A DNA stretch of 64,000 nucleotides from Falcatimonas sp. MSJ-15 (GTDB lineage Bacteria > Bacillota > Clostridia > Lachnospirales > Lachnospiraceae). Positions 1 to 64,000 of this stretch are shown here, piece by piece. Under the pieces are notes generated by a model. The model made no database searches and was not told the DNA's origin. It was given only the letters and a program-made list of their open reading frames with translations. The stretch is from positions 62,001-126,000 of the forward strand of contig NZ_JAHLQC010000010.1 of the NCBI RefSeq assembly GCF_018918265.1, read 5' to 3'. How positions within the stretch are numbered: the first letter of the stretch is position 1; every line of letters starts with the position of its first letter. The position numbers were made by a program, and so were the translations under genes.

Positions 1-426
1 AATTCCTGATACAGCTAATCCTGATATAACTGCCATCCATGATATAATATCGCCATTAAGCCTTAATACAAGTATTCCAAACACTGCTGCCACGCTTGCT
101 CCTGAAGTAACGCCAATAACATCAGGACTAGCAAGCGGGTTACCAAAAAGTTTTTGAAATGTATTACCAGCTACACCGAATGCAACTCCTGTAAGTACAG
201 CAGCTAACATTCTTGGCATTCTAAGCGTTTTGATTGTAAATGCCGCTCCTTTCATCTCATCACTTTTTAATATTCTAATAATCTCTTTAGGCATATATAT
301 TGTATTACCATAAATCATCATAAAACAAGCAATAACAACCACTAATATTAATAATATTCCTGTAATAATTATATATCTTCTCTGCCTTCTGATGTGTCCT
401 TCCATAATTGTACTATTATCTATCAT
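1..426 (-). CDS. FecCD-family iron-siderophore ABC permease, partial
   Basis: This is a membrane subunit of an ABC importer for iron chelates (BtuC/FecCD fold). Only the N-terminal ~142 codons are in the window; the gene continues past the left edge. The ATG at 426 overlaps the stop of the preceding permease gene (ATGA-type overlap), which implies translational coupling. The protein starts with a short basic cytoplasmic tail and a hydrophobic helix, then the segment LRMPRMLAAVLTGVAFGVAG and FGNPLASPDVIGVTSGAS, which is the family signature near transmembrane helices 2-3. It should pair with the next permease as a heterodimer. An ATPase gene would be expected just outside the window. Family is secure; the exact chelate is unknown. 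Confidence 0.9.
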   Translation of the reverse strand, partial: MIDNSTIMEGHIRRQRRYIIITGILLILVVVIACFMMIYGNTIYMPKEIIRILKSDEMKGAAFTIKTLRMPRMLAAVLTGVAFGVAGNTFQKLFGNPLASPDVIGVTSGASVAAVFGILVLRLNGDIISWMAVISGLAVSGI

Positions 427-1421
427 AAAGAATGTACCTTGACCTTTCGAATAATCAATATAAATACCGGACCACCAATCAATGCTGTAATAATTCCTGA
501 CTCAAGTTCTCCAGGTCTTCCAAGCAATCTTCCAAGAACATCTGATATAAGCAAAATACATGCCCCAGTTAATGCCGATAATGGCATTACCCTTTTTATC
601 TCAGGCCCTGTGAATGCTCTAATCACATGCGGAACCATAAGACCTATAAAGCTTATCGGCCCTGCAAGGGCTGTCACCGATGCACATAATAATACACCTG
701 CAACTGCTGCAAGCATACGAACTGCTGTAACATTAACTCCCAGTCCTGTCGCTACATCATCTCCAAGTGCAAGTGCATTCAAAGATGGCATAAGCAAAAA
801 TGCTATAGCAAATCCAACTATAATATAAGGCAACATAAGTCTTATATCTTCCCATGTAGCACCACTTATACTTCCAACTTGCCAAAAGCGAAACTGATCC
901 ATCACCTGTGTATTAGGCAACATAACTGTATTGACAAGTGACTGTAAAGCTGTCGATGCCGCAGCTCCTGCAAGTGCAAGTCTTATCGGCGTTGCACCTT
1001 CACGCCCCATTGATGCAAGACCATATACAAGAACTGCAGTAATTATTGCTCCTGCAAAAGCCAGCCAAATATATTGATTACCATTTTGAATATTAAAAAA
1101 AGTAATTCCACATACAACAGCAAGAGAGGCTCCTGTATTAACACCAAGAATGCTTGGATCTGCTATAGGATTTCTAGTTACAGACTGCATAAGCTGTCCT
1201 GATATTCCAAGTGCAGCCCCTGCAAGAATTCCAAATACAGTACGTGGAATTCTTGCAAGCACAATATTAACCTCTATCTTTGGAGCAGCATTAGGCACAA
1301 ATGCTCCTATTATACTTTTAATACCTACATCTCTTACGCCACACGTCACAGATAATGCTACGCAAATGAATAACAGCAAAAATATTACTATATATGCTAA
1401 AACTATTCTTTTTTTATCCAT
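423..1421 (-). CDS. FecCD-family iron-siderophore ABC permease
   Basis: Inner-membrane permease of an iron-chelate ABC importer, about 332 residues, the usual family length. I chose the ATG at 1421 (MDKKRIVLAY) because it overlaps the stop of the binding-protein gene by 8 bp; an in-frame upstream start at 1451 would lie deep inside that gene. Visible features are a hydrophobic first helix, the signature RIPRTVFGILAGAALGISG followed by RNPIADPSILGVNTGAS, and the C-terminal segment FIGLMVPHVIRAF, the loop that contacts the ATPase. It lies between the binding protein and a second permease, so the order is binding protein, permease, permease. The transported chelate cannot be told from sequence. 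Confidence 0.93.
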   Translation of the reverse strand: MDKKRIVLAYIVIFLLLFICVALSVTCGVRDVGIKSIIGAFVPNAAPKIEVNIVLARIPRTVFGILAGAALGISGQLMQSVTRNPIADPSILGVNTGASLAVVCGITFFNIQNGNQYIWLAFAGAIITAVLVYGLASMGREGATPIRLALAGAAASTALQSLVNTVMLPNTQVMDQFRFWQVGSISGATWEDIRLMLPYIIVGFAIAFLLMPSLNALALGDDVATGLGVNVTAVRMLAAVAGVLLCASVTALAGPISFIGLMVPHVIRAFTGPEIKRVMPLSALTGACILLISDVLGRLLGRPGELESGIITALIGGPVFILIIRKVKVHSL

Positions 1422-2478
1422 TAATCTTACCACAAGCCTCTGATAGAACATCTAAATATTCATCAATCGTTGCAGGAATTGACAAAATACTTGGTGTTGT
1501 AGATGCTGCAAGACGTGATGTACTATCAAGAAGAACTACTGCTCCATTTTTAATCGCCGGAATCTCTGACATTATCTTGTCTGCCTGTAATGCTTTTAAT
1601 AATTCCTCATCACCATATACAACCATTAGATCAATATCCGATAATGCTTCAACACTTTCTCTGCTTAATGTCACTGAGAAATCGCTGCCACCTCCAGCTA
1701 GATTCTTAATGCTCTTTGGAAGTTCAAATCCAAGATCCTGCAGATATGATGCTCTTGGATCTGCTGGCAGATATGCATAAAAAGTACTAAAATCATCTGC
1801 ACTTATCCAAAAAAATCCTGCCTTAACACCTTTAAATTCTGGATGTTCACTTACTTTTTCTGCTATCATATCTTCTGTCTGTTTAACAAGTTCTTCACCT
1901 GCCTCTTTCATTCCAAGACCTTCTGCGTTACGAATTGTCTGTTCTCTCCAGCTTGTCTTCCACGCAGTTTCTTCGAAAGGAACAACTGGCGCTATCTCTG
2001 AAAGAGTATTATATTCTTCCTCTGTCATTCCCGAATATGCTGCAAGAATAACATCAGGTGCAGCATCACTTATTGCTTCATAATCATATCCATCTGTATC
2101 ATCAAACACATTTGGCTCACTTTCACCAAGTTCTAAAAATGCTTCATCTGTCCACTCATGTAACTTGTGTTCAGTTACATATCCATAATTAGCAGCTGAT
2201 ACTCCAACTGGTACTATTCCAAGAGCAAGAGCTGTATCCTGATTACCCCATCCTAATGTTACAACTCTCTCCGGTTTAGACTCGATTACAGTCTCACCAT
2301 ATGCATGTGTAATTGTAACAGGATATTGAGTTTCTCCTGTTACATTATCTGAACTATCATTATGCTCCTCGTTAGCAGTAGTGTTATTATTTTCACTGCC
2401 TGTTTTACTTCCACATCCTGACAATACGCCTACAATCATTGTAATTCCAAGAATAACTGATACTATTTTCTTTTTCAT
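1414..2478 (-). CDS. Iron-siderophore ABC transporter substrate-binding lipoprotein
   Basis: Extracellular lipid-anchored receptor of the iron-chelate importer encoded downstream. The N-terminus is a lipoprotein signal peptide with lipobox LSGC (Cys at about residue 22), then a linker rich in Asn, Glu and Ser. The mature part has the FepB/FhuD-like two-lobe layout: VVTLGWGNQDTALALGIVPVGV in the first lobe (written here as VVTLGWGNQ then DTALALGIVPVG), a central helix region, and the second lobe ending in STTPSILSIPATIDEYLDVL. At 354 residues it is normal length. It is the first gene of the operon, preceded by a good sigma-A promoter and a candidate metal-repressor operator. Ligand (ferric siderophore versus haem or cobalamin) is inferred only from family. 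Confidence 0.9.
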   Translation of the reverse strand: MKKKIVSVILGITMIVGVLSGCGSKTGSENNNTTANEEHNDSSDNVTGETQYPVTITHAYGETVIESKPERVVTLGWGNQDTALALGIVPVGVSAANYGYVTEHKLHEWTDEAFLELGESEPNVFDDTDGYDYEAISDAAPDVILAAYSGMTEEEYNTLSEIAPVVPFEETAWKTSWREQTIRNAEGLGMKEAGEELVKQTEDMIAEKVSEHPEFKGVKAGFFWISADDFSTFYAYLPADPRASYLQDLGFELPKSIKNLAGGGSDFSVTLSRESVEALSDIDLMVVYGDEELLKALQADKIMSEIPAIKNGAVVLLDSTSRLAASTTPSILSIPATIDEYLDVLSEACGKING

Positions 2479-2519
2479 CTTAACACTCCTCTTACTTTCG
2501 TTTTTTTATGCTTACTCTT

Positions 2520-2535
2520 GTTAGTTTCATCTAAC
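2520..2535. promoter_or_regulatory. Candidate metalloregulator operator of the iron operon
   Basis: A perfect 5+5 inverted repeat GTTAG-N6-CTAAC lies between the predicted -10 box (2545-2550) and the start of the binding-protein gene, over the expected +1 to +20 region. DtxR/IdeR-type repressors bind related TTAG/CTAA palindromes, so iron-dependent repression is a reasonable inference; the repressor itself is not in the window. Confidence 0.45.
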
Positions 2536-2544
2536 TGTTTTGAA

Positions 2545-2573
2545 AATATATCACACACACTATATTATGTCAA
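2545..2573 (-). promoter_or_regulatory. Sigma-A promoter of the iron-siderophore operon
   Basis: On the minus strand, TTGACA (2568-2573) is followed after 17 nt by TATATT (2545-2550). It points at the binding-protein gene. The divergent SulP promoter starts about 60 bp away and repeats the TTGACATAATAT string, suggesting partial duplication of the promoter region. Confidence 0.65.
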
Positions 2574-2633
2574 TGATTGCACCGAAAATAATACTGATTT
2601 GCACCTGATTTAGCATATCAACTATACTTTTTC

Positions 2634-2663
2634 TTGACTTGACATAATATTATATGATATAGT
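2634..2663 (+). promoter_or_regulatory. Predicted sigma-A promoter of the SulP gene
   Basis: TTGACT (2634-2639), an 18-nt spacer and TATAGT (2658-2663) precede a strong ribosome binding site (GGAGG, just before the ATG at 2691). The short leader leaves little room for further control elements. Confidence 0.55.
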
Positions 2664-2690
2664 TTTGAAAAATTTACAGGAGGGTTCTTA

Positions 2691-4799
2691 ATGAATTTAA
2701 AAGTGTTTAAAACGCTTAATAACTACCGCAAGGAATATCTTTTTAATGATATCTTTACCGGTATTGTTATCGCAATGGTGTCTATACCTATTGCAATGGG
2801 ATATGCCCAGATAGCCGGAATATCGGCTGTTTATGGACTATATGGTTCAGTTCTTCCCCTATTTATTTTTGCAATGTTTACAACTTCACCACATTTTAAC
2901 TTCGGAGTTGATGCAGCTCCATGTGCACTTGTCGGTGCAAGCCTTCTTGAACTTGGAATTGAAGCCGGAACAGATGATGCATTCGCTGTTGTCCAGCTAA
3001 TAACTCTTTTAACAGCTGCATGGCTTTTAATATTCTATTTTATTAAAGCAGGGCGAATTGTAAACTTTATCTCAACACCTGTTATGGGTGGATTTATAAG
3101 TGGTATATGCTGCACTATTATTCTTATGCAGTTTCCAAAATTATTCGGTGGTACTGCAGGCACCGGTGAATTATTTGAACTTGCAAGTCATTTTGCCAAA
3201 TCGCTTAGTAATATTAATATTCCATCACTTATACTTGGTGGATCGTGCCTTGCAATAATGTTAATCTCCAAAAGATTATTTCCTAAATTCCCGATGGCAA
3301 TAGTCATTATGTTACTTGGTGCTTGTCTTACAGTATTCGTTCCTGTAAGCGACTATGGTATAAAGCTTCTAAGCAGTGTAGAGCCAGGACTTCCAAAATT
3401 CATTCTTCCACACTTTGATGTAATAGGAATAATCGATGCTCTTAAAGTAAGTCTTCCAATTGCAGTTGTAATTATGATGGAAACACTTCTTGCAGAGAAT
3501 AATCTTGCTACTAAGAATAATTATAAAATAGATGAAAATCGTGAAATTCTCGCTTTTTCAATGAGTAATCTTGCTTCAGCACTAACCGGTGCTGTTCCTA
3601 TTAATGGTTCTGTATCAAGAAGTTCTATGAGTGTTCAATACAAAGGAAAATCTCAGCTTAGCAACATCGTGGCTTCACTTGTTATGGCACTTGTTCTTCT
3701 ATTTGCAACAGGATTCATACAATATCTTCCGGTGCCTGTACTTACAGGAATTGTAATATCTGCACTTATTGGTGCAACAGAATATAAGATGGCAATAAAG
3801 CTTTTTAGAGAAAATAGAAAAGAATTCTATATCTTCCTCGGAGCTTTTGTAGGTGTACTCATATTCGGTACAATATATGGTGTACTTATTGGAATTGTTC
3901 TATCTTTTATCGAAGTTATTATAAGAGCCTCAAAGCCTTCAAGATGTTTTCTTGGTGTACTTCCAGGGCATGAAGATTTCTTCAACATGACGATGTTTCG
4001 ATATACTTATCCTATAAAAGGTGTTGTTATATACCGTTTTAGCAGCGATCTCTTCTTTGCTAATGCAGGAATCTTCCAAAATGATATTGAAAATGCGATT
4101 AAAGATGATACTAAGGCTGTCATAATCGATGCAAGTGGTATAACAAGCATTGACAGTACTGCTGCTGAAATGCTTCTAATCATAAGACGTAATCTGAATG
4201 AAAAAGGTATCAGGTTCTATATCACTGAACATATATCAGATCTCAATGTCCAATTAAGACGTTTTGGTCTTGGCGATCTTATCACTGATGGATGTGTGCG
4301 TCAGTCTATAGGAACTGCACTCTCAGATCTTGGACTTTCTCATCCATATCCACTTGTAGGTGCTGATAATACGGAACATTCAATTATACGAAAACGTGCC
4401 GAGAATACTGTGCAGGAATTCGTATGGGCTTTTGGCAATGAAGCCGAGAATGAGATTGAACGTCAGATTCATATTCAGATTGCTAAACTTAAAGAAAATG
4501 GCTCACTCGAAGCTATCACAACCGGTAACTGGAAGAAACTTGGCGAGATTGACGAAGATGAATGGTTATCACATCTTGAAGCTCATCTGTCTGAACTTGT
4601 AAGTCTATCTGGTGAAGACGAACTTACTATTGCAAGACGACTTGAGAGCAGACGTATAGAACTCTTTAAGAAGATTGCAAAAGAACATCCTGAACTTGCT
4701 GAAAAATTCAGGGAACGTCACGATTATATGGATGAACAGTTAAAAAAGAAGCATCCTGATATATATGCTAAAATAGTTTCTTTAAAAGAAGGACTTTAA
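2691..4799 (+). CDS. SulP-family anion permease with STAS domain and long C-terminal extension
   Basis: Secondary anion transporter of the SLC26/SulP family (sulfate, bicarbonate or related anions). The first ~420 residues are the membrane domain; the conserved early segment IAMVSIPIAMGYAQIAG and the re-entrant-core region GVDAAPCALVGASLLELG are visible. Residues ~440-550 form a STAS domain (KAVIIDASGITSIDSTAAE). The remaining ~150 residues are a charged helical tail (for example EHPELAEKFRERHDYMDEQLKKK) that typical SulP proteins lack. The gene stands alone, converges on a LysR regulator, and its last four codons lie in the first unit of a 46-bp tandem repeat. The substrate is not determinable from sequence alone. 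Confidence 0.9.
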   Translation: MNLKVFKTLNNYRKEYLFNDIFTGIVIAMVSIPIAMGYAQIAGISAVYGLYGSVLPLFIFAMFTTSPHFNFGVDAAPCALVGASLLELGIEAGTDDAFAVVQLITLLTAAWLLIFYFIKAGRIVNFISTPVMGGFISGICCTIILMQFPKLFGGTAGTGELFELASHFAKSLSNINIPSLILGGSCLAIMLISKRLFPKFPMAIVIMLLGACLTVFVPVSDYGIKLLSSVEPGLPKFILPHFDVIGIIDALKVSLPIAVVIMMETLLAENNLATKNNYKIDENREILAFSMSNLASALTGAVPINGSVSRSSMSVQYKGKSQLSNIVASLVMALVLLFATGFIQYLPVPVLTGIVISALIGATEYKMAIKLFRENRKEFYIFLGAFVGVLIFGTIYGVLIGIVLSFIEVIIRASKPSRCFLGVLPGHEDFFNMTMFRYTYPIKGVVIYRFSSDLFFANAGIFQNDIENAIKDDTKAVIIDASGITSIDSTAAEMLLIIRRNLNEKGIRFYITEHISDLNVQLRRFGLGDLITDGCVRQSIGTALSDLGLSHPYPLVGADNTEHSIIRKRAENTVQEFVWAFGNEAENEIERQIHIQIAKLKENGSLEAITTGNWKKLGEIDEDEWLSHLEAHLSELVSLSGEDELTIARRLESRRIELFKKIAKEHPELAEKFRERHDYMDEQLKKKHPDIYAKIVSLKEGL

Positions 4800-4922
4800 G
4801 AAGTAATTGTTGATAAATATAGCCTCTGTAGAAGAAGGATTTTAAGCATTAATTGTTAATAAATATAGCCTCTGCAAAAGAAGGATTTTAAGCATTAATT
4901 GTTAATAAATATAGCCTCTGCA
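4788..4922. repeat. 46-bp tandem repeat across the SulP stop codon
   Basis: Nearly three direct copies start at 4788, 4834 and 4880 (each begins GAAGGA and ends near ATAGCCTCTG). Copy 1 contains the last codons and stop of the SulP gene; copies 2 and 3 are downstream. Each copy carries the left arm of the terminator stem, but there is only one right arm. Confidence 0.9.
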
Positions 4923-4981
4923 TTGAATATATCAATATATAAAGCATTAACTTATTATGATATATCTCATGCAGAGGCTAT
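4911..4981. terminator. Bidirectional hairpin between convergent SulP and LysR genes
   Basis: ATAGCCTCTGCAT (4911-4923) and its exact reverse complement ATGCAGAGGCTAT (4969-4981) form a 13-bp stem around a 45-nt AT-rich loop. It separates two convergent genes and could end transcripts from both sides, although the loop is unusually long. Confidence 0.55.
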
Positions 4982-4985
4982 GTCT

Positions 4986-5861
4986 TTACTTACAATATTC
5001 AGTTTTTACATATTCAATAAAGCGTTTGGCACATAGTGGCAAAGTCTCTTCATCTGAATAAGCAAGCACTACATCTGATGTTATATCCGGCTTATTTAAT
5101 TCACGCATTGCGATATTATCACCCTTTATAAGTGAAGTCGCTGATTCCGGAATTATTCCTATTCCAAGACCGGATTGTACAAAATATGCTGTTGTTCTTG
5201 CATCATCATTAATTATATAAAAATCAGGTTTTACAAGTTCTTCTTCAAATTTCTTCTCTATTATACTTTGCCATCTCTTATATATTATAAGCTTTTTATT
5301 CTCAAGATATCTGCAATCAACCGGAACTTCTTCATCAGGCAGAAGTGTTCTGTCTCCTATTACAATCAGTTTATCTGTGAATATCTTCTCAATTTTTAAA
5401 CTGTCATTTACAAAAGGTGTCCTTATAATAGCAATATGTAACATTCCTGATTTGAACCTGTTTAGAAGCTCATATGTATCACCTTCAACTATCTCAAAAT
5501 GAACTTCCGGATATTTTCTTCCAAATTCTTTTATCCATTCCATAGCAGCTGAACCTACTACAGATGATACTATTCCTATTCGAAGCGTTCCCTCTGTCAT
5601 ATGCCCTATATTCATCGTCTCTGTGATTGCTACATCACTAAGTTCAATTATATCTTTGGCATATCTATAAAGTGTCTCCCCTGCCGGTGTTAATACCAGA
5701 TTTCTTGCATATCTGTAGAACAGCTCACACTTTAATTCATCTTCAAGAAGTTTTATATGATAGCTAAGTGGTGGCTGTGACATATAGAGTTTTCTTGCCG
5801 CCGCTGATATACTGCCTTCATCTGCAATCGTTATAAAATATTGTAGTTGTTTTAAATTCAT
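4986..5861 (-). CDS. LysR-family transcriptional regulator
   Basis: DNA-binding transcription factor of the LysR type, about 291 residues. The N-terminal winged helix is typical: MNLKQLQYFITIADEGSIS, then AAARKLYMSQPPLSYHIKLL as recognition helix. The rest is a periplasmic-binding-protein-like effector domain. I prefer the ATG at 5861 over the GTG at 5870 because a GGGAG site precedes it and family members start with MNLxQL. Its gene converges with the SulP permease, so regulation of that gene is possible but not shown. The effector is unknown. Confidence 0.92.
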   Translation of the reverse strand: MNLKQLQYFITIADEGSISAAARKLYMSQPPLSYHIKLLEDELKCELFYRYARNLVLTPAGETLYRYAKDIIELSDVAITETMNIGHMTEGTLRIGIVSSVVGSAAMEWIKEFGRKYPEVHFEIVEGDTYELLNRFKSGMLHIAIIRTPFVNDSLKIEKIFTDKLIVIGDRTLLPDEEVPVDCRYLENKKLIIYKRWQSIIEKKFEEELVKPDFYIINDDARTTAYFVQSGLGIGIIPESATSLIKGDNIAMRELNKPDITSDVVLAYSDEETLPLCAKRFIEYVKTEYCK

Positions 5862-5930
5862 TATCTTCACTCTCCCATAGATATAATATATACCTTGGAT
5901 ATGAGAAGTGTCAAACGGACATATTACCTA

Positions 5931-6095
5931 TATCTACAATATTATTACTTCAGATTGTACCTATATCTACAATGCTATCACTTCAGATTGTCTTAATATC
6001 TGCAACGTTATTACTTCAGATTGTCTTAATATCTACAACGTTATTACTTCAGATTGTACCTATATCTACAATGTTATCACTTTAGATTGTCTTAT
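5931..6095. repeat. 33-bp tandem repeat across the GH3 stop codon
   Basis: Five copies with an exact 33-bp period start at 5931, 5964, 5997, 6030 and 6063. The copy at 6063 encodes the last residues (RQSKVITL) and the TAG stop of the GH3 gene on the minus strand; the other four lie beyond the stop. Because 33 is a multiple of three, each downstream copy still reads QSEVI-A/T-L in the same frame. One copy has CAG where the others have TAG. Confidence 0.92.
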
Positions 6096-8273
6096 ATCTT
6101 TTGATGAACTACCTGCATATATTATATATTCAGTATTCTTAAGTTCCCATCTTCTATTCTGTTCATTATAATGTATAAGCATATCTTTAGCTATATCTAT
6201 ATGTACAGTCTTTTCTTCTCCTTTTTTCAGCCATACTTTTTCAAAACCTTTAAGTTCTTTTACAGGATTATCTTCAGATATATTACGTTCACCAACATAT
6301 ATCTCTACTGTCTCATATCCATCAAAGTCACCTGTATTTTTAACTTTTAATTCTACTAGTATGTTCTTCTCATCCTCTTGAATACTAATATCAGAATATT
6401 TAAAAGTTGTATATGACAACCCATGTCCAAATGGAAAAGCTACAGGAATATTATATTTCTCATAATATCTATATCCTACAAATATGCCCTCTTTATATTC
6501 CTGTGTAAGTATTGCATTCATTCTCTGTTTTTCTTCATCAGTCACTTTTCTTCCAGGATATGCTTCTTCGTCATTCTTAAGTATTCTTGATGATTCATAA
6601 GGAAAAGTCTCTGCTAATTTACCTGATGGATTAACTTCTCCAAAAAGTACCTGTGCAAGTGCTGTTCCGCCTTCCATTCCATTATATGGATAATATACAA
6701 TAGTCTTGGCTTCATTTTGCCATTCACTCATATCTACTGCACTACCTGCCATAATACATACAACGGTATTCTCATTTGCTTTTACAAGTTCTTTTATAAG
6801 TACATCCTGTTCATACGGAAGCCTTATATCTTTTTTATCTCTTCCTTCAATATCATAGTCATGGTTAAGACCACCTACAAATATGACTTTATCATATTCT
6901 TTTGCAAGTCTTACTGCTTCCTCTCTTAATTCTCTTGCTTTGCAAGATTCCTCACTCTTATCATTACAAGTATCTGTTACATTCTCTTCATTACTCTTTA
7001 GGCTGTCTGCCTGCCAGTTTACGTCATTATTACCTTCGTCATATACAGATGATTCATATCCTTTTGCAAATGTTACTTCTGTATTACCGCCAAGCAATTT
7101 CACTATTCCAAGAAATGGTGTTATTTCATACAGAGCTTTTATCTCCGCACTTCCTCCACCATTGGCATGAGCCTTTATTGCATTCTCACCGATAACTAAT
7201 ACCTTGTCTGTATCTTTCTTATTAAAAGGAAGCACATGGTCATTATTTTTTAATAAAACTACTGCCTGCCTTGCCACTTCAAGAATATCCTGTCTGTGTT
7301 CTGGTGTATTATAACTTCCAGCTTTCCTATCTTTGCATTTTTCAATTCTGCCATCCTTATACTCTATCATATTAAGTCTCATCATAAGTCTTAGTATATT
7401 TCTTACTTTTTCATCTACATATTTAATGTCCACACTGCCATCTTTAATCTTATCTATAAGAGGATTAGCCATACAATATTCATCAAAATTATATGTAATT
7501 GACATCTCTATATCAAGTGGACTCTTTGCTACTGCAACAGTATCATGTACTGCTCCCCAGTCTGATATAATTACGCCATCATAATTCCATTCTTTTCTTA
7601 AGATATCTCCAAGCAATTCACTGCTCTCACAACAGTGTATTCCTCTAAACAGGTTGTACGCTCCCATAATAGTCTTTGATTTTGCTTTTTTAATAGCAGC
7701 TTTAAAACCTGGAAGATATATCTCTCTTAAAGCTCTCTCACTTAATTCAACATTCACCCATAATCGTTCTGTTTCCTGCCCATTAACTGCAAAGTGTTTA
7801 ACACATGCTGCAACATCATTCTGTTGAATACCTTCAATACATGGCACTACAAGTTCACTTACAAGATAAGGATCTTCGCTATAATATTCAAAATTACGTC
7901 CACATAACGGAGTCCTCTTTATATTAATTCCCGGTCCTAATATAACGTCTTTACCTCTTCCTCTTGCTTCTTCTCCAAGAATACTTCCTGCTTTGCCTGC
8001 AAGTTCTCTGTTCCATGTTGATGCTATTGCGGTATTACTTGGACAATATGACACTGCATCTTCTGAATTCCCTGCTGGTGTCCATTCATCATTCTTAAAT
8101 TCAGCTCGAACACCCATAGGTCCATCTGACATCTTAAGTGACGGAATATTAAGTCTCTTAACTCCTTCTGTTTTAAAAAGACCGCATCCGTGAATCATTT
8201 TTATCTTCTCTTCAAGTGTAAGTTCTTCTAAGATCTTCTCTATATCCATCTCCATATTCTGTGTATCAACCAT
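6066..8273 (-). CDS. Glycoside hydrolase family 3 beta-glycosidase
   Basis: Cytoplasmic retaining beta-glycosidase (735 residues, no signal peptide), probably a beta-glucosidase acting on imported oligosaccharides. The N-terminal (beta/alpha)8 domain holds KMSDGPMGVRAEF, the substrate-binding motif KHFAVNGQETER and the nucleophile motif GVIISDWGAVHD (Asp in SDW). The second alpha/beta domain has VLVIGENA and the GGSAEI loop, and the C-terminus is a fibronectin-III-like domain (VKNTGDFDGYETVEIYV). A hydrophilic insert of ~30 residues (NEENVTDTCNDKSEESCK) lies in domain 2. The start has a good GGGG ribosome binding site. Its 3' end lies inside a tandem repeat. Exact substrate is unknown. Confidence 0.93.
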   Translation of the reverse strand: MVDTQNMEMDIEKILEELTLEEKIKMIHGCGLFKTEGVKRLNIPSLKMSDGPMGVRAEFKNDEWTPAGNSEDAVSYCPSNTAIASTWNRELAGKAGSILGEEARGRGKDVILGPGINIKRTPLCGRNFEYYSEDPYLVSELVVPCIEGIQQNDVAACVKHFAVNGQETERLWVNVELSERALREIYLPGFKAAIKKAKSKTIMGAYNLFRGIHCCESSELLGDILRKEWNYDGVIISDWGAVHDTVAVAKSPLDIEMSITYNFDEYCMANPLIDKIKDGSVDIKYVDEKVRNILRLMMRLNMIEYKDGRIEKCKDRKAGSYNTPEHRQDILEVARQAVVLLKNNDHVLPFNKKDTDKVLVIGENAIKAHANGGGSAEIKALYEITPFLGIVKLLGGNTEVTFAKGYESSVYDEGNNDVNWQADSLKSNEENVTDTCNDKSEESCKARELREEAVRLAKEYDKVIFVGGLNHDYDIEGRDKKDIRLPYEQDVLIKELVKANENTVVCIMAGSAVDMSEWQNEAKTIVYYPYNGMEGGTALAQVLFGEVNPSGKLAETFPYESSRILKNDEEAYPGRKVTDEEKQRMNAILTQEYKEGIFVGYRYYEKYNIPVAFPFGHGLSYTTFKYSDISIQEDEKNILVELKVKNTGDFDGYETVEIYVGERNISEDNPVKELKGFEKVWLKKGEEKTVHIDIAKDMLIHYNEQNRRWELKNTEYIIYAGSSSKDIRQSKVITL

Positions 8274-8616
8274 TGCTATGTCCCCTTTCTTAAAATTCTG
8301 ATGTTTTAGGCTTTTTTTAATGCCTAAAGTTGCATTAAATGTGGTACTTTCTTATTATTAAAAACAAAAATCTCCTCACAATTTGTGATATAATAAAGTT
8401 ACATAAACCAATTAATCATGCTCTGTAAGAAGACATATATATGATATCATAAAAACACTTCTTTTGGGGAAATATTTTGATGGTTATGAGGGGGTTTTTG
8501 TAAAATTTCAATCTAACCACGCTCTTATTCAATCAATGATTTTATTTCCAATTTCTGCTGTTTCTTTTGTCTATGGAGTTCTTGAACTGTGCAAATGAAA
8601 TACATTATATTAATCA
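8274..8616 (-). promoter_or_regulatory. GH3 upstream region with palindrome and small hairpin
   Basis: This gap has no gene. It contains a 13-bp perfect palindrome TCACAATTTGTGA (8376-8388) and, closer to the GH3 start, a TTTAGGC/GCCTAAA hairpin with an A/T-rich loop. The palindrome is a candidate operator for the GH3 gene. The rest is AT-rich trailer sequence of the CRISPR array. Confidence 0.35.
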
Positions 8617-11600
8617 TTTTTAGGTCCATTATGATAAGATTAATATTAAGAAGCAACCTTGCTTACAGCTATGGAAAATGCCTTTAAATTCCACTATGGT
8701 AAGATTCATATGGAACAATAGTATATGCACCTTATAGATTGCATTACTTTAAATTCCACTATGGTAAGATTCATATCAGTATCAGATTTCCATTTCTTCA
8801 ACTTTGAAGAAGCACCTTTAAATTCCACTATGGTAAGATTCATATAGGTGATAAGTTGAAAGTTGAATTCGATGTTCAGCTCTTTAAATTCCACTATGGT
8901 AAGATTCATATTTGTCACCGTTCTGTACTGATGTATTCTTAGCTTCCTTTAAATTCCACTATGGTAAGATTCATATCGGATCTTCCCATGTTAGAATAAT
9001 CGACTCTGTACTCTTTAAATTCCACTATGGTAAGATTCATATAGCATGGCAACGGTGGAGTCAGACTCTTTAATGACTTTAAATTCCACTATGGTAAGAT
9101 TCATATAGTATGCTGTCAGGTATGAAGATACGGATGGATACAAACTTTAAATTCCACTATGGTAAGATTCATATTATGAAACGTATAAAGAGTAATGACG
9201 GAAATATAGTCTTTAAATTCCACTATGGTAAGATTCATATGTCGACCGTTTTAACTGAAAACCCCTACACTTCAACGACTTTAAATTCCACTATGGTAAG
9301 ATTCATATACAACTGTATAATGTTTAAACCCATAATCCAAAATTTTCTTTAAATTCCACTATGGTAAGATTCATATTACTGTAGTAAGGCTTGACTGATT
9401 CTTTTCTTTACTTTAAATTCCACTATGGTAAGATTCATATCTGTCGTATAATTTCACGACTGCATCTTCTGTCTCCTTTAAATTCCACTATGGTAAGATT
9501 CATATGCCGTTCCCATCTTTGAACACTCCTAGATAATATTCTCTTTAAATTCCACTATGGTAAGATTCATATAAGAACTGTGTTGATGAATATGAAAGAT
9601 TGTCAGGCTTTAAATTCCACTATGGTAAGATTCATATCTCGACCTTTTACATTCTCCATTCCTGGCACTTGCTTTAAATTCCACTATGGTAAGATTCATA
9701 TTATAAGGCAGACTAGCAATCTGCCTTCCGTATGCACTTTAAATTCCACTATGGTAAGATTCATATATACTGTAACTGTAGAAACAATCAATGGAATGCT
9801 ACTTTAAATTCCACTATGGTAAGATTCATATGAAGAAAACAGAAACAGATATGAAAGTTGTATTAACTTTAAATTCCACTATGGTAAGATTCATATGGCG
9901 ACAAACGTGTAAAACTGTTAACAGAAGATACCTTTAAATTCCACTATGGTAAGATTCATATTTTTGTGTACGCTTTCCAATATTTAGTTTTTATTTCTTT
10001 AAATTCCACTATGGTAAGATTCATATCCTAGCGACCGTTTTTTATTTATTTTGTATAATATTTCTTTAAATTCCACTATGGTAAGATTCATATCATTGAC
10101 GCGTTGTGAATCCCGCCTTCATTGAAGTACTTTAAATTCCACTATGGTAAGATTCATATATAGTTTAAACCGTTCGACTTGCGATACGGTATAGACTTTA
10201 AATTCCACTATGGTAAGATTCATATTTGATGATATGATGTTGATTTATAGATGTGAGTGCTTTAAATTCCACTATGGTAAGATTCATATACAAGATTCTT
10301 AATTAAAAGTGAATTATATATTGTCTTTAAATTCCACTATGGTAAGATTCATATAGAGAGAGCAGCAGCAAACTTAACAGCTTCAGACAACTTTAAATTC
10401 CACTATGGTAAGATTCATATGTATGTAACAGATGAGACAATAGAAGCAGGAGCAGACTTTAAATTCCACTATGGTAAGATTCATATCTCAAGACAGAACT
10501 TGCGACAGCTAGAGAAAAAACTTTAAATTCCACTATGGTAAGATTCATATAATAAAGATAAGAGCAATGAACGTGACGGTAAAAGCTTTAAATTCCACTA
10601 TGGTAAGATTCATATCTTTTCTGCTTCTTTCACAATCTTATCTGCTACTTTCTTTAAATTCCACTATGGTAAGATTCATATAAGACCGGAAAATCATTTT
10701 CACAGTTGGCAGAAGACTTTAAATTCCACTATGGTAAGATTCATATTGCTTGCCACTATTTCCCCTATTTGTTCATTCAATCTTTAAATTCCACTATGGT
10801 AAGATTCATATAGAAACATCTGTTACCTTGTCCGCTTCCATTCCGTCTTTAAATTCCACTATGGTAAGATTCATATCTATTTCCCCTATTTGTTCATTCA
10901 ATGTGGTAATACTTTAAATTCCACTATGGTAAGATTCATATGCGGATGCTTCGCCGTTCTTAAACTGCTGCTCCACTTTAAATTCCACTATGGTAAGATT
11001 CATATCCAAGTCTATCAATTCATTAACGTACAGGTCTTTACTTTAAATTCCACTATGGTAAGATTCATATAAGTAGCAACGCCACGGAGCGGGCGGAGGG
11101 CAAACTTTAAATTCCACTATGGTAAGATTCATATGTGTAGCGACATAGCAATTTAAAATCCTATATTCGCTTTAAATTCCACTATGGTAAGATTCATATT
11201 CTCCGTCCTCGTCAAATGAAACCGGTTCCTGTATCTTTAAATTCCACTATGGTAAGATTCATATTTGTTTTTACTATAATGTCATCATATATATAGTCCT
11301 TTAAATTCCACTATGGTAAGATTCATATCTTCTGCTTCGTACCTGCTTCGTCATCCCCATTGTCTTTAAATTCCACTATGGTAAGATTCATATACACCAA
11401 AAGATGTCTTCTATCTTGGTGTTTACAACTTTAAATTCCACTATGGTAAGATTCATATACTGGCATGGAGAAGAAAACAGTTGCTGCAATTGCCTTTAAA
11501 TTCCACTATGGTAAGATTCATATGATTGTATCGAATATTTGTTCTATTACATCAAAGACTTTAAATTCCACTATGGTAAGATTCATATCTTCTTTCAATT

Positions 11601-12249
11601 TTATTTTCCGTTTCGCTTCTGCTCATCTTTAAATTCCACTATGGTAAGATTCATATTAGTTGGGGTTATAAACATTATGTTGTTGTTGATAACTTTAAAT
11701 TCCACTATGGTAAGATTCATATGTTAATGATGATTTTCCAACCATTTATGATAGTTACTTTAAATTCCACTATGGTAAGATTCATATCGTGCCACGATTG
11801 TTAGTCATGAAGTGCTAAAATAACTTTAAATTCCACTATGGTAAGATTCATATAGAAATCCACAAATAGGGCTTGATAAAATCCCTAAATCTTTAAATTC
11901 CACTATGGTAAGATTCATATATTTTTGCATGAAATATGCTAGAATATGTAATGCTCTTTAAATTCCACTATGGTAAGATTCATATTTAAAACTTTTTTTT
12001 CTTCATTTTCAAGCGAAGCAACTTTAAATTCCACTATGGTAAGATTCATATTGTCCTCCAACATAATTATTAATATAAGGATACTACTTTAAATTCCACT
12101 ATGGTAAGATTCATATATGTCAAGGGATAAGATTAATGACGCAAGAATGGCCTTTAAATTCCACTATGGTAAGATTCATATTCTACAATCTTATTAAGTC
12201 CAATTAAGCTATATTTATCCTTTAAATTCCACTATGGTAAGATTCATAT
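8617..12249 (-). CRISPR. Type I-B CRISPR array, 55 identical repeats plus a degenerate terminal repeat
   Basis: The 30-bp repeat reads CTTTAAATTCCACTATGG then TAAGATTCATAT on the plus strand. I count 55 copies from 8682 to 12249 that look identical, with 54 spacers of 34-39 nt (mostly 35). A further degenerate copy (23/30) is at 8617-8646, separated by a 35-nt spacer. In the crRNA sense (minus strand) the repeat ends GGAATTTAAAG, resembling the GGAATTGAAAC end of type I-B repeats, so the expected 5' handle is ATTTAAAG. Degeneracy at the low-coordinate end and the leader next to cas2 both place the newest spacers near 12249. Two spacers (10747-10781 and 10877-10911) overlap by 26 nt. Short apparent ORFs in the array with MNLTIVEFK-like repeats are artefacts. 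Confidence 0.99.
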
Positions 12250-12428
12250 CCGTCACTAATTATACTACAACTTTCCTCCTTTGTAATCCCCTTTTTTGTC
12301 TACATGTTAATTTTTCATCCTTATCTCAATCATAATTAAAACTCTTTATCATTTTTTCTTATTCATTTCTTTCATTTAGCAACATTGTCGATCTCCGCAT
12401 ATTTTTCACATATCTCTGGTCGACAGAA
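12250..12428 (-). promoter_or_regulatory. CRISPR leader with promoter
   Basis: AT-rich stretch between cas2 and the first repeat. On the minus strand TTACAA, a 16-nt spacer and TATAAT sit immediately before the array, so transcription would start within a few bases of the first repeat. Further upstream is a GTCGA/TCGAC inverted pair (about 12388-12424) that flanks an AT-rich core, as seen in leaders of several related systems. Confidence 0.7.
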
Positions 12429-12716
12429 TCAAATGAACATTGATGTATTATCATCTTTCTTTCCCCAATATTCTTTTTCAAGCCACCTCTCATTTCGAGA
12501 TTTGAAGATAATTACAGAATCCTCATCTTTTCTAACTAACTTTTTTATATCAATTTCTAACTGCTTCAGCTTTGCTTCGGTAAGTACGCCTTCAAATACT
12601 GAATTTTGAATATGATTAAGATATTTTTTACAACACTTAAACACTTTAGGAAGAATCTTTTTTCCCCTATCATCCATTGTTATATCATATACAAGAATTA
12701 CATACATATCTTTCAC
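12429..12716 (-). CDS. cas2: CRISPR-associated protein Cas2
   Basis: Small ferredoxin-fold protein (95 residues) of the Cas1-Cas2 spacer integrase. The first strand MYVILVYDIT carries the conserved Asp, followed by the basic helix (KVFKCCKKYLNHIQNSVFEG), matching Cas2 length and layout. The stop of cas1 is directly adjacent, and the gene ends next to the leader, so it is the last cas gene of the operon. Its role is structural, bridging two Cas1 dimers during capture of new spacers. Confidence 0.97.
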   Translation of the reverse strand: MKDMYVILVYDITMDDRGKKILPKVFKCCKKYLNHIQNSVFEGVLTEAKLKQLEIDIKKLVRKDEDSVIIFKSRNERWLEKEYWGKKDDNTSMFI

Positions 12717-13709
12717 TTACCACCATATTTCAAATGGCTCATACTCCTTTTCTCCAATAATATGCTTAATAAGCTTATAACATTCTAGTTTCATCAAATG
12801 CTGATATGACACATCTCGTCCAAGTTCTTTATGCTTTATTGTTGATTGTAACTTTTTTTCAAGTTCCTGAACTATTGTCTGTGATGCTTCTTTCTCCAGA
12901 TGAAGATAATTAAGTTCTTTTGTAAAACTTTTCTCTGTTATCTGCTGCCTGTTTAAAAGCGAGAAAATCAATCTGTCTCCAAGTATTGGCTTAAAAACTT
13001 CTGATATATCAAGACTTAACGAATATCTTCTTTCTCCTGGTTCATGAAGATAACTTATTGTTGGATTTAATTGTGTCTGATATATCGCTGTAAGTGTCTT
13101 TGTATATATGAGCATATTAACAAAAGATATCATACTATTTATCATATTATCTGGTGGATGCATAACTCTTTTTTCAAACTCAATCTCTTGATTAATTATT
13201 ACCTGCCATGCGCTATAATACTTATGTCTTATATTACCTTCGATTCCCATTAATTCTTCGATACTCTTTGATTTTTTGATATTTTTTCTATAATCATCAA
13301 TATCATTCATATACAATTGTAAATCTTTACCTCTGCCATTATAATATCTTAGATTACGATATATATTGGCAGAGGCACCTTGAATAAACTTTTGAGCTAT
13401 TATAAGTCTCTTATCGTAGTCAGTATAATGTTCTACCTGTTTAACAAGAGTTCTTCCAGACAAAAGTTTCTCTTTTGGTATAAAACTTCCTATGTAATTA
13501 TCATAGTAATTAAAAAAATGAACTACTATTCCATACTTTGATAATAAGTTTAACAAACTGACATTAAGCTCCATCTCTGTCATAACATAGATCTCTTTGA
13601 CACTCTCAACAGGTATATCTCTCTTTTCTCCACTAGAATCAAGAAATCTTAATGTATTATCTTTTCTGCTTAATCTGCCACCTTTATATATATACAAACT
13701 ACTCTGCAT
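12717..13709 (-). CDS. cas1: CRISPR-associated endonuclease/integrase Cas1
   Basis: Metal-dependent integrase of the adaptation complex, type I-B subgroup. I chose the ATG at 13709 (MQSSLYIYKGGRLSRKDN) because a GGGGG ribosome binding site lies just upstream; the in-frame start at 13736 would overlap cas4. The N-terminal beta domain (FLDSSGEKRDIPVESVKEIYV) and the all-helical catalytic domain are present. The conserved histidine motif is YLHEPGERRYSLSLDISEVF, with the metal-binding Glu earlier in MGIEGNIRHKYYSAW. About 330 residues is typical. It lies between cas4 and cas2. Confidence 0.97.
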   Translation of the reverse strand: MQSSLYIYKGGRLSRKDNTLRFLDSSGEKRDIPVESVKEIYVMTEMELNVSLLNLLSKYGIVVHFFNYYDNYIGSFIPKEKLLSGRTLVKQVEHYTDYDKRLIIAQKFIQGASANIYRNLRYYNGRGKDLQLYMNDIDDYRKNIKKSKSIEELMGIEGNIRHKYYSAWQVIINQEIEFEKRVMHPPDNMINSMISFVNMLIYTKTLTAIYQTQLNPTISYLHEPGERRYSLSLDISEVFKPILGDRLIFSLLNRQQITEKSFTKELNYLHLEKEASQTIVQELEKKLQSTIKHKELGRDVSYQHLMKLECYKLIKHIIGEKEYEPFEIWW

Positions 13710-13723
13710 ACATTTCCCCCCAT

Positions 13724-14215
13724 CTAGATATAACACATCTCATAATATGCACATTTCTTACAAAAAGTCTTTTTTTCAAGTATTGGCGGCAAATTCTCTT
13801 TTACAATTCTGTATATATCATCAACAAGTATTTTTATTGCCTTCTCATCATCTTCTGTTAATTCCACCTCTACATTTTGTTTTAAAAGTGGATAATCTAT
13901 AATCCCTTTTGTAATTACTCCTCTTTGTTTTAAATAATACAGATAGTACTTTACCTGCCATATAGAAGCTTCTTCTATCTTATTACTTTTCTTAATCTCA
14001 TGAAGTATGTTATCTTTTTTTATGTAATCAATATTAATTACATTGTTAATATTGATATGTTTCTCGTCATTCTTATAACTGTTCTCATCAATTATCTTTC
14101 CAAGTGCAACATCATCATTAGAAGATTCCATCGCAATTTCATTGTAAAAATACCACAATTTTCTTTTACACACATAGTAATAATAAATCATCATTCCTGT
14201 AATCTCTTTTTGCAT
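13724..14215 (-). CDS. cas4: CRISPR-associated exonuclease Cas4
   Basis: Fe-S cluster nuclease that trims prespacers and helps choose the PAM and orientation. At 163 residues it has the type I-B Cas4 pattern: an N-terminal cysteine (YVCKRKLW), and a C-terminal triad FCKKCAYYEMC for the cluster. The RecB-like core includes the run around IEEASIWQVKYYLYYLK (QxxxY motif). It sits between cas3 and cas1, the usual adaptation block order. Confidence 0.95.
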   Translation of the reverse strand: MQKEITGMMIYYYYVCKRKLWYFYNEIAMESSNDDVALGKIIDENSYKNDEKHININNVINIDYIKKDNILHEIKKSNKIEEASIWQVKYYLYYLKQRGVITKGIIDYPLLKQNVEVELTEDDEKAIKILVDDIYRIVKENLPPILEKKTFCKKCAYYEMCYI

Positions 14216-14234
14216 AGCACATTACCCCATTCTA

Positions 14235-16460
14235 TTAAGATACAAATATTACATTTCCTTCTTCTGATTCTCTTACTCCAATTTTACTATCATATGCACA
14301 CTGCATAACTTTAACTTTGTTATATTTACTGACTTCTATAACTTGTGACGTTGTACTCTTTGCAACTTCATAACCCGGAACTGATACCATAAATCCACGC
14401 ATTCTATCCATAAGATCTACTTTTTCTGCTTTATTACAATCTTCACTATGAAGTCTATTAACAATAGCATTTATCTCTTCTCTGTTATCATCATATACCG
14501 GAGATGGTATAACATCTTCTGAATCGATATCTCTTAATTTATTAGGATTTCCATCCTCACCGACTCTTAGTGATTTTATAAGTTGCATACTCCCTTCATA
14601 TCTTTTATAGTATGGACTATTCTTCACTTTTTCTGTTGTAAAGTGTTCATCTATAATCTTCATTTTATCTTCTTCTGATAACACACCATCTACTTTAAGT
14701 ATCGCTTCTTTTGATATACTATATAGATATTCATCTATAAATCCTTTACCATTTGGTTCTCTCTTTAAAATTTTGCTATCAATTTCTGTAAAAATGTAAC
14801 AATTATATTCTTCTACACTTTTTTTACCTTTTCTATTACATCTTCCAAGTCGTTGAAACAGCCCATTTATATCTGATAATTCTGTAAAAAGAATATCAAA
14901 ATCTATGTCAAGACTTGCTTCTACAATTGAAGTAGCAACCCATATTCCTGCGTCATTTGTATTTTCTGTTTTTCCAAATTCAAATATTTGTTTTTCCTTT
15001 TCGGCTCTATCATTTTTAGTGAATTTATTATTGAGAAGATTAATATCTTCAATACCATATTCTTCATTTAATATTCGATATACTTCCTGTGATTTTTTTG
15101 CAGTATTACATACTACAAGTATTTTGTCTGTTTTTCCTTCTTCAAGTCTTTTATTATATATATCTGCAATCATTGCACAGTCAAGTCTATCTTCTATAAC
15201 CTTTACATTATGTCTCTTCATATCATTAGTAAAACCAGCTTCACATACATCTTCCATAAAAGCTTCTTCCTTCAATATATCTTTTATAAAAGGCGATAAT
15301 GTTGCTGTTAATATCGCTACTTTTCCTCCAAGTTCAATTATCTTTCTTATCCCATAGACAAGATATGCAAGTATGTCTGCACTATACATCTGTATCTCGT
15401 CAATTACAAGTTTTGAATAAGCAAGTGTAACTAACTTCATCTCATATCCTCTGTACTTAAATACAAAATCAAAAAGCTGATCAAGTGTTGATATTGTAAG
15501 AGGCATAGCTAAAGATTTCGTCTTTGTATAATAATCCATAAAATTTGTTTCATTATCCTGATGACTGTAATAAGACATAGTATCTGAGTGTAAAAGACCT
15601 AATCTTGTATCTATATTTTCATTTTTAATAATTACATTTTTTACTCTATCATATATTGCATTAATTGCTGTTTTTAATGGAAGTACAAAAAATCCTTTGT
15701 TATCTCCCATCCACCAAAGACCAGCTTCTGTTTTTCCCATTCCGGTCTGTGCTGTAACAATAATATTGTCATCTGTATGTTTTCTGCAAAACTCCTGAAG
15801 TTCATTCCACCCTGCTTCAGGCTTTTCTTTCTGCCATTCCTTCATCATATTGTCAAGTTTATCTGTAAGATAATCTGCCGGATATTCAATATCTGTTTCT
15901 GCACTTGCACTATAATCACATCTGTGAAGTAGTCCTTTTACTTTTACCAATTCATTATGTTGCTTAGTTTTAATTTCAAATAATTTTGGGTTTTTATTAT
16001 ATTTAGTTTTATCAATTTCATTTATAAGTTCTTCTATCTTCTTAATCATTCTATTGCCAATTGGATAAATATCTTCGGAAAAATCATACAAAAGTTCGTT
16101 TATAAGTTCTTTCTGATTCTGCATCACATCTAGTTCTTCACAATAATTATGATGAAATAAGACACTACATGCTATTATCTCATAATCATCAATTCTAGGA
16201 TCTATAAAATAAATGGACAATACATTATGTGATATCTCATGCTCTACATCAAACTTCGTCTTACATTCTATTCTATGCTGAAATTCTCTATTAATTTTTC
16301 CATAATCATGATATTCACATGCCTTTAGAAGCATATTGTAGATTCTTTCCTCTTTAATATATCCCCTATCATGTAATGTTATTGCTCTTTGTATTACATC
16401 ATCTGAATGTTCCCTTACTGTCTTGTTATCTTTCGCCTTGTATCTGCTTAAATCAATCAT
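14235..16460 (-). CDS. cas3: CRISPR-associated helicase-nuclease Cas3
   Basis: HD nuclease fused to an SF2 helicase that degrades DNA marked by Cascade. The HD domain has the motif CEYHDYGKINREFQHR (HD doublet) and a later HHNYCEE. The helicase has Walker A TAQTGMGKTEAGLWW, DEIQ as the Walker B box, TATLS as motif III and the motif VI region LFQRLGRCNRKG. I chose the ATG at 16460 (MIDLSRYKAKDN), preceded by GGAAG; the in-frame GTG at 16493 lies in the hairpin upstream. It follows cas5 after 111 bp containing a terminator-like element, so it may be expressed at a different level from the effector genes. Confidence 0.96.
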   Translation of the reverse strand: MIDLSRYKAKDNKTVREHSDDVIQRAITLHDRGYIKEERIYNMLLKACEYHDYGKINREFQHRIECKTKFDVEHEISHNVLSIYFIDPRIDDYEIIACSVLFHHNYCEELDVMQNQKELINELLYDFSEDIYPIGNRMIKKIEELINEIDKTKYNKNPKLFEIKTKQHNELVKVKGLLHRCDYSASAETDIEYPADYLTDKLDNMMKEWQKEKPEAGWNELQEFCRKHTDDNIIVTAQTGMGKTEAGLWWMGDNKGFFVLPLKTAINAIYDRVKNVIIKNENIDTRLGLLHSDTMSYYSHQDNETNFMDYYTKTKSLAMPLTISTLDQLFDFVFKYRGYEMKLVTLAYSKLVIDEIQMYSADILAYLVYGIRKIIELGGKVAILTATLSPFIKDILKEEAFMEDVCEAGFTNDMKRHNVKVIEDRLDCAMIADIYNKRLEEGKTDKILVVCNTAKKSQEVYRILNEEYGIEDINLLNNKFTKNDRAEKEKQIFEFGKTENTNDAGIWVATSIVEASLDIDFDILFTELSDINGLFQRLGRCNRKGKKSVEEYNCYIFTEIDSKILKREPNGKGFIDEYLYSISKEAILKVDGVLSEEDKMKIIDEHFTTEKVKNSPYYKRYEGSMQLIKSLRVGEDGNPNKLRDIDSEDVIPSPVYDDNREEINAIVNRLHSEDCNKAEKVDLMDRMRGFMVSVPGYEVAKSTTSQVIEVSKYNKVKVMQCAYDSKIGVRESEEGNVIFVS

Positions 16461-16484
16461 ATATACACTTCCATCCCTTTTAAT

Positions 16485-16535
16485 AAAAAACACTCATTTA
16501 TACTATATATTAATATTTTAATATAAATGAGTGTT
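16485..16535 (-). terminator. Intrinsic terminator-like hairpin between cas5 and cas3
   Basis: A perfect 14-bp inverted repeat (AACACTCATTTATA at 16489-16502 against TATAAATGAGTGTT at 16522-16535) is followed on the minus strand by a run of six T and then TATT. This is a Rho-independent terminator shape inside the cas operon. It could attenuate cas3-cas4-cas1-cas2 relative to the Cascade genes. Confidence 0.65.
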
Positions 16536-16571
16536 TCATGTTACTTGTTACAAAATCAATCCCCTACTGCA

Positions 16572-17684
16572 TCAGTTATCAGCTATCTTATCCATCTTAC
16601 CAAATTCCACTATAAGAGGTGTTTCACCAGTTTTATCAATATATACGTCTTCTGATTCCTGATCCACACAGTAATTTGATATATAATAAACTTTAAGTTT
16701 TTTAAATTTTCTCTTATTATTTATTACCTCATAATTTTTGCCTATGTAATACTTAGTACCCTGTGAACCATGTTTGCTTTCATTCCCTATTCTATACACA
16801 GATGCTCCAAATCCATTATCTTCAACTGCTTCAGCTGATATATATGCATGAAATGATGATTCATAGTCCTTATCAGGCTCCTCTAATTCAACATAACTTA
16901 CTTCTTTAACATCAACAAAATCTTCACTTCTTCCTATTGATGTTATATTGTAAGCATTGTTATATATAGCTTCTAAGATTTCTTCTTTGGCAATAACATG
17001 AATATACAGTTCAATATCATAAAGAACTTCATAATACTTTATTGAACCATTCAGTGTACGAAATCTTGAATATGGTTTTGCAAAATTTTCTTCTTCATAT
17101 TCTTTTGACTCTGCTGTAATTCGATCTATTTCTGCTTTTAATTCTTTGTCCTGTCTGTCAAGTTCTTTATATTCCTCTGAGTTCTTGTCAAGAGCTTTCT
17201 TTTTACTAGAAAGCTCTTTTCTTTTCTCTTTTAGCTCATCGATTTTAGGTTTTATAACTTCTTTTTTCTCCTGTTGTATCTTATCATTAAGATCTTTAAG
17301 CTGTCTATATTCTTCAAGAAGTTCTTCATTATGTACTGCAATATCAGTTCCTTTTCTGAAACTGCTACCCTGTTTTAATGCAGATGCGACTTTAATGTAT
17401 CCACTTGAAAGACAGTCTGAATTAGCCATTTTTACAAGTGTTCCTCTATCTTCAAAAGTTGTATTAAGAAATGCCTGATCTCTGTATGCTTCTTTACCCA
17501 TGGACTTATAATCTCCCTGAATACTTATACGCATCTCCTTATATTCTTTAAATCCACATGCATTATGAATTGCCCCTATAATTGTAGAAAATGGTGGCAG
17601 AGGATATGTCATTTTATTTTGTATTGTCTCTTCTTTTCTGTAGTTAGCACTTGACTGTGTAAGATGTATTCTTAACGCCTTCAT
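16572..17684 (-). CDS. cas5: Cascade subunit Cas5 with coiled-coil insertion
   Basis: RAMP-fold subunit that caps the crRNA 5' handle in the type I-B Cascade. The N-terminus ALRIHLTQSSANYRKEETIQ and PPFSTIIGAIHNACGF matches the Cas5t/Cas5b group. It is long for the family: about 370 residues versus roughly 230-260. The excess is a highly charged helical segment at about residues 120-203 (KDLNDKIQQEKKEVIKPK, then further Lys/Glu heptads) that should form an antiparallel coiled coil protruding from the RAMP domain. The core resumes at FAKPYSRFRTLNGSIKYYEV. I chose the ATG at 17684. The stop of cas7 lies 14 bp upstream. Confidence 0.92.
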   Translation of the reverse strand: MKALRIHLTQSSANYRKEETIQNKMTYPLPPFSTIIGAIHNACGFKEYKEMRISIQGDYKSMGKEAYRDQAFLNTTFEDRGTLVKMANSDCLSSGYIKVASALKQGSSFRKGTDIAVHNEELLEEYRQLKDLNDKIQQEKKEVIKPKIDELKEKRKELSSKKKALDKNSEEYKELDRQDKELKAEIDRITAESKEYEEENFAKPYSRFRTLNGSIKYYEVLYDIELYIHVIAKEEILEAIYNNAYNITSIGRSEDFVDVKEVSYVELEEPDKDYESSFHAYISAEAVEDNGFGASVYRIGNESKHGSQGTKYYIGKNYEVINNKRKFKKLKVYYISNYCVDQESEDVYIDKTGETPLIVEFGKMDKIADN

Positions 17685-17698
17685 AATCAATCACATCC

Positions 17699-18577
17699 TT
17701 AAATACCATAGTATTTTCTTACTTCATCTTCTACTTTATCAAAGAATTCTTTCATTGACACTGGTGATAATTCTTTTACTATATCCTGCTCATTAACAAA
17801 TGCATTTCCATGTAATAATGCTACTGAGAATCCTTCTGATAGCTTGTCTTTAAGATCCTGTGATAACTCTATTCTGTCTGAATTAACTCTTACAACATTT
17901 TCAAAATAATGTGTTTTTCTCTTTGAGATACCACCAACAATAAATTGTGGTTCTGCATTATCAAGATTGCCTTTAACTACAAGGCTTAAGTTTCTTACAG
18001 CTTCAACAAGTGCAATTACTCTGTCAGCTTTCTCATTAGCATCTGCTTCTGCATTAAAGTTCTCATCCTTGCCAATCATATCAAGATCTATTGTTATACT
18101 GTATGTCTTAAGAGATTTCTCATATTCATACTGATATGGCATAAGTCCGGCATCTCCTGCTTTTTCCTGAAGATTTATGCCATGATTTTTAGCATAATTA
18201 GATGCCATATAAAGGTTATTATGAAATCTTGCTTCATTATTAAATCTCTCACTTGATATAGCATCTGTAAGATAAAATGAGCTGTTTCTGATATATGTCT
18301 TTGTATTAGTATACATATATCCGCCTTCAAGTGCTCTCTTAGTTGCAGCATTGTTATCTTCACTTGCAATCTTCTGATTAACTTTTTTCGCAACTTCTGT
18401 CTCTAAGTCATCATAGAAACCACTCTGAACCATAATTGCATTTTTCATACTCTCTCTGCTTCGAACTGAATATGCACTGCCATTACGATATACTTTCTGT
18501 ACACTTGCAATATTTCCTAATCCTTCTGAATAGTTACTTGTCATATTTGCTACTACTGTTAATGTTAATGATGCCAT
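17699..18577 (-). CDS. cas7: Cascade backbone subunit Cas7 (Cst2/DevR type)
   Basis: RNA-binding backbone protein that polymerises along the crRNA spacer. The start MASLTLTVVANMTSNYSEGL followed by GNIASVQKVYRNGSAYSVRS matches the Cst2/DevR group of Cas7, where this region recognises the crRNA. The C-terminal half contains VVKGNLDNAEPQFIVGG, also typical. At 292 residues it is normal length. It lies 3 bp after cas8 and before cas5, the standard I-B (Tneap-like) order. Confidence 0.95.
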   Translation of the reverse strand: MASLTLTVVANMTSNYSEGLGNIASVQKVYRNGSAYSVRSRESMKNAIMVQSGFYDDLETEVAKKVNQKIASEDNNAATKRALEGGYMYTNTKTYIRNSSFYLTDAISSERFNNEARFHNNLYMASNYAKNHGINLQEKAGDAGLMPYQYEYEKSLKTYSITIDLDMIGKDENFNAEADANEKADRVIALVEAVRNLSLVVKGNLDNAEPQFIVGGISKRKTHYFENVVRVNSDRIELSQDLKDKLSEGFSVALLHGNAFVNEQDIVKELSPVSMKEFFDKVEDEVRKYYGI

Positions 18578-18580
18578 ATC

Positions 18581-19933
18581 TTATTCCCCCTGTGATCCAT
18601 TTTTCTCTTTATTTTCAATTACTGTTCCAAGTGCATTAACAAATGCATATACTACTTCAATATTTTTCTCATAATCTTCATACAGATTATATACAAATCC
18701 CATATTAACTTCTGAGTAATTTGAAAGCTGTAATAATACATCAAATACTCTCATCTTATCATTTGCTGTCAATGCACTGGCAATCTTTGTTCTGTATGTC
18801 TTGATTTTGTTATTGTCAATCTTTTTTGTTACTTCAAGTGCGCATGCATACGCTGACTTTATTGTACCATCCATATTCTTTACTCCTTTTATATTTATAT
18901 TTAGTTTTATCAGTTCTCCTATCATATAGCTGCTGCCTATATTTTTCTTAAGACACATCTCTATAAGACTGTTTAATGTCTTTCCATTTAATATAGCGTC
19001 TGATACTTCATCAACAAAATTAATGTAATAATCATCAGATATCTTATAGCTGTAATTAAATACATCAAGATTTTTAATGCTTCTTAATATGTCAATCGCA
19101 TCTTTTCTTATATATAATGTTTCAAAGTAATCTTTATTTATTACATCCTTAGTAATTACCTCAACATCATAATCTATAAAATCTGCACTGTCATGAAGCT
19201 GTCTAATCAATAATTTCTTCGCTTTACTTCTTCCATTCTCATCATTTTTAATAAATTCTGAGAATTTATTATTAGTTGCTACTATCTGCTCTATAGAAGA
19301 ATTATCATTAATAAAAAATGATATATAACTATCTGTAAAAGCAAATGGTATAAATTCGAAAGCTTTTATGTTAGTTCCTTCAAATGTGTCCTGATTAAAA
19401 TTAAACGCTGCTGAACGTCCTTTTTTTGCTTCATCTACATAATATCCTGCAAGTCGGCATCTTGTCTTGCTACAATCATCAAAAAATGCATTTTTGTTGG
19501 AAAAATATCCATACTGTCTTTGCACATATAGTTCTTCATCTAATGCACTACGATTATCGCTAAGTATATCAAGTATCTGATTCTTATTAGTTCCATCAAA
19601 CTTAATGCCTTTAAAAAATTTTTTAAGAGATGTTCTTTTATTCATAAGTTCATTAATATACTTTATCTGCTCTTCACTAAATTCTTCATTTCTCAGTATG
19701 TTTTCCAATATCCTATTTTCCATATTGTCTGAGAAATAGTCTGCCGCAAATGCAATATATCTGTCCTTATCTATATCTTCTTCGTTATATAAAAGCACAT
19801 CATTCTCTATATTATATGGCAAAGAATCATATTCTTCACTGTGATACTCGAGATATTTTATAAGACCAACTATCGCCGCCGAACATCTCCAATCTTCACA
19901 TTCTAGTCTGGATGTATAATTAGTATCACTCAC
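18581..19933 (-). CDS. cas8: Cascade large subunit Cas8 (Cst1-like)
   Basis: Large subunit of the interference complex, expected to read the PAM and recruit Cas3. The assignment rests on position between cas6 and cas7, length (450 residues) and the start region LECEDWRCSAAIVGLIKYLE, which resembles Cst1/Cas8a-type proteins of I-B systems. I see no clear CXXC-CXXC zinc motif that some relatives carry. Cas8 proteins diverge strongly, so motif support is weaker than for the other subunits, but no other gene in the operon could fill this role. Confidence 0.85.
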   Translation of the reverse strand: MSDTNYTSRLECEDWRCSAAIVGLIKYLEYHSEEYDSLPYNIENDVLLYNEEDIDKDRYIAFAADYFSDNMENRILENILRNEEFSEEQIKYINELMNKRTSLKKFFKGIKFDGTNKNQILDILSDNRSALDEELYVQRQYGYFSNKNAFFDDCSKTRCRLAGYYVDEAKKGRSAAFNFNQDTFEGTNIKAFEFIPFAFTDSYISFFINDNSSIEQIVATNNKFSEFIKNDENGRSKAKKLLIRQLHDSADFIDYDVEVITKDVINKDYFETLYIRKDAIDILRSIKNLDVFNYSYKISDDYYINFVDEVSDAILNGKTLNSLIEMCLKKNIGSSYMIGELIKLNINIKGVKNMDGTIKSAYACALEVTKKIDNNKIKTYRTKIASALTANDKMRVFDVLLQLSNYSEVNMGFVYNLYEDYEKNIEVVYAFVNALGTVIENKEKNGSQGE

Positions 19934-19951
19934 GACTCACTCATCCCCTTT

Positions 19952-20683
19952 CTATAACATGTCTGTCAGCATCTCAACACATCCAAATCCAGCTGATTTT
20001 CTTGAACCCATTCCTGATTCAATAAGATGATTAAGCACTATTGGTTCACCCTCTAATAGAAATGTTCCTATTGTTGATTCGATATAACAGCCATAAAACT
20101 TAGCTACTGTCTTTTTACCGGTTAATGACTTTATCTTAAAACCAGAAAGACATTCATCATTAAATCCATCTGCTTTAAGCTGTGCCTTTATAGTATCTTC
20201 TGCTTTTACAGCGAATTCTTCACTTGCAACTGAATAATACTTATCTTTATTGCCTTCTTTAGTATGTTCTCTAATGACGAGTGGTGAATTCATCTTAATA
20301 ATTACCTTATTCTCCTGTGTTGTCTGCTGTGTAATTCTTCTTACAGTCTTAAGTGTCATATAATTATCTTCTTCTAATGGTACTCTCTTATTTTTCTTTG
20401 CCAAGAATCCAGCTAGAAATATATATCCTGTCATCTCGTCTGATGTTGAGAAGATAAGTTTTATATTATTACCTTCTAATTCTATTTTCTCTTTTGTAAA
20501 CTTAGGATTTTCAAAAAAAACTGCATATGTGAAACTCTTTGGAGATGCCTCTCCGTAATACTTATCATAGTTCTTACCTACATTCTCACTGGTGAGAAAA
20601 CTTTTAAAAAAGTGTATGAATACTCTTCTGTAATCCAGTGGAAATTTATTATCTTTTGTTGTAAACTCTGCTTCAAACTTCAC
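19952..20683 (-). CDS. cas6: crRNA-processing endoribonuclease Cas6
   Basis: RAMP-fold nuclease that cuts the CRISPR repeat to leave an 8-nt 5' handle. The C-terminal glycine-rich loop GMGSRKSAGFGCVEML is the Cas6 hallmark. The gene has 243 codons, normal for the family. The start is GTG at 20683, supported by a GGAGGTG ribosome binding site 8 bp upstream. It is the first gene of the cas operon, preceded by a ~150-nt leader that is antisense to a predicted crRNA-like RNA. Confidence 0.94.
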   Translation of the reverse strand: MKFEAEFTTKDNKFPLDYRRVFIHFFKSFLTSENVGKNYDKYYGEASPKSFTYAVFFENPKFTKEKIELEGNNIKLIFSTSDEMTGYIFLAGFLAKKNKRVPLEEDNYMTLKTVRRITQQTTQENKVIIKMNSPLVIREHTKEGNKDKYYSVASEEFAVKAEDTIKAQLKADGFNDECLSGFKIKSLTGKKTVAKFYGCYIESTIGTFLLEGEPIVLNHLIESGMGSRKSAGFGCVEMLTDML

Positions 20684-20712
20684 TAAATACCACCTCCGTT
20701 AAAATTGTTATG

Positions 20713-20741
20713 TTGAAACAATGATTAATATCTGATACAAT
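20713..20741 (+). promoter_or_regulatory. Predicted promoter of the crRNA-like RNA
   Basis: TTGAAA (20713-20718), a 17-nt spacer and TACAAT (20736-20741) on the plus strand predict transcription starting at about 20748. That position coincides with the handle-like octamer at the 5' end of the candidate RNA. Confidence 0.6.
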
Positions 20742-20747
20742 TATGGT

Positions 20748-20828
20748 AATCTAAAAATAACATTGATGAATAGTATGAATCTACCCACATTGGAACCGGA
20801 TACTCTTATTGCGTATCTGGTTTTTTAT
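20748..20828 (+). ncRNA. crRNA-like regulatory RNA targeting the cas promoter (CreR-like)
   Basis: No protein gene lies between cas6 and the pPIWI-RE operon (20684-21076). On the plus strand the sequence shows, in order: ATCTAAAA (20749-20756), 6/8 identical to the crRNA handle ATTTAAAG; a pseudo-spacer starting ATAACATTGAT (20757-20772); a degenerate CRISPR repeat (20774-20795) matching 18 of 22 bases, including the first nine, TATGAATCT; and a 10-bp stem (20794-20803 with 20813-20822, one G-U pair) followed by six T. Read as a guide, the first 20 nt match 18/20 the minus strand at 20889-20870, upstream of the cas -35 box; mismatches are at positions 12 and 15, and the flank is CCT. The resemblance to CreR-type crRNA-like autorepressors is inference from this layout; expression is not shown. 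Confidence 0.75.
20794..20828 (+). terminator. Rho-independent terminator of the crRNA-like RNA
   Basis: AACCGGATAC pairs with GTATCTGGTT around a 9-nt loop and is followed by TTTTTTATTT. It is oriented for plus-strand transcription, away from cas6, and there is no plus-strand protein gene for it to serve. That is independent support for a short plus-strand RNA here. Confidence 0.75.
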
Positions 20829-20841
20829 TTACCATGGTTAC

Positions 20842-20870
20842 ACTATACATCACTAAATTGCATTTGTCAA
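20842..20870 (-). promoter_or_regulatory. Sigma-A promoter of the cas operon
   Basis: On the minus strand a consensus TTGACA (20865-20870), 17-nt spacer and TATAGT (20842-20847) predict a start near 20835 and a leader of about 150 nt before the cas6 GTG. The -35 box touches the end of the crRNA-like guide match. Confidence 0.75.
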
Positions 20871-20892
20871 TACTTTTAATCAATGTTATAGG
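20870..20892 (-). promoter_or_regulatory. Predicted Cascade target site upstream of the cas promoter
   Basis: Minus-strand bases 20889-20870 match the pseudo-spacer of the crRNA-like RNA at 18/20 positions, with the first 11 identical (ATAACATTGAT). The three bases 5' of the match are CCT (20892-20890), at the PAM position for type I systems. Cascade binding here would cover the -35 box. Confidence 0.65.
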
Positions 20893-21076
20893 TTGTTTTT
20901 AACAATACCATTTTACATGTTATTTCCAATTCTTTTTTTATTATGCTATATTATCTGTCCAATAAAAAGGACTTGCAATAATAATTTCAATACTTTTTGA
21001 AAATTTTTAATTTTTCTTTTTTCATATGTCCATACAATATGCACTACATGTTTACATTTTCCAATACTAGTAATCT

Positions 21077-23815
21077 CTATATAAGATATTCCTCCAACAA
21101 TTTTGCAAGATGCAATGGCAGTGGCAAAAGCGTCCTCTGTGTACTGTCATACTGAATTGATGCTTTTCTAAGATTATGTATATCTCTTACATACTCTGTC
21201 TTTTTTTGACTGTTACCAAGATATACAGGATATATCTCAATCAAACTTCTATGTGAGAGTGCACTATCATTATTAATCTTAGTTATATCCTCTTTTATGT
21301 TATTCTTCTCATATTCTGGCCTTGCATCCTTGGAATAGTACACATTCTCAAAACTGTAGATACCGTAACCCTCTTTAAATCCGTCACCTGTATCATTCTC
21401 CATAAGAATATAATCAGGAACTTCATCATTGGCACGTATTCTCAGAAACTGAACATTACTGTAATCATCAAGTTTTATTGTAAAGCCAATATCTCTTGTG
21501 TTACTATTAATTCCAATCGCATACACATTGCCTGTCTCTTCGCAATAATTATCTTTTATCTCCTTATTCGTAATTCCACTGACAATCCTTCTTGTTACTC
21601 CATCCGCAAGCATCATAATTTCATATTCTCTGTTTGCAACAAGCCCTTCAAACCAGTCTTTTATAAAATGCTCCGAAGGTATTATCCTCTTTCCACTTTC
21701 AAGCTCTGTTATTATTCTACAAATTTTTAGTGGAAACTCATCATATCTGCAGTTAATTTTTTCTACTCTTTCTCTACGGTTAGTAATCTTTGACATTATA
21801 ATTAGTTCTGTCTGAACCATGATTATTTCATTGGCAAAATCGCATGATACTATGAGTGGAAATGGTGCTATATTAACATCATTCATCAGATTTTTGTAAT
21901 TAACAACATGAATTCCCACTTTTATATTATCCCAGAGAGAGATACCACCTTTTCTTTTCACTTTTACAGCACTATTATGAATTCCCACCTGCCTGTATAC
22001 ATCCAGTATAGTACTTTTTAAAACCATATTGGGTTTATCTTTCTTTGAATCATTTGAATTCAATTTATCCATTTCTATTTCTTTCGATTTTTTACGTTTT
22101 TTCTGCTTATTATCTCTACTGTCTGATTCGCTTTTTGGATCTCTGTATGCTTCAACAGTAATAAACTGTGTAAGCCTGCCTGTCTTGGCAAAACCCATTC
22201 TAAGTGCTGCTTTCGGATCTGCTTTAGAATCTGTTATACCATTGATTTTGTAATAATCCTGATTATGAATTATCACTATTGATATTGTAGGTCCTACTGC
22301 CATACCAAGTTCATCATAAACCTCCTTAATTCTCTGATGATACCCCCTGTTGTTTTTCTTCTTCTTAGAATCTTCACACACAAGATTTTCCGTAAGATTT
22401 CTAATTAAAACCATGTTCACCACTACTTTGGTATTTTTAAAGTGAACCTGCAGTCTCTCACACAGAGCATCTCTTATTTCTTCCTGACCTGAACTATAAC
22501 ATACTTCTACCGTATATCCACCATCTCCACATATCGCAGCTACATTATTCTCAAATATCTCCCTGTATTCTTCATTTATTAAAAAATCAGATGTAAATAT
22601 GCTTTTTGTAAGAGAATCAGTACCTTCTGTTCTCCACGACTGCTTCTCTCCACTACTATAAGCATTAAGTTTGTTCTCGATATCACTGAATATCTCTCTT
22701 CTATCCATTACACTTATTCCTGCATCCTGATCATTCATATCTGTTTTTCCTATCTTCATTCCATACTCATAGACAATATAGTAATCCATATAATCCTGAC
22801 CCCTGCTGTATTCTTCGGGATGAATTATTATATCATTGAATTTGACAACATTATCCGTTGCATACATTGCTCTAAAAAGTCTTTGATCCGCATATGTCCA
22901 TTCAAACTCACTTGTTGTTGCATCATATTTGGCATACATATGCTGCAATTTGTTACCACTAACTTTGGCATAGACACTTTTTTCATCTCTATAATAAGGG
23001 ATTTTTTCAAAATTATTGTGACTTATCCATCGTCTTGACGATATATTCACATTCAGATATGCTCTGTTATACGGAGGCAATGTCTGAACACTAAAAGATG
23101 CTACAAAAGAGAATCTTTCTTTACCTCCTTTTCCCGTATAAGCAAGTGGATTGGTAACAATTTGATTTTTATCCGAATACATCCATACAGAATGTTTTCC
23201 ACCTACAGTTACTTCTGTCGATACCAGTTCATTAACTGCGATAAGCGGGAGTAATGAATATGCATCTTTATCAGCAACCTCACCATTAGCAAACAGTACT
23301 ATATTTTCTGTATATTCACAGCCATTAAAAATATCTGCATTCAGTCTATCTATTACTTCCTGCGCATACTTTTTAGTATTATTATCATTATTTCTTATTT
23401 TATCAAGCTCTGTCTCCTGGATGTAAAAAGCATCTATCCATACTCTTATAATCTGTACTATCTGAACTGCATCAATCTTATCAACACTTATCAGCCACCT
23501 CCTATCATCCGTATTATAACCAACAGCCTTCATGTCCGTTACTCCCGGCATATATGTGATAAACATTTTTTTCAAAGAATTTAACGGAAGATTATGCTTT
23601 TCACGAATAAATCGTCCTCTTAGATCCTGTCCGTTTCTAGATAATTCCTCAAGTCTTGTAAGCGACTCCTTTAATTCACCTGGAAGCGTTAAAAAATGTA
23701 CCTCTTTTTCAATTTTTTTATCTAATACAAGTGTCATTGGAATTATGTAATTAGGGTTCATAAGTTCTACATCTCCTTCATAATAATTATTCTTTATGTT
23801 TTTTACATATATCAT
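21077..23815 (-). CDS. pPIWI-RE protein (prokaryotic PIWI homologue)
   Basis: Argonaute-like protein of the pPIWI-RE family, predicted to act with a helicase and a nuclease against foreign nucleic acid. The N-terminal ~400 residues look like the family's X domain (TLPPYNRAYLNVNISSRRW near residue 245). The motif DPKAALRMGFAKTGRLTQF (near 533) is characteristic of the MID/PIWI region; a lysine-rich linker follows (about 561-597). The C-terminus LLPLPLHLAKLLEEY matches the end of PIWI domains. The start overlaps the helicase stop (TAATG at 23815). An internal ATG at 23761 has a better ribosome binding site and is an alternative. Guide and target type are unknown for this family. Confidence 0.85.
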   Translation of the reverse strand: MIYVKNIKNNYYEGDVELMNPNYIIPMTLVLDKKIEKEVHFLTLPGELKESLTRLEELSRNGQDLRGRFIREKHNLPLNSLKKMFITYMPGVTDMKAVGYNTDDRRWLISVDKIDAVQIVQIIRVWIDAFYIQETELDKIRNNDNNTKKYAQEVIDRLNADIFNGCEYTENIVLFANGEVADKDAYSLLPLIAVNELVSTEVTVGGKHSVWMYSDKNQIVTNPLAYTGKGGKERFSFVASFSVQTLPPYNRAYLNVNISSRRWISHNNFEKIPYYRDEKSVYAKVSGNKLQHMYAKYDATTSEFEWTYADQRLFRAMYATDNVVKFNDIIIHPEEYSRGQDYMDYYIVYEYGMKIGKTDMNDQDAGISVMDRREIFSDIENKLNAYSSGEKQSWRTEGTDSLTKSIFTSDFLINEEYREIFENNVAAICGDGGYTVEVCYSSGQEEIRDALCERLQVHFKNTKVVVNMVLIRNLTENLVCEDSKKKKNNRGYHQRIKEVYDELGMAVGPTISIVIIHNQDYYKINGITDSKADPKAALRMGFAKTGRLTQFITVEAYRDPKSESDSRDNKQKKRKKSKEIEMDKLNSNDSKKDKPNMVLKSTILDVYRQVGIHNSAVKVKRKGGISLWDNIKVGIHVVNYKNLMNDVNIAPFPLIVSCDFANEIIMVQTELIIMSKITNRRERVEKINCRYDEFPLKICRIITELESGKRIIPSEHFIKDWFEGLVANREYEIMMLADGVTRRIVSGITNKEIKDNYCEETGNVYAIGINSNTRDIGFTIKLDDYSNVQFLRIRANDEVPDYILMENDTGDGFKEGYGIYSFENVYYSKDARPEYEKNNIKEDITKINNDSALSHRSLIEIYPVYLGNSQKKTEYVRDIHNLRKASIQYDSTQRTLLPLPLHLAKLLEEYLI

Positions 23816-26800
23816 TAATCTTTTATCATTTTCAGTGCCTCATAAAACGGTTTATACAGTGTCCTCGCAACTATGCTGTTGCTACCATTCTCTATTATTC
23901 TCTCAAGATATCGTGTGAGCTCAGATATAGTATCAAACTGTTTCTCACCAGAAACAAAAAATGCACCATCCATCCAATATATCTTAAGATTTTTTTCTTT
24001 GACAGATTCTCCAACTCTGCACAGACGCCCAAATACCTGCTGAAGTATAACAAATAAAGTTGCAATTACATCTGTCTTGTCTTTATCCTCAAGCATCCAC
24101 AAAGCTCCCACAGGATAATTAAGAGCATTATACATACTGAACGACTCTTTTCTAAGTTCTTTCATCACGTCAATCCTGTATGAATAATTCCTGTCTCTGT
24201 AATTATTCATAATATAGCCATTAATCTTTTGGATAATAATCTTATAATCCATCGGATTTAGCATCGGTCTTACTAAAAACATCACTGTATCAAACCACGA
24301 ATTTCCCAAATTATCTACTATATTGTAGCCTCTTCCAATAACCCATGCTGGTGCAATAAGGATTTCTTTATCAAACTTAGTTATATTACGTCTACTTATA
24401 CTCTTCTCTATACCATCAGCTTCATATCTCCATCCGCTGCTGTCAGGCTTAAGATAATATGCCCGATAATTTGATTTATTCTTGCAAAGTATCCTGTCAA
24501 CTGCCTTATATGCTATCTCTGCCTGCTCATAACTATTAACAGTCATGAGAATTCTCTCTCCATTATTCACACATCTCATAATAGAATTCTGCTCACTCTG
24601 TATTAGGAGTCCTATATTCCTATCTTTCTTCTCATCATCCTGTCCTGATATTCTATACTCACTCCTTACATTAATCATCTCTGTTCTGCTTATAAAATCT
24701 GTCTTTTCTTTCTCAGCTTCAATTATATAGTCAACTTTGTCACCTACATGATACATATTAGAACCTGGAATATATCCCGTTCCTGACATCATAAGCACAT
24801 TAGGTCCTTTAGGACTTCCATCACTTCCGAGTATCATATATGGCATCTTTAATGCAAGTAGTCTTCCTATCACGCTTTGCTTTTTTATGCTTATGCTGTC
24901 ACTATTTACCCTAAACGAGATTCCTCTTCCTAACGGTGTATCAGGCATTAGCTTTCTATGACGTTTACAGTTCCAATCAATAATCGCCTTAAACTCATCT
25001 GGCAGATTATCCATTATTTCTACAATATTATCTATGTCCTCATATATTCTCTGAAAAGCTATTACTCTCAGAATAAAATTAATTCGCTCCTGTGTACATC
25101 TGTCAAACTTACTAATCTTGTCCTCTATCTTTCTCACTCTGTTATCAGCTACCTTCATACTATTTTTCTCATTCATTCTTCCAATAGAATTACAGGTAAC
25201 CTCAGACAGCTTATTTATCATATATTCCTCAAACCTGCTCTCCTCTGCAAGATATAATAACTCTGCCTCATCTTTTCTCACATTGACATTTTTTATAAGT
25301 TTCTCTAATTCACTAAATATCTCTCTGCCGTACTCTCCACTATCTTTAAGTCTATTCTCTATACTTTTAAGCAGTGAAACCAACGAAAAATCACGTAACT
25401 GACTTGACTTCCATCCTGCTTTTTCATCATTAACAGTTCGATTTATCCAATTAGCTAAATAAGCAAACTTCCCTATTTTTAACATCAGTTCATCTTCATA
25501 TCTATTTTTCTTATTTGATATACCTTTTTTATTATAATTATAATGATAATCTGCTGTTCTTCTGATAAATTCTTCAACTGAAATCTCTGTTGAAAATATA
25601 TCATCCAACTGACACAGAGCGTTATCAATCTCATCCATAATAACAAGATCAAAATTCATAAGTGCGTAGATCATGAATTGCTCTTTCTCTTTTCCAAAAC
25701 TACAAAGTGAAAAACCTGAAAGTGTTGTCAGAACTATATCTGCACTCTTTATCTTTCTAGCATTTTGAGTCTTCGGACAGTTATCATAGTATGGACAGAC
25801 ATACGTCTCTGATCTTATTTTTTCATTTACATTTTTATCTGTTGGTTTTTTTAATGATGTACAGGGTTCTTCTCCATATTCTATAATATCATTAGGTTCT
25901 TCAGTCAGTGCATTAAGCAGACATGGCTGCTGAAGTACTCCTGATGTAAAAAATGAAAGATATGCCCTGTCTCTCATCTGATTTTCAATATGTCTCTTTC
26001 TTCCTGAATCTGCAATCAGTGTACATACCTTATAACCCATTTTATCCAAAAGCTCGGCCTTCTTAATTACATCATCAACCGATGCCAATATCATAACAAT
26101 TCTGTATCCATCATCCATTGCAGCTACACTTAAAGAATCTGCAAAAGTTGATTTGCCTGCCCCTACCTGCCCAGCTACGTTACACACTCCTTTTATCGTA
26201 AAATCACTACTAGGCACTTTGTCATTATCAATAACATCATATATATGATTTTCAAGCACTCCACTTCTGTAGCGACTGCCCTCGTGCATATCAATACGAT
26301 CTGCTGCCTCTAATATTTTTCTTACCGACATCCTTACAATTGTGCCTTTTCTGTCTCTTGCAGTAAACTTATCAGTCATGCCATCCAGTTCTTTAAATCG
26401 TATACGAATCTCCTTATCAGGTTTTACCGTTGCTAAATATATTTCATCAAATTTTATTTTTTTTAGATTTCTTTTGTCATTCTGCATATAGAAAGCATTC
26501 TCAAGTATATAATCATAATCCACATGCCTGTCATCATATACAGAGATTCTCTCAGGATTTTTCTTAATGGCATTATCCTCAACAGTGTACATAGCGTATC
26601 TTTTATTATCACTCGTACAATATATTTCAAGCACATCTCTATATTTCGCTGGATAAGTAAATTCCCAAAGCACCACTCTTGCATTCATAATCAAAAAATC
26701 TTTACTATCATATTTTTCTTTAAATATTAATTCCTGTCTTGATATTAGCATATACAGAATGTCTACATCCTGAGTTTCCCCTAGACGTTCCGCCAGCCTG

Positions 26801-26904
26801 AGTAATAGCTCAATCTTCACAAATTCATCACTACTCATTGTAAGTTCCATATTTTTCTTAACAATGTTTGAAATATTCTTAAGTTCTCTTCCTGTCTTTA
26901 ACAT
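23815..26904 (-). CDS. DinG-type Fe-S helicase of the pPIWI-RE module
   Basis: Large SF2 helicase (1029 residues) predicted to unwind DNA for the pPIWI-RE effector. The first ~235 residues are a module-specific N-terminal region. Walker A is GQVGAGKST (about 245-253). Four cysteines near 328, 348, 370 and 376 (CPYYDNC contains the last two) sit where XPD/DinG helicases bind a 4Fe-4S cluster. Walker B is MDEIDNA (about 423). The C-terminal part has VFGRLCRVGE, resembling motif VI. Both gene junctions are TAATG overlaps, indicating coupled translation with its neighbours. Family assignment rests on these motifs plus the three-gene context. Confidence 0.82.
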   Translation of the reverse strand: MLKTGRELKNISNIVKKNMELTMSSDEFVKIELLLRLAERLGETQDVDILYMLISRQELIFKEKYDSKDFLIMNARVVLWEFTYPAKYRDVLEIYCTSDNKRYAMYTVEDNAIKKNPERISVYDDRHVDYDYILENAFYMQNDKRNLKKIKFDEIYLATVKPDKEIRIRFKELDGMTDKFTARDRKGTIVRMSVRKILEAADRIDMHEGSRYRSGVLENHIYDVIDNDKVPSSDFTIKGVCNVAGQVGAGKSTFADSLSVAAMDDGYRIVMILASVDDVIKKAELLDKMGYKVCTLIADSGRKRHIENQMRDRAYLSFFTSGVLQQPCLLNALTEEPNDIIEYGEEPCTSLKKPTDKNVNEKIRSETYVCPYYDNCPKTQNARKIKSADIVLTTLSGFSLCSFGKEKEQFMIYALMNFDLVIMDEIDNALCQLDDIFSTEISVEEFIRRTADYHYNYNKKGISNKKNRYEDELMLKIGKFAYLANWINRTVNDEKAGWKSSQLRDFSLVSLLKSIENRLKDSGEYGREIFSELEKLIKNVNVRKDEAELLYLAEESRFEEYMINKLSEVTCNSIGRMNEKNSMKVADNRVRKIEDKISKFDRCTQERINFILRVIAFQRIYEDIDNIVEIMDNLPDEFKAIIDWNCKRHRKLMPDTPLGRGISFRVNSDSISIKKQSVIGRLLALKMPYMILGSDGSPKGPNVLMMSGTGYIPGSNMYHVGDKVDYIIEAEKEKTDFISRTEMINVRSEYRISGQDDEKKDRNIGLLIQSEQNSIMRCVNNGERILMTVNSYEQAEIAYKAVDRILCKNKSNYRAYYLKPDSSGWRYEADGIEKSISRRNITKFDKEILIAPAWVIGRGYNIVDNLGNSWFDTVMFLVRPMLNPMDYKIIIQKINGYIMNNYRDRNYSYRIDVMKELRKESFSMYNALNYPVGALWMLEDKDKTDVIATLFVILQQVFGRLCRVGESVKEKNLKIYWMDGAFFVSGEKQFDTISELTRYLERIIENGSNSIVARTLYKPFYEALKMIKD

Positions 26905-28031
26905 TATTTTACCCCCAACATCTTCTTAAGTTCTCTAACTTTTAAACATCCTGCAATTCCGTCATATGCTATATTTTCGTTAATAATATCAACATATCTC
27001 TTCTCTTTGCTGTCAGGTACAACATACCAAAATTTGGCACCGTCCATATATTCTCTCTTATCATTAATTATCCAATATAGATTGGTAACATTTTTGGCAT
27101 CAAGAAGAAGAATACTGCCATCACTCATATATACCCTAAAATCCCATGTATCATTAGTTCCTTCCCATTTACCAGGCCATATGTCATATGATTTCACAGT
27201 ACCTTTTTCTATAGCTTTCTCAAGAACATCTTTTATCTTAAGTTCAAGCTGTCCTGGATAGCGTATGCTCTGAACCACAACATCTCTCATTATCCAACCC
27301 GCTGTCGTATCCATCTTTATTTTTTTGTCCAAATAACGATTGCATTCTTTTGAAACACACGAAAAATCTCCAACTTTTCTCTCTTTTAATATCATGCCGC
27401 AGTGGTAGCACCTGTATAAGTCCGTTCTTTCATTTCTCTTATATACTAATTGGAATAACTCCGGATAATTCTCTTTAAATCTTCTTTTATCTGCATCCAC
27501 AATTAAATCCTGTACCGAAATATAATCATTGTCTCCACTGATAATAAACTGTCTCTTGTCTACATAATTGTTCTCATTCATATTCTGATATATGTTATAC
27601 TCATCATATTCGTTCATCTGCTCTGCCTTATCTTTAGCCGCAGCTATCGCATTAATCTCTAATACCCTATATCCATCTTCTGTTATTATAATATCATTGT
27701 CACCGTCATCTATAAGTTCATCTGTTCCATAGTATGTAACACCTGATGTTGCCTGCGTCCTGTATGGCTCTGGCAATCTGTCTATCATCTCTGCAACTGG
27801 ATGTTCAAACATATGAAAGAGTTCACTCTCTATCTGTGGAAGAATTCCATTGCCATCTTTATCAAATAATCTATACATTCTGTTTAGCCATGCCCCTATT
27901 GAACATGCTTTAATCAGTGCCGGAACTGTCTTTATATCTGAATGTTCATCTATAAGCTGCTTTCTCCTGTACACGCCAAGCATTCCATAATCCATCATCT
28001 TTTTTAAATTATCTATTAAACTTCCATTCAT
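26904..28031 (-). CDS. REase-like protein of the pPIWI-RE module
   Basis: Third component of the pPIWI-RE cassette, with a likely restriction-endonuclease-fold nuclease domain. I chose the ATG at 28031 (MNGSLIDNLKKMM), preceded by GGAGAAAA; the open frame upstream reads like untranslated leader. A zinc ribbon lies at about residues 208-230 (CYHCGMILKERKV then CVSKEC). The C-terminal WDFRVYM followed by LLLDAKN (about 296-314) is a D...DxK arrangement typical of PD-(D/E)XK nucleases. Its stop overlaps the helicase start. It is the first gene of the module, with two predicted promoters and a leader of 160-300 nt. Confidence 0.72.
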   Translation of the reverse strand: MNGSLIDNLKKMMDYGMLGVYRRKQLIDEHSDIKTVPALIKACSIGAWLNRMYRLFDKDGNGILPQIESELFHMFEHPVAEMIDRLPEPYRTQATSGVTYYGTDELIDDGDNDIIITEDGYRVLEINAIAAAKDKAEQMNEYDEYNIYQNMNENNYVDKRQFIISGDNDYISVQDLIVDADKRRFKENYPELFQLVYKRNERTDLYRCYHCGMILKERKVGDFSCVSKECNRYLDKKIKMDTTAGWIMRDVVVQSIRYPGQLELKIKDVLEKAIEKGTVKSYDIWPGKWEGTNDTWDFRVYMSDGSILLLDAKNVTNLYWIINDKREYMDGAKFWYVVPDSKEKRYVDIINENIAYDGIAGCLKVRELKKMLGVK

Positions 28032-28200
28032 GCCTTTTTTCTCCTTTTCAATGCACTCTGATAACAAAAAAGGTTCTATATATCCGAAAATATATAAAAC
28101 CTGATATGTCAAAATAAACCCTCTGATAAAACTTAAGTGTTTAAAATACAATATAACGATCAGCTTTAAAAACTGATATAATTTTCTCGAATACAAGTTT

Positions 28201-28229
28201 ATTGTAATGCATTGAAGCGAAATATGCAA
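28201..28229 (-). promoter_or_regulatory. Proximal promoter of the pPIWI-RE operon
   Basis: Minus strand TTGCAT (28224-28229), 17-nt spacer, TACAAT (28201-28206). It would give a leader of about 160 nt before the ATG at 28031. Confidence 0.5.
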
Positions 28230-28336
28230 GAGAATACTTATTTAATGCAATTTTATTAAAATCTTGTCAAAAACAGTTGACAACTTCATCGAAAAACATG
28301 ACGCTTGCGCCCTTTTTAGTTTTCGTTCAAAAACAA

Positions 28337-28365
28337 ATATTATATCTTTATATTACTTTTGTCAA
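28337..28365 (-). promoter_or_regulatory. Distal promoter of the pPIWI-RE operon
   Basis: Minus strand TTGACA (28360-28365), 17-nt spacer, TAATAT (28337-28342), a near-consensus sigma-A site just after the AIPR stop. It would give a leader of about 300 nt. I see no clear terminator between AIPR and this promoter. Confidence 0.6.
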
Positions 28366-28403
28366 CAATCTTTATCCTTATTATATTGTAACAATGCCAA
28401 ATA

Positions 28404-30563
28404 CTATATCCTCATTCCTTCTCTTATCAATTTTTCCCTTGCTCTAAGTATCTCTCTCTGTTGCCTTTCACTTGGCATTACACCTGTTGTATATAACGCA
28501 ATAATTGATTTAAGTGCTTCTTTCTCAACATCATACAAAAGATTTCTCGTATCTCCCCACTCAAGAACTTTTCGCCAATAAGAGGCTCCTGCACCAATTA
28601 TCATTTTTAAATTATCTATCTCATTTTCCAAATTTTTATTTGATACCACATCCTTCTTCCTATTTTTTGCGTCTGACAAACTATCCAAAAACTCAGAAAG
28701 TATTGTCCATCTACGTTTTTTAGCCCTCTCCCAACACTCCTTTTTCTTACACCATTCTGTAACATTTTGTGTTGATCTGTCTACCGATGTAATAAAATCA
28801 TATACTTCTGGCCATAAAACTCTAATCTGTTTTTCAAGTTCAGGATAAATGTTCTGTGTTGACCATATTCGCATAAAATCAATGCTCCTGCCTTTCTCAT
28901 TTTTTTGAACATATTCAAATATAATACTCATCATATATGCAATAACATTAGCCTTATAAGAGTTTCTTTCACCATTTCTGTAATCGTCACTATTTTTTAT
29001 TATCCTGTCTGCATTCTTATATATAATTGCTATGGCAACTACTCTTTTAAAATAATAAACATCAAACTCTTCGTCTGATTTCATCCACTGAACCTTTATC
29101 TTCTCTGCAAACGCCTTAACTATTGCCTGCTTTCCCTTGCTGACTTTATCCGGTGCTCCTGCATATATCTCCATATACTTTGCCAATTCAACCATCTTTA
29201 TAACCTGATTTTCAGGATATCTTAACTTATACTGATTTACTTCTCCCACTGTAAGCTTCATTTTTCCCTGGTTATACTGGCCTCTAGTTCTTTCATAATA
29301 CCAATATTGCTGATATTGGTTTCCATTTACCGCTGGTGCTGGCGTTTTTCTAGAATAGTCTTCCATTCTTATATGAAATGGATGATTAGAAAAGAAGTCA
29401 GATGCATCAACTTTATTCTGAGAATTTGAATATTCCGAAATTTTAGGAATAATTTTCTCTGACACATAGTACTCCAATATCGATATCTTCATTGGTACTC
29501 TAAGATTATCCAACTTAACCTTTTCTCCTTTTTTAGCAGTAAGCACTGCATTTGCTATCGACGCTGTTGTCTGACCTCCATTTACTATCTGAAGGTCTTT
29601 TATTCTTGTGATTACAAGACCATTTTCTGTCATCTTGGTATCAATCTCTGTTGCCGTTGCAGCAATTCCATTATTATATGCAAAAAACATATCTGGATAA
29701 TTCTTGATTGTATTCTGTATGCTCTTATTAACCTTACCCTTAACACTAAGAAAAGAACGCACATTGCCTTCTAGCAGTCTTGAACCATACTCAAGATACA
29801 GATCACACAAAATCTGTCCCGGTACCGATGCCAAATATGAACTATAAGTGATTTTGTTATTTTTATCCGTTTTTTCATCATCTTCGTTATACAAAGGTAA
29901 AATCTCTATGTCGGCAAGAACATTATTACACTCCATTCCTTTTACACATGGTATACCTTCCATACCAAATTCTGACAAGTATATTTCTACACTTTCTTTT
30001 TGCATCGTTGATGTTACCACATTAAATATACGATTTATATCCCATACATTTAATTCAACATTTTTTCCTGCTATTACATCATCTTTAATGTTTTTTACTC
30101 TCTGTCTGTTGTAAGCATCTGTAATAAAATAGAACCTGAATTTACTAATATTATCAATTTCATTATGTAATATCTGTGCAAATTCATAAACTTCAGAACT
30201 TTCCTCCATGTCATCATAAATTTTGTATTTTATTGCTTCTTCTACAAAATACCTTATCTTTCTGAACATACTGTTTATCTCATCTGTCCTGACAGAATCA
30301 TCTTCATAAATTCCTCTGTAATCCGTAATAAAAACAGAACAGCTTCCATCTATTTCATCCATTGCATATCCATCAATTCTCATCTTTGCCTTATGTTTTG
30401 TTTCCCCTTCATAGAAGCATTCTGTAAAATCATCAAATTCTTCACCATCCTTCAAAATATCTGTAATTTTTTTTAAAAATTCTTCCTCAGGATTTGACAT
30501 ACCTGTTTCAGCAGCAATATCAATCTCCGTTTGCAGCATAGTTCTGTATTCGTTTACTTCCAT
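28404..30563 (-). CDS. AIPR-domain protein (abortive infection / phage resistance family)
   Basis: Protein of 719 residues with the AIPR domain, often found with Z1 helicases, MutL/MORC-like ATPases and cytosine methyltransferases in restriction clusters. The diagnostic stretch is LLEGNVRSFLSVKGKVNKS, then FFAYNNGIAATATEI and IVNGGQTTASIANA (about residues 265-345). The rest is mostly helical. The ATG at 30563 has a GGAGG site 9 bp upstream. It is the last gene of the restriction cluster and follows a decayed PD-(D/E)XK gene by 4 bp. Its biochemical role is unknown. Confidence 0.88.
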   Translation of the reverse strand: MEVNEYRTMLQTEIDIAAETGMSNPEEEFLKKITDILKDGEEFDDFTECFYEGETKHKAKMRIDGYAMDEIDGSCSVFITDYRGIYEDDSVRTDEINSMFRKIRYFVEEAIKYKIYDDMEESSEVYEFAQILHNEIDNISKFRFYFITDAYNRQRVKNIKDDVIAGKNVELNVWDINRIFNVVTSTMQKESVEIYLSEFGMEGIPCVKGMECNNVLADIEILPLYNEDDEKTDKNNKITYSSYLASVPGQILCDLYLEYGSRLLEGNVRSFLSVKGKVNKSIQNTIKNYPDMFFAYNNGIAATATEIDTKMTENGLVITRIKDLQIVNGGQTTASIANAVLTAKKGEKVKLDNLRVPMKISILEYYVSEKIIPKISEYSNSQNKVDASDFFSNHPFHIRMEDYSRKTPAPAVNGNQYQQYWYYERTRGQYNQGKMKLTVGEVNQYKLRYPENQVIKMVELAKYMEIYAGAPDKVSKGKQAIVKAFAEKIKVQWMKSDEEFDVYYFKRVVAIAIIYKNADRIIKNSDDYRNGERNSYKANVIAYMMSIIFEYVQKNEKGRSIDFMRIWSTQNIYPELEKQIRVLWPEVYDFITSVDRSTQNVTEWCKKKECWERAKKRRWTILSEFLDSLSDAKNRKKDVVSNKNLENEIDNLKMIIGAGASYWRKVLEWGDTRNLLYDVEKEALKSIIALYTTGVMPSERQQREILRAREKLIREGMRI

Positions 30564-30567
30564 TTTC

Positions 30568-31007
30568 CTATTCCTCCATAAACTTTGTCAACCCATCGGT
30601 CATCAGAGTATAACTTACATTTCCAACCGTCTGCGAAACATCTTTTCTTACAATCTTACGCTTTCCAAACATTTCTTGCCAATATTTCCATCTTGTAAAG
30701 GCTGTAGATATAATCATTTCTTTTCCGCTTTTCTCACACACTTTTATCATATCGATACAGAAAATAACAAATACCAAGCTATATTTTCCGTCCAAAATTT
30801 CAAATGAAAGCGCCATCTTTCCATCTTCTCTTCTTGCCAACGTAACATCTATCAGTTTCGATGATTTTACCCGCTCTCACTTCCTGGTTCGGTTATTACC
30901 ATTGACATCATTCCCTCATTATTATATCTAAGATATATATTTGCTCTGTATATTGCATCTATTCTCTGATATGTGTGATTTTTCGCACCATATGCAAATT
31001 TTCCCAT
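30568..31007 (-). pseudogene. Remnant of a PD-(D/E)XK-motif (DUF4420-like) gene
   Basis: Two short frames appear to be pieces of one gene. The first (ATG at 31007) reads MGKFAYGAKNHTYQRIDAIY and stops after about 47 codons. The second, in another frame, continues with RVKSSKLIDVTLARREDGK and LVFVIFCIDMIKVCEKSGK, then ends at 30568. The order and pattern resemble the N-terminal half of DUF4420 PD-(D/E)XK proteins, which occur between Z1 and AIPR genes in related clusters. A third frame near the end (SDDRWVDKVYGG) also looks coding, suggesting a second frameshift. Full homologues are roughly 300 residues, so most of the nuclease core is gone. The family assignment is tentative. Confidence 0.5.
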
Positions 31008-31021
31008 ATATTTATAGTTAG

Positions 31022-33763
31022 TTATTCCTCCTCATATGTACCTTCATCTACATCTTCTTCACCGAGCAATTCTCTTATTGCAACCTTATTAAGCATATAT
31101 TTTGCATACTGAGCTTCTGAATTTTCAAGTCTAGGAATTCCTATACTAAATCCAATAACTTCTTTATCCTTATATTTATTTACAGCCTTTTTTATCTCAT
31201 CTAAATTTTGTTTTTTATCATCTATTTTTAATTCAATAAAATATATCGTTAAGAGAGGATTCCTTTTTATCAAAAAGCAGTCTTTTTGTGAAAGTGCCTT
31301 TTCATCATTAGTTTCTTCAATATTTTTTTTCTGCTCTTCTGTCAAACCAAATTCTCCATCCATCGCTGAACCAAGTCTTTTTTTAGAACCACTCATCTTT
31401 AATATTTTCCCATCATTAACAACTGTAAAACTTCTTTCAATACAATTGAATCTTATACCATTTCCAAACTCTTTCACATGTGATGATTTTCCACTTGCAA
31501 ATGCAACATCCCACAATTCAAGTTCTTCCCCTTCGTAGTTACCAATAAAATCATTGATAGTCTTTATATCAAAATAAGCATTTTTAGGCGATACCTGTAT
31601 TCTTTCCAAGAATTCCATTATCATTTTCTTTGCAACATTAACAAATCCAACTTTCCCATTTACTTCTTTTCTGACCTGATATTTAGCTGATGTCAACTCA
31701 TCCACAAATTCCTCTACTTCTTTCTCATTGTACAAATTCATATCTTCATCAGCATATATTTCCGGAGTTTCAATTACAACACTGTTAAAACTTATTGCAC
31801 ACTTTCTACTCTCTGCACTTCGCATCTTATTAGCAGCTGTAATCATAAGTGTTGCCATATCCGATTTTACTCTTAATCCAAAATCATTCGGTGTAAGTCC
31901 ACTGTCTTCAAACTTTTTTACATCCTTTCGAAGTTCATCTGTAGCCTCACTTATATATCGATACCATTCTATACTATCTTCTGACATAAATATTTTACAT
32001 ACATCATTATATCCATCTCTGTATCCAAACCATCTTCCCATCTGCATAAGTGTATCGTACATTTTTGAATTACGGTAAAAGTAGCTTACAACAAGGCCTT
32101 CCAATGTCAACCCTCTTGACAGGCTCATCCCGCCAACAGCTATAACTCTTACTCCATCTTTATAATCATCATAACTGAATTTTTGACCTTCTTCTATATT
32201 AAACATCTGCACCATTATTCCTGCTGAGGATCGATAAAGTGTTTTTTGTATTTCTGACCATTCATACTCTTCTGAAATATTACTATATATTTGGTAATAT
32301 GTTTCATTAAGTGCCGACAATTCTGAGTTTCTTAATGCCACACTTTCTTCAAGTCCTGCATAAATCTTAATTGCAGATTGCATTTTTTTAAGATAATCAT
32401 TTACCAGGTCAGCTATCTGTTTTTGAACCAATGTAAATCGACTTACATTAATCAGCATAGAACGATGATTTTTCTTAATACCTCTCAAATCTTCAATTGC
32501 ATTGGCAAGTATGAATGTATTAATTGCTGTCTCCATATCCTTTGGAAGTTTCTGAACCTGTATTGAATTTTTATGACTCTGGGGGAGCAGCAGCGCTATA
32601 CTGTTTTGATTCTTGATATTATCATCAATTGCAACCAACATATTACTATTTGAACCATTTTCGCTAAATATATTTCTCGCTCCAATATAATTAGATGGCG
32701 CATTTAATGAATAAATGTAATCTCTTGGAAACAAATCATCTGCATACATCTCATTTTCTGTATCCGGATCTATAAATATATTAGCATATGGTGTCGCTGT
32801 GAATCCAACATAACTTGATTTTTCAAACATTTTCAGCATTTTTCTTATTTCACCATTTATCGCAGTTGGTGTTTCATCCTGTTCCTTTTTTGTATTTACA
32901 GAGGCATTATCAGCTTCATCATCAATAACAAGAAGTGACTGAGATATTGCATTTTCATCATTCTTATTGTATGTACTAAGCCACTTGTTAAGTCTCTTTA
33001 ATACTCCTGAATTTTTTTTAACCACAAAAACCACCGTTCCATTAATACTCTTAAGATCGAAATTTAAGTTTTTTGCATTCTGTGCCTTAAAATCAGAATC
33101 TACAGATGTCAGAACCACTGTACTTACAGTTTTATCATACCTGCCAACACCAACGTACAAACCTTCTGTCTTATTCTTAATCATTACATTACTGTCAGCA
33201 CCAACAAAACCTTCATCTACTCTCTGTTGTGTCTGCTGTCGAAGTTTTTCGATTGTTCCTGTAAGAAGAACTATTACTTTATATCCGGCATCTGCCGCTT
33301 TACACATAAGTCCTATATAATTGGCTGTTTTTCCTGACTGTACATCTCCAATTATAAGCCCTCTTCTGCTATACACTGCATTAGCTGACGGATCTCCAAG
33401 CAGATCTGTCAGCGTATCAAGTATATCGTCCATCTTATTAACAACACCTGTTGCAAAGTTTTTATCATTAATGAGATATTGTCTATATCTACTCCAATAT
33501 CGCATCTCCAACTCTGCCTTCTTAGTCAAAAACCATTTTTCATGCTTTTTCTGTTCAACCAAACTTCCCTTGTCAAGTTTTATCGACATCTCCGACTTTA
33601 TCTCTGCTCCAACCTCTTCTATCTCTTCATTTTTAAGACTGCTATATGTCGGTAACATTCTTAATTCCGCCATTTTTGCATCGATTGTTATCTCATTAAT
33701 ATCCATATCATCGCTCATAAACGCCTTAACCATTTTTTTAAACTGTTTCTGTATCTCATTCAT
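31022..33763 (-). CDS. Z1-domain SF2 helicase/ATPase of a restriction cluster
   Basis: Large (about 913 residues) Z1-superfamily protein, a DNA translocase of MutL/MORC-linked restriction systems. Walker A is IIGDVQSGKTANYIGLMC (about 138-155), Walker B is LVIDDEADNAS, followed by YVGFTATPYANIF. The Z1 signature GGMSLSRGLTLEGLVVSYFY and MQMGRWFGYRDGYNDVCKI is clear. I chose the ATG at 33763, which overlaps the stop of the upstream ATPase gene. It lies between the ATPase and the broken PD-(D/E)XK gene. Confidence 0.9.
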   Translation of the reverse strand: MNEIQKQFKKMVKAFMSDDMDINEITIDAKMAELRMLPTYSSLKNEEIEEVGAEIKSEMSIKLDKGSLVEQKKHEKWFLTKKAELEMRYWSRYRQYLINDKNFATGVVNKMDDILDTLTDLLGDPSANAVYSRRGLIIGDVQSGKTANYIGLMCKAADAGYKVIVLLTGTIEKLRQQTQQRVDEGFVGADSNVMIKNKTEGLYVGVGRYDKTVSTVVLTSVDSDFKAQNAKNLNFDLKSINGTVVFVVKKNSGVLKRLNKWLSTYNKNDENAISQSLLVIDDEADNASVNTKKEQDETPTAINGEIRKMLKMFEKSSYVGFTATPYANIFIDPDTENEMYADDLFPRDYIYSLNAPSNYIGARNIFSENGSNSNMLVAIDDNIKNQNSIALLLPQSHKNSIQVQKLPKDMETAINTFILANAIEDLRGIKKNHRSMLINVSRFTLVQKQIADLVNDYLKKMQSAIKIYAGLEESVALRNSELSALNETYYQIYSNISEEYEWSEIQKTLYRSSAGIMVQMFNIEEGQKFSYDDYKDGVRVIAVGGMSLSRGLTLEGLVVSYFYRNSKMYDTLMQMGRWFGYRDGYNDVCKIFMSEDSIEWYRYISEATDELRKDVKKFEDSGLTPNDFGLRVKSDMATLMITAANKMRSAESRKCAISFNSVVIETPEIYADEDMNLYNEKEVEEFVDELTSAKYQVRKEVNGKVGFVNVAKKMIMEFLERIQVSPKNAYFDIKTINDFIGNYEGEELELWDVAFASGKSSHVKEFGNGIRFNCIERSFTVVNDGKILKMSGSKKRLGSAMDGEFGLTEEQKKNIEETNDEKALSQKDCFLIKRNPLLTIYFIELKIDDKKQNLDEIKKAVNKYKDKEVIGFSIGIPRLENSEAQYAKYMLNKVAIRELLGEEDVDEGTYEEE

Positions 33764-35225
33764 ACTTTTCAAGCTCCTTCTTTATTCTCTGTCTTACTAT
33801 TTCATTATCACAATAAGGCTCAACTCTGTAAAAAGCTTTATAATATTCTTTCTCAGAAAGTCCATTATTTTTTATATACCTAATCTGTTCCTGCAATTTA
33901 ATCCAAAGTTCTTCTGTTTTATCATCACCTTCAACAGCTTTTTTTTCTTCAATATTTCCCTTTGCTGCATCAACATAAAGTGATGCCGTTGGAAACGACT
34001 CCTCTAATACCTTAATTACATCATCAAGCATCTTTACCTGTTCTTTATCAAGTGTTTCTTCAAGCATTTTAATCTGTGGAATATTTCTGTTTACAACATA
34101 CTCATACCCATTTCTAAGTTTCATTCGTTCCCAAATATACTCAATATTATCATCTTTCTTTTCTTTTCTGCCTCTGTATGTATGAACCCGTTCACTTCCC
34201 ATCACCGATTCATATACTGCATTATACATATTTTTCTTTATAATATCCGGTAATATAGCAGTACTTTTTTTTATATCAATCGACCACATATAGTCCAAAG
34301 AATTTGGTATATCTACTCTTACTCTCGCCAATTTATTAAGTTCATCTTTTCTTTCAAGCCTAAACCATGTTCCCCACACTATAAGTCTTCTGTTTCTATA
34401 AACATAAAATCCCTGTTCTGTTCTTAAGTTTTCTTTTCCACCTGCTTTTTCAAAATCTTTTTCTGTAAGTTTTGACAAATGTGGCAAAATATACGGCTTT
34501 AAAGTTATTGTTTCTCCTTTGAGATGAATTTTTGACTCACGCTTTATCTGTGTTGCTTTATGATATGTCAAAAACGGATCTCTTGCCTCGATTTCACGAT
34601 TGTTGACAGTTATAATAAGGTTATCATCTAAAAAGCGATGAAATAACAATGCAATATGATCTTCCATTTCTTTTAGACGCTCATTAAATGTTTCAATAAT
34701 ATTTTTTGTTCCTTCTCTAACTCTGTCAAAATCGTTAAGATACAAATATGTTCCACAATTCATATTCAACAATTTTTCTATTTTGGGAAATGCTCTTATC
34801 TCGTCTGTATCAAACCCTTTTAGCATCCATGCTCCTTTTTCTATAACATAATCCAAATCCCATGAATATGCGTTTATTTCATCATCATGCTTACTGACAA
34901 CAACTAGTTTACGGCACTGTGACAATGAAGCCGATTTTAAACCAAGTCCAAATCGTCCAAGATCAGAATCATCTCTTTTTTCTAACGGATTACTACTTCC
35001 ATATCTCATAGCTTCATATAATTTTTTATCTGACATGCCACATCCATTATCGATTATAATTAACGATGGATTTTCTGAAGGCTCTGATACTATATCTATC
35101 CTTGTTGCACGAGCGCCAATACTATTATCAAGTAAATCTGCAACTGCCGATGAAAAAGAATATCCAATCGATCTCATTGATTCAATTAATGTTGGTGCAA
35201 ATGGCACACATTCCTGTTCATACAT
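33756..35225 (-). CDS. GHKL (MutL/MORC-like) ATPase
   Basis: ATP-binding protein of the Hsp90/MutL/MORC class (489 residues), expected to act as an ATP-gated clamp in a restriction complex. The Bergerat fold shows AVADLLDNSIGARATRI (N box), IIIDNGCGMSDKKL (G1) and GRFGLGLKSASLSQCRKL (G2). A ribosomal-S5-like second domain and a helical C-terminus follow. It overlaps the Vsr gene by 8 bp at its start and the Z1 gene at its end, so the three are translationally coupled. MORC-type ATPases with Z1 helicases and Vsr nucleases are a known restriction-modification arrangement. Confidence 0.88.
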   Translation of the reverse strand: MYEQECVPFAPTLIESMRSIGYSFSSAVADLLDNSIGARATRIDIVSEPSENPSLIIIDNGCGMSDKKLYEAMRYGSSNPLEKRDDSDLGRFGLGLKSASLSQCRKLVVVSKHDDEINAYSWDLDYVIEKGAWMLKGFDTDEIRAFPKIEKLLNMNCGTYLYLNDFDRVREGTKNIIETFNERLKEMEDHIALLFHRFLDDNLIITVNNREIEARDPFLTYHKATQIKRESKIHLKGETITLKPYILPHLSKLTEKDFEKAGGKENLRTEQGFYVYRNRRLIVWGTWFRLERKDELNKLARVRVDIPNSLDYMWSIDIKKSTAILPDIIKKNMYNAVYESVMGSERVHTYRGRKEKKDDNIEYIWERMKLRNGYEYVVNRNIPQIKMLEETLDKEQVKMLDDVIKVLEESFPTASLYVDAAKGNIEEKKAVEGDDKTEELWIKLQEQIRYIKNNGLSEKEYYKAFYRVEPYCDNEIVRQRIKKELEKYE

Positions 35226-35679
35226 TATCTTCTGTCTCCTCCCAATCTTCCTGAAGTTTTAATCTGAATATTGTTTCTTCTATTGTTTTAACGCATTGTT
35301 CAGGATTACATTTTATATCATTTCCCCAAAACCTTAATACTGTATATCCGTTAAAACTTAGCTTCTTATCCACTTCATCATCTCTTTCAATATTCCTTGA
35401 TATTTTCTTTATCCAAAATTCACTGTTATTACTGCTCTTCAATTTTTCTTTCAGAGTCCCCCAATCTTTTCCATGAAAAAACTCTCCATCACAAAAAATT
35501 GCTATTTTATACTTTGTAAGCACTATATCTGGTTTTCCAGGGAGATCTGCAACATTTTTTCTATATCTGTAACCTTTATTCCATAATGCTTTTCGTAATA
35601 TAAGTTCTATCTTTGTATCAGATGACCTGATGTGTTTCATATTTCTGCTTCTTTGTTCTTTTGACATAACATCAGACAT
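35218..35679 (-). CDS. vsr: Very-short-patch-repair (Vsr) endonuclease
   Basis: Mismatch nicking endonuclease that repairs T:G mismatches arising from deamination of 5-methylcytosine. The ATG at 35679 gives MSDVMSKEQRSRNMKHIRSS, the standard Vsr start, and has a GGATGG site upstream. The catalytic motif GKPDIVLTKYKIAIFCDG (catalytic Asp) and the following FFHGKDW match the family, although FCDGEFFHG replaces the more usual FVDGCFWHG. The C-terminal FWGNDIK is also typical. It fits next to two cytosine methyltransferases, but in MORC-type clusters Vsr may also work as the cutting subunit. Confidence 0.92.
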   Translation of the reverse strand: MSDVMSKEQRSRNMKHIRSSDTKIELILRKALWNKGYRYRKNVADLPGKPDIVLTKYKIAIFCDGEFFHGKDWGTLKEKLKSSNNSEFWIKKISRNIERDDEVDKKLSFNGYTVLRFWGNDIKCNPEQCVKTIEETIFRLKLQEDWEETEDNV

Positions 35680-35708
35680 AATTTCACCATCCATTCCAAA
35701 TTCAGCAA

Positions 35709-36893
35709 TTATATATATGACCGCATCACATCTCTTATATTAAGATAATGTTCCTGTATATATATTCCATCAATATCCCTTCGGTCTATATGAACCCGAG
35801 AGTAATACTCTCCCTCATATGGCATCACCAAACCATTGATAATCTTTTCTGGCAACACTCTTTTTCCATAAATATCATTCATGAGAAAATAACTGTAGGC
35901 TACCTGCTTATAGTTAAGTTCTGACATCCTTTGATAATACTTAGAATCAAAAATCCACACTTTCCCTTCTTCCTGTTGTTCAAAAAAGTGATCGTATTCA
36001 ACAGTAAAATCATGATTTTTTTTCTGATTTATAACGCTCTCTGTACTATCACGTCTTTTATGAAAATTAAATTTTTTACATCCACGCTCAAAAATCATAT
36101 TCTTGCTGTAATTATCATACCTCAAAAGATTATTGTTAAGGTAATTCTGTACCATAGCCTCCCACGATAATGCAAATGCCTGCGTTAAAAAATAGGAACT
36201 TTCTGTAATACTTCCCTGCCATCTGAAATAAGAAATCATTGCCCTTATTAACTGTATTTCAGAATCTTTGAAATACTTCTCTTCTTCCTCTTTGAGTTTC
36301 TTTATAACTGCCTGAGTATTTTTAAAGTTAAAATGATATCCATCGCTGTCAATCTTTTCTCCAATTCCAGCATATCTTCCAAATTGTTCATACCCATCAT
36401 TTATAGTATACTTCATGCACTCACCAAGGAATGTATTATACTGTTCATTTTTTCTTATTTCAAACGGAAGGAATATAAGATTCTTTCCACTTATAATTTT
36501 TTGACTTTTTCTTACTGTTCTATTCCAATCTATATTACCTGAATATCCACTTTTGCTTACTCTGACATTATTTTTAAATAAACCATACCTATTATAATAA
36601 TCACATATAAGCGTATATGCTCTATATGGTATATTGCAGTCTATCATCTGCGTTGAACCTTTGTCAGTATCCCTAAAGCTTTTTAATATGCACCTTATTA
36701 TCAGTTTTATATCACTGTCATCAGTATAATTAAAATGTTTGGGAACAGATATAAGCATCCTGTTTTTCTTATTTATGAATCCTACAAAGGCATATCTTCC
36801 ATCTCTACAAAGTTCTGAAATCTCAAATTCCCTTACCAGCTGAGAATCTGCAATTTCACCATCCATTATATTAATTATCTGAGGTTTCTGCAT
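35709..36893 (-). CDS. LlaJI-type restriction endonuclease, R2 (McrC-like) subunit
   Basis: Nuclease subunit that pairs with the upstream AAA protein. About 394 residues from the ATG at 36893, chosen for its AGGAG site. The C-terminal half has SWEAMVQNYLNNNLL followed by HDFTVEY and VWIFDSKYYQRM, giving a D...DxK nuclease core as in LlaJI/McrC proteins. It overlaps the 3' end of the AAA gene. LlaJI-type systems use two such restriction subunits with two cytosine methyltransferases, which is what precedes this gene. Confidence 0.82.
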   Translation of the reverse strand: MQKPQIINIMDGEIADSQLVREFEISELCRDGRYAFVGFINKKNRMLISVPKHFNYTDDSDIKLIIRCILKSFRDTDKGSTQMIDCNIPYRAYTLICDYYNRYGLFKNNVRVSKSGYSGNIDWNRTVRKSQKIISGKNLIFLPFEIRKNEQYNTFLGECMKYTINDGYEQFGRYAGIGEKIDSDGYHFNFKNTQAVIKKLKEEEEKYFKDSEIQLIRAMISYFRWQGSITESSYFLTQAFALSWEAMVQNYLNNNLLRYDNYSKNMIFERGCKKFNFHKRRDSTESVINQKKNHDFTVEYDHFFEQQEEGKVWIFDSKYYQRMSELNYKQVAYSYFLMNDIYGKRVLPEKIINGLVMPYEGEYYSRVHIDRRDIDGIYIQEHYLNIRDVMRSYI

Positions 36894-38313
36894 CTTTATT
36901 CTCCTGAATATCATCTGAATTTAACTCTGTACTGTCATCCTCTGCTTCTTCAGTAAGTTCATCATAAAACTTCTCACAAAAAACATTTTCATGCTTCTCA
37001 ATCCTTGAATACGCCTCACCAAATGTAGCTATTTCTTCCTTGAAAAGAGGCTTTTCTGCCATTGCACATTTATGAACATCTTCCCAAATATACTGTAATA
37101 CCTTGTTCTTTATCTGATTATAGTTATATTTATCAATCTCAACATTGCTATTATAACCTTCTTTAAACTTAACAAAAAACTGTCCTATCTGTTTATCTTC
37201 TCTAAGCTTCATATCTTTTGTCACATATTTATTAAGTTTTTGATAAAAATCAGTCCATTTTAATATATGATTTCCCAATTCAAACTTATAATCATTCCTA
37301 TAATCTCCATTCTTTTGTGAAACCGGCTCTGTACCAACATATTCAAACTCAAATCTTCTCTTAAACGCATTATCCATAACAAATACATTTTGATCGCTTG
37401 TATTAACAGTACCATATATGTAAAAATTTTCAGGCAAATAAATATTATTATTATTAAATTCAAATCCTGTTTTATCTTTTACATATTCTGCAACAAGATC
37501 GTTTCTAATTTTGTATGCACTTCTACCATCATCCCTTCTATCCAACAGTTGGAATAAATCTCCAAAAACCGCTGCAACATTCGCTCTCGACATTTCTTCC
37601 AACACAAGAAAAACTTTTTTGTCACCATTCTCTAAATCCATCGCTTTTGATAATGCCAATGTAAATATTCCAGGTTTAAAATCATAAGTTATATTTTTAT
37701 CATCTTTAACCACCGGATATGTTGTTCCAACAAAATCATAATACGAATATTCCGGATGCAGCGTTGTTCTAAATACAAACTCACAGTCATTATCTTCATC
37801 AGATTCATCATAATTGCTGTATGTTTCTTTTATCTTTTCTGTAATGCCATAACTCTTTCCAGTTCCTGGCACGCCATACTTTATAAGCTGTCTAACCTCT
37901 ATTCCTGATTCTTCCAAATCTTTCTTTTCTGATGCCGCTATAACAACACTGTGCCTATCCTCTCTGCATAATTCACTCATATAATCATATACTGCTCCGT
38001 CATCAGATATAATTACTCCGAGCTTGAACACGTCACCTTTTTCCGCCTTTAAAGTCAGCAGATCTCCTTCCTGAATATCTCTAATCAAACCTCTACAGTC
38101 TATTTCTTTCTTCATTGCAGTTTTTATATTTCCACTAAAGCGTTTATCAGTCTGAGAAAATATAGTAATTTCTTCTTTTTCTCCACTTTTCTCACCTATT
38201 ACAGTGAAAGTATCTCTGCCATTAAATATTTCCTGCTGAATTTTAATTGTTATTCCTATCTGATGTGTAATACACTGTTTATCCATTCTTCTAATATAAA
38301 TACTGTTTGCCAT
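36871..38313 (-). CDS. LlaJI-type restriction endonuclease, R1 (McrB-like AAA) subunit
   Basis: Nucleoside-triphosphate-driven translocase subunit of a McrBC/LlaJI-type restriction enzyme. The ATG at 38313 (MANSIYIRRMDKQCITHQ) has a GGAGG site. Residues ~1-110 form a DNA-recognition domain with ITIFSQTDKRFSGNIKTAMK. The AAA domain has Walker A KYGVPGTGKSYGITEKI, Walker B FLVLEEMSRANVAAVFGDLF, and the McrB-type NTSDQNVFVMDNAFKRRFEF sensor region. The acidic tail overlaps the R2 gene. The N-terminal domain is homologous to the small protein encoded just upstream. Confidence 0.85.
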   Translation of the reverse strand: MANSIYIRRMDKQCITHQIGITIKIQQEIFNGRDTFTVIGEKSGEKEEITIFSQTDKRFSGNIKTAMKKEIDCRGLIRDIQEGDLLTLKAEKGDVFKLGVIISDDGAVYDYMSELCREDRHSVVIAASEKKDLEESGIEVRQLIKYGVPGTGKSYGITEKIKETYSNYDESDEDNDCEFVFRTTLHPEYSYYDFVGTTYPVVKDDKNITYDFKPGIFTLALSKAMDLENGDKKVFLVLEEMSRANVAAVFGDLFQLLDRRDDGRSAYKIRNDLVAEYVKDKTGFEFNNNNIYLPENFYIYGTVNTSDQNVFVMDNAFKRRFEFEYVGTEPVSQKNGDYRNDYKFELGNHILKWTDFYQKLNKYVTKDMKLREDKQIGQFFVKFKEGYNSNVEIDKYNYNQIKNKVLQYIWEDVHKCAMAEKPLFKEEIATFGEAYSRIEKHENVFCEKFYDELTEEAEDDSTELNSDDIQENKDAETSDN

Positions 38314-38333
38314 AATATCCTCCATTGGTAATA

Positions 38334-38720
38334 TCAATATCTTCCTGTAAGCTTTAGTTCTTCTCGTGTTTGTAAAAATGCATGCCTGTCACTTCCTCTA
38401 AACAGTATAAAAAGATCAAGATATCTGCTATCTCCACTTTTTACGATTTCAACATCATAATGTTCTGAATCTTTCTTATATATCAGCAGAATATCATTTA
38501 TATCAGCCCTGCCCTCATCAGCGAGAATCTTCTTAAAATCTCCGCCAAATCTTGGATCAGTAGCACTATTTATGGTCACTTCGCCTTCCGAACCAGAACG
38601 TATTCCTCGAAAACCGACACCTAATGTTCTATTTTCAAAAAAGCTTCTTACAATATCTGTTTTTACACTTATCTCATGAGTTGTATCATGGGGAAACACT
38701 TTTCTTACATACACTATCAT
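38334..38720 (-). CDS. Free-standing LlaJI-like DNA-recognition-domain protein
   Basis: Small protein of about 128 residues from the ATG at 38720 (MIVYVRKVFPHDTTHEIS), which has a GGAGG site 9 bp upstream. It consists only of a domain homologous to the N-terminus of the next gene: GEVTINSATDPRFGGDFKKI here against EEITIFSQTDKRFSGNIKTA there, sharing the pattern TI-S-TD-RF-G. In LlaJI R1 subunits this region binds DNA. It probably arose by partial duplication and may supply a second half-site reader or regulator. The function is inferred. Confidence 0.6.
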   Translation of the reverse strand: MIVYVRKVFPHDTTHEISVKTDIVRSFFENRTLGVGFRGIRSGSEGEVTINSATDPRFGGDFKKILADEGRADINDILLIYKKDSEHYDVEIVKSGDSRYLDLFILFRGSDRHAFLQTREELKLTGRY

Positions 38721-39453
38721 ATTTATAATCCTCCCTAAGTACATATTCACTCCATTGCTCTGCAATTGCCTTTGCAAATCCAGGAAAAGTTTTACTTCTC
38801 ATGTTTCTTCTTTCTTCTGGTGTTTTCGCTTTTACCAATGCATCAGAGTACCATTTTGGCAATTTTTTTCCACTACTTAAGACAACCATCTCTCCCTTAC
38901 CAACTACGTTAGTTTTCTCTAGCAAAGGTAAATTCTTAAGCCAAAGACAGGTTGACTTGGATGCTTCATCTCCAAAGAAATATGGCTGTACAACCTGATC
39001 CGGCTTTCTATATCTCGTATTCATGACACCTACCGGATTTTCTACTGCTATATGTTTAATATTAGCATTGACCAATGCCATAAAAAAAGCTGCACCTTCC
39101 TCTCTGTCTCTTGCTCTGTTTGGAAATCTTGGATGTGGCCTTCTCTGCTCAACAGGAAGATTTTTATCATCTGGATGATAAAACCATCTTGCTCCACTAA
39201 CAGCCAAAAAAGTACATGGTGGATGCGCTATCATTATATCCCAATCACCATCAATATATGCTTCCTCTCCGTTCTGCAAAATTCCACCTTTATTCTTTAT
39301 AATATCTAATACATCTGTATTAAAATGCCATTCAGGATGACCTCCACTACATTTCAATAAATCACAGCTGTACGCTATATGTCCAAGTTTTCTAAACTCA
39401 GTGCAAACTCTCTGACTTTCTTCGCATGCAACCAGCACATTTAATCTTTTCAT
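38686..39453 (-). CDS. Cytosine-5 DNA methyltransferase-like protein (M2)
   Basis: Compact protein of 255 residues with C5-methyltransferase features: NVLVACEESQRVCTEFRKLG at the SAM-binding end, the catalytic-loop motif AHPPCTFLAVSGARWFYHP (Pro-Cys), and HIAVENPVGVMN (ENV-like motif IV). It resembles the short methyltransferase-like proteins common in phages and lacks an obvious long target recognition domain. It overlaps the full-length methyltransferase gene by 4 bp (ATGA). LlaJI-type systems need two methylases for an asymmetric site, so it is a plausible second modification enzyme; catalytic activity is uncertain. Confidence 0.75.
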   Translation of the reverse strand: MKRLNVLVACEESQRVCTEFRKLGHIAYSCDLLKCSGGHPEWHFNTDVLDIIKNKGGILQNGEEAYIDGDWDIMIAHPPCTFLAVSGARWFYHPDDKNLPVEQRRPHPRFPNRARDREEGAAFFMALVNANIKHIAVENPVGVMNTRYRKPDQVVQPYFFGDEASKSTCLWLKNLPLLEKTNVVGKGEMVVLSSGKKLPKWYSDALVKAKTPEERRNMRSKTFPGFAKAIAEQWSEYVLREDYKYDSVCKKSVSP

Positions 39454-40697
39454 CTATCATTAACCTCCAAAACTGAACTTACTGCTTTCGCTATGCTTTT
39501 TGCAAATAATACTGGTACGGCATTTCCTATCATCTTATAGCAGTACGCATTCGAACCAATAAATTCATAATCCATAGGAAAACTCTGCAAAAGTGCTGCT
39601 TCTCTTATTGTAATCGAACGCCCCTGCTCTTCATCCGGATGAATAAACATAAGCCCATCTTTATGTAAATGTGATACAATTGTAGGTGACGGCTTATCCC
39701 ATTCAAGACTTCTATATTTGTTATGATTTGTCGTTTTTCCTGATACCTGCTTATAAAATTCTAACTTTTCTTCGTTAGGAATATCATTCATTTTTTGAGA
39801 TACCCATTTTCTAAATACCTGAATATCTCTCTTATTATGATATCTTGCCTCATGCTGAGAGATTACCTCATTACCAATCAGTTCATGCGATACATTGGCA
39901 TTTCCTTTCTTATACGGATGTTCTAATTCTCTAAACTTAGGCATGGCTCCAATAGCATCCCTGACTGTTTTTTTAGGACCGGTAAGCTTCTGTGCATTCA
40001 ACGCTTCATAAAAATCCTCTGTCTTATATTCAGAATTTTTATCAACACCAAATATAATTACTCTGTTTCTGTTTTGCGGAACTTCAAAATCAGATGCACA
40101 ATATATAGACTTCTTCATTTTTTGTGGACTTCTTATCTCATATCCTATCTCGTTAAATGCTTTACATATACGTTCTATAACAAGAGTATCTCCAGGTCTT
40201 GCGCTAAGCATTCCGGGCACGTTTTCAAACACAAAAACTTTTGGTCTATAATGTTCCACAATCTTAACAAAACTTTCAAAAAGATAATTTCTGTAATCAT
40301 TCTTCATAGAATTCGGATCCTGTGCCCTTCCCGCCAATGAATATGCCTGGCACGGCGGACCTCCAATAACGACATCAACTGTTTTCTTACCAATAATTCC
40401 ATCAAGGCCCTTTTTTGCAACTATATCCGAATTAGCCTTTGCATAATCTTTCATCGTTTCTTCAGGCCAATTTCCAAAAAGCAGTTCATCTGTTTTTTGA
40501 ATATCAAATTGTATAACACTTTCTTTTGCTTTGTCTTCAGAATATTTCCATCTTTTAACCAAATTATTTCTGAGAGTGTCTACCATAGGCTTCTCCCATT
40601 CCACATGACCCAAAAAATCAAATTTGTTGGTTTCCAAAAAACCTTCCGATAAACCTCCTGCTCCACAGAACAGATCCAAGCATGTAAATTTCTTCAT
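39450..40697 (-). CDS. DNA (cytosine-5-)-methyltransferase (M1)
   Basis: Modification enzyme of the restriction cluster. All key C5-methylase motifs are visible in order: TCLDLFCGAGGLSEGF (motif I), VVIGGPPCQAYSLAGR (catalytic Cys, motif IV), VFVFENVPGML (motif VI), PQNRNRVIIFGV (motif VIII), a target recognition region around SHELIGNEVISQHEARYHNK, and YKMIGNAVPVLFAKSIA (motif X). At 415 residues it is a standard solitary-domain enzyme. It is the second gene of the run after an XRE regulator. The recognition site cannot be read from sequence. Confidence 0.95.
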   Translation of the reverse strand: MKKFTCLDLFCGAGGLSEGFLETNKFDFLGHVEWEKPMVDTLRNNLVKRWKYSEDKAKESVIQFDIQKTDELLFGNWPEETMKDYAKANSDIVAKKGLDGIIGKKTVDVVIGGPPCQAYSLAGRAQDPNSMKNDYRNYLFESFVKIVEHYRPKVFVFENVPGMLSARPGDTLVIERICKAFNEIGYEIRSPQKMKKSIYCASDFEVPQNRNRVIIFGVDKNSEYKTEDFYEALNAQKLTGPKKTVRDAIGAMPKFRELEHPYKKGNANVSHELIGNEVISQHEARYHNKRDIQVFRKWVSQKMNDIPNEEKLEFYKQVSGKTTNHNKYRSLEWDKPSPTIVSHLHKDGLMFIHPDEEQGRSITIREAALLQSFPMDYEFIGSNAYCYKMIGNAVPVLFAKSIAKAVSSVLEVNDR

Positions 40698-40708
40698 AAC
40701 TATACTCC

Positions 40709-40921
40709 TTAATCAACACTTCTTTTTTCAAAACTCATAACATCTCCAATATCACAATTAAAATATATACAGATACGCTCAAGAACATCAAGCGACACCG
40801 CTTCACCCTTTCCCATTTTAGCTATAGTAGCCGAACTTATACCGAGTGCTTCTGTCAAATCTTTTTTTTGCATATCATTATCTATAAGTTTTTTCCATAA
40901 ACCGTTATAAGATATTTTCAT
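40709..40921 (-). CDS. XRE-family regulator, probable controller of the restriction cluster
   Basis: Small helix-turn-helix protein of about 70 residues from the ATG at 40921 (MKISYNGLWKKLIDNDMQKK), preceded by AGAGG. The Cro/C1-type HTH is LTEALGISSATIAKMGKGEA and the C-terminus VLERICIYFNCDIGDVMSFE is standard for this group. It is first in the restriction run and ends 11 bp before the methyltransferase, the usual place for a C-protein-like controller that delays restriction. Confidence 0.85.
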   Translation of the reverse strand: MKISYNGLWKKLIDNDMQKKDLTEALGISSATIAKMGKGEAVSLDVLERICIYFNCDIGDVMSFEKRSVD

Positions 40922-41257
40922 CTCTATATCCTCTTTCTTTCCAACCAACTGAGTGCTAACACCTATTATAAATTATAGCATATCTTACTAATTTTGCATA
41001 GAGCAACTTTTAGTTTTCTAAAGCTTTTATTTTTCCATATAAATTTTATTTTTATATAACAATCAAATTATTAAGTTTATTGTATAAAGCAACATATAAT
41101 AAACTTAATAATTTCAAAAATATCCGTCAAATTTCATAACACAACTTATTTCACTTTTTTCATTTTTAATTTCCATATTCATAGTAGCTTTTATCCATGT
41201 CTTTTTAAGTTTTTTTGAAACATAATATTGCAAAAAATTATCTTTAAGATAATATCT
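40922..41257 (-). promoter_or_regulatory. Upstream region of the restriction cluster
   Basis: AT-rich gap without an intact gene. The likely promoter on the minus strand is an extended -10 (TGC followed by TATAAT at 40972-40977) with a poor -35; another TATAAT is at 40965-40970. The rest is AT-rich with no clear structure that I can name. Confidence 0.4.
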
Positions 41258-41425
41258 TCACTGATTAACAGTTACAATAATCAGCTTATCCATCTTCCTA
41301 TGCTCCTCATAATATTTTAATAATTTATCTACATCTTTTTCATTCGAATTGCCTCAATTCCACTAAACTTAATGCATTTTTCCTCAGCTTTATGTATTGA
41401 TTTTTCTTTACCTCCATCATAATCT
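41258..41425 (-). pseudogene. Short remnant of an unrecognised gene
   Basis: On the minus strand, next to the insertion sequence, two frames read like real coding sequence: DGGKEKSIHKAEEKCIKFSG followed by IEAIRMKK, then after an apparent one-base shift DVDKLLKYYEEHRKMDKL and IIVTVNQ, stop. There is no start and no family I recognise. It is probably the 3' end of a gene disrupted around the time of the IS insertion. Confidence 0.3.
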
Positions 41426-43199
41426 TATAATAGGCGTTTGCGAAACGCCACAAGCCGCATAAATACAGCTTTTTTTGTTGCTAAAAGATAAATAACCCCT
41501 CACTAGATATGGTATAATAGAGTTGTCAAAAAAACTATAAACCATGTACCAAGAAAGGAGTTATTCTGATACCTATGATACCATATAAACAGCTTTCTTT
41601 GGCAGTTTTTTTCAGATTGCCCAAATAAATTTGAAAATGACAAACCTGCATTTCTATCCCTATTAGAAAATCATATCGATATTGATGAGTTTATTCCGAT
41701 TTCTTTTAGAAATCATTTTTATGCTTCAACGGGCAGAACCCGTAAATACCCTTTACAGGCTTTCCTGTGGGCTTTGATTATACAGCATATTTTCTCTATC
41801 CCTACAGTTCAGCTTCTCCTGACTTTTCTCGCTTACTCAAAACCACTGCGTGAATTCTGTGGTTTTACCAAAGTTCCGGACACTTCCAAAATTACCCGCT
41901 TCAAACAGGACTTTTTAGATGACCTGCAGCTTGTATTTGATAACCTTGATGTTACCGAACCTATCTGTCGGGCGATTGACTCTGCAAAAGCTGATATCAC
42001 CATCTTTGATTCTTTTGGGATTGAAGCTTTTGTTACTGAAAATAATCCCAAATACGCAAACCGTATTATTAAGCAACTTAAAGCCTATGCCAAAGCCCAG
42101 GGATTTGATGAATCTTATGCTCCCTACAAGGCTGCATATGGTTCCATGCCATCCCATGCCTCTGCTAATCCTTAGATTAAACAGCTTTATATCAATGGTC
42201 ATTTTTACTATGTCTTCAAGTTTGGTATTATCACTAACGGGCTGGGCATCATCCGTCATATCTCTTTTTATAACAATGACTTTATGAAATCACATTCAGA
42301 TATCGTTGTCGAAAAGAAATCCGATTCTCCTGACGAAGATAAATGTGTTCATGATTCAAAGCTTTTGATTCCAACACTGAAAGACTTCTTTTTAAAACAC
42401 CCTCTTATAAATCCTAAAACCTTTCTTGGTAATGCAGCTTTCGATTCATCTCTGCTTTACAGTGAATTACTTACAGGCAGCACTTTTGGAGAAGATAAAC
42501 ATTTCTCTAAAGCATACATTCCTCTTAATTCATGTACAGTAATTAAGAATCTTGATTGCAAAATCAACGAAAACAGCATACCTTGTTGTCCTAAAGATGA
42601 TTCTCTTCCCATGAAACCTGAAGGCTCATCTAAACGCAAAAACGGATTAACAAGATATAAGTTTGTTTGTCCCAAAATCAAATATGTCTATGACAAAACC
42701 ACTCGTAAAACCCATCGTGAATGCATGTGTGATTCTCCTTGTACAACATCTTCGTGTGGTCGGATGACTTATATTTATCCAGAAAAAGAGCATCGTGCCT
42801 GCCCTGGTGTTCTTCGTGGTACAGAAGAATGGAATAATACTTATAAAATCAGAACCACTGATGAAAGAGATATCAGTCATATCAAAGATACCTCTGTCTG
42901 GCAGGACGTCAGACGCAAAACGAACCCCCTCCGCATGTTGATTTAATTCTGGCAGGTATCACACACCTCATTACAGTTGTTCTTGCAGATAAGATCAACC
43001 ATCATAAATACATCCAAAGTCTAAAACCTCTCATAGCCTAGGACTTACCAACTTCATAAATTCTAAGGCTTATTAAAGTGCACCTAAATTTGGCAGTTAT
43101 CCACTTTTCATCTTAAAATTCGTGTTCCGCGCGAATTTTTCCTTATTTTGAATTCAAAATTGCGAACAAGCTAAGCGAGTTTCGCAATTACCTATAATA
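41426..43199 (+). mobile_element. Decayed insertion sequence with 7-bp target duplication
   Basis: The element spans about 41433-43192 (1760 bp). Its ends are GGCGTTTGCGAAAC (left) and the reverse complement of GGTAATTGCGAAAC (right), matching at 11/14 positions. Both ends are flanked by the heptamer TATAATA (41426-41432 and 43193-43199), a likely target duplication. The single transposase gene inside is broken. A plausible promoter (TATAAT) lies at 41513-41518 upstream of the transposase. Confidence 0.75.
41575..43041 (+). pseudogene. DDE transposase pseudogene (IS1182/IS4-like)
   Basis: The reading frame is broken at least three times. The ATG at 41575 (MIPYKQLSLA) runs into a seven-T homopolymer near 41605, after which the frame shifts to QFFSDCPNKFENDKPAFLSL. 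An in-frame TAG at 42173-42175 interrupts between SHASANP and IKQLYINGHFYYVFK. Near 42930 another shift leads to LILAGITHLITVVLADKINH and a stop at about 43041. ITIFDSFGIEAF and FLGNAAFDSSLLYSELL are the likely DDE strands, and a cysteine-rich patch (CMCDSPCTTSSCGRM) lies near the C-terminus. The exact IS family is uncertain; the enzyme should be inactive. Confidence 0.8.
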
Positions 43200-44148
43200 A
43201 AGAAATTTGATAAATATTTGATGCACCTATAGGGACTTCAATAGGCTGAATATAGCGACATCCTTCATCTCCATAAACAGACATATTCATAGTCACATTT
43301 ACACCATTATTTCCTTTAATTCGCCATTCAACATCATCAATCCATTCTGATTTCATAATTACTCTAGGAAGCACCATACATAAGCCTTTTTTTCCATTTT
43401 CAAAAGCTAGATAAGGTTTTGTTTGAAACTCTTGCTTCTTATCTGCATTACCTCTCGCATTGCTTCTTTCACGATTCTTCCAATCCGAATAGATACCTAT
43501 ATATCTTGATTCGCCATAACGTCCTTGTTCTACTGCTAACATTGCATCATGAACTTCCAAAATAAATTCAACCGCCCTATCATTCCTATATCTCTGTAAA
43601 AAATCAAGCAAAGGTTTTCTTATTTTACAAGAACGCATATCAATAAGATCCTCTATTATTAATCGAGGATCAAAAAATGAATGTATATCATAACTTAAGA
43701 CATAAAACAAATTCTCCAAACTACTTTCTGGTGGTATTCCAGCTTCAAAAAAAATGGGAGCCATATTGACACGCCTTTCATCTTTTATGTCACTATAATC
43801 GAATCCATATTTTTTAAATGTTCTTCTTATACATTTGCCAATCTCAGTCTCCAAAACAGAATTAAGCCCTATATTTAATTCTTCTGCCATAAGTCCCCAA
43901 AAATTTACATCATACTTATATCTCATCATAAAAACAAGGAATGTTGTTATAGCTACCGGATAATTTTTGCAAATATTACCTATTTCATAACTTGAATTTT
44001 CTATTATGTCTTTTATTCTCTTTCTAATTGTTTCATAATCGTCTACTGAAAAAGGAATATCTCCCCATAAGTCTTTATCCTGTAATTCTTCAACAATCAT
44101 ATTTTCAATTGCTCTTAGTGACATATCACCGGTAATTTTTTTCTGCAT
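43192..44148 (-). CDS. Unrecognised two-domain protein
   Basis: I do not recognise this 318-residue protein. The N-terminal ~210 residues are helical (for example YETIRKRIKDIIENSSYEIG and NYPVAITTFLVFMMRYKYDV). The C-terminal ~75 residues look beta-rich and Ig-like (KPYLAFENGKKGLCMVLPRV, then VEWRIKGNNGVNVTMNMSVY). The insertion sequence lies exactly at the stop codon: with the IS the frame ends TTA TTA TAG; with the IS and one TATAATA copy removed it ends TTA TTA TAA, so the protein is unchanged. Location beside restriction and toxin-antitoxin genes suggests a defence role, but nothing in the sequence proves it. Confidence 0.6.
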   Translation of the reverse strand: MQKKITGDMSLRAIENMIVEELQDKDLWGDIPFSVDDYETIRKRIKDIIENSSYEIGNICKNYPVAITTFLVFMMRYKYDVNFWGLMAEELNIGLNSVLETEIGKCIRRTFKKYGFDYSDIKDERRVNMAPIFFEAGIPPESSLENLFYVLSYDIHSFFDPRLIIEDLIDMRSCKIRKPLLDFLQRYRNDRAVEFILEVHDAMLAVEQGRYGESRYIGIYSDWKNRERSNARGNADKKQEFQTKPYLAFENGKKGLCMVLPRVIMKSEWIDDVEWRIKGNNGVNVTMNMSVYGDEGCRYIQPIEVPIGASNIYQISLL

Positions 44149-44304
44149 ACTTACCTCTCTTATCTCAAAAAGATTTTATATTGTACATAATGTTATTTTA
44201 TCGTTTACATTTTACTAGTATTATACCATATAATGCAAAAGTCTTACAGTGTTTTAAGTTATTTTCTATTTTTATCTCTTTATTTTTTATATTTGAACAA
44301 CATC

Positions 44305-44913
44305 TTACATCTGTTCCCTATTCTCCCCCACAACATTAACCCACTTTTCTCCATCCCTTCCCTCTCTAACATCTCCACTAATCCATATCTTACAGACTGA
44401 CATACCGGCATCTGACAACCATTTTTTCACGCTCTCTTCATTCATATCTGTAAAATATCTTCCATTTTTCTCTCTGCTTCCTATACCATATTTAAAAGAT
44501 GCATATAGCACCCCATCTAGCTTTAACGCACGCTTTATCTTAACAATGACATCATTAAGTTCTTCTTCTGACAAGTGTAGAAGTGATGCACATGCCCAGA
44601 TTCCATCATACTTACTCTCATCATTAAGTTCTTCAAAATACATCTTCTTAACCATAATTCCAGTATACTCAGAAGCCAGTCTGCACATAGCTTCTGATGC
44701 ATCACACGCAGATACATCATAACCTTTTTCAAGGAAATATCTGCTATCACGACCACTTCCACAGCCAAAATCTAATATACTTCCACCATCTCTCACATAA
44801 GACAAAAAGATATTCCCCGCTTCGCTAAAATCTACATCTTTTGTTGTCTTTACAAAACTCTCTGCATTTTTATTATAATATTCTATTGTCTGCTTTATCT
44901 CATCTTTTCTCAT
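44305..44913 (-). CDS. Class I SAM-dependent methyltransferase
   Basis: Small-molecule or protein methyltransferase of 202 residues. The SAM-binding motif I is ILDFGCGSGRDSRYFLEKGY, followed by VSACDASEAMC (acidic residue at the end of strand 2) and DGIWACASLLHLSEEELNDV (motif IV-like). It stands alone, on the same strand as the gene before it but 150 bp away. The substrate is unknown; tellurite-resistance TehB-like and ubiquinone-type enzymes share this fold. Confidence 0.85.
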   Translation of the reverse strand: MRKDEIKQTIEYYNKNAESFVKTTKDVDFSEAGNIFLSYVRDGGSILDFGCGSGRDSRYFLEKGYDVSACDASEAMCRLASEYTGIMVKKMYFEELNDESKYDGIWACASLLHLSEEELNDVIVKIKRALKLDGVLYASFKYGIGSREKNGRYFTDMNEESVKKWLSDAGMSVCKIWISGDVREGRDGEKWVNVVGENREQM

Positions 44914-45162
44914 ATCTATTCCTCACATATTCTTCTATACTTAAATAATCATTCCATTGTTAATTATCAAACAATTATTAATTATCTCTTATCTATCTAA
45001 GGCATTTATGGTTTCTCTTTCTATAATAAACACATAAAATGTATAAAATCTCAATTTCATTCTATCATATTTGTATAGACTTTACATTCAGATTCTTTGA
45101 AACAAACTACTAATTATTTTTTTAATGGAAAATGTTAATTTCAACTATTTTACAATATAATC
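44914..45162. other. Intergenic region before yefM
   Basis: AT-rich, no gene, no repeat and no hairpin that I can support. It separates the divergent methyltransferase and toxin-antitoxin genes. Confidence 0.5.
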
Positions 45163-45224
45163 TTGACTCAATTTTACTAACATGATAAACTATTTGTACA
45201 AATATCTGTACATTATCTTGTACA
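45163..45224 (+). promoter_or_regulatory. Promoter and three-box operator of yefM-yoeB
   Basis: TTGACT (45163-45168), 17-nt spacer and TAAACT (45186-45191) form the promoter. Immediately downstream are three TGTACA boxes at 45195, 45207 and 45219, exactly 12 bp apart. TGTACA cores spaced 12 bp are the known operator layout for YefM-YoeB autorepression; here a third box is added. Confidence 0.85.
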
Positions 45225-45245
45225 ATTTTTAGGAGGAGTATAATT

Positions 45246-45494
45246 ATGTTAGCTGTAAATTATTCAACCATCAGAAACAAATTAAAAGAATACTGTGATA
45301 AAGCTTCAGATTTTCAAGAAACAGTTATTATTACAAGAAAAAACGAAAAAAATGTTGTTCTTATGAGCCTTGAACAATACAATCAGCTAGAAAAAGCTGC
45401 TAGAAACAACGAATACCTTGCCATGATTGACAGAAGTATTGCTCAATTAGAAGCCGGCAAAGGACAGGAACATGAATTAATAGAGGTAGACTAA
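45246..45494 (+). CDS. yefM: YefM/Phd-family antitoxin
   Basis: DNA-binding antitoxin of 82 residues that neutralises the toxin encoded next and represses the operon. The N-terminal Phd/YefM fold is MLAVNYSTIRNKLKEYCDKA followed by VIITRKNEKNVVLMSLEQYN, and the C-terminal acidic tail (AGKGQEHELIEVD) should wrap the toxin. An AGGAGG site precedes the ATG. The stop shares a base with the toxin start, so translation is coupled. Three TGTACA operator boxes lie upstream. Confidence 0.95.
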   Translation: MLAVNYSTIRNKLKEYCDKASDFQETVIITRKNEKNVVLMSLEQYNQLEKAARNNEYLAMIDRSIAQLEAGKGQEHELIEVD

Positions 45495-45754
45495 TGAAAA
45501 AATTATGGTCAGACAGAGCATGGGATGATTATTTATATTGGCAAACTCAGGATAAAAAAACCATGAAACGAATCAATGAACTAGTTAAATCGATTGAACG
45601 CAAAGGATTATCGGAAGAAATTGGAAAACCAGAACCATTAAAACATCGCAAAGCTTGGAGTCGAAGAATTGATTCCGCTAATAGACTTGTATATACAATT
45701 GATGAAAATGGTTTTTTATGGATTATCGCTTGTAAAGGACATTATGAAGACTAA
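45494..45754 (+). CDS. yoeB: YoeB-family mRNA interferase toxin
   Basis: Ribosome-dependent endoribonuclease (86 residues) of the RelE/YoeB fold. The order MKKLWSDRAWDDYLYWQTQD, then GKPEPLKHRKAWSRRIDSANR and VYTIDENGFLWIIACKGHYED matches YoeB along its length, including the catalytic region LKHRKAWSRRI (a basic cluster with the His/Arg) and the C-terminal GHYED tail with the conserved His-Tyr. It ends inside the stem of its own terminator. Confidence 0.95.
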   Translation: MKKLWSDRAWDDYLYWQTQDKKTMKRINELVKSIERKGLSEEIGKPEPLKHRKAWSRRIDSANRLVYTIDENGFLWIIACKGHYED

Positions 45755-45788
45755 GCACAGCTTTCTATGGCTGTTGCCTAGTCTTTTG
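45749..45788 (+). terminator. Intrinsic terminator of yefM-yoeB
   Basis: GACTA-GC-AGC pairs with GCT-GC-TAGTC around a TTTCTATG loop and is followed by TTTTG. The yoeB stop codon lies inside the left arm. Confidence 0.7.
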
Positions 45789-45832
45789 TCCATCTCGCTT
45801 TTCTCTAGCACATCCATTAATTGATATTCCCC

Positions 45833-48466
45833 CTACATCCTACGTTCCTCATATCTTCTTCTATAATAATCCATCGCTCTATATTCACATACATCTCTCA
45901 TCTGTGTGGCAAATTCAGGCATACCCGCATATTTTCTAAGTTCTTCACTAAGAGCTATGACATATCCTTCTTTTTCTACAAAAAATCCTTCACCAGAAGC
46001 AAGAAGATACTTAACCGGCATTTGTTTTATCTTCGACAGATGTTTTTTATCACTTATCTGCATATATTCTTCTCTTGTAATTGCATCTCCAAAATCTTTC
46101 CAGTTAGTGCCATTATCAAAAAACTTCTTCCATCCTTTAAGAACATCTGCTTCACTAAGTTCCATCTTTATATAGTTTTTATGCACTTTATCCACCTGTT
46201 CTTTTACATTCTTGGTATTCATTGCATCAACATTATCATCATCTATATAGCAAAAACTTGCAAGCACAGGCATCTTGTAGACTTTTGTCATTGCAGTATT
46301 CTCAATATTCTTAATGAATTCTCTTGCAATTCCACCATATATAATCTGCTGATTTTCATTAAGATCACCGTTAGAATTTAGGAATCCAAGATAATCTTTA
46401 AATATATTTTCTTTAGATTTTCCGATGCAATATTCATATACATCACTGTCCATATATGTAAAAAGTTCAACCCTTGTAGGAACTTTCCCTAATATCTCCT
46501 TAACTCTCTCATATTCTTTAACTATTCTCTGTCTTATACTAACCGAACGTTCATCAAGCTTCTTAAAGATATCTATAATTCTAAAATCAAAATCTACAAA
46601 ACAGTCATCAGGATACAGCGACGAATCATTATACATAGAAGCTGTTTTATTAGCATCTGATATATCTGTTTTTTCATTTTTTACACCTCTGGCTTTATCA
46701 TCAATCTCATTAGATGACTTTGCACGCATGAGTAATTTTGGACCTATTCCCGCTTTTTCATAATTGCCAATAAAATCAAGAACATTAAGATATGTCTTAC
46801 CTTTACTAAGTCTTAATCCTCTTCCGAGCTGTTGGAGAAATACAACCGGTGACTCTGTTGGTCTAAGGAACATAACCATATCAAGTGCTGCCACATCAAC
46901 ACCCTCATTAAACATATCAACTGAGAATATAACATTTATCTCAAGATTTTTAAGCTGTCTTATTGCAACATCTCTTTTCTCAGAGAACTCACCATCGCAA
47001 TTACTATATACAGCAACTGCTTTTATTCCTTTTTTGCAGAATTCTCTTGCCATATCTTCAGCATGTTCTCTTGAACAGCAGAATCCTATCGCACGTTTTG
47101 AGCCATATTTCATATAATTCTTATATATAAGTTCATATCTCGTTATTGCATTTTTATATGTATCTGTAAGTTCTTTTTCAGCATATTTTCCTTTTACAAT
47201 ATGTAATTTTGAATAATCTGTATCATCATATATTCCATAGTAGTGAAAAGGCACAAGCATCCCCTTGTTAATAGCATCTCTAAGTGATATCTCGTATGGC
47301 ACATTGTAATCGCAGATCTCATAGATATTCTTACCATCCATTCTCTCCGGTGTTGCTGTAAGCCCAAGCATGAATTCCGGTTCAAAATATTTAATAATAT
47401 TCTGATATCCTTTTGTTACTGAATGATGGAATTCATCTATAATCATGTAATCAAAATATTTTTTTGCAAAAAATTCTTCGCTAAGATATTTTTCATCACC
47501 AAGTGTTCCTACTGATGCAAATATGACAGATTTGTCTGTGTCTTTATTTTTTCCATCAAAAAAACCATAATCGTCTGAATTACGTACATTTCTAAATGAT
47601 TCTGCTGCCTGTTTAAGAATTTCTTCCCTGTGTGCAACGAATAATATTCTCTTATAATTCTTAGAATCAAATGCTGCAAGATATGTCTTACCAATTCCCG
47701 TAGCTGCCTGAATAAGTGCTTTTGATGCCCCTTCCGCTCTGCTCTTTTCAAGTGCATAAAGTGCTTCTATCTGTGCTCCTCTTGGTTCATATAATATTTT
47801 TACATTGTTATCGCTAATATCAAGAGTATCATATTTTGCAAGGTCTTTTGATACTGCAGGTCTATGCCAGTTTTTAGAATAATTATCAAGTTCATCATCA
47901 TCAATTATTATTGAATGATTATTAAAAAGATCCACGAATGTACTATAAAACATCTGATAACTTCTCAAATCAACACTATCCTCAAGCCTGTAATTCCATT
48001 CTATTCCTGATGTTAACGCACTTCTTGATATGTTAGAAGAACCTATGAATACTTCATTTCTGTTCTCATAATGAAAAAAATATGCTTTTGGATGAAATGA
48101 TCTGCTCTTATCATTATAAAAACGCAGATCTATCTTATCTCCAAGCTCATGTTTTATAAGATATAATGCCGATGGCTGTGTAATACCAAGATAATTGCCT
48201 GTAAGAATATTAATCTTAACATCTCTTGATAATGCCTGTTTAAGATCGCTTAATATCATCTTAACACCGGATTCCATAAGAAATGATACAACAATATCTA
48301 TTGATTTGGCATTTCGCATACTCTGTTTTAACTGATAGTATAGATATCTTCCTCTATTCTTATCACCAGTTGTAACATTAGTAATATCCAGTTCTGATAT
48401 CATTCCATCAGTACTGACTGCATCTAATTCCAATTTACCATCTGTATTTTTAATCTCTTCGCCCAT
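45833..48466 (-). CDS. PLD-nuclease/SF2 helicase fusion (DUF3427-type)
   Basis: Protein of about 877 residues combining an N-terminal phospholipase-D-like nuclease with a DEAD/DEAH helicase, a layout found in many defence islands. The PLD active site is FHPKAYFFHYENRNEVFIGS (HxK plus downstream Asn/Ser; single copy, so it likely dimerises). Helicase motifs are LIQAATGIGKTYLAAF (Walker A), MIIDEFHHSV (DEFH box), LGLTATPERMDG and FLQQLGRGLRLSKGK (motif VI). The C-terminal ~250 residues are the DUF3427-like region. I prefer the ATG at 48466 (MGEEIKNTDG), with AGGTGG upstream. It stands alone after a repeat-rich gap. Confidence 0.87.
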   Translation of the reverse strand: MGEEIKNTDGKLELDAVSTDGMISELDITNVTTGDKNRGRYLYYQLKQSMRNAKSIDIVVSFLMESGVKMILSDLKQALSRDVKINILTGNYLGITQPSALYLIKHELGDKIDLRFYNDKSRSFHPKAYFFHYENRNEVFIGSSNISRSALTSGIEWNYRLEDSVDLRSYQMFYSTFVDLFNNHSIIIDDDELDNYSKNWHRPAVSKDLAKYDTLDISDNNVKILYEPRGAQIEALYALEKSRAEGASKALIQAATGIGKTYLAAFDSKNYKRILFVAHREEILKQAAESFRNVRNSDDYGFFDGKNKDTDKSVIFASVGTLGDEKYLSEEFFAKKYFDYMIIDEFHHSVTKGYQNIIKYFEPEFMLGLTATPERMDGKNIYEICDYNVPYEISLRDAINKGMLVPFHYYGIYDDTDYSKLHIVKGKYAEKELTDTYKNAITRYELIYKNYMKYGSKRAIGFCCSREHAEDMAREFCKKGIKAVAVYSNCDGEFSEKRDVAIRQLKNLEINVIFSVDMFNEGVDVAALDMVMFLRPTESPVVFLQQLGRGLRLSKGKTYLNVLDFIGNYEKAGIGPKLLMRAKSSNEIDDKARGVKNEKTDISDANKTASMYNDSSLYPDDCFVDFDFRIIDIFKKLDERSVSIRQRIVKEYERVKEILGKVPTRVELFTYMDSDVYEYCIGKSKENIFKDYLGFLNSNGDLNENQQIIYGGIAREFIKNIENTAMTKVYKMPVLASFCYIDDDNVDAMNTKNVKEQVDKVHKNYIKMELSEADVLKGWKKFFDNGTNWKDFGDAITREEYMQISDKKHLSKIKQMPVKYLLASGEGFFVEKEGYVIALSEELRKYAGMPEFATQMRDVCEYRAMDYYRRRYEERRM

Positions 48467-48689
48467 ATTCATCCACCTGCCATTTAATATCTATATATTC
48501 TGATATATCCATAGTTACTGACTAGTTCAATTTTATTACAACCTCGATTTTTCTTCATTCGATGGTCCGGTGAACTTTATTATCTATAATCTTTAATATC
48601 TGCTTGGATATATCTTATTTTATACGCACTTAATCTATATTTCTATCTTATCATTATGGTATATATAATTCCACTAATATTTATCCCAA

Positions 48690-48870
48690 AATTTCTTTCT
48701 ATATTTTATATTTCATATCACAATCACTTTTTCTATATTTCATATTTCCCATCTTAATCACCTTTTTCTATATTTCATATTTCCCATCTTAATCACTTTT
48801 TTATATATTCCATATTTCCCATCTTAATCACTTTTTCTATATTTTATATCCCCCATCTCCATCACATTTT
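48690..48870. repeat. 34-35-bp tandem repeats upstream of the PLD-helicase
   Basis: AT-rich direct repeats with the core TTTCATATTTCCCATCTTAA start near 48724, 48758, 48793, 48828 and 48862, with a partial earlier copy. They fill most of the gap between the sugar-transport operon and the helicase gene. The remaining part (48467-48689) is AT-rich without a gene. Confidence 0.85.
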
Positions 48871-48874
48871 TCAC

Positions 48875-48925
48875 ACAAAAAACCACCCCACCACCTTTAT
48901 TTTTCAAAAGACGATGGAGTGGTTC
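48875..48925 (-). terminator. Intrinsic terminator of the sugar ABC operon
   Basis: On the minus strand AACCACTCCA pairs with TGGGGTGGTT (one G-U pair) and is followed by TTTTTTG. It ends the operon 60 bp after the second permease gene. Confidence 0.8.
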
Positions 48926-48984
48926 TCTGATTATATTTTTATGGAAAGTTATGTATGTACAGCCATATTTAATAGCATGACATC

Positions 48985-49845
48985 TTATCCTTTAACACTA
49001 CCAATAGCAACACCCTGCACGATGAATTTAGATAAGCAGAGATATACAACTACTACCGGAAGAATTGATATTGCAATTACCATATATACCTGACCCATAT
49101 CGAATTTTAAGTAATCGGCACTTCTGTACATAGCAATCATGATAGGAAGTGTCTTTCTCTTAGCATCTTCAAGAATAAGAGCTGGTACGAAGTAGTTATT
49201 CCATGATGATACGAATGCAAATATCGCCTGAACTGCAACTGCCGGTTTTAATATAGGAAGAACTACATGGTTAAATGTTCTGAATTCACTGCTTCCATCT
49301 ATTCTTGCCGCTTCAATAATCTCTATTGGAAGTGAACTCTCCATGTACTGTTTCATAAAGAAAAATACAACCGGAGCTGCTATTGATGGAACTATAAGTG
49401 GTACAAAAGTATTCATAAGATGCATTGATTTCATTAAGTTAACAAAACCCATACTAGATACCTGTGCCGGAACCATCATTATCATAAGAATAAATGTAAA
49501 AGCTGCATTTTTGAATCTAAAATTATAAGCATGAATTGCGTATGCTGTAAGTGCTGAAAAATATGTTGTAAGCACTGCACATGATGCTGATATTATAAAA
49601 CTGTTTCTAAGTCCGTAGAGAATAGGTATCTCTTTGTTGGCAAATACAGTTTTAATATTAGCAAGAAGTCTTTGTCCTGGTATTACCGAGAATCCCTGCT
49701 GAATCTGTGCATTAGCTCGTGTTGCGTTAATTACAAGAATATAGAATGAAAACAGGCATATAACTGAGAGCAATATAAGTACAAGATAGCTTATGAATCT
49801 TCTTACTCCAAGAACAGCCTTATCGCTTCTTTCTTTTTTGTTCAT
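48985..49845 (-). CDS. Carbohydrate ABC transporter permease (MalG/LacG type)
   Basis: Inner-membrane subunit of a CUT1-type sugar importer, about 286 residues from the ATG at 49845 (MNKKERSDKAVLGVRRF), which has a GGGGG-GAGG site. Six hydrophobic helices are visible. The ABC interaction loop EAARIDGSSEFRTFNHVVLP and the following ILKPAVAVQAIF are diagnostic. The C-terminus KFIVQGVAIGSVKG is the classic MalG-type end. It is the last gene of the binding protein-permease-permease unit; no ATPase is encoded here, so a shared MsmX-type ATPase is likely. Confidence 0.93.
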   Translation of the reverse strand: MNKKERSDKAVLGVRRFISYLVLILLSVICLFSFYILVINATRANAQIQQGFSVIPGQRLLANIKTVFANKEIPILYGLRNSFIISASCAVLTTYFSALTAYAIHAYNFRFKNAAFTFILMIMMVPAQVSSMGFVNLMKSMHLMNTFVPLIVPSIAAPVVFFFMKQYMESSLPIEIIEAARIDGSSEFRTFNHVVLPILKPAVAVQAIFAFVSSWNNYFVPALILEDAKRKTLPIMIAMYRSADYLKFDMGQVYMVIAISILPVVVVYLCLSKFIVQGVAIGSVKG

Positions 49846-49858
49846 AACCTCATCCCCC

Positions 49859-50785
49859 TTATGCCTTTCTCTGCGCTGCCAGTGATTTGTATACTGCAAG
49901 ACTTAGTATGCCTGTTACGATAAACAGGATAACTGAAAGTGCACCGGCCATTCCGTAATTTTTACTATATAAATGCTTATTAAGATACATAATAAGCGTC
50001 ATGCTCGTATTATTAGGTGCTCCACTTCCATCTGTAAGAATCTGTGGAACGTCAAACATCTGTATACCGCCAATCATAGATGTAATTAATACATACATAA
50101 GAATTGGTTTTAAAAGTGGTAATGTAATCTTTGTGAATGTCTGAAAAGGCTTAGCACCATCTACCTGTGCCGCCTCAAAAAGTGCTGTATCTATACCCAT
50201 CATACCAGCCATAAGAAGTATTGTTGTATTACCAAACCACATCATAAAATTCATAAGTGCCACAAGACCTCTTGTTGTCCATACGTTTGATAAAAATCTG
50301 ATTGGCTGTTCAATTATTCCTGCATTCATAAGAATCTGATTAACAGGTCCCTGATCTGAGAATATTGAGTAGAATAACATCGCAAATGCCGATGCCATTA
50401 TTAAGTTTGGTAAGTATATTACTGTCTTAAAAAATCCTGCTGCTTTAAGTCTTAATCTGATATCTGTAAACCATGCTGCAAGTAAAAGTGATACTATTAT
50501 CTGTGGAATGAATCCCATAAGCCACATAATTATTGTATTCTTTGCGTATGCAACCATATCACCGTTAGATATAATCGCTTTATAGTTATCAAGCCCTACG
50601 AATCTTGGTCCAATCTGCTGTAATCCAAGCATATAATTTTCAAAGAAACTGTTGTAAATAGTTGTTACTAATGGAATAAATGAAAAAATCGTATATGTTA
50701 GGAAAAATGGAATAAGGAAAATATAACCCCATTTTGTGTATTTAACACATTTCGATTTTTTCCTGTTACCTGATGTTTTCGTCAT
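49859..50785 (-). CDS. Carbohydrate ABC transporter permease (MalF/LacF type)
   Basis: Partner permease of the CUT1 importer, about 308 residues. The ATG at 50785 (MTKTSGNRKKSKCVKY) is favoured by GAGGTG just upstream. The first helix is YIFLIPFFLTYTIFSFIPLV and the ABC loop is EAAQVDGAKPFQTFTKITLP, followed by LLKPILMYVLITSMIGGIQM. It lies 13 bp before the second permease. A 260-bp gap with two competing hairpins separates it from the binding-protein gene. Confidence 0.93.
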   Translation of the reverse strand: MTKTSGNRKKSKCVKYTKWGYIFLIPFFLTYTIFSFIPLVTTIYNSFFENYMLGLQQIGPRFVGLDNYKAIISNGDMVAYAKNTIIMWLMGFIPQIIVSLLLAAWFTDIRLRLKAAGFFKTVIYLPNLIMASAFAMLFYSIFSDQGPVNQILMNAGIIEQPIRFLSNVWTTRGLVALMNFMMWFGNTTILLMAGMMGIDTALFEAAQVDGAKPFQTFTKITLPLLKPILMYVLITSMIGGIQMFDVPQILTDGSGAPNNTSMTLIMYLNKHLYSKNYGMAGALSVILFIVTGILSLAVYKSLAAQRKA

Positions 50786-50804
50786 TTTCATCACCTCATT
50801 TTAT

Positions 50805-50853
50805 TTTTACAGGATGGGCACATTTTGGTTACCCATCCTGTAAAATGTGCCCC
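50805..50853 (-). promoter_or_regulatory. Two mutually exclusive hairpins before the permease genes
   Basis: A perfect 14-bp stem (TTTTACAGGATGGG at 50805-50818 with 50832-50845) and a perfect 11-bp stem (GGGCACATTTT at 50816-50826 with 50842-50852) share bases, so only one can form. They sit 20 nt upstream of the permease start in the transcript. They may stabilise the upstream binding-protein mRNA or control entry into the permease genes. Confidence 0.6.
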
Positions 50854-51045
50854 TTATAGTGTAGATTCTCTATCTCTGATATTATATATTACCCATTGCC
50901 CCAAACCGGTTACATTTAATATGTCCCCATATATTTTATTACCTTCAAATCCCAGTTATCGATTGCATATCTTTATACCTCAGGTATATAAGTTTTAATA
51001 TAACAATTCTCTAACTGTATAATTTAATCAATATCTGCCAACTTA

Positions 51046-52497
51046 TTATTTATATTTTAAGTTAGGATATTTAACAACTGCTGCTTTGTAGAAGTTCTCA
51101 AGTGCTTCATCCTTAGTTACTGTTCCATTAAAGTAATCTTTGAATGCTGACTGGAATGCTTCATTTAAGCCCTGGTCGTATGGTGTACAGTTGCTCATAT
51201 CAATCTTAGGAGCTGCAGATGAGAATAATGCGATATGGTTCTGTCCACTTAAGAATGCTGAACCATAATCAGGATCGTCTGCAAGTTCTTTCATAGCTGA
51301 CTGACTGTTAGTATAATCTTCTGTATCAAGTGTGATAGTCTTCATTGTATCTTTATCACATGTGAATTTTTCCATAACCTGTTTTACAAGTGTAGGATTA
51401 TCTGTACCTTTTGCTGCACATAACCATGAACCACCCCAGTAGTAAGCCTGTGGTCCTTCACATACTGCCCAGTCACCATAGATACCATTGCCTTCTGTTG
51501 CTGCTTTGTAAGCATCAGGATCTGATGTCTTTGTAAGTCCTTCTGGAAGTGGTGTCTCAAGTGAGTTGCCAAGTAATGTAAAGTTAATTCCCCATGTTGA
51601 ATAGAAGAAACCGAATACTTTACCTGTTGGTCCCTGGTCTGCTGACCATTCTGTTGCCCAAAGAGAAGTCTTATTGTTGTATCCATTATCTGTATATTCT
51701 TTTGTCTGGTCAACCCATTTCATAATATTGTCATCAATTACTATGTTGTCATTCTCATCAACCCAAGGTTTTGTTACGTTATTAGAGAATACTCTGTATG
51801 AATCATCATATCCTGATAACATCTTGTAGCCACCGTCTGACATCTTCTTAGCTACTTCATCGAATTTATCCCAGTCAGATAACTGTTTCTGAACTTCTTC
51901 TGGATCATCTGTTCCAAGTACTTCTTTGGCGATTGAGCGTCTGTAAGCAAATAATCCAGGTGTTGCCTGCCATGATACAGCTTTTAACTTACCGTCTGAA
52001 TCAGTTACGATGTCTTTAGTATACTGATACTGGTCTGACAGTTCATCCTCTGTAAGTCCAATATCATTAATAACATCAAGTGTGTAATCACTGTCAACAT
52101 ATTTAAGAGCATAATCTGCTTCGATTAAGAACATATCAATCTTGTCATCATCTGAAGCTTTATCCTGATCAAGAAGTCCCTGATCAAGTTTCTGCTGATA
52201 AGCATTGTCTTTACTAGGTGTTGATACCCATTCTACTTTGACATCTGATGGAACTTCACTTGCAAAATATGTATCAAAAAGTCCCTTAAATTCGTCATTC
52301 CAGCAATAAATTCTAAATACCTTGCCTTCTTCGTCTTTACTTGTATCATCTTTTTTGTCTTCTTTTGTTGACTGGCTATCTTTACTTTCCTTAGGCTCAT
52401 TGTTCTTGTCATTATCTGCTGTATTACCACCACAACCTGCAAACAATGTTGCTGCCATTGATGTCGCTAAACATACACTTAATAATTTTTTCTTCAT
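51046..52497 (-). CDS. Carbohydrate ABC transporter substrate-binding lipoprotein
   Basis: Lipid-anchored extracellular sugar receptor (483 residues). The signal peptide ends with lipobox LFAGC (Cys about residue 22), followed by a Lys/Asp/Ser linker. The fold has FRIYCWNDEFKGLFDTYF at the start of lobe 1 and many aromatic residues (for example CEGPQAYYWGGSWLCAAKG), as expected for an oligosaccharide binder. An AGGAGG site precedes the ATG. It lies after lacI and before two permeases and near the divergent cellobiose phosphorylase, so cellobiose or cello-oligosaccharides are the likely ligand (inference). Confidence 0.9.
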   Translation of the reverse strand: MKKKLLSVCLATSMAATLFAGCGGNTADNDKNNEPKESKDSQSTKEDKKDDTSKDEEGKVFRIYCWNDEFKGLFDTYFASEVPSDVKVEWVSTPSKDNAYQQKLDQGLLDQDKASDDDKIDMFLIEADYALKYVDSDYTLDVINDIGLTEDELSDQYQYTKDIVTDSDGKLKAVSWQATPGLFAYRRSIAKEVLGTDDPEEVQKQLSDWDKFDEVAKKMSDGGYKMLSGYDDSYRVFSNNVTKPWVDENDNIVIDDNIMKWVDQTKEYTDNGYNNKTSLWATEWSADQGPTGKVFGFFYSTWGINFTLLGNSLETPLPEGLTKTSDPDAYKAATEGNGIYGDWAVCEGPQAYYWGGSWLCAAKGTDNPTLVKQVMEKFTCDKDTMKTITLDTEDYTNSQSAMKELADDPDYGSAFLSGQNHIALFSSAAPKIDMSNCTPYDQGLNEAFQSAFKDYFNGTVTKDEALENFYKAAVVKYPNLKYK

Positions 52498-52581
52498 AGT
52501 TAAGTCCTCCTAAATGATAAGTATAGGTTATTTAGTTTCTTTTATTACAACAGCCTTCCTTTTTGCTGTCAGTAATCTTAG

Positions 52582-53598
52582 TTATAACTCAATTCTTCCT
52601 ACCGTAGCTCCTTCTAGCAACTCACCCTGTACAATAACCTGCTCGATAAGCGTTGTCTTTGGTTTTTCAATAAGTCCTATAAGTTTCTCTGCGGCATATC
52701 TGCCAAGTTTTTTAGTATTCTGTGCTAACGTTGTTATCGCCGGTTCAATCTGTCTTGCCACTCTGATTCCGTCATATCCGGCAACTGATATATCCTGTGG
52801 TATTCGTAATCCTCTTTTCTTAATTGCATTGATTCCACCAAATGCTGCATAGTCATCCGGAAAAATAATGCACGTTGGAGGTTCTTTCAGATCAAGAAGT
52901 TCTCTTGTTCTCTTCGCTGTCATATCAGTATCTCTGTAGCCTGCTTCCTTAACGTACTCATCAGGAATCACAAGTCCAAGTTCCTCTGCTGTCTTGTAAA
53001 AACTTGAAAGTCTGCTGCTTGTTACTGCTGATTCCATTCCATGTATGTATGCTATCTTTCTATGCCCATGATTATATATATATGTCAATAAATCTCTCAT
53101 TCCCTTGATATTGTCCGATACAATTGATATTCTGTTGTTAAACAGATGATCTATTGTAACTACCGGAATGTCACTCTCTACAAGCTCCATTACCTCAGGA
53201 TCAGAAAAATCAATACACGCGATGACCACTCCATCAAATCCCCTAAATCTTGCATGCTCTAGATATGATAACCTGTTGCTTCTGCTTTTGTTACAATTTA
53301 AAAATGTTATGTCATATCCCTTTTTCTCTGCTGTCACCTTGAAGCTCTCTAATACTGCAACGAAATAGTCATGTGTCAGACCACTTCTGGCTTCGTCAAC
53401 GAACAACACCCCAATGCTGTAAGTTCTATTTGTTTTAAGTGCTCTCGCTGAGATGTTTGGGAAATATCCCATCTCCTTTGCCTTTTTCTTGATTTCTTCC
53501 CTTTTCGCTTCGCTTATGTCGTTGTGGTTATTAAGTGCCTTACTTACAGTTGCCACTGATACATTACAAGCTAAAGCTACATCTTTCATTGAAACCAT
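52582..53598 (-). CDS. LacI-family transcriptional regulator
   Basis: Sugar-responsive repressor of 338 residues. The N-terminal HTH and hinge are MVSMKDVALACNVSVATVSK and ALNNHNDISEAKREEIKKKA; the effector domain shows YSIGVLFVDEARSGLTHDYF and DISVAGYDGIRVARQIEPAI. AGGAGG precedes the ATG. It sits between the ABC genes (same strand) and the divergent phosphorylase, with CG-centred candidate operators in the divergent region, so it likely controls both. Confidence 0.93.
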   Translation of the reverse strand: MVSMKDVALACNVSVATVSKALNNHNDISEAKREEIKKKAKEMGYFPNISARALKTNRTYSIGVLFVDEARSGLTHDYFVAVLESFKVTAEKKGYDITFLNCNKSRSNRLSYLEHARFRGFDGVVIACIDFSDPEVMELVESDIPVVTIDHLFNNRISIVSDNIKGMRDLLTYIYNHGHRKIAYIHGMESAVTSSRLSSFYKTAEELGLVIPDEYVKEAGYRDTDMTAKRTRELLDLKEPPTCIIFPDDYAAFGGINAIKKRGLRIPQDISVAGYDGIRVARQIEPAITTLAQNTKKLGRYAAEKLIGLIEKPKTTLIEQVIVQGELLEGATVGRIEL

Positions 53599-54003
53599 TT
53601 ATAATCCTCCTGTGTGTAAAACCTATTATACATTGTATCACATCTCAATTTTTAGAAGAATTATTTTTTACTTAATCGTTTTCGTATCTTTAATATACAA
53701 CACTTTTTATACAAATGCAATAGTTTTTTTGAAAACATTTGTATATTTTTTATATTTTTCCTAGTAATAGTCTATATGTTTTTGTTATTTTTGCCAACCG
53801 TTTGCGCACTTTTAGTATATTCCTGGCTTATTTGCTTTGTTTTTAAGTAATACATTACGAAATCATCTCATATATTATGTTAATTTTTGTTCTTGATTTT
53901 GAGCTGTATTCATTGTATAATCAGCCTGTAACCAATCTTACAATCTAATTAATCCTTTTACTTAATCGTTTACTTGAATATTTTAGTTAAAGGAGAAACA
54001 ATT
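53599..54003. promoter_or_regulatory. Divergent lacI-phosphorylase regulatory region with candidate operators
   Basis: No gene lies here. ACTTAATCGTTTTCGT (53670-53685) and ACTTAATCGTTTACTT (53960-53975) share the core ACTTAATCGTTT, one near lacI and one 28 bp before the phosphorylase start. A third CG-centred site, CCAACCGTTTGCG, is near 53795. CG-centred A/T-flanked half palindromes are typical of LacI-family operators. I could not fix a single clear promoter. Confidence 0.5.
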
Positions 54004-56442
54004 ATGAAATATGGTTATTTTGATGATTCTAACAAAGAATATGTTATTACAACACCAACAACTCCATTACCATGGATAAACTACCTTGGATGTAAGGATT
54101 TCTTCTCACTTATATCCAACACTCAAGGAGGATACTCTTTTTACAAAGATGCCAAACTTCTAAGGCTTACAAGATATCGTTACAACGATGTTCCGGCTGA
54201 CTGTAACGGCAAGTATTTCTACATTAACGATGGTGAATGTGTATGGAATGTCGCATGGCAGCCCGTTAAAACAGATCTTGATTCTTATGAATGTCGTCAT
54301 GGCATTGGCTACAGCCGCTTTACTTCTTCTAAGAATGGACTTAAAGCCGACTGTCTTACTTTTGTTCCTATGAATGATAACTGCGAGATTAACAGTCTTA
54401 CTCTTACTAACACTTCTAATCAGGTTAAGGACTTCTCACTTTTCTCATACGTTGAGTTCTGTCTGTGGAATGCAGATGATGATATGAAGAATTTTCAGCG
54501 TAACTTAAGTATCGGTGAGGTAGAGATTGAAGACGGTGGAAGAACTATCTATCATAAAACAGAGTACAGAGAACGCAGAAACCACTACGCTGTATTCTCA
54601 GTCAACAATTGTGTTGACGGATTTGATACTATAAGAGATGAATTCTTAGGTGCTTACCATGGAAGTGACAATCCGGTTGTTGTTCATAACAGACAGTCTG
54701 CTAATTCTGTTGCAAGTGGATGGGCTCCTATCGGTTCTCATCATCTAAAAATCTCACTAAACCCTGGTGAAAGCAAAAACTTAATATTCGTTCTTGGTTT
54801 TATCGAAAATGATGATGATGACAAATGGGAATCTTATGGTATTATCAACAAGACAAAAGCTCATGAACTGCTTAACCGTTACAGCGAAGAAGAACATGTT
54901 AATGAAGCTTTTAGGGAACTTAATACTTATTGGGATACTCTTCTTGCACGATATAGCGTCAAATCTTCCAATGAACATGTAAACCGTATGGTCAATATAT
55001 GGAATCAGTATCAGTGTATGGTAACTTTCAATATGTCACGTTCTGCTTCTTATTATGAATCAGGTATTGGACGTGGAATGGGATTTCGTGATTCATGTCA
55101 GGATCTTCTTGGCTTCGTTCATCTCATTCCTGACAGAGCAAGAGAGAGAATCATAGATATCGCTTCTACACAATTCGAAGACGGAAGTGCCTATCATCAA
55201 TATCAGCCACTTACCAAAAAAGGTAATTCCGATATCGGAAGTGGTTTTAATGACGATCCTCTATGGCTTATCGCAGGAACTTCTGCTTATGTAAGAGAAA
55301 CCGGCGATATAGGAATTCTTAAAGAGATGGTTCCTTTTGATAATGATGAGAGTAAATCTGTAACACTTATGGAACATTTAAAGAGATCTTTTGATTATAC
55401 TGTTAATCACAAAGGTCCTCACAGACTCCCTCTTATCGGAAGAGCCGACTGGAATGACTGCCTTAATCTAAACTGCTTCTCTAAGCATCCGGGTGAATCT
55501 TTCCAGACTTTCGGACCTAGTGAAGGACCTGTTGCTGAATCTGTATTTATTGCAGGTATGTTTGTAAAATATGGTAAAGAATATGCCGACTTATGCGAGC
55601 TTATGGACGATAATGCAGAAAAAGAACGTGCACTAAGAGAAGTTAATGAGATGTATAATACTATTCTTGATGCCGGATGGGATGGTGAATGGTTCTTAAG
55701 AGCCTATGATGCATACAGCAACAAAGTCGGTTCTAAAGAATGCGAAGAAGGTCAGATATACATTGAGCCTCAGGGCTTCTGTGTTCTTGCCGGTGTTGGT
55801 GTAAAAGAAGGTATAGCCAAAAAGGCTCTTGATTCTGTCAAAGAAAGACTTGATACAAAATATGGTGTCATGATTCTCCAGCCAGCTTATACAAGATATC
55901 ATCTAGAACTTGGCGAAATATCTTCATATCCACCTGGATACAAAGAAAATGCAGGTATCTTCTGCCACAACAACCCTTGGATATCAATCGCAGAGACTGT
56001 TATCGGACGTGGTGACAGAGCTTTTGAAGTATACAAAAAAACTTGTCCATCATATATCGAAGATATAAGTGACATACACAGAACAGAACCTTATGTATAT
56101 TCCCAGATGATAGCCGGAAGAGATGCCAAGTATCATGGCGAAGCTAAGAATAGTTGGCTTACAGGTACTGCAGCCTGGACTTTTGTCAACATCTCTCAAT
56201 ATATTTTAGGCATATATCCAACACACAAAGGACTCAGCGTTAACCCTTGTGTTCCTAAAGATTTTGGTGATTTTGATATAACAAGACTATTCCGTAGTAC
56301 TACTTATAATATACACGTTATTAATAAATCCGGTTCTGAAAAAGGTATTACAAGCATGACTGTTGACGGCAAGGAAGTTGACGGATGTGTAATTCCTTAT
56401 GAACCAGGCAAAGACTGTGTTGAAGTTGTCGTTACAATGTAA
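54004..56442 (+). CDS. cbp: Cellobiose phosphorylase (GH94)
   Basis: Cytoplasmic inverting phosphorylase that splits cellobiose with phosphate into glucose 1-phosphate and glucose. The ATG at 54004 ([18 protein letters not shown]) has AAAGGAG upstream and gives about 812 residues, the length of characterised clostridial and ruminococcal enzymes. The start continues [20 protein letters not shown] and [15 protein letters not shown] [14 protein letters not shown], closely matching that group. The catalytic acid is the Asp in [29 protein letters not shown] and the C-terminal [13 protein letters not shown] are also typical. It is divergent from the LacI gene and partners the sugar ABC transporter. 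Confidence 0.95.
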
Positions 56443-56498
56443 AATACTATTAGTAATATTATATTAGTGTAACTTATGTTTTATATAGCTTAAAAACG

Positions 56499-56545
56499 AG
56501 CCCCCTATAATGATTATTATCTATATTCATCATAGGGGGCTTTCA
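56499..56545. terminator. Terminator after cellobiose phosphorylase
   Basis: AGCCCCCTAT pairs perfectly with ATAGGGGGCT across a 23-nt loop and is followed by TTTC. The stem can form on both strands and may also stop flagellin transcripts. A second small hairpin (ATGGAAAC/GTTTCCAT, 56572-56593) lies closer to the flagellin stop. Confidence 0.8.
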
Positions 56546-56619
56546 ATATATAACTTTACATATCTACGTAGATGGAAACTTTTTTGTTTCCATTTACGTA
56601 TAATCTGTATTTAATCTCA

Positions 56620-58131
56620 TTATCTCTGCTCAAACATCTCTACAACCCCATCATCAGCATGTTTTGCCTGTGCAAGCAACATCTCTTCTGCTTTTGTTAT
56701 CATATCTGTTCCTGCATATTTTACCGAAGCTTCAGCAATATCTGTATCTTCTATCGCTGATTCTGCTTTTTCAGTATTCTCTACTGCATTATCAAGATTT
56801 CTTCTAGCTGCTGTAAGCCTGTTCTGATACGTTCCCATTCTCGTTCTCTCATTATTAACATATTCAAGTGCCGACTTAAATACTTCTATTGCTTGTGACG
56901 CACCTTCCTGTGTTCCAATATTAGCTTTTACGATTCCAAGTGCAAGGCTTGATGTACTTGCAAGTTTTACTTCAAGTTCCTGACCTGTCTCTGATCCCAC
57001 CTGAAGAATACGGCTGTCTGCATCTCTGAACATCTCACTATCGTCTGCAGAGAATGCACTTCCCGGTCCAAATCTGCCATATGGTCCCCATGCTGTCACT
57101 CCAAACATCTGATTATCCCAATCTGACATAGAATACGCAAAATTACTTGCAGGATCTTTTCTAAGATTTAAAAGATCTGCAGGCTCTTGATTCTTACCTC
57201 TGTCATCATATACAATAAGCGTTCCCGGTGACTGCGGATCTTCTACAAGCTTTGTAAAATGGCTATTAGGATTACCGCCATCTGTTCCTGCTATTATTCG
57301 TGAGATTATATCTTGTGGAGTTGTTGCATCTTTTATTCCTATTGTATATATATAATTATCTCCACTAATTTTCTTACTGCTAGTTGCTGTATCCTCAAAT
57401 TTTATACTATAATGGCTCTGACAAGTACAGCATGTTGCATAGAATCCATTACCAGCAAGTTCTTCTATATCTTTTTTACTTCCTGTAAAATTGGTGAAAT
57501 CTATTCTTCCAGCCGAATGTTCAATCTGTGTAGTTCCAGTCTTAGTGGCAGGTGGTGTTACGGAATTATCTATATAACTGTATCCAACATCAGTTGTATA
57601 TGTTCCTGAGAGTATTTTATTAGCACCATTATTCACATCAGGATCCATTGGTGTCCAATCCGGCATACCACCTACTATTATCACATCACCATATTGATCT
57701 GTAATATCAGGCATATTACCTCTTAGAAGTGGAATCTTATTAAACTCAGTATTCTTAGATATATCATCTATCTCACTTCTTATCTGTATTATCTCATCCT
57801 GCAAAAATTCTCTGTCTTCATCTGTAAGGACATCATTTGCAGCCATTACACTAAGCTCTCGTCCTCTGTGCAACATATCCTGAATCTCTGCAATCGCTCC
57901 ATCAGCAGTCTGAACCATTGATACTCCGTCCTGAATATTAGAAACTGCCTGTCTAAGACCTCGCACCTGTTTGTTTAATTTTCTTGATACTGCAAGCCCC
58001 GCTGCATCATCTGCTGCCGTATTAATCTTATATCCAGACGATATCTTTTCAGATATTTTCGCCTTGTTTTTGGCTGACACTGAATAATTACCATTGATAT
58101 TTAATGCTGTAAGATTATGTTGAATAATCAT
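56620..58131 (-). CDS. Flagellin
   Basis: Filament subunit of the flagellum, 503 residues. The conserved N-terminal D0/D1 region is MIIQHNLTALNINGNYSVSA then SSGYKINTAADDAAGLAVSR; the C-terminal D1/D0 is LTAARRNLDNAVENTEKAES then ITKAEEMLLAQAKHADDGVV. Between residues ~140 and ~370 is a surface-exposed variable domain with CCTCQSHYSIKFED, unusual in carrying three clustered cysteines. No other flagellar gene is in the window, so this is a solitary flagellin locus. A sigma-28-like promoter precedes it. Confidence 0.95.
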   Translation of the reverse strand: MIIQHNLTALNINGNYSVSAKNKAKISEKISSGYKINTAADDAAGLAVSRKLNKQVRGLRQAVSNIQDGVSMVQTADGAIAEIQDMLHRGRELSVMAANDVLTDEDREFLQDEIIQIRSEIDDISKNTEFNKIPLLRGNMPDITDQYGDVIIVGGMPDWTPMDPDVNNGANKILSGTYTTDVGYSYIDNSVTPPATKTGTTQIEHSAGRIDFTNFTGSKKDIEELAGNGFYATCCTCQSHYSIKFEDTATSSKKISGDNYIYTIGIKDATTPQDIISRIIAGTDGGNPNSHFTKLVEDPQSPGTLIVYDDRGKNQEPADLLNLRKDPASNFAYSMSDWDNQMFGVTAWGPYGRFGPGSAFSADDSEMFRDADSRILQVGSETGQELEVKLASTSSLALGIVKANIGTQEGASQAIEVFKSALEYVNNERTRMGTYQNRLTAARRNLDNAVENTEKAESAIEDTDIAEASVKYAGTDMITKAEEMLLAQAKHADDGVVEMFEQR

Positions 58132-58169
58132 ATATACACCCCTCTTTTAAAATATAATTATTATCTTTT

Positions 58170-58195
58170 ATATCGGTCAATTATTCCTACACTAA
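58170..58195 (-). promoter_or_regulatory. Sigma-28-like flagellin promoter
   Basis: On the minus strand TTAG, 15 nt, then CCGATAT (58170-58176) approximates the flagellar sigma factor consensus TAAA-N15-GCCGATAA. It lies about 40 bp before the flagellin start. Confidence 0.55.
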
Positions 58196-58421
58196 AACTT
58201 GTTTAATTCCTTATTACATTTGTAAGGCAACTTCATAATCATTCTATCTTAGACTCATCTATACAACCAACAGTTTAGTCCTCTCTCCATAGACGTTATT
58301 GTATATTATTAGTGCATATCATACAATTAATGTGTTATAAGACATGACCGGTCAATGTTATGAAATAGATTATTTTAATCTGTGTTAACCAATAATTAAG
58401 CACAGGGAAAGGATTCTAGTT

Positions 58422-59453
58422 ATGGATTTAGGTAAAAAAATAAAATCATTAAGAATAGGAGCAGGATATACACAAGAGGATCTTGCAGGCAAACTTAAAA
58501 TAAGCAGTCAGGCTGTATCAAAATGGGAGAACAATATATGTGCTCCAGACATATATGTACTTCCACAATTATCAGTAATATTCGGTATCACTATTGACGA
58601 GCTATTTAACCTTACTACTGATGAAAAACTTAACAGAATTGAGAATATGCTTGACATCGAGAGCAGTCTTAATGACAACACATTTAACGATACAAGACAT
58701 TTTCTCATGGAAGAACTTAATTCCAATCAGGATACAGCAAGAATATATTCTCTGCTTGCACGACTATATCATCATAGAATGGCTTCTGATTCTGTATTTG
58801 TAAGCAGATATGCCAGAGAATCTATGCGTCTTAATCCTGATAAAAAAGACTGTCAATGGCTTTTACAATTATCTGAAGGTGCTGCCATCACTGATTGGAA
58901 CGCAAGACAGCATACTAAGACCATCAACTTTTACAAAGAACAGGTAGCCAAACATCCTGACATCTCACGCAACTACTTAGAACTTATGGATAATCTTCTT
59001 CTTGATCACAGACACGAAGAAGCTTTATCATATCTTCTAAAATATCGTTCTCTTAAAAATCACAATGAGATTCAGGTTCCTGTTTATCAGGCAAGAATTG
59101 CCCTAAGCCAAGGCAATCACGAACTTGCAAGACAACACATACAGGAACTTGTAACTAATTATCCCAATAACTGGTGTGCATTATTCGAAGCGGGTGGATT
59201 CTATGCTGACAGATGCGAATATGATACAGCTCTTACATATTTTGACAAAGCATTTCTCGCATCTAAGAGTCCAAGATATACCGATCCACTAACTGCCATG
59301 GCTCTTATATACGAGATAAAAGGCGATATTGCAAAAAGTATCGAATGTTACAAGCAGATATTAGTCTTGTTAAAAGACGATTGGGGATTTAGCGAAGGTG
59401 CACCTGTTGATGAGATTAATTATGAGATTGAACGTTTACATAATCTAGTATAG
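58422..59453 (+). CDS. XRE-family regulator with TPR-like C-terminal domain
   Basis: Transcription factor of 343 residues. The HTH is LGKKIKSLRIGAGYTQEDLA then GKLKISSQAVSKWENNICAP, the standard Cro/C1 type. Residues from ~85 onward are helical repeats (for example YLLKYRSLKNHNEIQVPVYQ, LALSQ-like ARIALSQGNHELARQHIQEL, YYDTALTYFDKA-like EYDTALTYFDKAF) of the tetratricopeptide kind, as in peptide-sensing or stress regulators. AAAGGA precedes the ATG. It is transcribed away from flagellin; target genes are unknown. Confidence 0.87.
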   Translation: MDLGKKIKSLRIGAGYTQEDLAGKLKISSQAVSKWENNICAPDIYVLPQLSVIFGITIDELFNLTTDEKLNRIENMLDIESSLNDNTFNDTRHFLMEELNSNQDTARIYSLLARLYHHRMASDSVFVSRYARESMRLNPDKKDCQWLLQLSEGAAITDWNARQHTKTINFYKEQVAKHPDISRNYLELMDNLLLDHRHEEALSYLLKYRSLKNHNEIQVPVYQARIALSQGNHELARQHIQELVTNYPNNWCALFEAGGFYADRCEYDTALTYFDKAFLASKSPRYTDPLTAMALIYEIKGDIAKSIECYKQILVLLKDDWGFSEGAPVDEINYEIERLHNLV

Positions 59454-59614
59454 ATATTTGTATACTGTTAGCATTTTATTTTCCCCACATTTTCTCTATA
59501 TGCTTAAATATTCCCTGAAACGTCATGGTATTTACCAATTATATATGTTATACTGTTAGGTAAAACTTTTAGCTTTCTAATATGTATTATACAATTACAG
59601 GAGAATTTTTAATC

Positions 59615-60064
59615 ATGAAAAAATGGCGCAAAAAGATATTTTTTAGCATAGCAATACTCTTAACAATATGGCTATTATGGGGAAATTATTCAGTCGATAT
59701 TAATCACATATCTGTGTCCGATGAGATGATTCCTTCTGAATTTCGTAATTATAAAATTATTCAAATATCAGATTTACATAATGCTAATTTTGGTAACGGA
59801 CAAAACTATCTAATTAAACTTATTAATGCCTACTCTGATTGTAATATTAATCTTGTATTAAGCGGGCACGCACATGGTGGACAATTTCGTATTCCTTTTA
59901 TAGGTGGTTTAGTTGCTCCTAATCAAGGTTTTTTTCCAAAATATACATCTGGAAAATATATTGTAGGTAACACTCAGATGATAGTAAGTCGTGGATTAGG
60001 AAACAGTATTATTCCTCTAAGAATTAACAATCGCCCGGAGGTTGTTGTAATCACCCTTAATTAA
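59615..60064 (+). pseudogene. Internally deleted calcineurin-like metallophosphoesterase
   Basis: A membrane-anchored phosphoesterase that has lost its middle. The N-terminus has a signal anchor (KIFFSIAILLTIWLLWGNYS) and the first metal motif IIQISDLHNANFG. It then jumps directly to LVLSGHAHGGQFRIPFIGG, the last metal motif, so the GDxxD and GNHD motifs are missing. The length is ~149 residues against ~270-280 for intact homologues, with the frame kept. The start at 59615 (MKKWRKK) follows AGGAG; an in-frame ATG at 59582 has no such site. It cannot bind the full metal centre and is probably inactive. Confidence 0.8.
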
Positions 60065-60066
60065 TA

Positions 60067-60120
60067 ACGCATATATCTCACTTGTTATTTTCCAAATGAG
60101 ATATATGCGTCATTTTTATT
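60067..60120. terminator. Bidirectional terminator shared by phosphoesterase and MBL genes
   Basis: ACGCATATATCTCA (60067-60080) and TGAGATATATGCGT (60097-60110) are perfect reverse complements (14 bp). T-rich sequence follows on the plus strand. The right arm lies inside the last codons of the MBL gene (DAYISF). Confidence 0.8.
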
Positions 60121-60711
60121 ACTGCTTTTATATATTTCTTTTAATTCATTTATAACTGATTCTTTACTTTTGAAAAGTCCTTTTTGATGACTTAGCACGA
60201 ACTTTTTTGTATCTATCTTATCAAGCGTTGCTATCTCTTCACTAAGAAGACTTCTATTATATACGATTTGCCCCGCTTTCATAGTTGAGTATGTGGCATC
60301 TCCAAGAAGACATATCTCTCTATTAATGTTCATAGCTATACAGCCTTTTGCATGTGATGATGGAAGATATATTATATCTAGATTTAATTTTCCATCAGTT
60401 ATCTCTAGTCTGTCAGATACAATCTCACTAAGCTCCTTATCTTTTTCATTCATATACTTAATTGTATTCGCACTAGCATATATTTTTTCTTTATTAATCT
60501 TATCAATATTGCCCATATGATCTGGATGGAAATGAGATAATATCACGTTTACCATTTTGTCACCGTACGCACACAACACGTTTTTCACATCATTAAGACT
60601 CTTCTCACCGTTGCCTGTATCATACATATATACATTTTTCTCACCTTCGACAATAAATATATCAGCCGAAAGTGGTTCTGTGTAACTTCCGATATAATTT
60701 ATAGCTGTCAT
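60085..60711 (-). CDS. Metallo-beta-lactamase-fold hydrolase
   Basis: Cytoplasmic MBL-fold hydrolase of about 208 residues; glyoxalase II-like thioesterases and lactonases share the fold. The metal motif is ILSHFHPDHMGN (HxHxDH). Further metal ligands are likely the His in SSHAKGC, the Asp in LLGDATYS and the His in VLSHQKGLF. The ATG at 60711 (MTAINYIGSYTEPLSADIFI) is chosen because GGTTGGGTGA precedes it. It converges on the phosphoesterase remnant and shares a terminator with it. The substrate is unknown. Confidence 0.87.
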   Translation of the reverse strand: MTAINYIGSYTEPLSADIFIVEGEKNVYMYDTGNGEKSLNDVKNVLCAYGDKMVNVILSHFHPDHMGNIDKINKEKIYASANTIKYMNEKDKELSEIVSDRLEITDGKLNLDIIYLPSSHAKGCIAMNINREICLLGDATYSTMKAGQIVYNRSLLSEEIATLDKIDTKKFVLSHQKGLFKSKESVINELKEIYKSSNKNDAYISFGK

Positions 60712-60732
60712 ACATTCACCCAACCTTATTTT

Positions 60733-60778
60733 AAAAATCTCCCAAAACCAGCTTTTTATCTGCTTTGGGAGATTTTTA
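60733..60778. terminator. Hairpin terminator between the secreted-protein and MBL genes
   Basis: AAATCTCCCAAA pairs with TTTGGGAGATTT around a 17-nt loop; T runs flank it on both strands. It ends the secreted-protein transcript just upstream of the MBL gene. Confidence 0.85.
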
Positions 60779-60805
60779 CACCTTAATTATATTATAATGG
60801 TCTTA

Positions 60806-61960
60806 CTAGAATCCATATCTAAACACACTATTATTCTTATCATATACGATAACTTTACCGCATATTCCATACTGTGCAAGTACACTATTATAACCATAAT
60901 CTCCATCAAGGTAATAATATATGTCTCCTGTATTTGCTCCATTACTGTTACATTCAAGATCTCCTGCAAATCCTGTATTAACATTCATATCCATAATTGT
61001 AAATGTTCCATACGCAACAAGTCCAATCTCCATCTTCACACCTGTCTTCATTGTTGCATCTACACCATAAGTAAATTCTCCAGGTGTATAGTTGCATACG
61101 AATCTTGTATTAGTTCCGTCATAATCAACTCCACATTCTCCTGATACATAATATGTTACATACGCACTTCCGTCTGCCTCATATACAAGATCAAGGTTAA
61201 GGTATGCTGTAAACATTCCATTAGCGAATGTATATGGAAGTCTTACAAGCGGTATCTCTCCTGCCTTTGCACATTTTACTGACAGATTGTGAAATGTAAG
61301 TTTATTATCTGCTACAAGTCTTAACTTCTGTATTCCTGATGTGTTAAAAGCAATGTCATATTCTAATTCCGGTGCAAGCACTATATCTCCGTTAATGCTT
61401 CCTATTCCTTCAATATCTCTGTTAATGTTAAGTGTAAGTTTAGTTAATTCTGCTGTTCCTTTTTTGCCAAAAGAAAACATTCCAAGAAGTCCTCTGCTTC
61501 TTACATTGTCTGACTGAACAGATGCAATACTTACTCCATCCATAGTAACTATATCTGATGGATTAACATACGCTGTACCACTTACTGATACACTTTTTAA
61601 TACATCAAAGATATTATCTGCTTCCTTACCTGTTACTATGTATCCGTCACCATCTGCATTCTCTTCAAGTCCTGTTACTTCAAGTGCCTTGCTCTCTCCG
61701 TTGTCATCCTTAACAACTACAATACTTCCATCTGACAGATTTTCTTCTTTTACACTGCTTTCAGACAGAACAAAGCTTGTATCATCAAGCATCTGATATT
61801 GTGAATCTGATGCAACATCTGTTACAACTCCCTGTTCATATACTATCTGCTCTTTCGCTACCTCTGCCTGGTCTGCAAATACTGTATTTCCCATTACGCC
61901 TACTGTAACCATTACAGCTGCCAGTGTTATCCCTGTTGCCATTAGTACTTTTTTCTTCAT
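60806..61960 (-). CDS. Secreted protein of unknown function
   Basis: I do not recognise this ~384-residue protein. It starts with a signal peptide (MKKKVLMATGITLAAVMVTV, cleavage after VFADQA or nearby). The mature protein is beta-rich with few cysteines (AKCAK-like VKCAKAG, GECGVDY, FVCNY, LECNSNG, YGICGK, six in all), and ends with Tyr-rich repeats (DIYYYLDGDYGYNSVLAQYG). The first part has short KDDNGESKALEV/YIVTGKEADNI units. No anchor motif is seen, so it is probably released. It stands alone between two terminators. Confidence 0.75.
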   Translation of the reverse strand: MKKKVLMATGITLAAVMVTVGVMGNTVFADQAEVAKEQIVYEQGVVTDVASDSQYQMLDDTSFVLSESSVKEENLSDGSIVVVKDDNGESKALEVTGLEENADGDGYIVTGKEADNIFDVLKSVSVSGTAYVNPSDIVTMDGVSIASVQSDNVRSRGLLGMFSFGKKGTAELTKLTLNINRDIEGIGSINGDIVLAPELEYDIAFNTSGIQKLRLVADNKLTFHNLSVKCAKAGEIPLVRLPYTFANGMFTAYLNLDLVYEADGSAYVTYYVSGECGVDYDGTNTRFVCNYTPGEFTYGVDATMKTGVKMEIGLVAYGTFTIMDMNVNTGFAGDLECNSNGANTGDIYYYLDGDYGYNSVLAQYGICGKVIVYDKNNSVFRYGF

Positions 61961-61969
61961 ATAAAACAT

Positions 61970-62224
61970 CTCTTTTCTAATAAAATATTGCTACTTATTT
62001 GTGCAATTTATTATTGCAAACCAAGTAATTATTCCATTATTTTACCATATTTTTGTGAAATAGCAACAAAAACTTTCATTTTTGTAATTATTTTTAGTGT
62101 TATTTTACAAAAAATTCATATTATTTTTTTATTAATGCATACCGATGTCTTAATTTGTTTTTACAGTTTTCTACAAAGCCTTTTATTCACTATTATTACT
62201 GATTATATATAAAATACCGTTTTC
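61970..62224. other. Intergenic region
   Basis: AT-rich gap between the ABC ATPase stop and the secreted-protein start. I see no gene, repeat or convincing hairpin in it. Confidence 0.5.
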
Positions 62225-63013
62225 TTATTGCTTATCTGTGTCTATATCTCTCTTTCCGACTGCAAGTACAGCTATATCACCATCAACTTGTCTGACCGGA
62301 AGATGTATTCCGTATATTTTTTGTATAACTTCTTCATCAATAACTTCTTTTGGCTTTCCCTGTATAAGGATATGTCCTTCCTTAAGTCCTATAATCTCAT
62401 CTCCATAATGTACAGCCTGATTAATATCATGAAGAATCATTGCTATTGTCATTCCATATCTCTTATTAAGTTCTTTTACCAGTTCGAGTATCTCAACCTG
62501 ATATCTTATATCAAGATAAGTAGTGGGTTCATCAAGAAATAATATATCTGTATCCTGACATAGTGCCATTGCGATAAATGCTCTTTGTCTCTGGCCTCCT
62601 GATAATTCATTTATCTGTCTGTCTTTCACTTCGTCAAGTCCTGTTACACTTATCACCCAGTCTATCTTCTTATCATCATCTGCCATCTTTATACAGCTTA
62701 TCTTTCTATGTGGTATTCTCCCATATTCTACAAGTTGTCTTACTGTTATATCTGATCCCTCATTACCACTTTGATGCACAATCGCAACCTGTTTTGCAAA
62801 TTCTTTTAACGGGATATATCTTATATTCTTATCTCCAAGTACTATCTTACCGGATGTCGGAACCAGATTTCTTGTCATTAATTTAAAAAGTGTTGATTTA
62901 CCACATCCATTCGCTCCTATAATTGTTGTTATTTTTCCTTCTTTTAGAGAAAAAGATATTTTATCTAATATTTTCGTCTTACCATATGAGAATGATATTT
63001 CCTTAACGTCCAT
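62225..63013 (-). CDS. Iron-chelate-type ABC transporter ATP-binding protein (FecE/FhuC)
   Basis: Cytoplasmic ATPase subunit of 262 residues. Walker A is TTIIGANGCGKSTLFKLM, the signature is NELSGGQRQRAFIAMAL, Walker B is DILFLDEPTTYLDIRYQ and the switch His is in ILHDINQAVHYGDE. This DEPTTYLD pattern and the short C-terminus are typical of siderophore/B12-type importers. It overlaps the permease gene by 11 bp and has an AAGGAG site. It forms a second iron-type system, separate from the one at the left end of the window. Confidence 0.94.
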   Translation of the reverse strand: MDVKEISFSYGKTKILDKISFSLKEGKITTIIGANGCGKSTLFKLMTRNLVPTSGKIVLGDKNIRYIPLKEFAKQVAIVHQSGNEGSDITVRQLVEYGRIPHRKISCIKMADDDKKIDWVISVTGLDEVKDRQINELSGGQRQRAFIAMALCQDTDILFLDEPTTYLDIRYQVEILELVKELNKRYGMTIAMILHDINQAVHYGDEIIGLKEGHILIQGKPKEVIDEEVIQKIYGIHLPVRQVDGDIAVLAVGKRDIDTDKQ

Positions 63014-64000
63014 AGTTTTTCTCCTTTCTAAGCAGCATTATAAAAGACGGTCCTCCAATAACTGCCATTATTATTCCCGGTGATATCTCGTATGGCATTG
63101 CTATTGTTCTGCCAAGCGTGTCTGCAAGAAGAAATACGAACGAACCAAGTATCATCGAATATGGTATAAGCACTTTATGATTATTGCCAACAATAAGTCT
63201 TCCTATATGCGGTACAATTAGTCCAAGGAATGATATAGCTCCTGCAAATGCTGTTGCCACTCCTGCTAAAAATACAGCTATAAAGCTTACTATTATTCTA
63301 ATTCTGTTAACATTAATTCCAAGTCCTCTTACTGTCTCATCCTTAAGTATCAGTATGTTACATATACTAAAAGTAAGTAATGCTATTATAAGTCCCGGGA
63401 TTGCGTATACTATAATCGTCTTAACATCTGTCCATGTCTTAAGTGTGACATTGCCATCTGTTATAGATGCCACTCCACTAAGTGTACTTCCTGCCATCGC
63501 TTCAAAGCCCTGTGTAAATCCACTAAATACTGCTTCGACTGCAATTCCTACAAGTATTATTCTTATTGGTGTAAGACCATTCTGCCATGACAACATATAT
63601 ACCATAATGAAAGCTACGCATGCTCCAACTACACAAAATAATGGTTTTTGATAATATATTGCCGGAAAGAATGAGCTTACAATGACTCCTGCGAATCCTG
63701 CACCACTTGTAACACCTATTATTCCCGGATCTGCAAGTGGATTCTTAAGTACTGCCTGAAGAAGTGTTCCTGCTGTAGCTAGTGCTGCACCTGCTGTCAT
63801 AGATACTATTATTCTTGGAAAGCGCAAATCATATATTATTGCAATATCATGATCATATTCTACAAATAGTCCTCTAAACAGTTTTATAAATCCTGTATCA
63901 ATACTTCCTGCAAGTACAGATATGAATATTAATGCTATATGTAATATAATAAGTATAGCAAATGCAGTTGTAATCCTTATTATTCCTTTCTTTTTTAAAG
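63003..64000 (-). CDS. FecCD-family ABC permease, 5' end outside window
   Basis: Membrane subunit of the second FecCD-type importer. The frame is open to the right edge (about 332 codons visible), so only a few N-terminal residues are missing. The first helix is AFAILIILHIALIFISVLAG, the signature is LRFPRIIVSMTAGAALATAG then KNPLADPGIIGVTSGAGFAG, and the ATPase-contacting loop is FLGLIVPHIGRLIVG. It is followed directly by its ATPase. Single-permease systems of this kind form homodimers, or a partner may lie outside the window. Confidence 0.92.
   Translation of the reverse strand, partial: LKKKGIIRITTAFAILIILHIALIFISVLAGSIDTGFIKLFRGLFVEYDHDIAIIYDLRFPRIIVSMTAGAALATAGTLLQAVLKNPLADPGIIGVTSGAGFAGVIVSSFFPAIYYQKPLFCVVGACVAFIMVYMLSWQNGLTPIRIILVGIAVEAVFSGFTQGFEAMAGSTLSGVASITDGNVTLKTWTDVKTIIVYAIPGLIIALLTFSICNILILKDETVRGLGINVNRIRIIVSFIAVFLAGVATAFAGAISFLGLIVPHIGRLIVGNNHKVLIPYSMILGSFVFLLADTLGRTIAMPYEISPGIIMAVIGGPSFIMLLRKEKNYGR

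Follow-up and report, generated by a model that had tools for sequence, protein, structure and literature searches.

A mini-CRISPR-like gene for a predicted CreR-type RNA in the predicted cas leader of a type I-B locus

The segment 20713-20892 of the window, i.e. the whole stretch of 64,000 nucleotides analysed in this work, is very probably a mini-CRISPR-like gene for a predicted CreR-type RNA, which would make the type I-B Cascade a repressor of its own cas operon. The first-pass annotation had proposed a crRNA-like RNA guiding Cascade to the promoter of its own cas genes, and this proposal is supported by the covariation, in register, of predicted guides and target sites in related loci. 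Autorepression of the CreR type is of a kind already published, and the element is filed here as CreR-like because it shows those sequence features of CreR that were testable.

The cas locus and the parts of the crRNA-like gene

The minus strand of the window hosts a complete type I-B system, cas6-cas8(Csx8)-cas7-cas5-cas3-cas4-cas1-cas2, and a 55-repeat array, whose 54 spacers are 34-39 nt long:

19952-20683, minus strand: cas6 (TIGR01877)
18581-19933, minus strand: cas8 of the Csx8 kind (TIGR02670; Cas8b models of PADLOC)
17699-18577, minus strand: cas7 (Cst2/DevR)
16572-17690, minus strand: cas5
14235-16493, minus strand: cas3
12429-14215, minus strand: cas4, cas1 and cas2
8682-12249, minus strand: CRISPR array, 55 copies of ATATGAATCTTACCATAGTGGAATTTAAAG

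Within the Cas5 protein (16572-17690) a stretch of about 85 residues gives weak SMC-like matches (residues 114-221), and is perhaps a coiled-coil insert; the protein is regarded as a known form of Cas5, since one Cas5b model spans it nearly in full. At the far end of the array a decayed repeat (8618-8646) ends with CCTAAAA, and resembles in this the handle of the crRNA-like gene.

A gap of 393 nt separates cas6 from the next upstream gene. The crRNA-like gene resides in this gap, on the strand opposite to cas, and faces the predicted cas promoter:

20713-20741, plus strand: predicted promoter of the crRNA-like RNA, TTGAAA (20713-20718)-17-TACAAT (20736-20741), extended -10, 10/12 consensus positions, TG before the -10 box
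20749-20756, plus strand: handle-like octamer ATCTAAAA, 6/8 identical to the array handle ATTTAAAG
20757-20772, plus strand: pseudo-spacer (guide), 16 nt; the target match continues for 4 nt into the degenerate repeat
20773-20794, plus strand: degenerate repeat psiR2, 17/22 identical from repeat position 1, 18/22 from position 2
20796-20826, plus strand: intrinsic terminator, 8-bp stem with one G-U pair, 9-nt loop, six T
20870-20889, minus strand: protospacer-like target site on the sense strand of cas, matching the guide at 18/20 positions
20890-20892, minus strand: PAM CCT
20842-20870, minus strand: predicted cas promoter TTGACA-17-TATAGT, 11/12, the best on either strand, with the start near 20835
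20684-20835, minus strand: predicted cas mRNA leader, GGAGG shortly before cas6 (extent inferred from the promoter)

The single parts described by the first-pass annotation were recovered with minor adjustments. The promoter is the top-scoring plus-strand pair within 20600-21080, while the promoter-like sites of the same interval, taken as a set, are not clearly enriched (6, against a mean of 3.7 and an sd of 2.3 in shuffles). The pseudo-spacer, given as about 16 nt, is exactly 16 nt long; its sequence is ATAACATTGATGAATA, and continues as GTAT in the degenerate repeat. The identity of 18/22 with nine perfect bases claimed for the latter holds when counted from the second base of the repeat. 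The 17/22 match was equalled in 1/1000 shuffles, the exact 9-mer in 5/1000. The Rho-independent terminator is sustained by the folding of 20796-20832 into a hairpin of -10.8 kcal/mol (z -4.8), with six T downstream; a terminator scan was negative at this gene, as it admits loops of up to 8 nt, and the actual loop measures 9. Three plus-strand ORFs of at least 20 aa, of 38, 22 and 35 aa, overlap 20700-20900, and on either strand such ORFs range from 21 to 38 aa. A match of the region to the MicF family of Rfam was discarded as due to chance (score 24.6 bits, gathering threshold 79, E-value 0.44).

The guide and its site at the predicted cas promoter

The minus strand at 20889-20870 reads ATAACATTGATTAAAAGTAT; it is preceded by CCT, and directly followed by the TGACA of the -35 box of the predicted cas promoter. 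The guide pairs perfectly at positions 1-11, and is mismatched at positions 12 and 15, exactly as had been described from the sequence; the further statement that the match ends on the -35 box is also correct, as target site and TTGACA (20870-20865) have one base in common. A CCW flank joined to the 11-nt seed of this guide occurs a single time in the 3.67-Mb genome, at the target site. Dinucleotide shuffling of the 393-nt gap generated a handle-preceded guide, having a CCW site and a match at seed positions 1-5 and 7-11, in 11/5000 cases, and in 2/5000 when a guide match of at least 16/20 was also imposed.

Covariation of guides and sites in related loci

Loci related to that of the window were retrieved by alignment of Cas8; the Cas6 protein used as a probe of genome contigs found no relative. 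The set analysed includes 70 csx8 type I-B loci, the window and 69 relatives. In 66 of the latter cas6 was located, and the 600 bases upstream of it were scanned; L016, L076 and L078, in which cas6 was not located, were scanned from another start. Array repeats were available for 25/69 relatives, and default repeats were applied to the remainder. Locus counts are lowered by several contigs (e.g. L027 and L037) which stop close upstream of cas6. No Cas8 match near to that of the window was found among 397 family genomes and 395 relatives, two overlapping samples giving 7 and 9 Cas8 matches, respectively, with the genome of the window counted in both. The Cas8 of the nearest relative locus compared as DNA is only 46% identical, so the covariation described below spans distant loci; closer Cas8s, 64-96% identical, were available only as proteins.

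Mini-CRISPR candidates were defined by a psiR1-psiS-psiR2 score of at least 26 (in 420 shuffles the median was 23, the 99th percentile 26 and the maximum 27). They were found upstream of cas6 in 24/70 loci, the window included, and the remaining 46 fell below the threshold. The window scores 27, and 17 relatives score at least 28. When the best target of each guide was searched in its own region ignoring the PAM, a CCA or CCT flank was found in 19/24 cases, and a CC flank in 2.2% of 552 cross-locus pairings used as control. Match scores alone separate true from control pairs less well: the score of the window, 20, was reached by 3/552 cross-locus pairings, two of which join L018 and L062, the guide of either locus matching the guide gene of the other. 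The guides of these two loci are near-identical, and their target sites are alike in the seed and unlike at position 12 and after position 17. Guide-target pairs are hence not all independent.

According to the published strict seed rule, guide positions 1-5 and 7-11 are matched, and the site is flanked by CCW. Such sites were found in the own region of 17/70 loci, the window included, and in only 8/4830 cross-locus pairings. The most stringent control is a shift of the register. Among the 24 candidates the true guide start gave a site of this type in 17/24, and each of 30 shifted starts (1-15 nt either way) in 0/24. The covariation in relatives, which had been indicated as a check of the reading, is therefore present, in exact register with both handle and PAM. 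Neither local duplication nor AT-richness would be expected to cause such a result. The two groups of 17 loci are not the same: L038, L068 and L071 belong to the register test, and are replaced in the scan of the 70 loci by L036, L039 and L048, which pass the seed rule, yet are absent from the 24 candidates. A CCW site is lacking in five candidates (L024, L027, L030, L042 and L046), which were nevertheless counted; the CCW sites of L023 and L066 fail the strict seed rule. An earlier and looser scan had identified pairs in 20/69 relatives and in the window, against 26/350 cross-locus controls.

The mismatches of the 19 CCW pairs fall at position 6 in 12 pairs, at position 12 in 12, and at position 13 in one only; more distally, at position 14 in 5, 15 in 9, 16 in 6, 17 in 6, 18 in 12, 19 in 11 and 20 in 11, so that position 18 is not distinct from its neighbours 19 and 20. 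Since position 6 played no part in the selection, which favoured uninterrupted matches, the unforced signal is the contrast between positions 12 and 13. Judging from these natural pairs, guide positions 6 and 12 are shown to be free, as in known type I guides.

In 11/17 loci of the register test the site lies 3-12 nt before the -35 box of the best cas promoter predicted by consensus; in the window, one of the 11, the two share one base. The remaining sites overlap a weaker predicted promoter (L018, L040 and L071), or are placed at or downstream of a predicted start (L013, L041 and L045). Guides have a median length of 19 nt in 18 relatives. Beyond the 70 loci, the element of L006 is the same as in L041, that of L119 the same as in L027, and L118, L120 and L121 are under the candidate threshold. 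L007, a further family member, carries an evident mini-CRISPR, whose pseudo-spacer is 16 nt long (guide at 533-518, in descending order), and fails the strict seed rule because its best other site (CCA, 15/20) is mismatched at positions 6, 9, 12 and others.

The 5' end, the placement of the gene and alternative readings

The distance between the -10 box and the handle is 22-43 nt in 13/18 relatives examined (promoter score of at least 9), and 7 nt in the window, where the promoter scores 11 and the next best ones 7.7 and 7.0. In relatives with weaker promoters the distance is 24 nt in L041, 44 in L056, 28 in L038, 13 in L013 and 3 in L040, and a short spacing may thus occur also in L013 or L040. 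The 22-43 nt seen in relatives would leave room for a first repeat, which Cas6 must cut. The final 17 repeat bases are retained in the first repeat at 13-17 positions in 17/18 relatives, at 11 in L068 and at 10 in the window. Here the part of the repeat preceding the handle does not exceed chance, being equalled by 283/1415 handle-like octamers of the window and by about 20% of shuffled stretches. A remnant of a first repeat looks plausible by eye at this place, and was dropped as evidence, since about 20% of the controls are as good.

As to the start of the RNA, the first-pass annotation implied 20748, and had the handle coincide with it. The handle covers 20749-20756, and the predicted start is either 20748 or 20749. 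The notion that the 5' end is set by the promoter is consistent with these data, unusual as it is among the relatives examined, and with an upstream repeat body at chance; the start itself remains a prediction. Alternatively, transcription may begin further upstream, and the 5' end be formed by Cas6 from a degenerate first repeat, which is the likely situation in the relatives. The 3' part of the repeat has a gapped match upstream of the handle, and psiR1 is known as the more diverged repeat (PMC9458426). The gapped match is no better than chance, and the best promoter is the one 7 nt from the handle, well above the next two in score. Such processing of the 5' end by Cas6 is rated as possible but somewhat unlikely, and its probability is part of that given to the CreR reading as a whole.

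The lack of a recognizable first repeat, handle excepted, and the 46/70 loci devoid of a candidate could also suggest that the element is a decayed and inactive relic of a mini-CRISPR, or an ectopic repeat. This is very unlikely. Seed, PAM, extended -10 promoter and terminator are intact, and the first ten bases of psiR2 are kept bar one. In addition, a search of the genome with the motif shared by repeat and psiR2 detected, at zero mismatches, the 55 array copies and psiR2 only. All other hits have 2-3 mismatches, in numbers similar to those of a reversed control, the decayed array end being among them.

The CreR-like element of the window differs from its counterparts in placement too. In relatives with CCW sites the element is farther from cas6 than the site in 17/18 cases, and in the remaining one, L068, it is nearer, in sense orientation, within the predicted leader. 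Only in the window, compared with these 18 relatives, is the element both nearer to cas6 than the site and antisense. The form found in the window would therefore be unusual twice, as the predicted start falls on the handle, and the gene is contained, in antisense, in the predicted cas leader, facing the predicted cas promoter. In three relatives, L068 (upstream of 5203), L048 (upstream of 5173) and L052 (upstream of 5243), the cas leader seems to contain a guide-like element in sense orientation, and the guide repressing cas may there be derived from the cas mRNA itself. Guide and site of L052 (PAM CCG) disagree at positions 6 and 12, and then again past position 16.

The predicted cas leader is complementary to the whole crRNA-like RNA, and the two are predicted to be transcribed towards each other. 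Control of cas expression could come from this convergence and from pairing of the RNA with the cas leader alone, Cascade being uninvolved. Such purely antisense control is highly improbable, as it accounts neither for the 18/20 site with its CCT flank, which precedes the predicted start of cas transcription, nor for the in-register relation of guide and site in relatives hosting the element outside the leader. Least credible of all is that the RNA is the CreA guide of a CRISPR-regulated toxin-antitoxin pair, with a small toxin RNA encoded in the leader and an incidental effect on cas expression: CreA and CreR act alike, the seed rule derives from CreA (PMC8501985), and minus-strand ORFs of 21 and 25 aa occur in the leader region, but the target promoter is directed into cas6, preceded by GGAGG, both ORFs lack by eye a ribosome-binding site, and the 25-aa one begins upstream of the predicted transcription start.

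Proposed working and meaning

According to the CreR reading, the crRNA-like RNA would be made from 20748-20749, with the handle present from transcription initiation and not formed by Cas6. A Cas6 cut in psiR2 after 20794, a site placed by analogy with the 22-nt 3' handle described in PMC8501985, would give an RNA of about 46 nt. Cascade loaded with this RNA would bind just upstream of the -35 box, and block RNA polymerase, and pairing over 16-20 nt, with mismatches at positions 12 and 15, would not recruit Cas3. The brake would be lifted when array crRNAs or phage anti-CRISPRs draw Cascade away, as reported for CreR. Repression without cutting is to be expected because short spacers behaved so in H. 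hispanica, where those of 20-24 bp repress without interference or priming (PMC10989794). In the same work a 16-bp spacer left about 66% of expression, and the RNA of the window may therefore be weak, unless pairing enters the repeat.

In the I-B system of Haloferax 7 nt of handle are enough, the 5' end group is irrelevant, Cas6 is dispensable and an A at position -1 is active; handle changes are mostly inactivating (PMC4326828). Given this sensitivity, the identity of only 6/8 of the handle in the window was counted against the crRNA-like reading.

The perfect complementarity between cas leader and crRNA-like RNA opens a further and decidedly tentative view, on balance improbable, in which the two RNAs form a two-way toggle. 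CreR-Cascade would shut the cas promoter, and head-on cas transcription would produce an antisense leader sponging CreR. In the toggle CreR could load Cas5-Cas7-Cas8 even when Cas6 is scarce, since the start itself makes the handle. Were this true, the cell would switch between two cas states, one silent and one fully armed, rather than merely damp cas expression.

RNA-guided autorepression of cas genes is indicated in many csx8 type I-B loci, i.e. in 21/69 relatives, 18 identified by the PAM-blind match, and L036, L039 and L048 by the seed rule. From the sequences compared, crRNA-like elements seem frequent in this cas subtype. The natural guide-target pairs provide a panel for testing the free positions 6 and 12, and the window offers a type I guide of natural origin, for which the transcription start may fix the 5' end. 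The predicted circuit is seen in several wirings, with the element upstream, sense in the leader or antisense in the leader, which allow a direct comparison of cas control. The elements matter for native I-B editing, because they would set the amount of Cascade available.

Comparison with known systems

The primary paper on CreR RNAs, which regulate cas genes of types I-B, I-E and V-A, is reportedly that of Liu et al. 2023. Autorepression by CreR in these three types is described in PMC13131331 and PMC12737573, and the mechanism is also reviewed in PMC12948488. Like CreR, the element of the window is a crRNA-like gene beside the cas operon, having psiR2 (18/22), a handle (6/8), and a predicted promoter and terminator of its own, and its guide partially matches a PAM-flanked site at the predicted cas promoter, with agreement at seed positions 1-5 and 7-11. 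It differs from CreR because the handle is predicted from the start site, and the gene is antisense inside the predicted cas leader.

Similarities are found with CreA of CreTA as well. CreA requires a match at seed positions 1-5 and 7-11, and leaves positions 6 and 12 free (PMC8501985), and both RNAs combine degenerate repeats, this seed and a PAM-flanked promoter site. In the window, in contrast, the target is the predicted cas promoter (20870-20842, into cas6) and not a toxin promoter, and the first repeat is reduced to the handle. The title of a 2023 paper, cited in PMC10651486, defines repeat-derived RNA regulators as widespread in CRISPR-Cas systems. Racr, or solitary repeat unit, is a lone repeat carried by viruses or other mobile genomes, and has no guide (PMC10651486), whereas the element of the window shows an in-register guide-target match, and sits inside a cas locus.

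Direction of the effector to its own cas promoter is shared with tracr-L of the S. pyogenes type II-A system, in which a match of 11 nt is used, and cleavage is apparently prevented (PMC8616872); tracr-L, however, belongs to type II, and acts as an extended tracrRNA with Cas9. In the type II-C systems of N. meningitidis and C. jejuni crRNAs are made singly from promoters inside the repeats (PMC8616872). Those crRNAs are again of type II, while the system of the window is I-B. To our knowledge, there is no natural type I crRNA made from a promoter inside a repeat, and a narrow search of the literature by title found neither a naturally occurring type I guide whose handle is made by the transcription start, nor a CreR in csx8 loci. 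Among type I-B systems, an engineered crRNA made independently of Cas6 is functional in Haloferax (PMC4326828).
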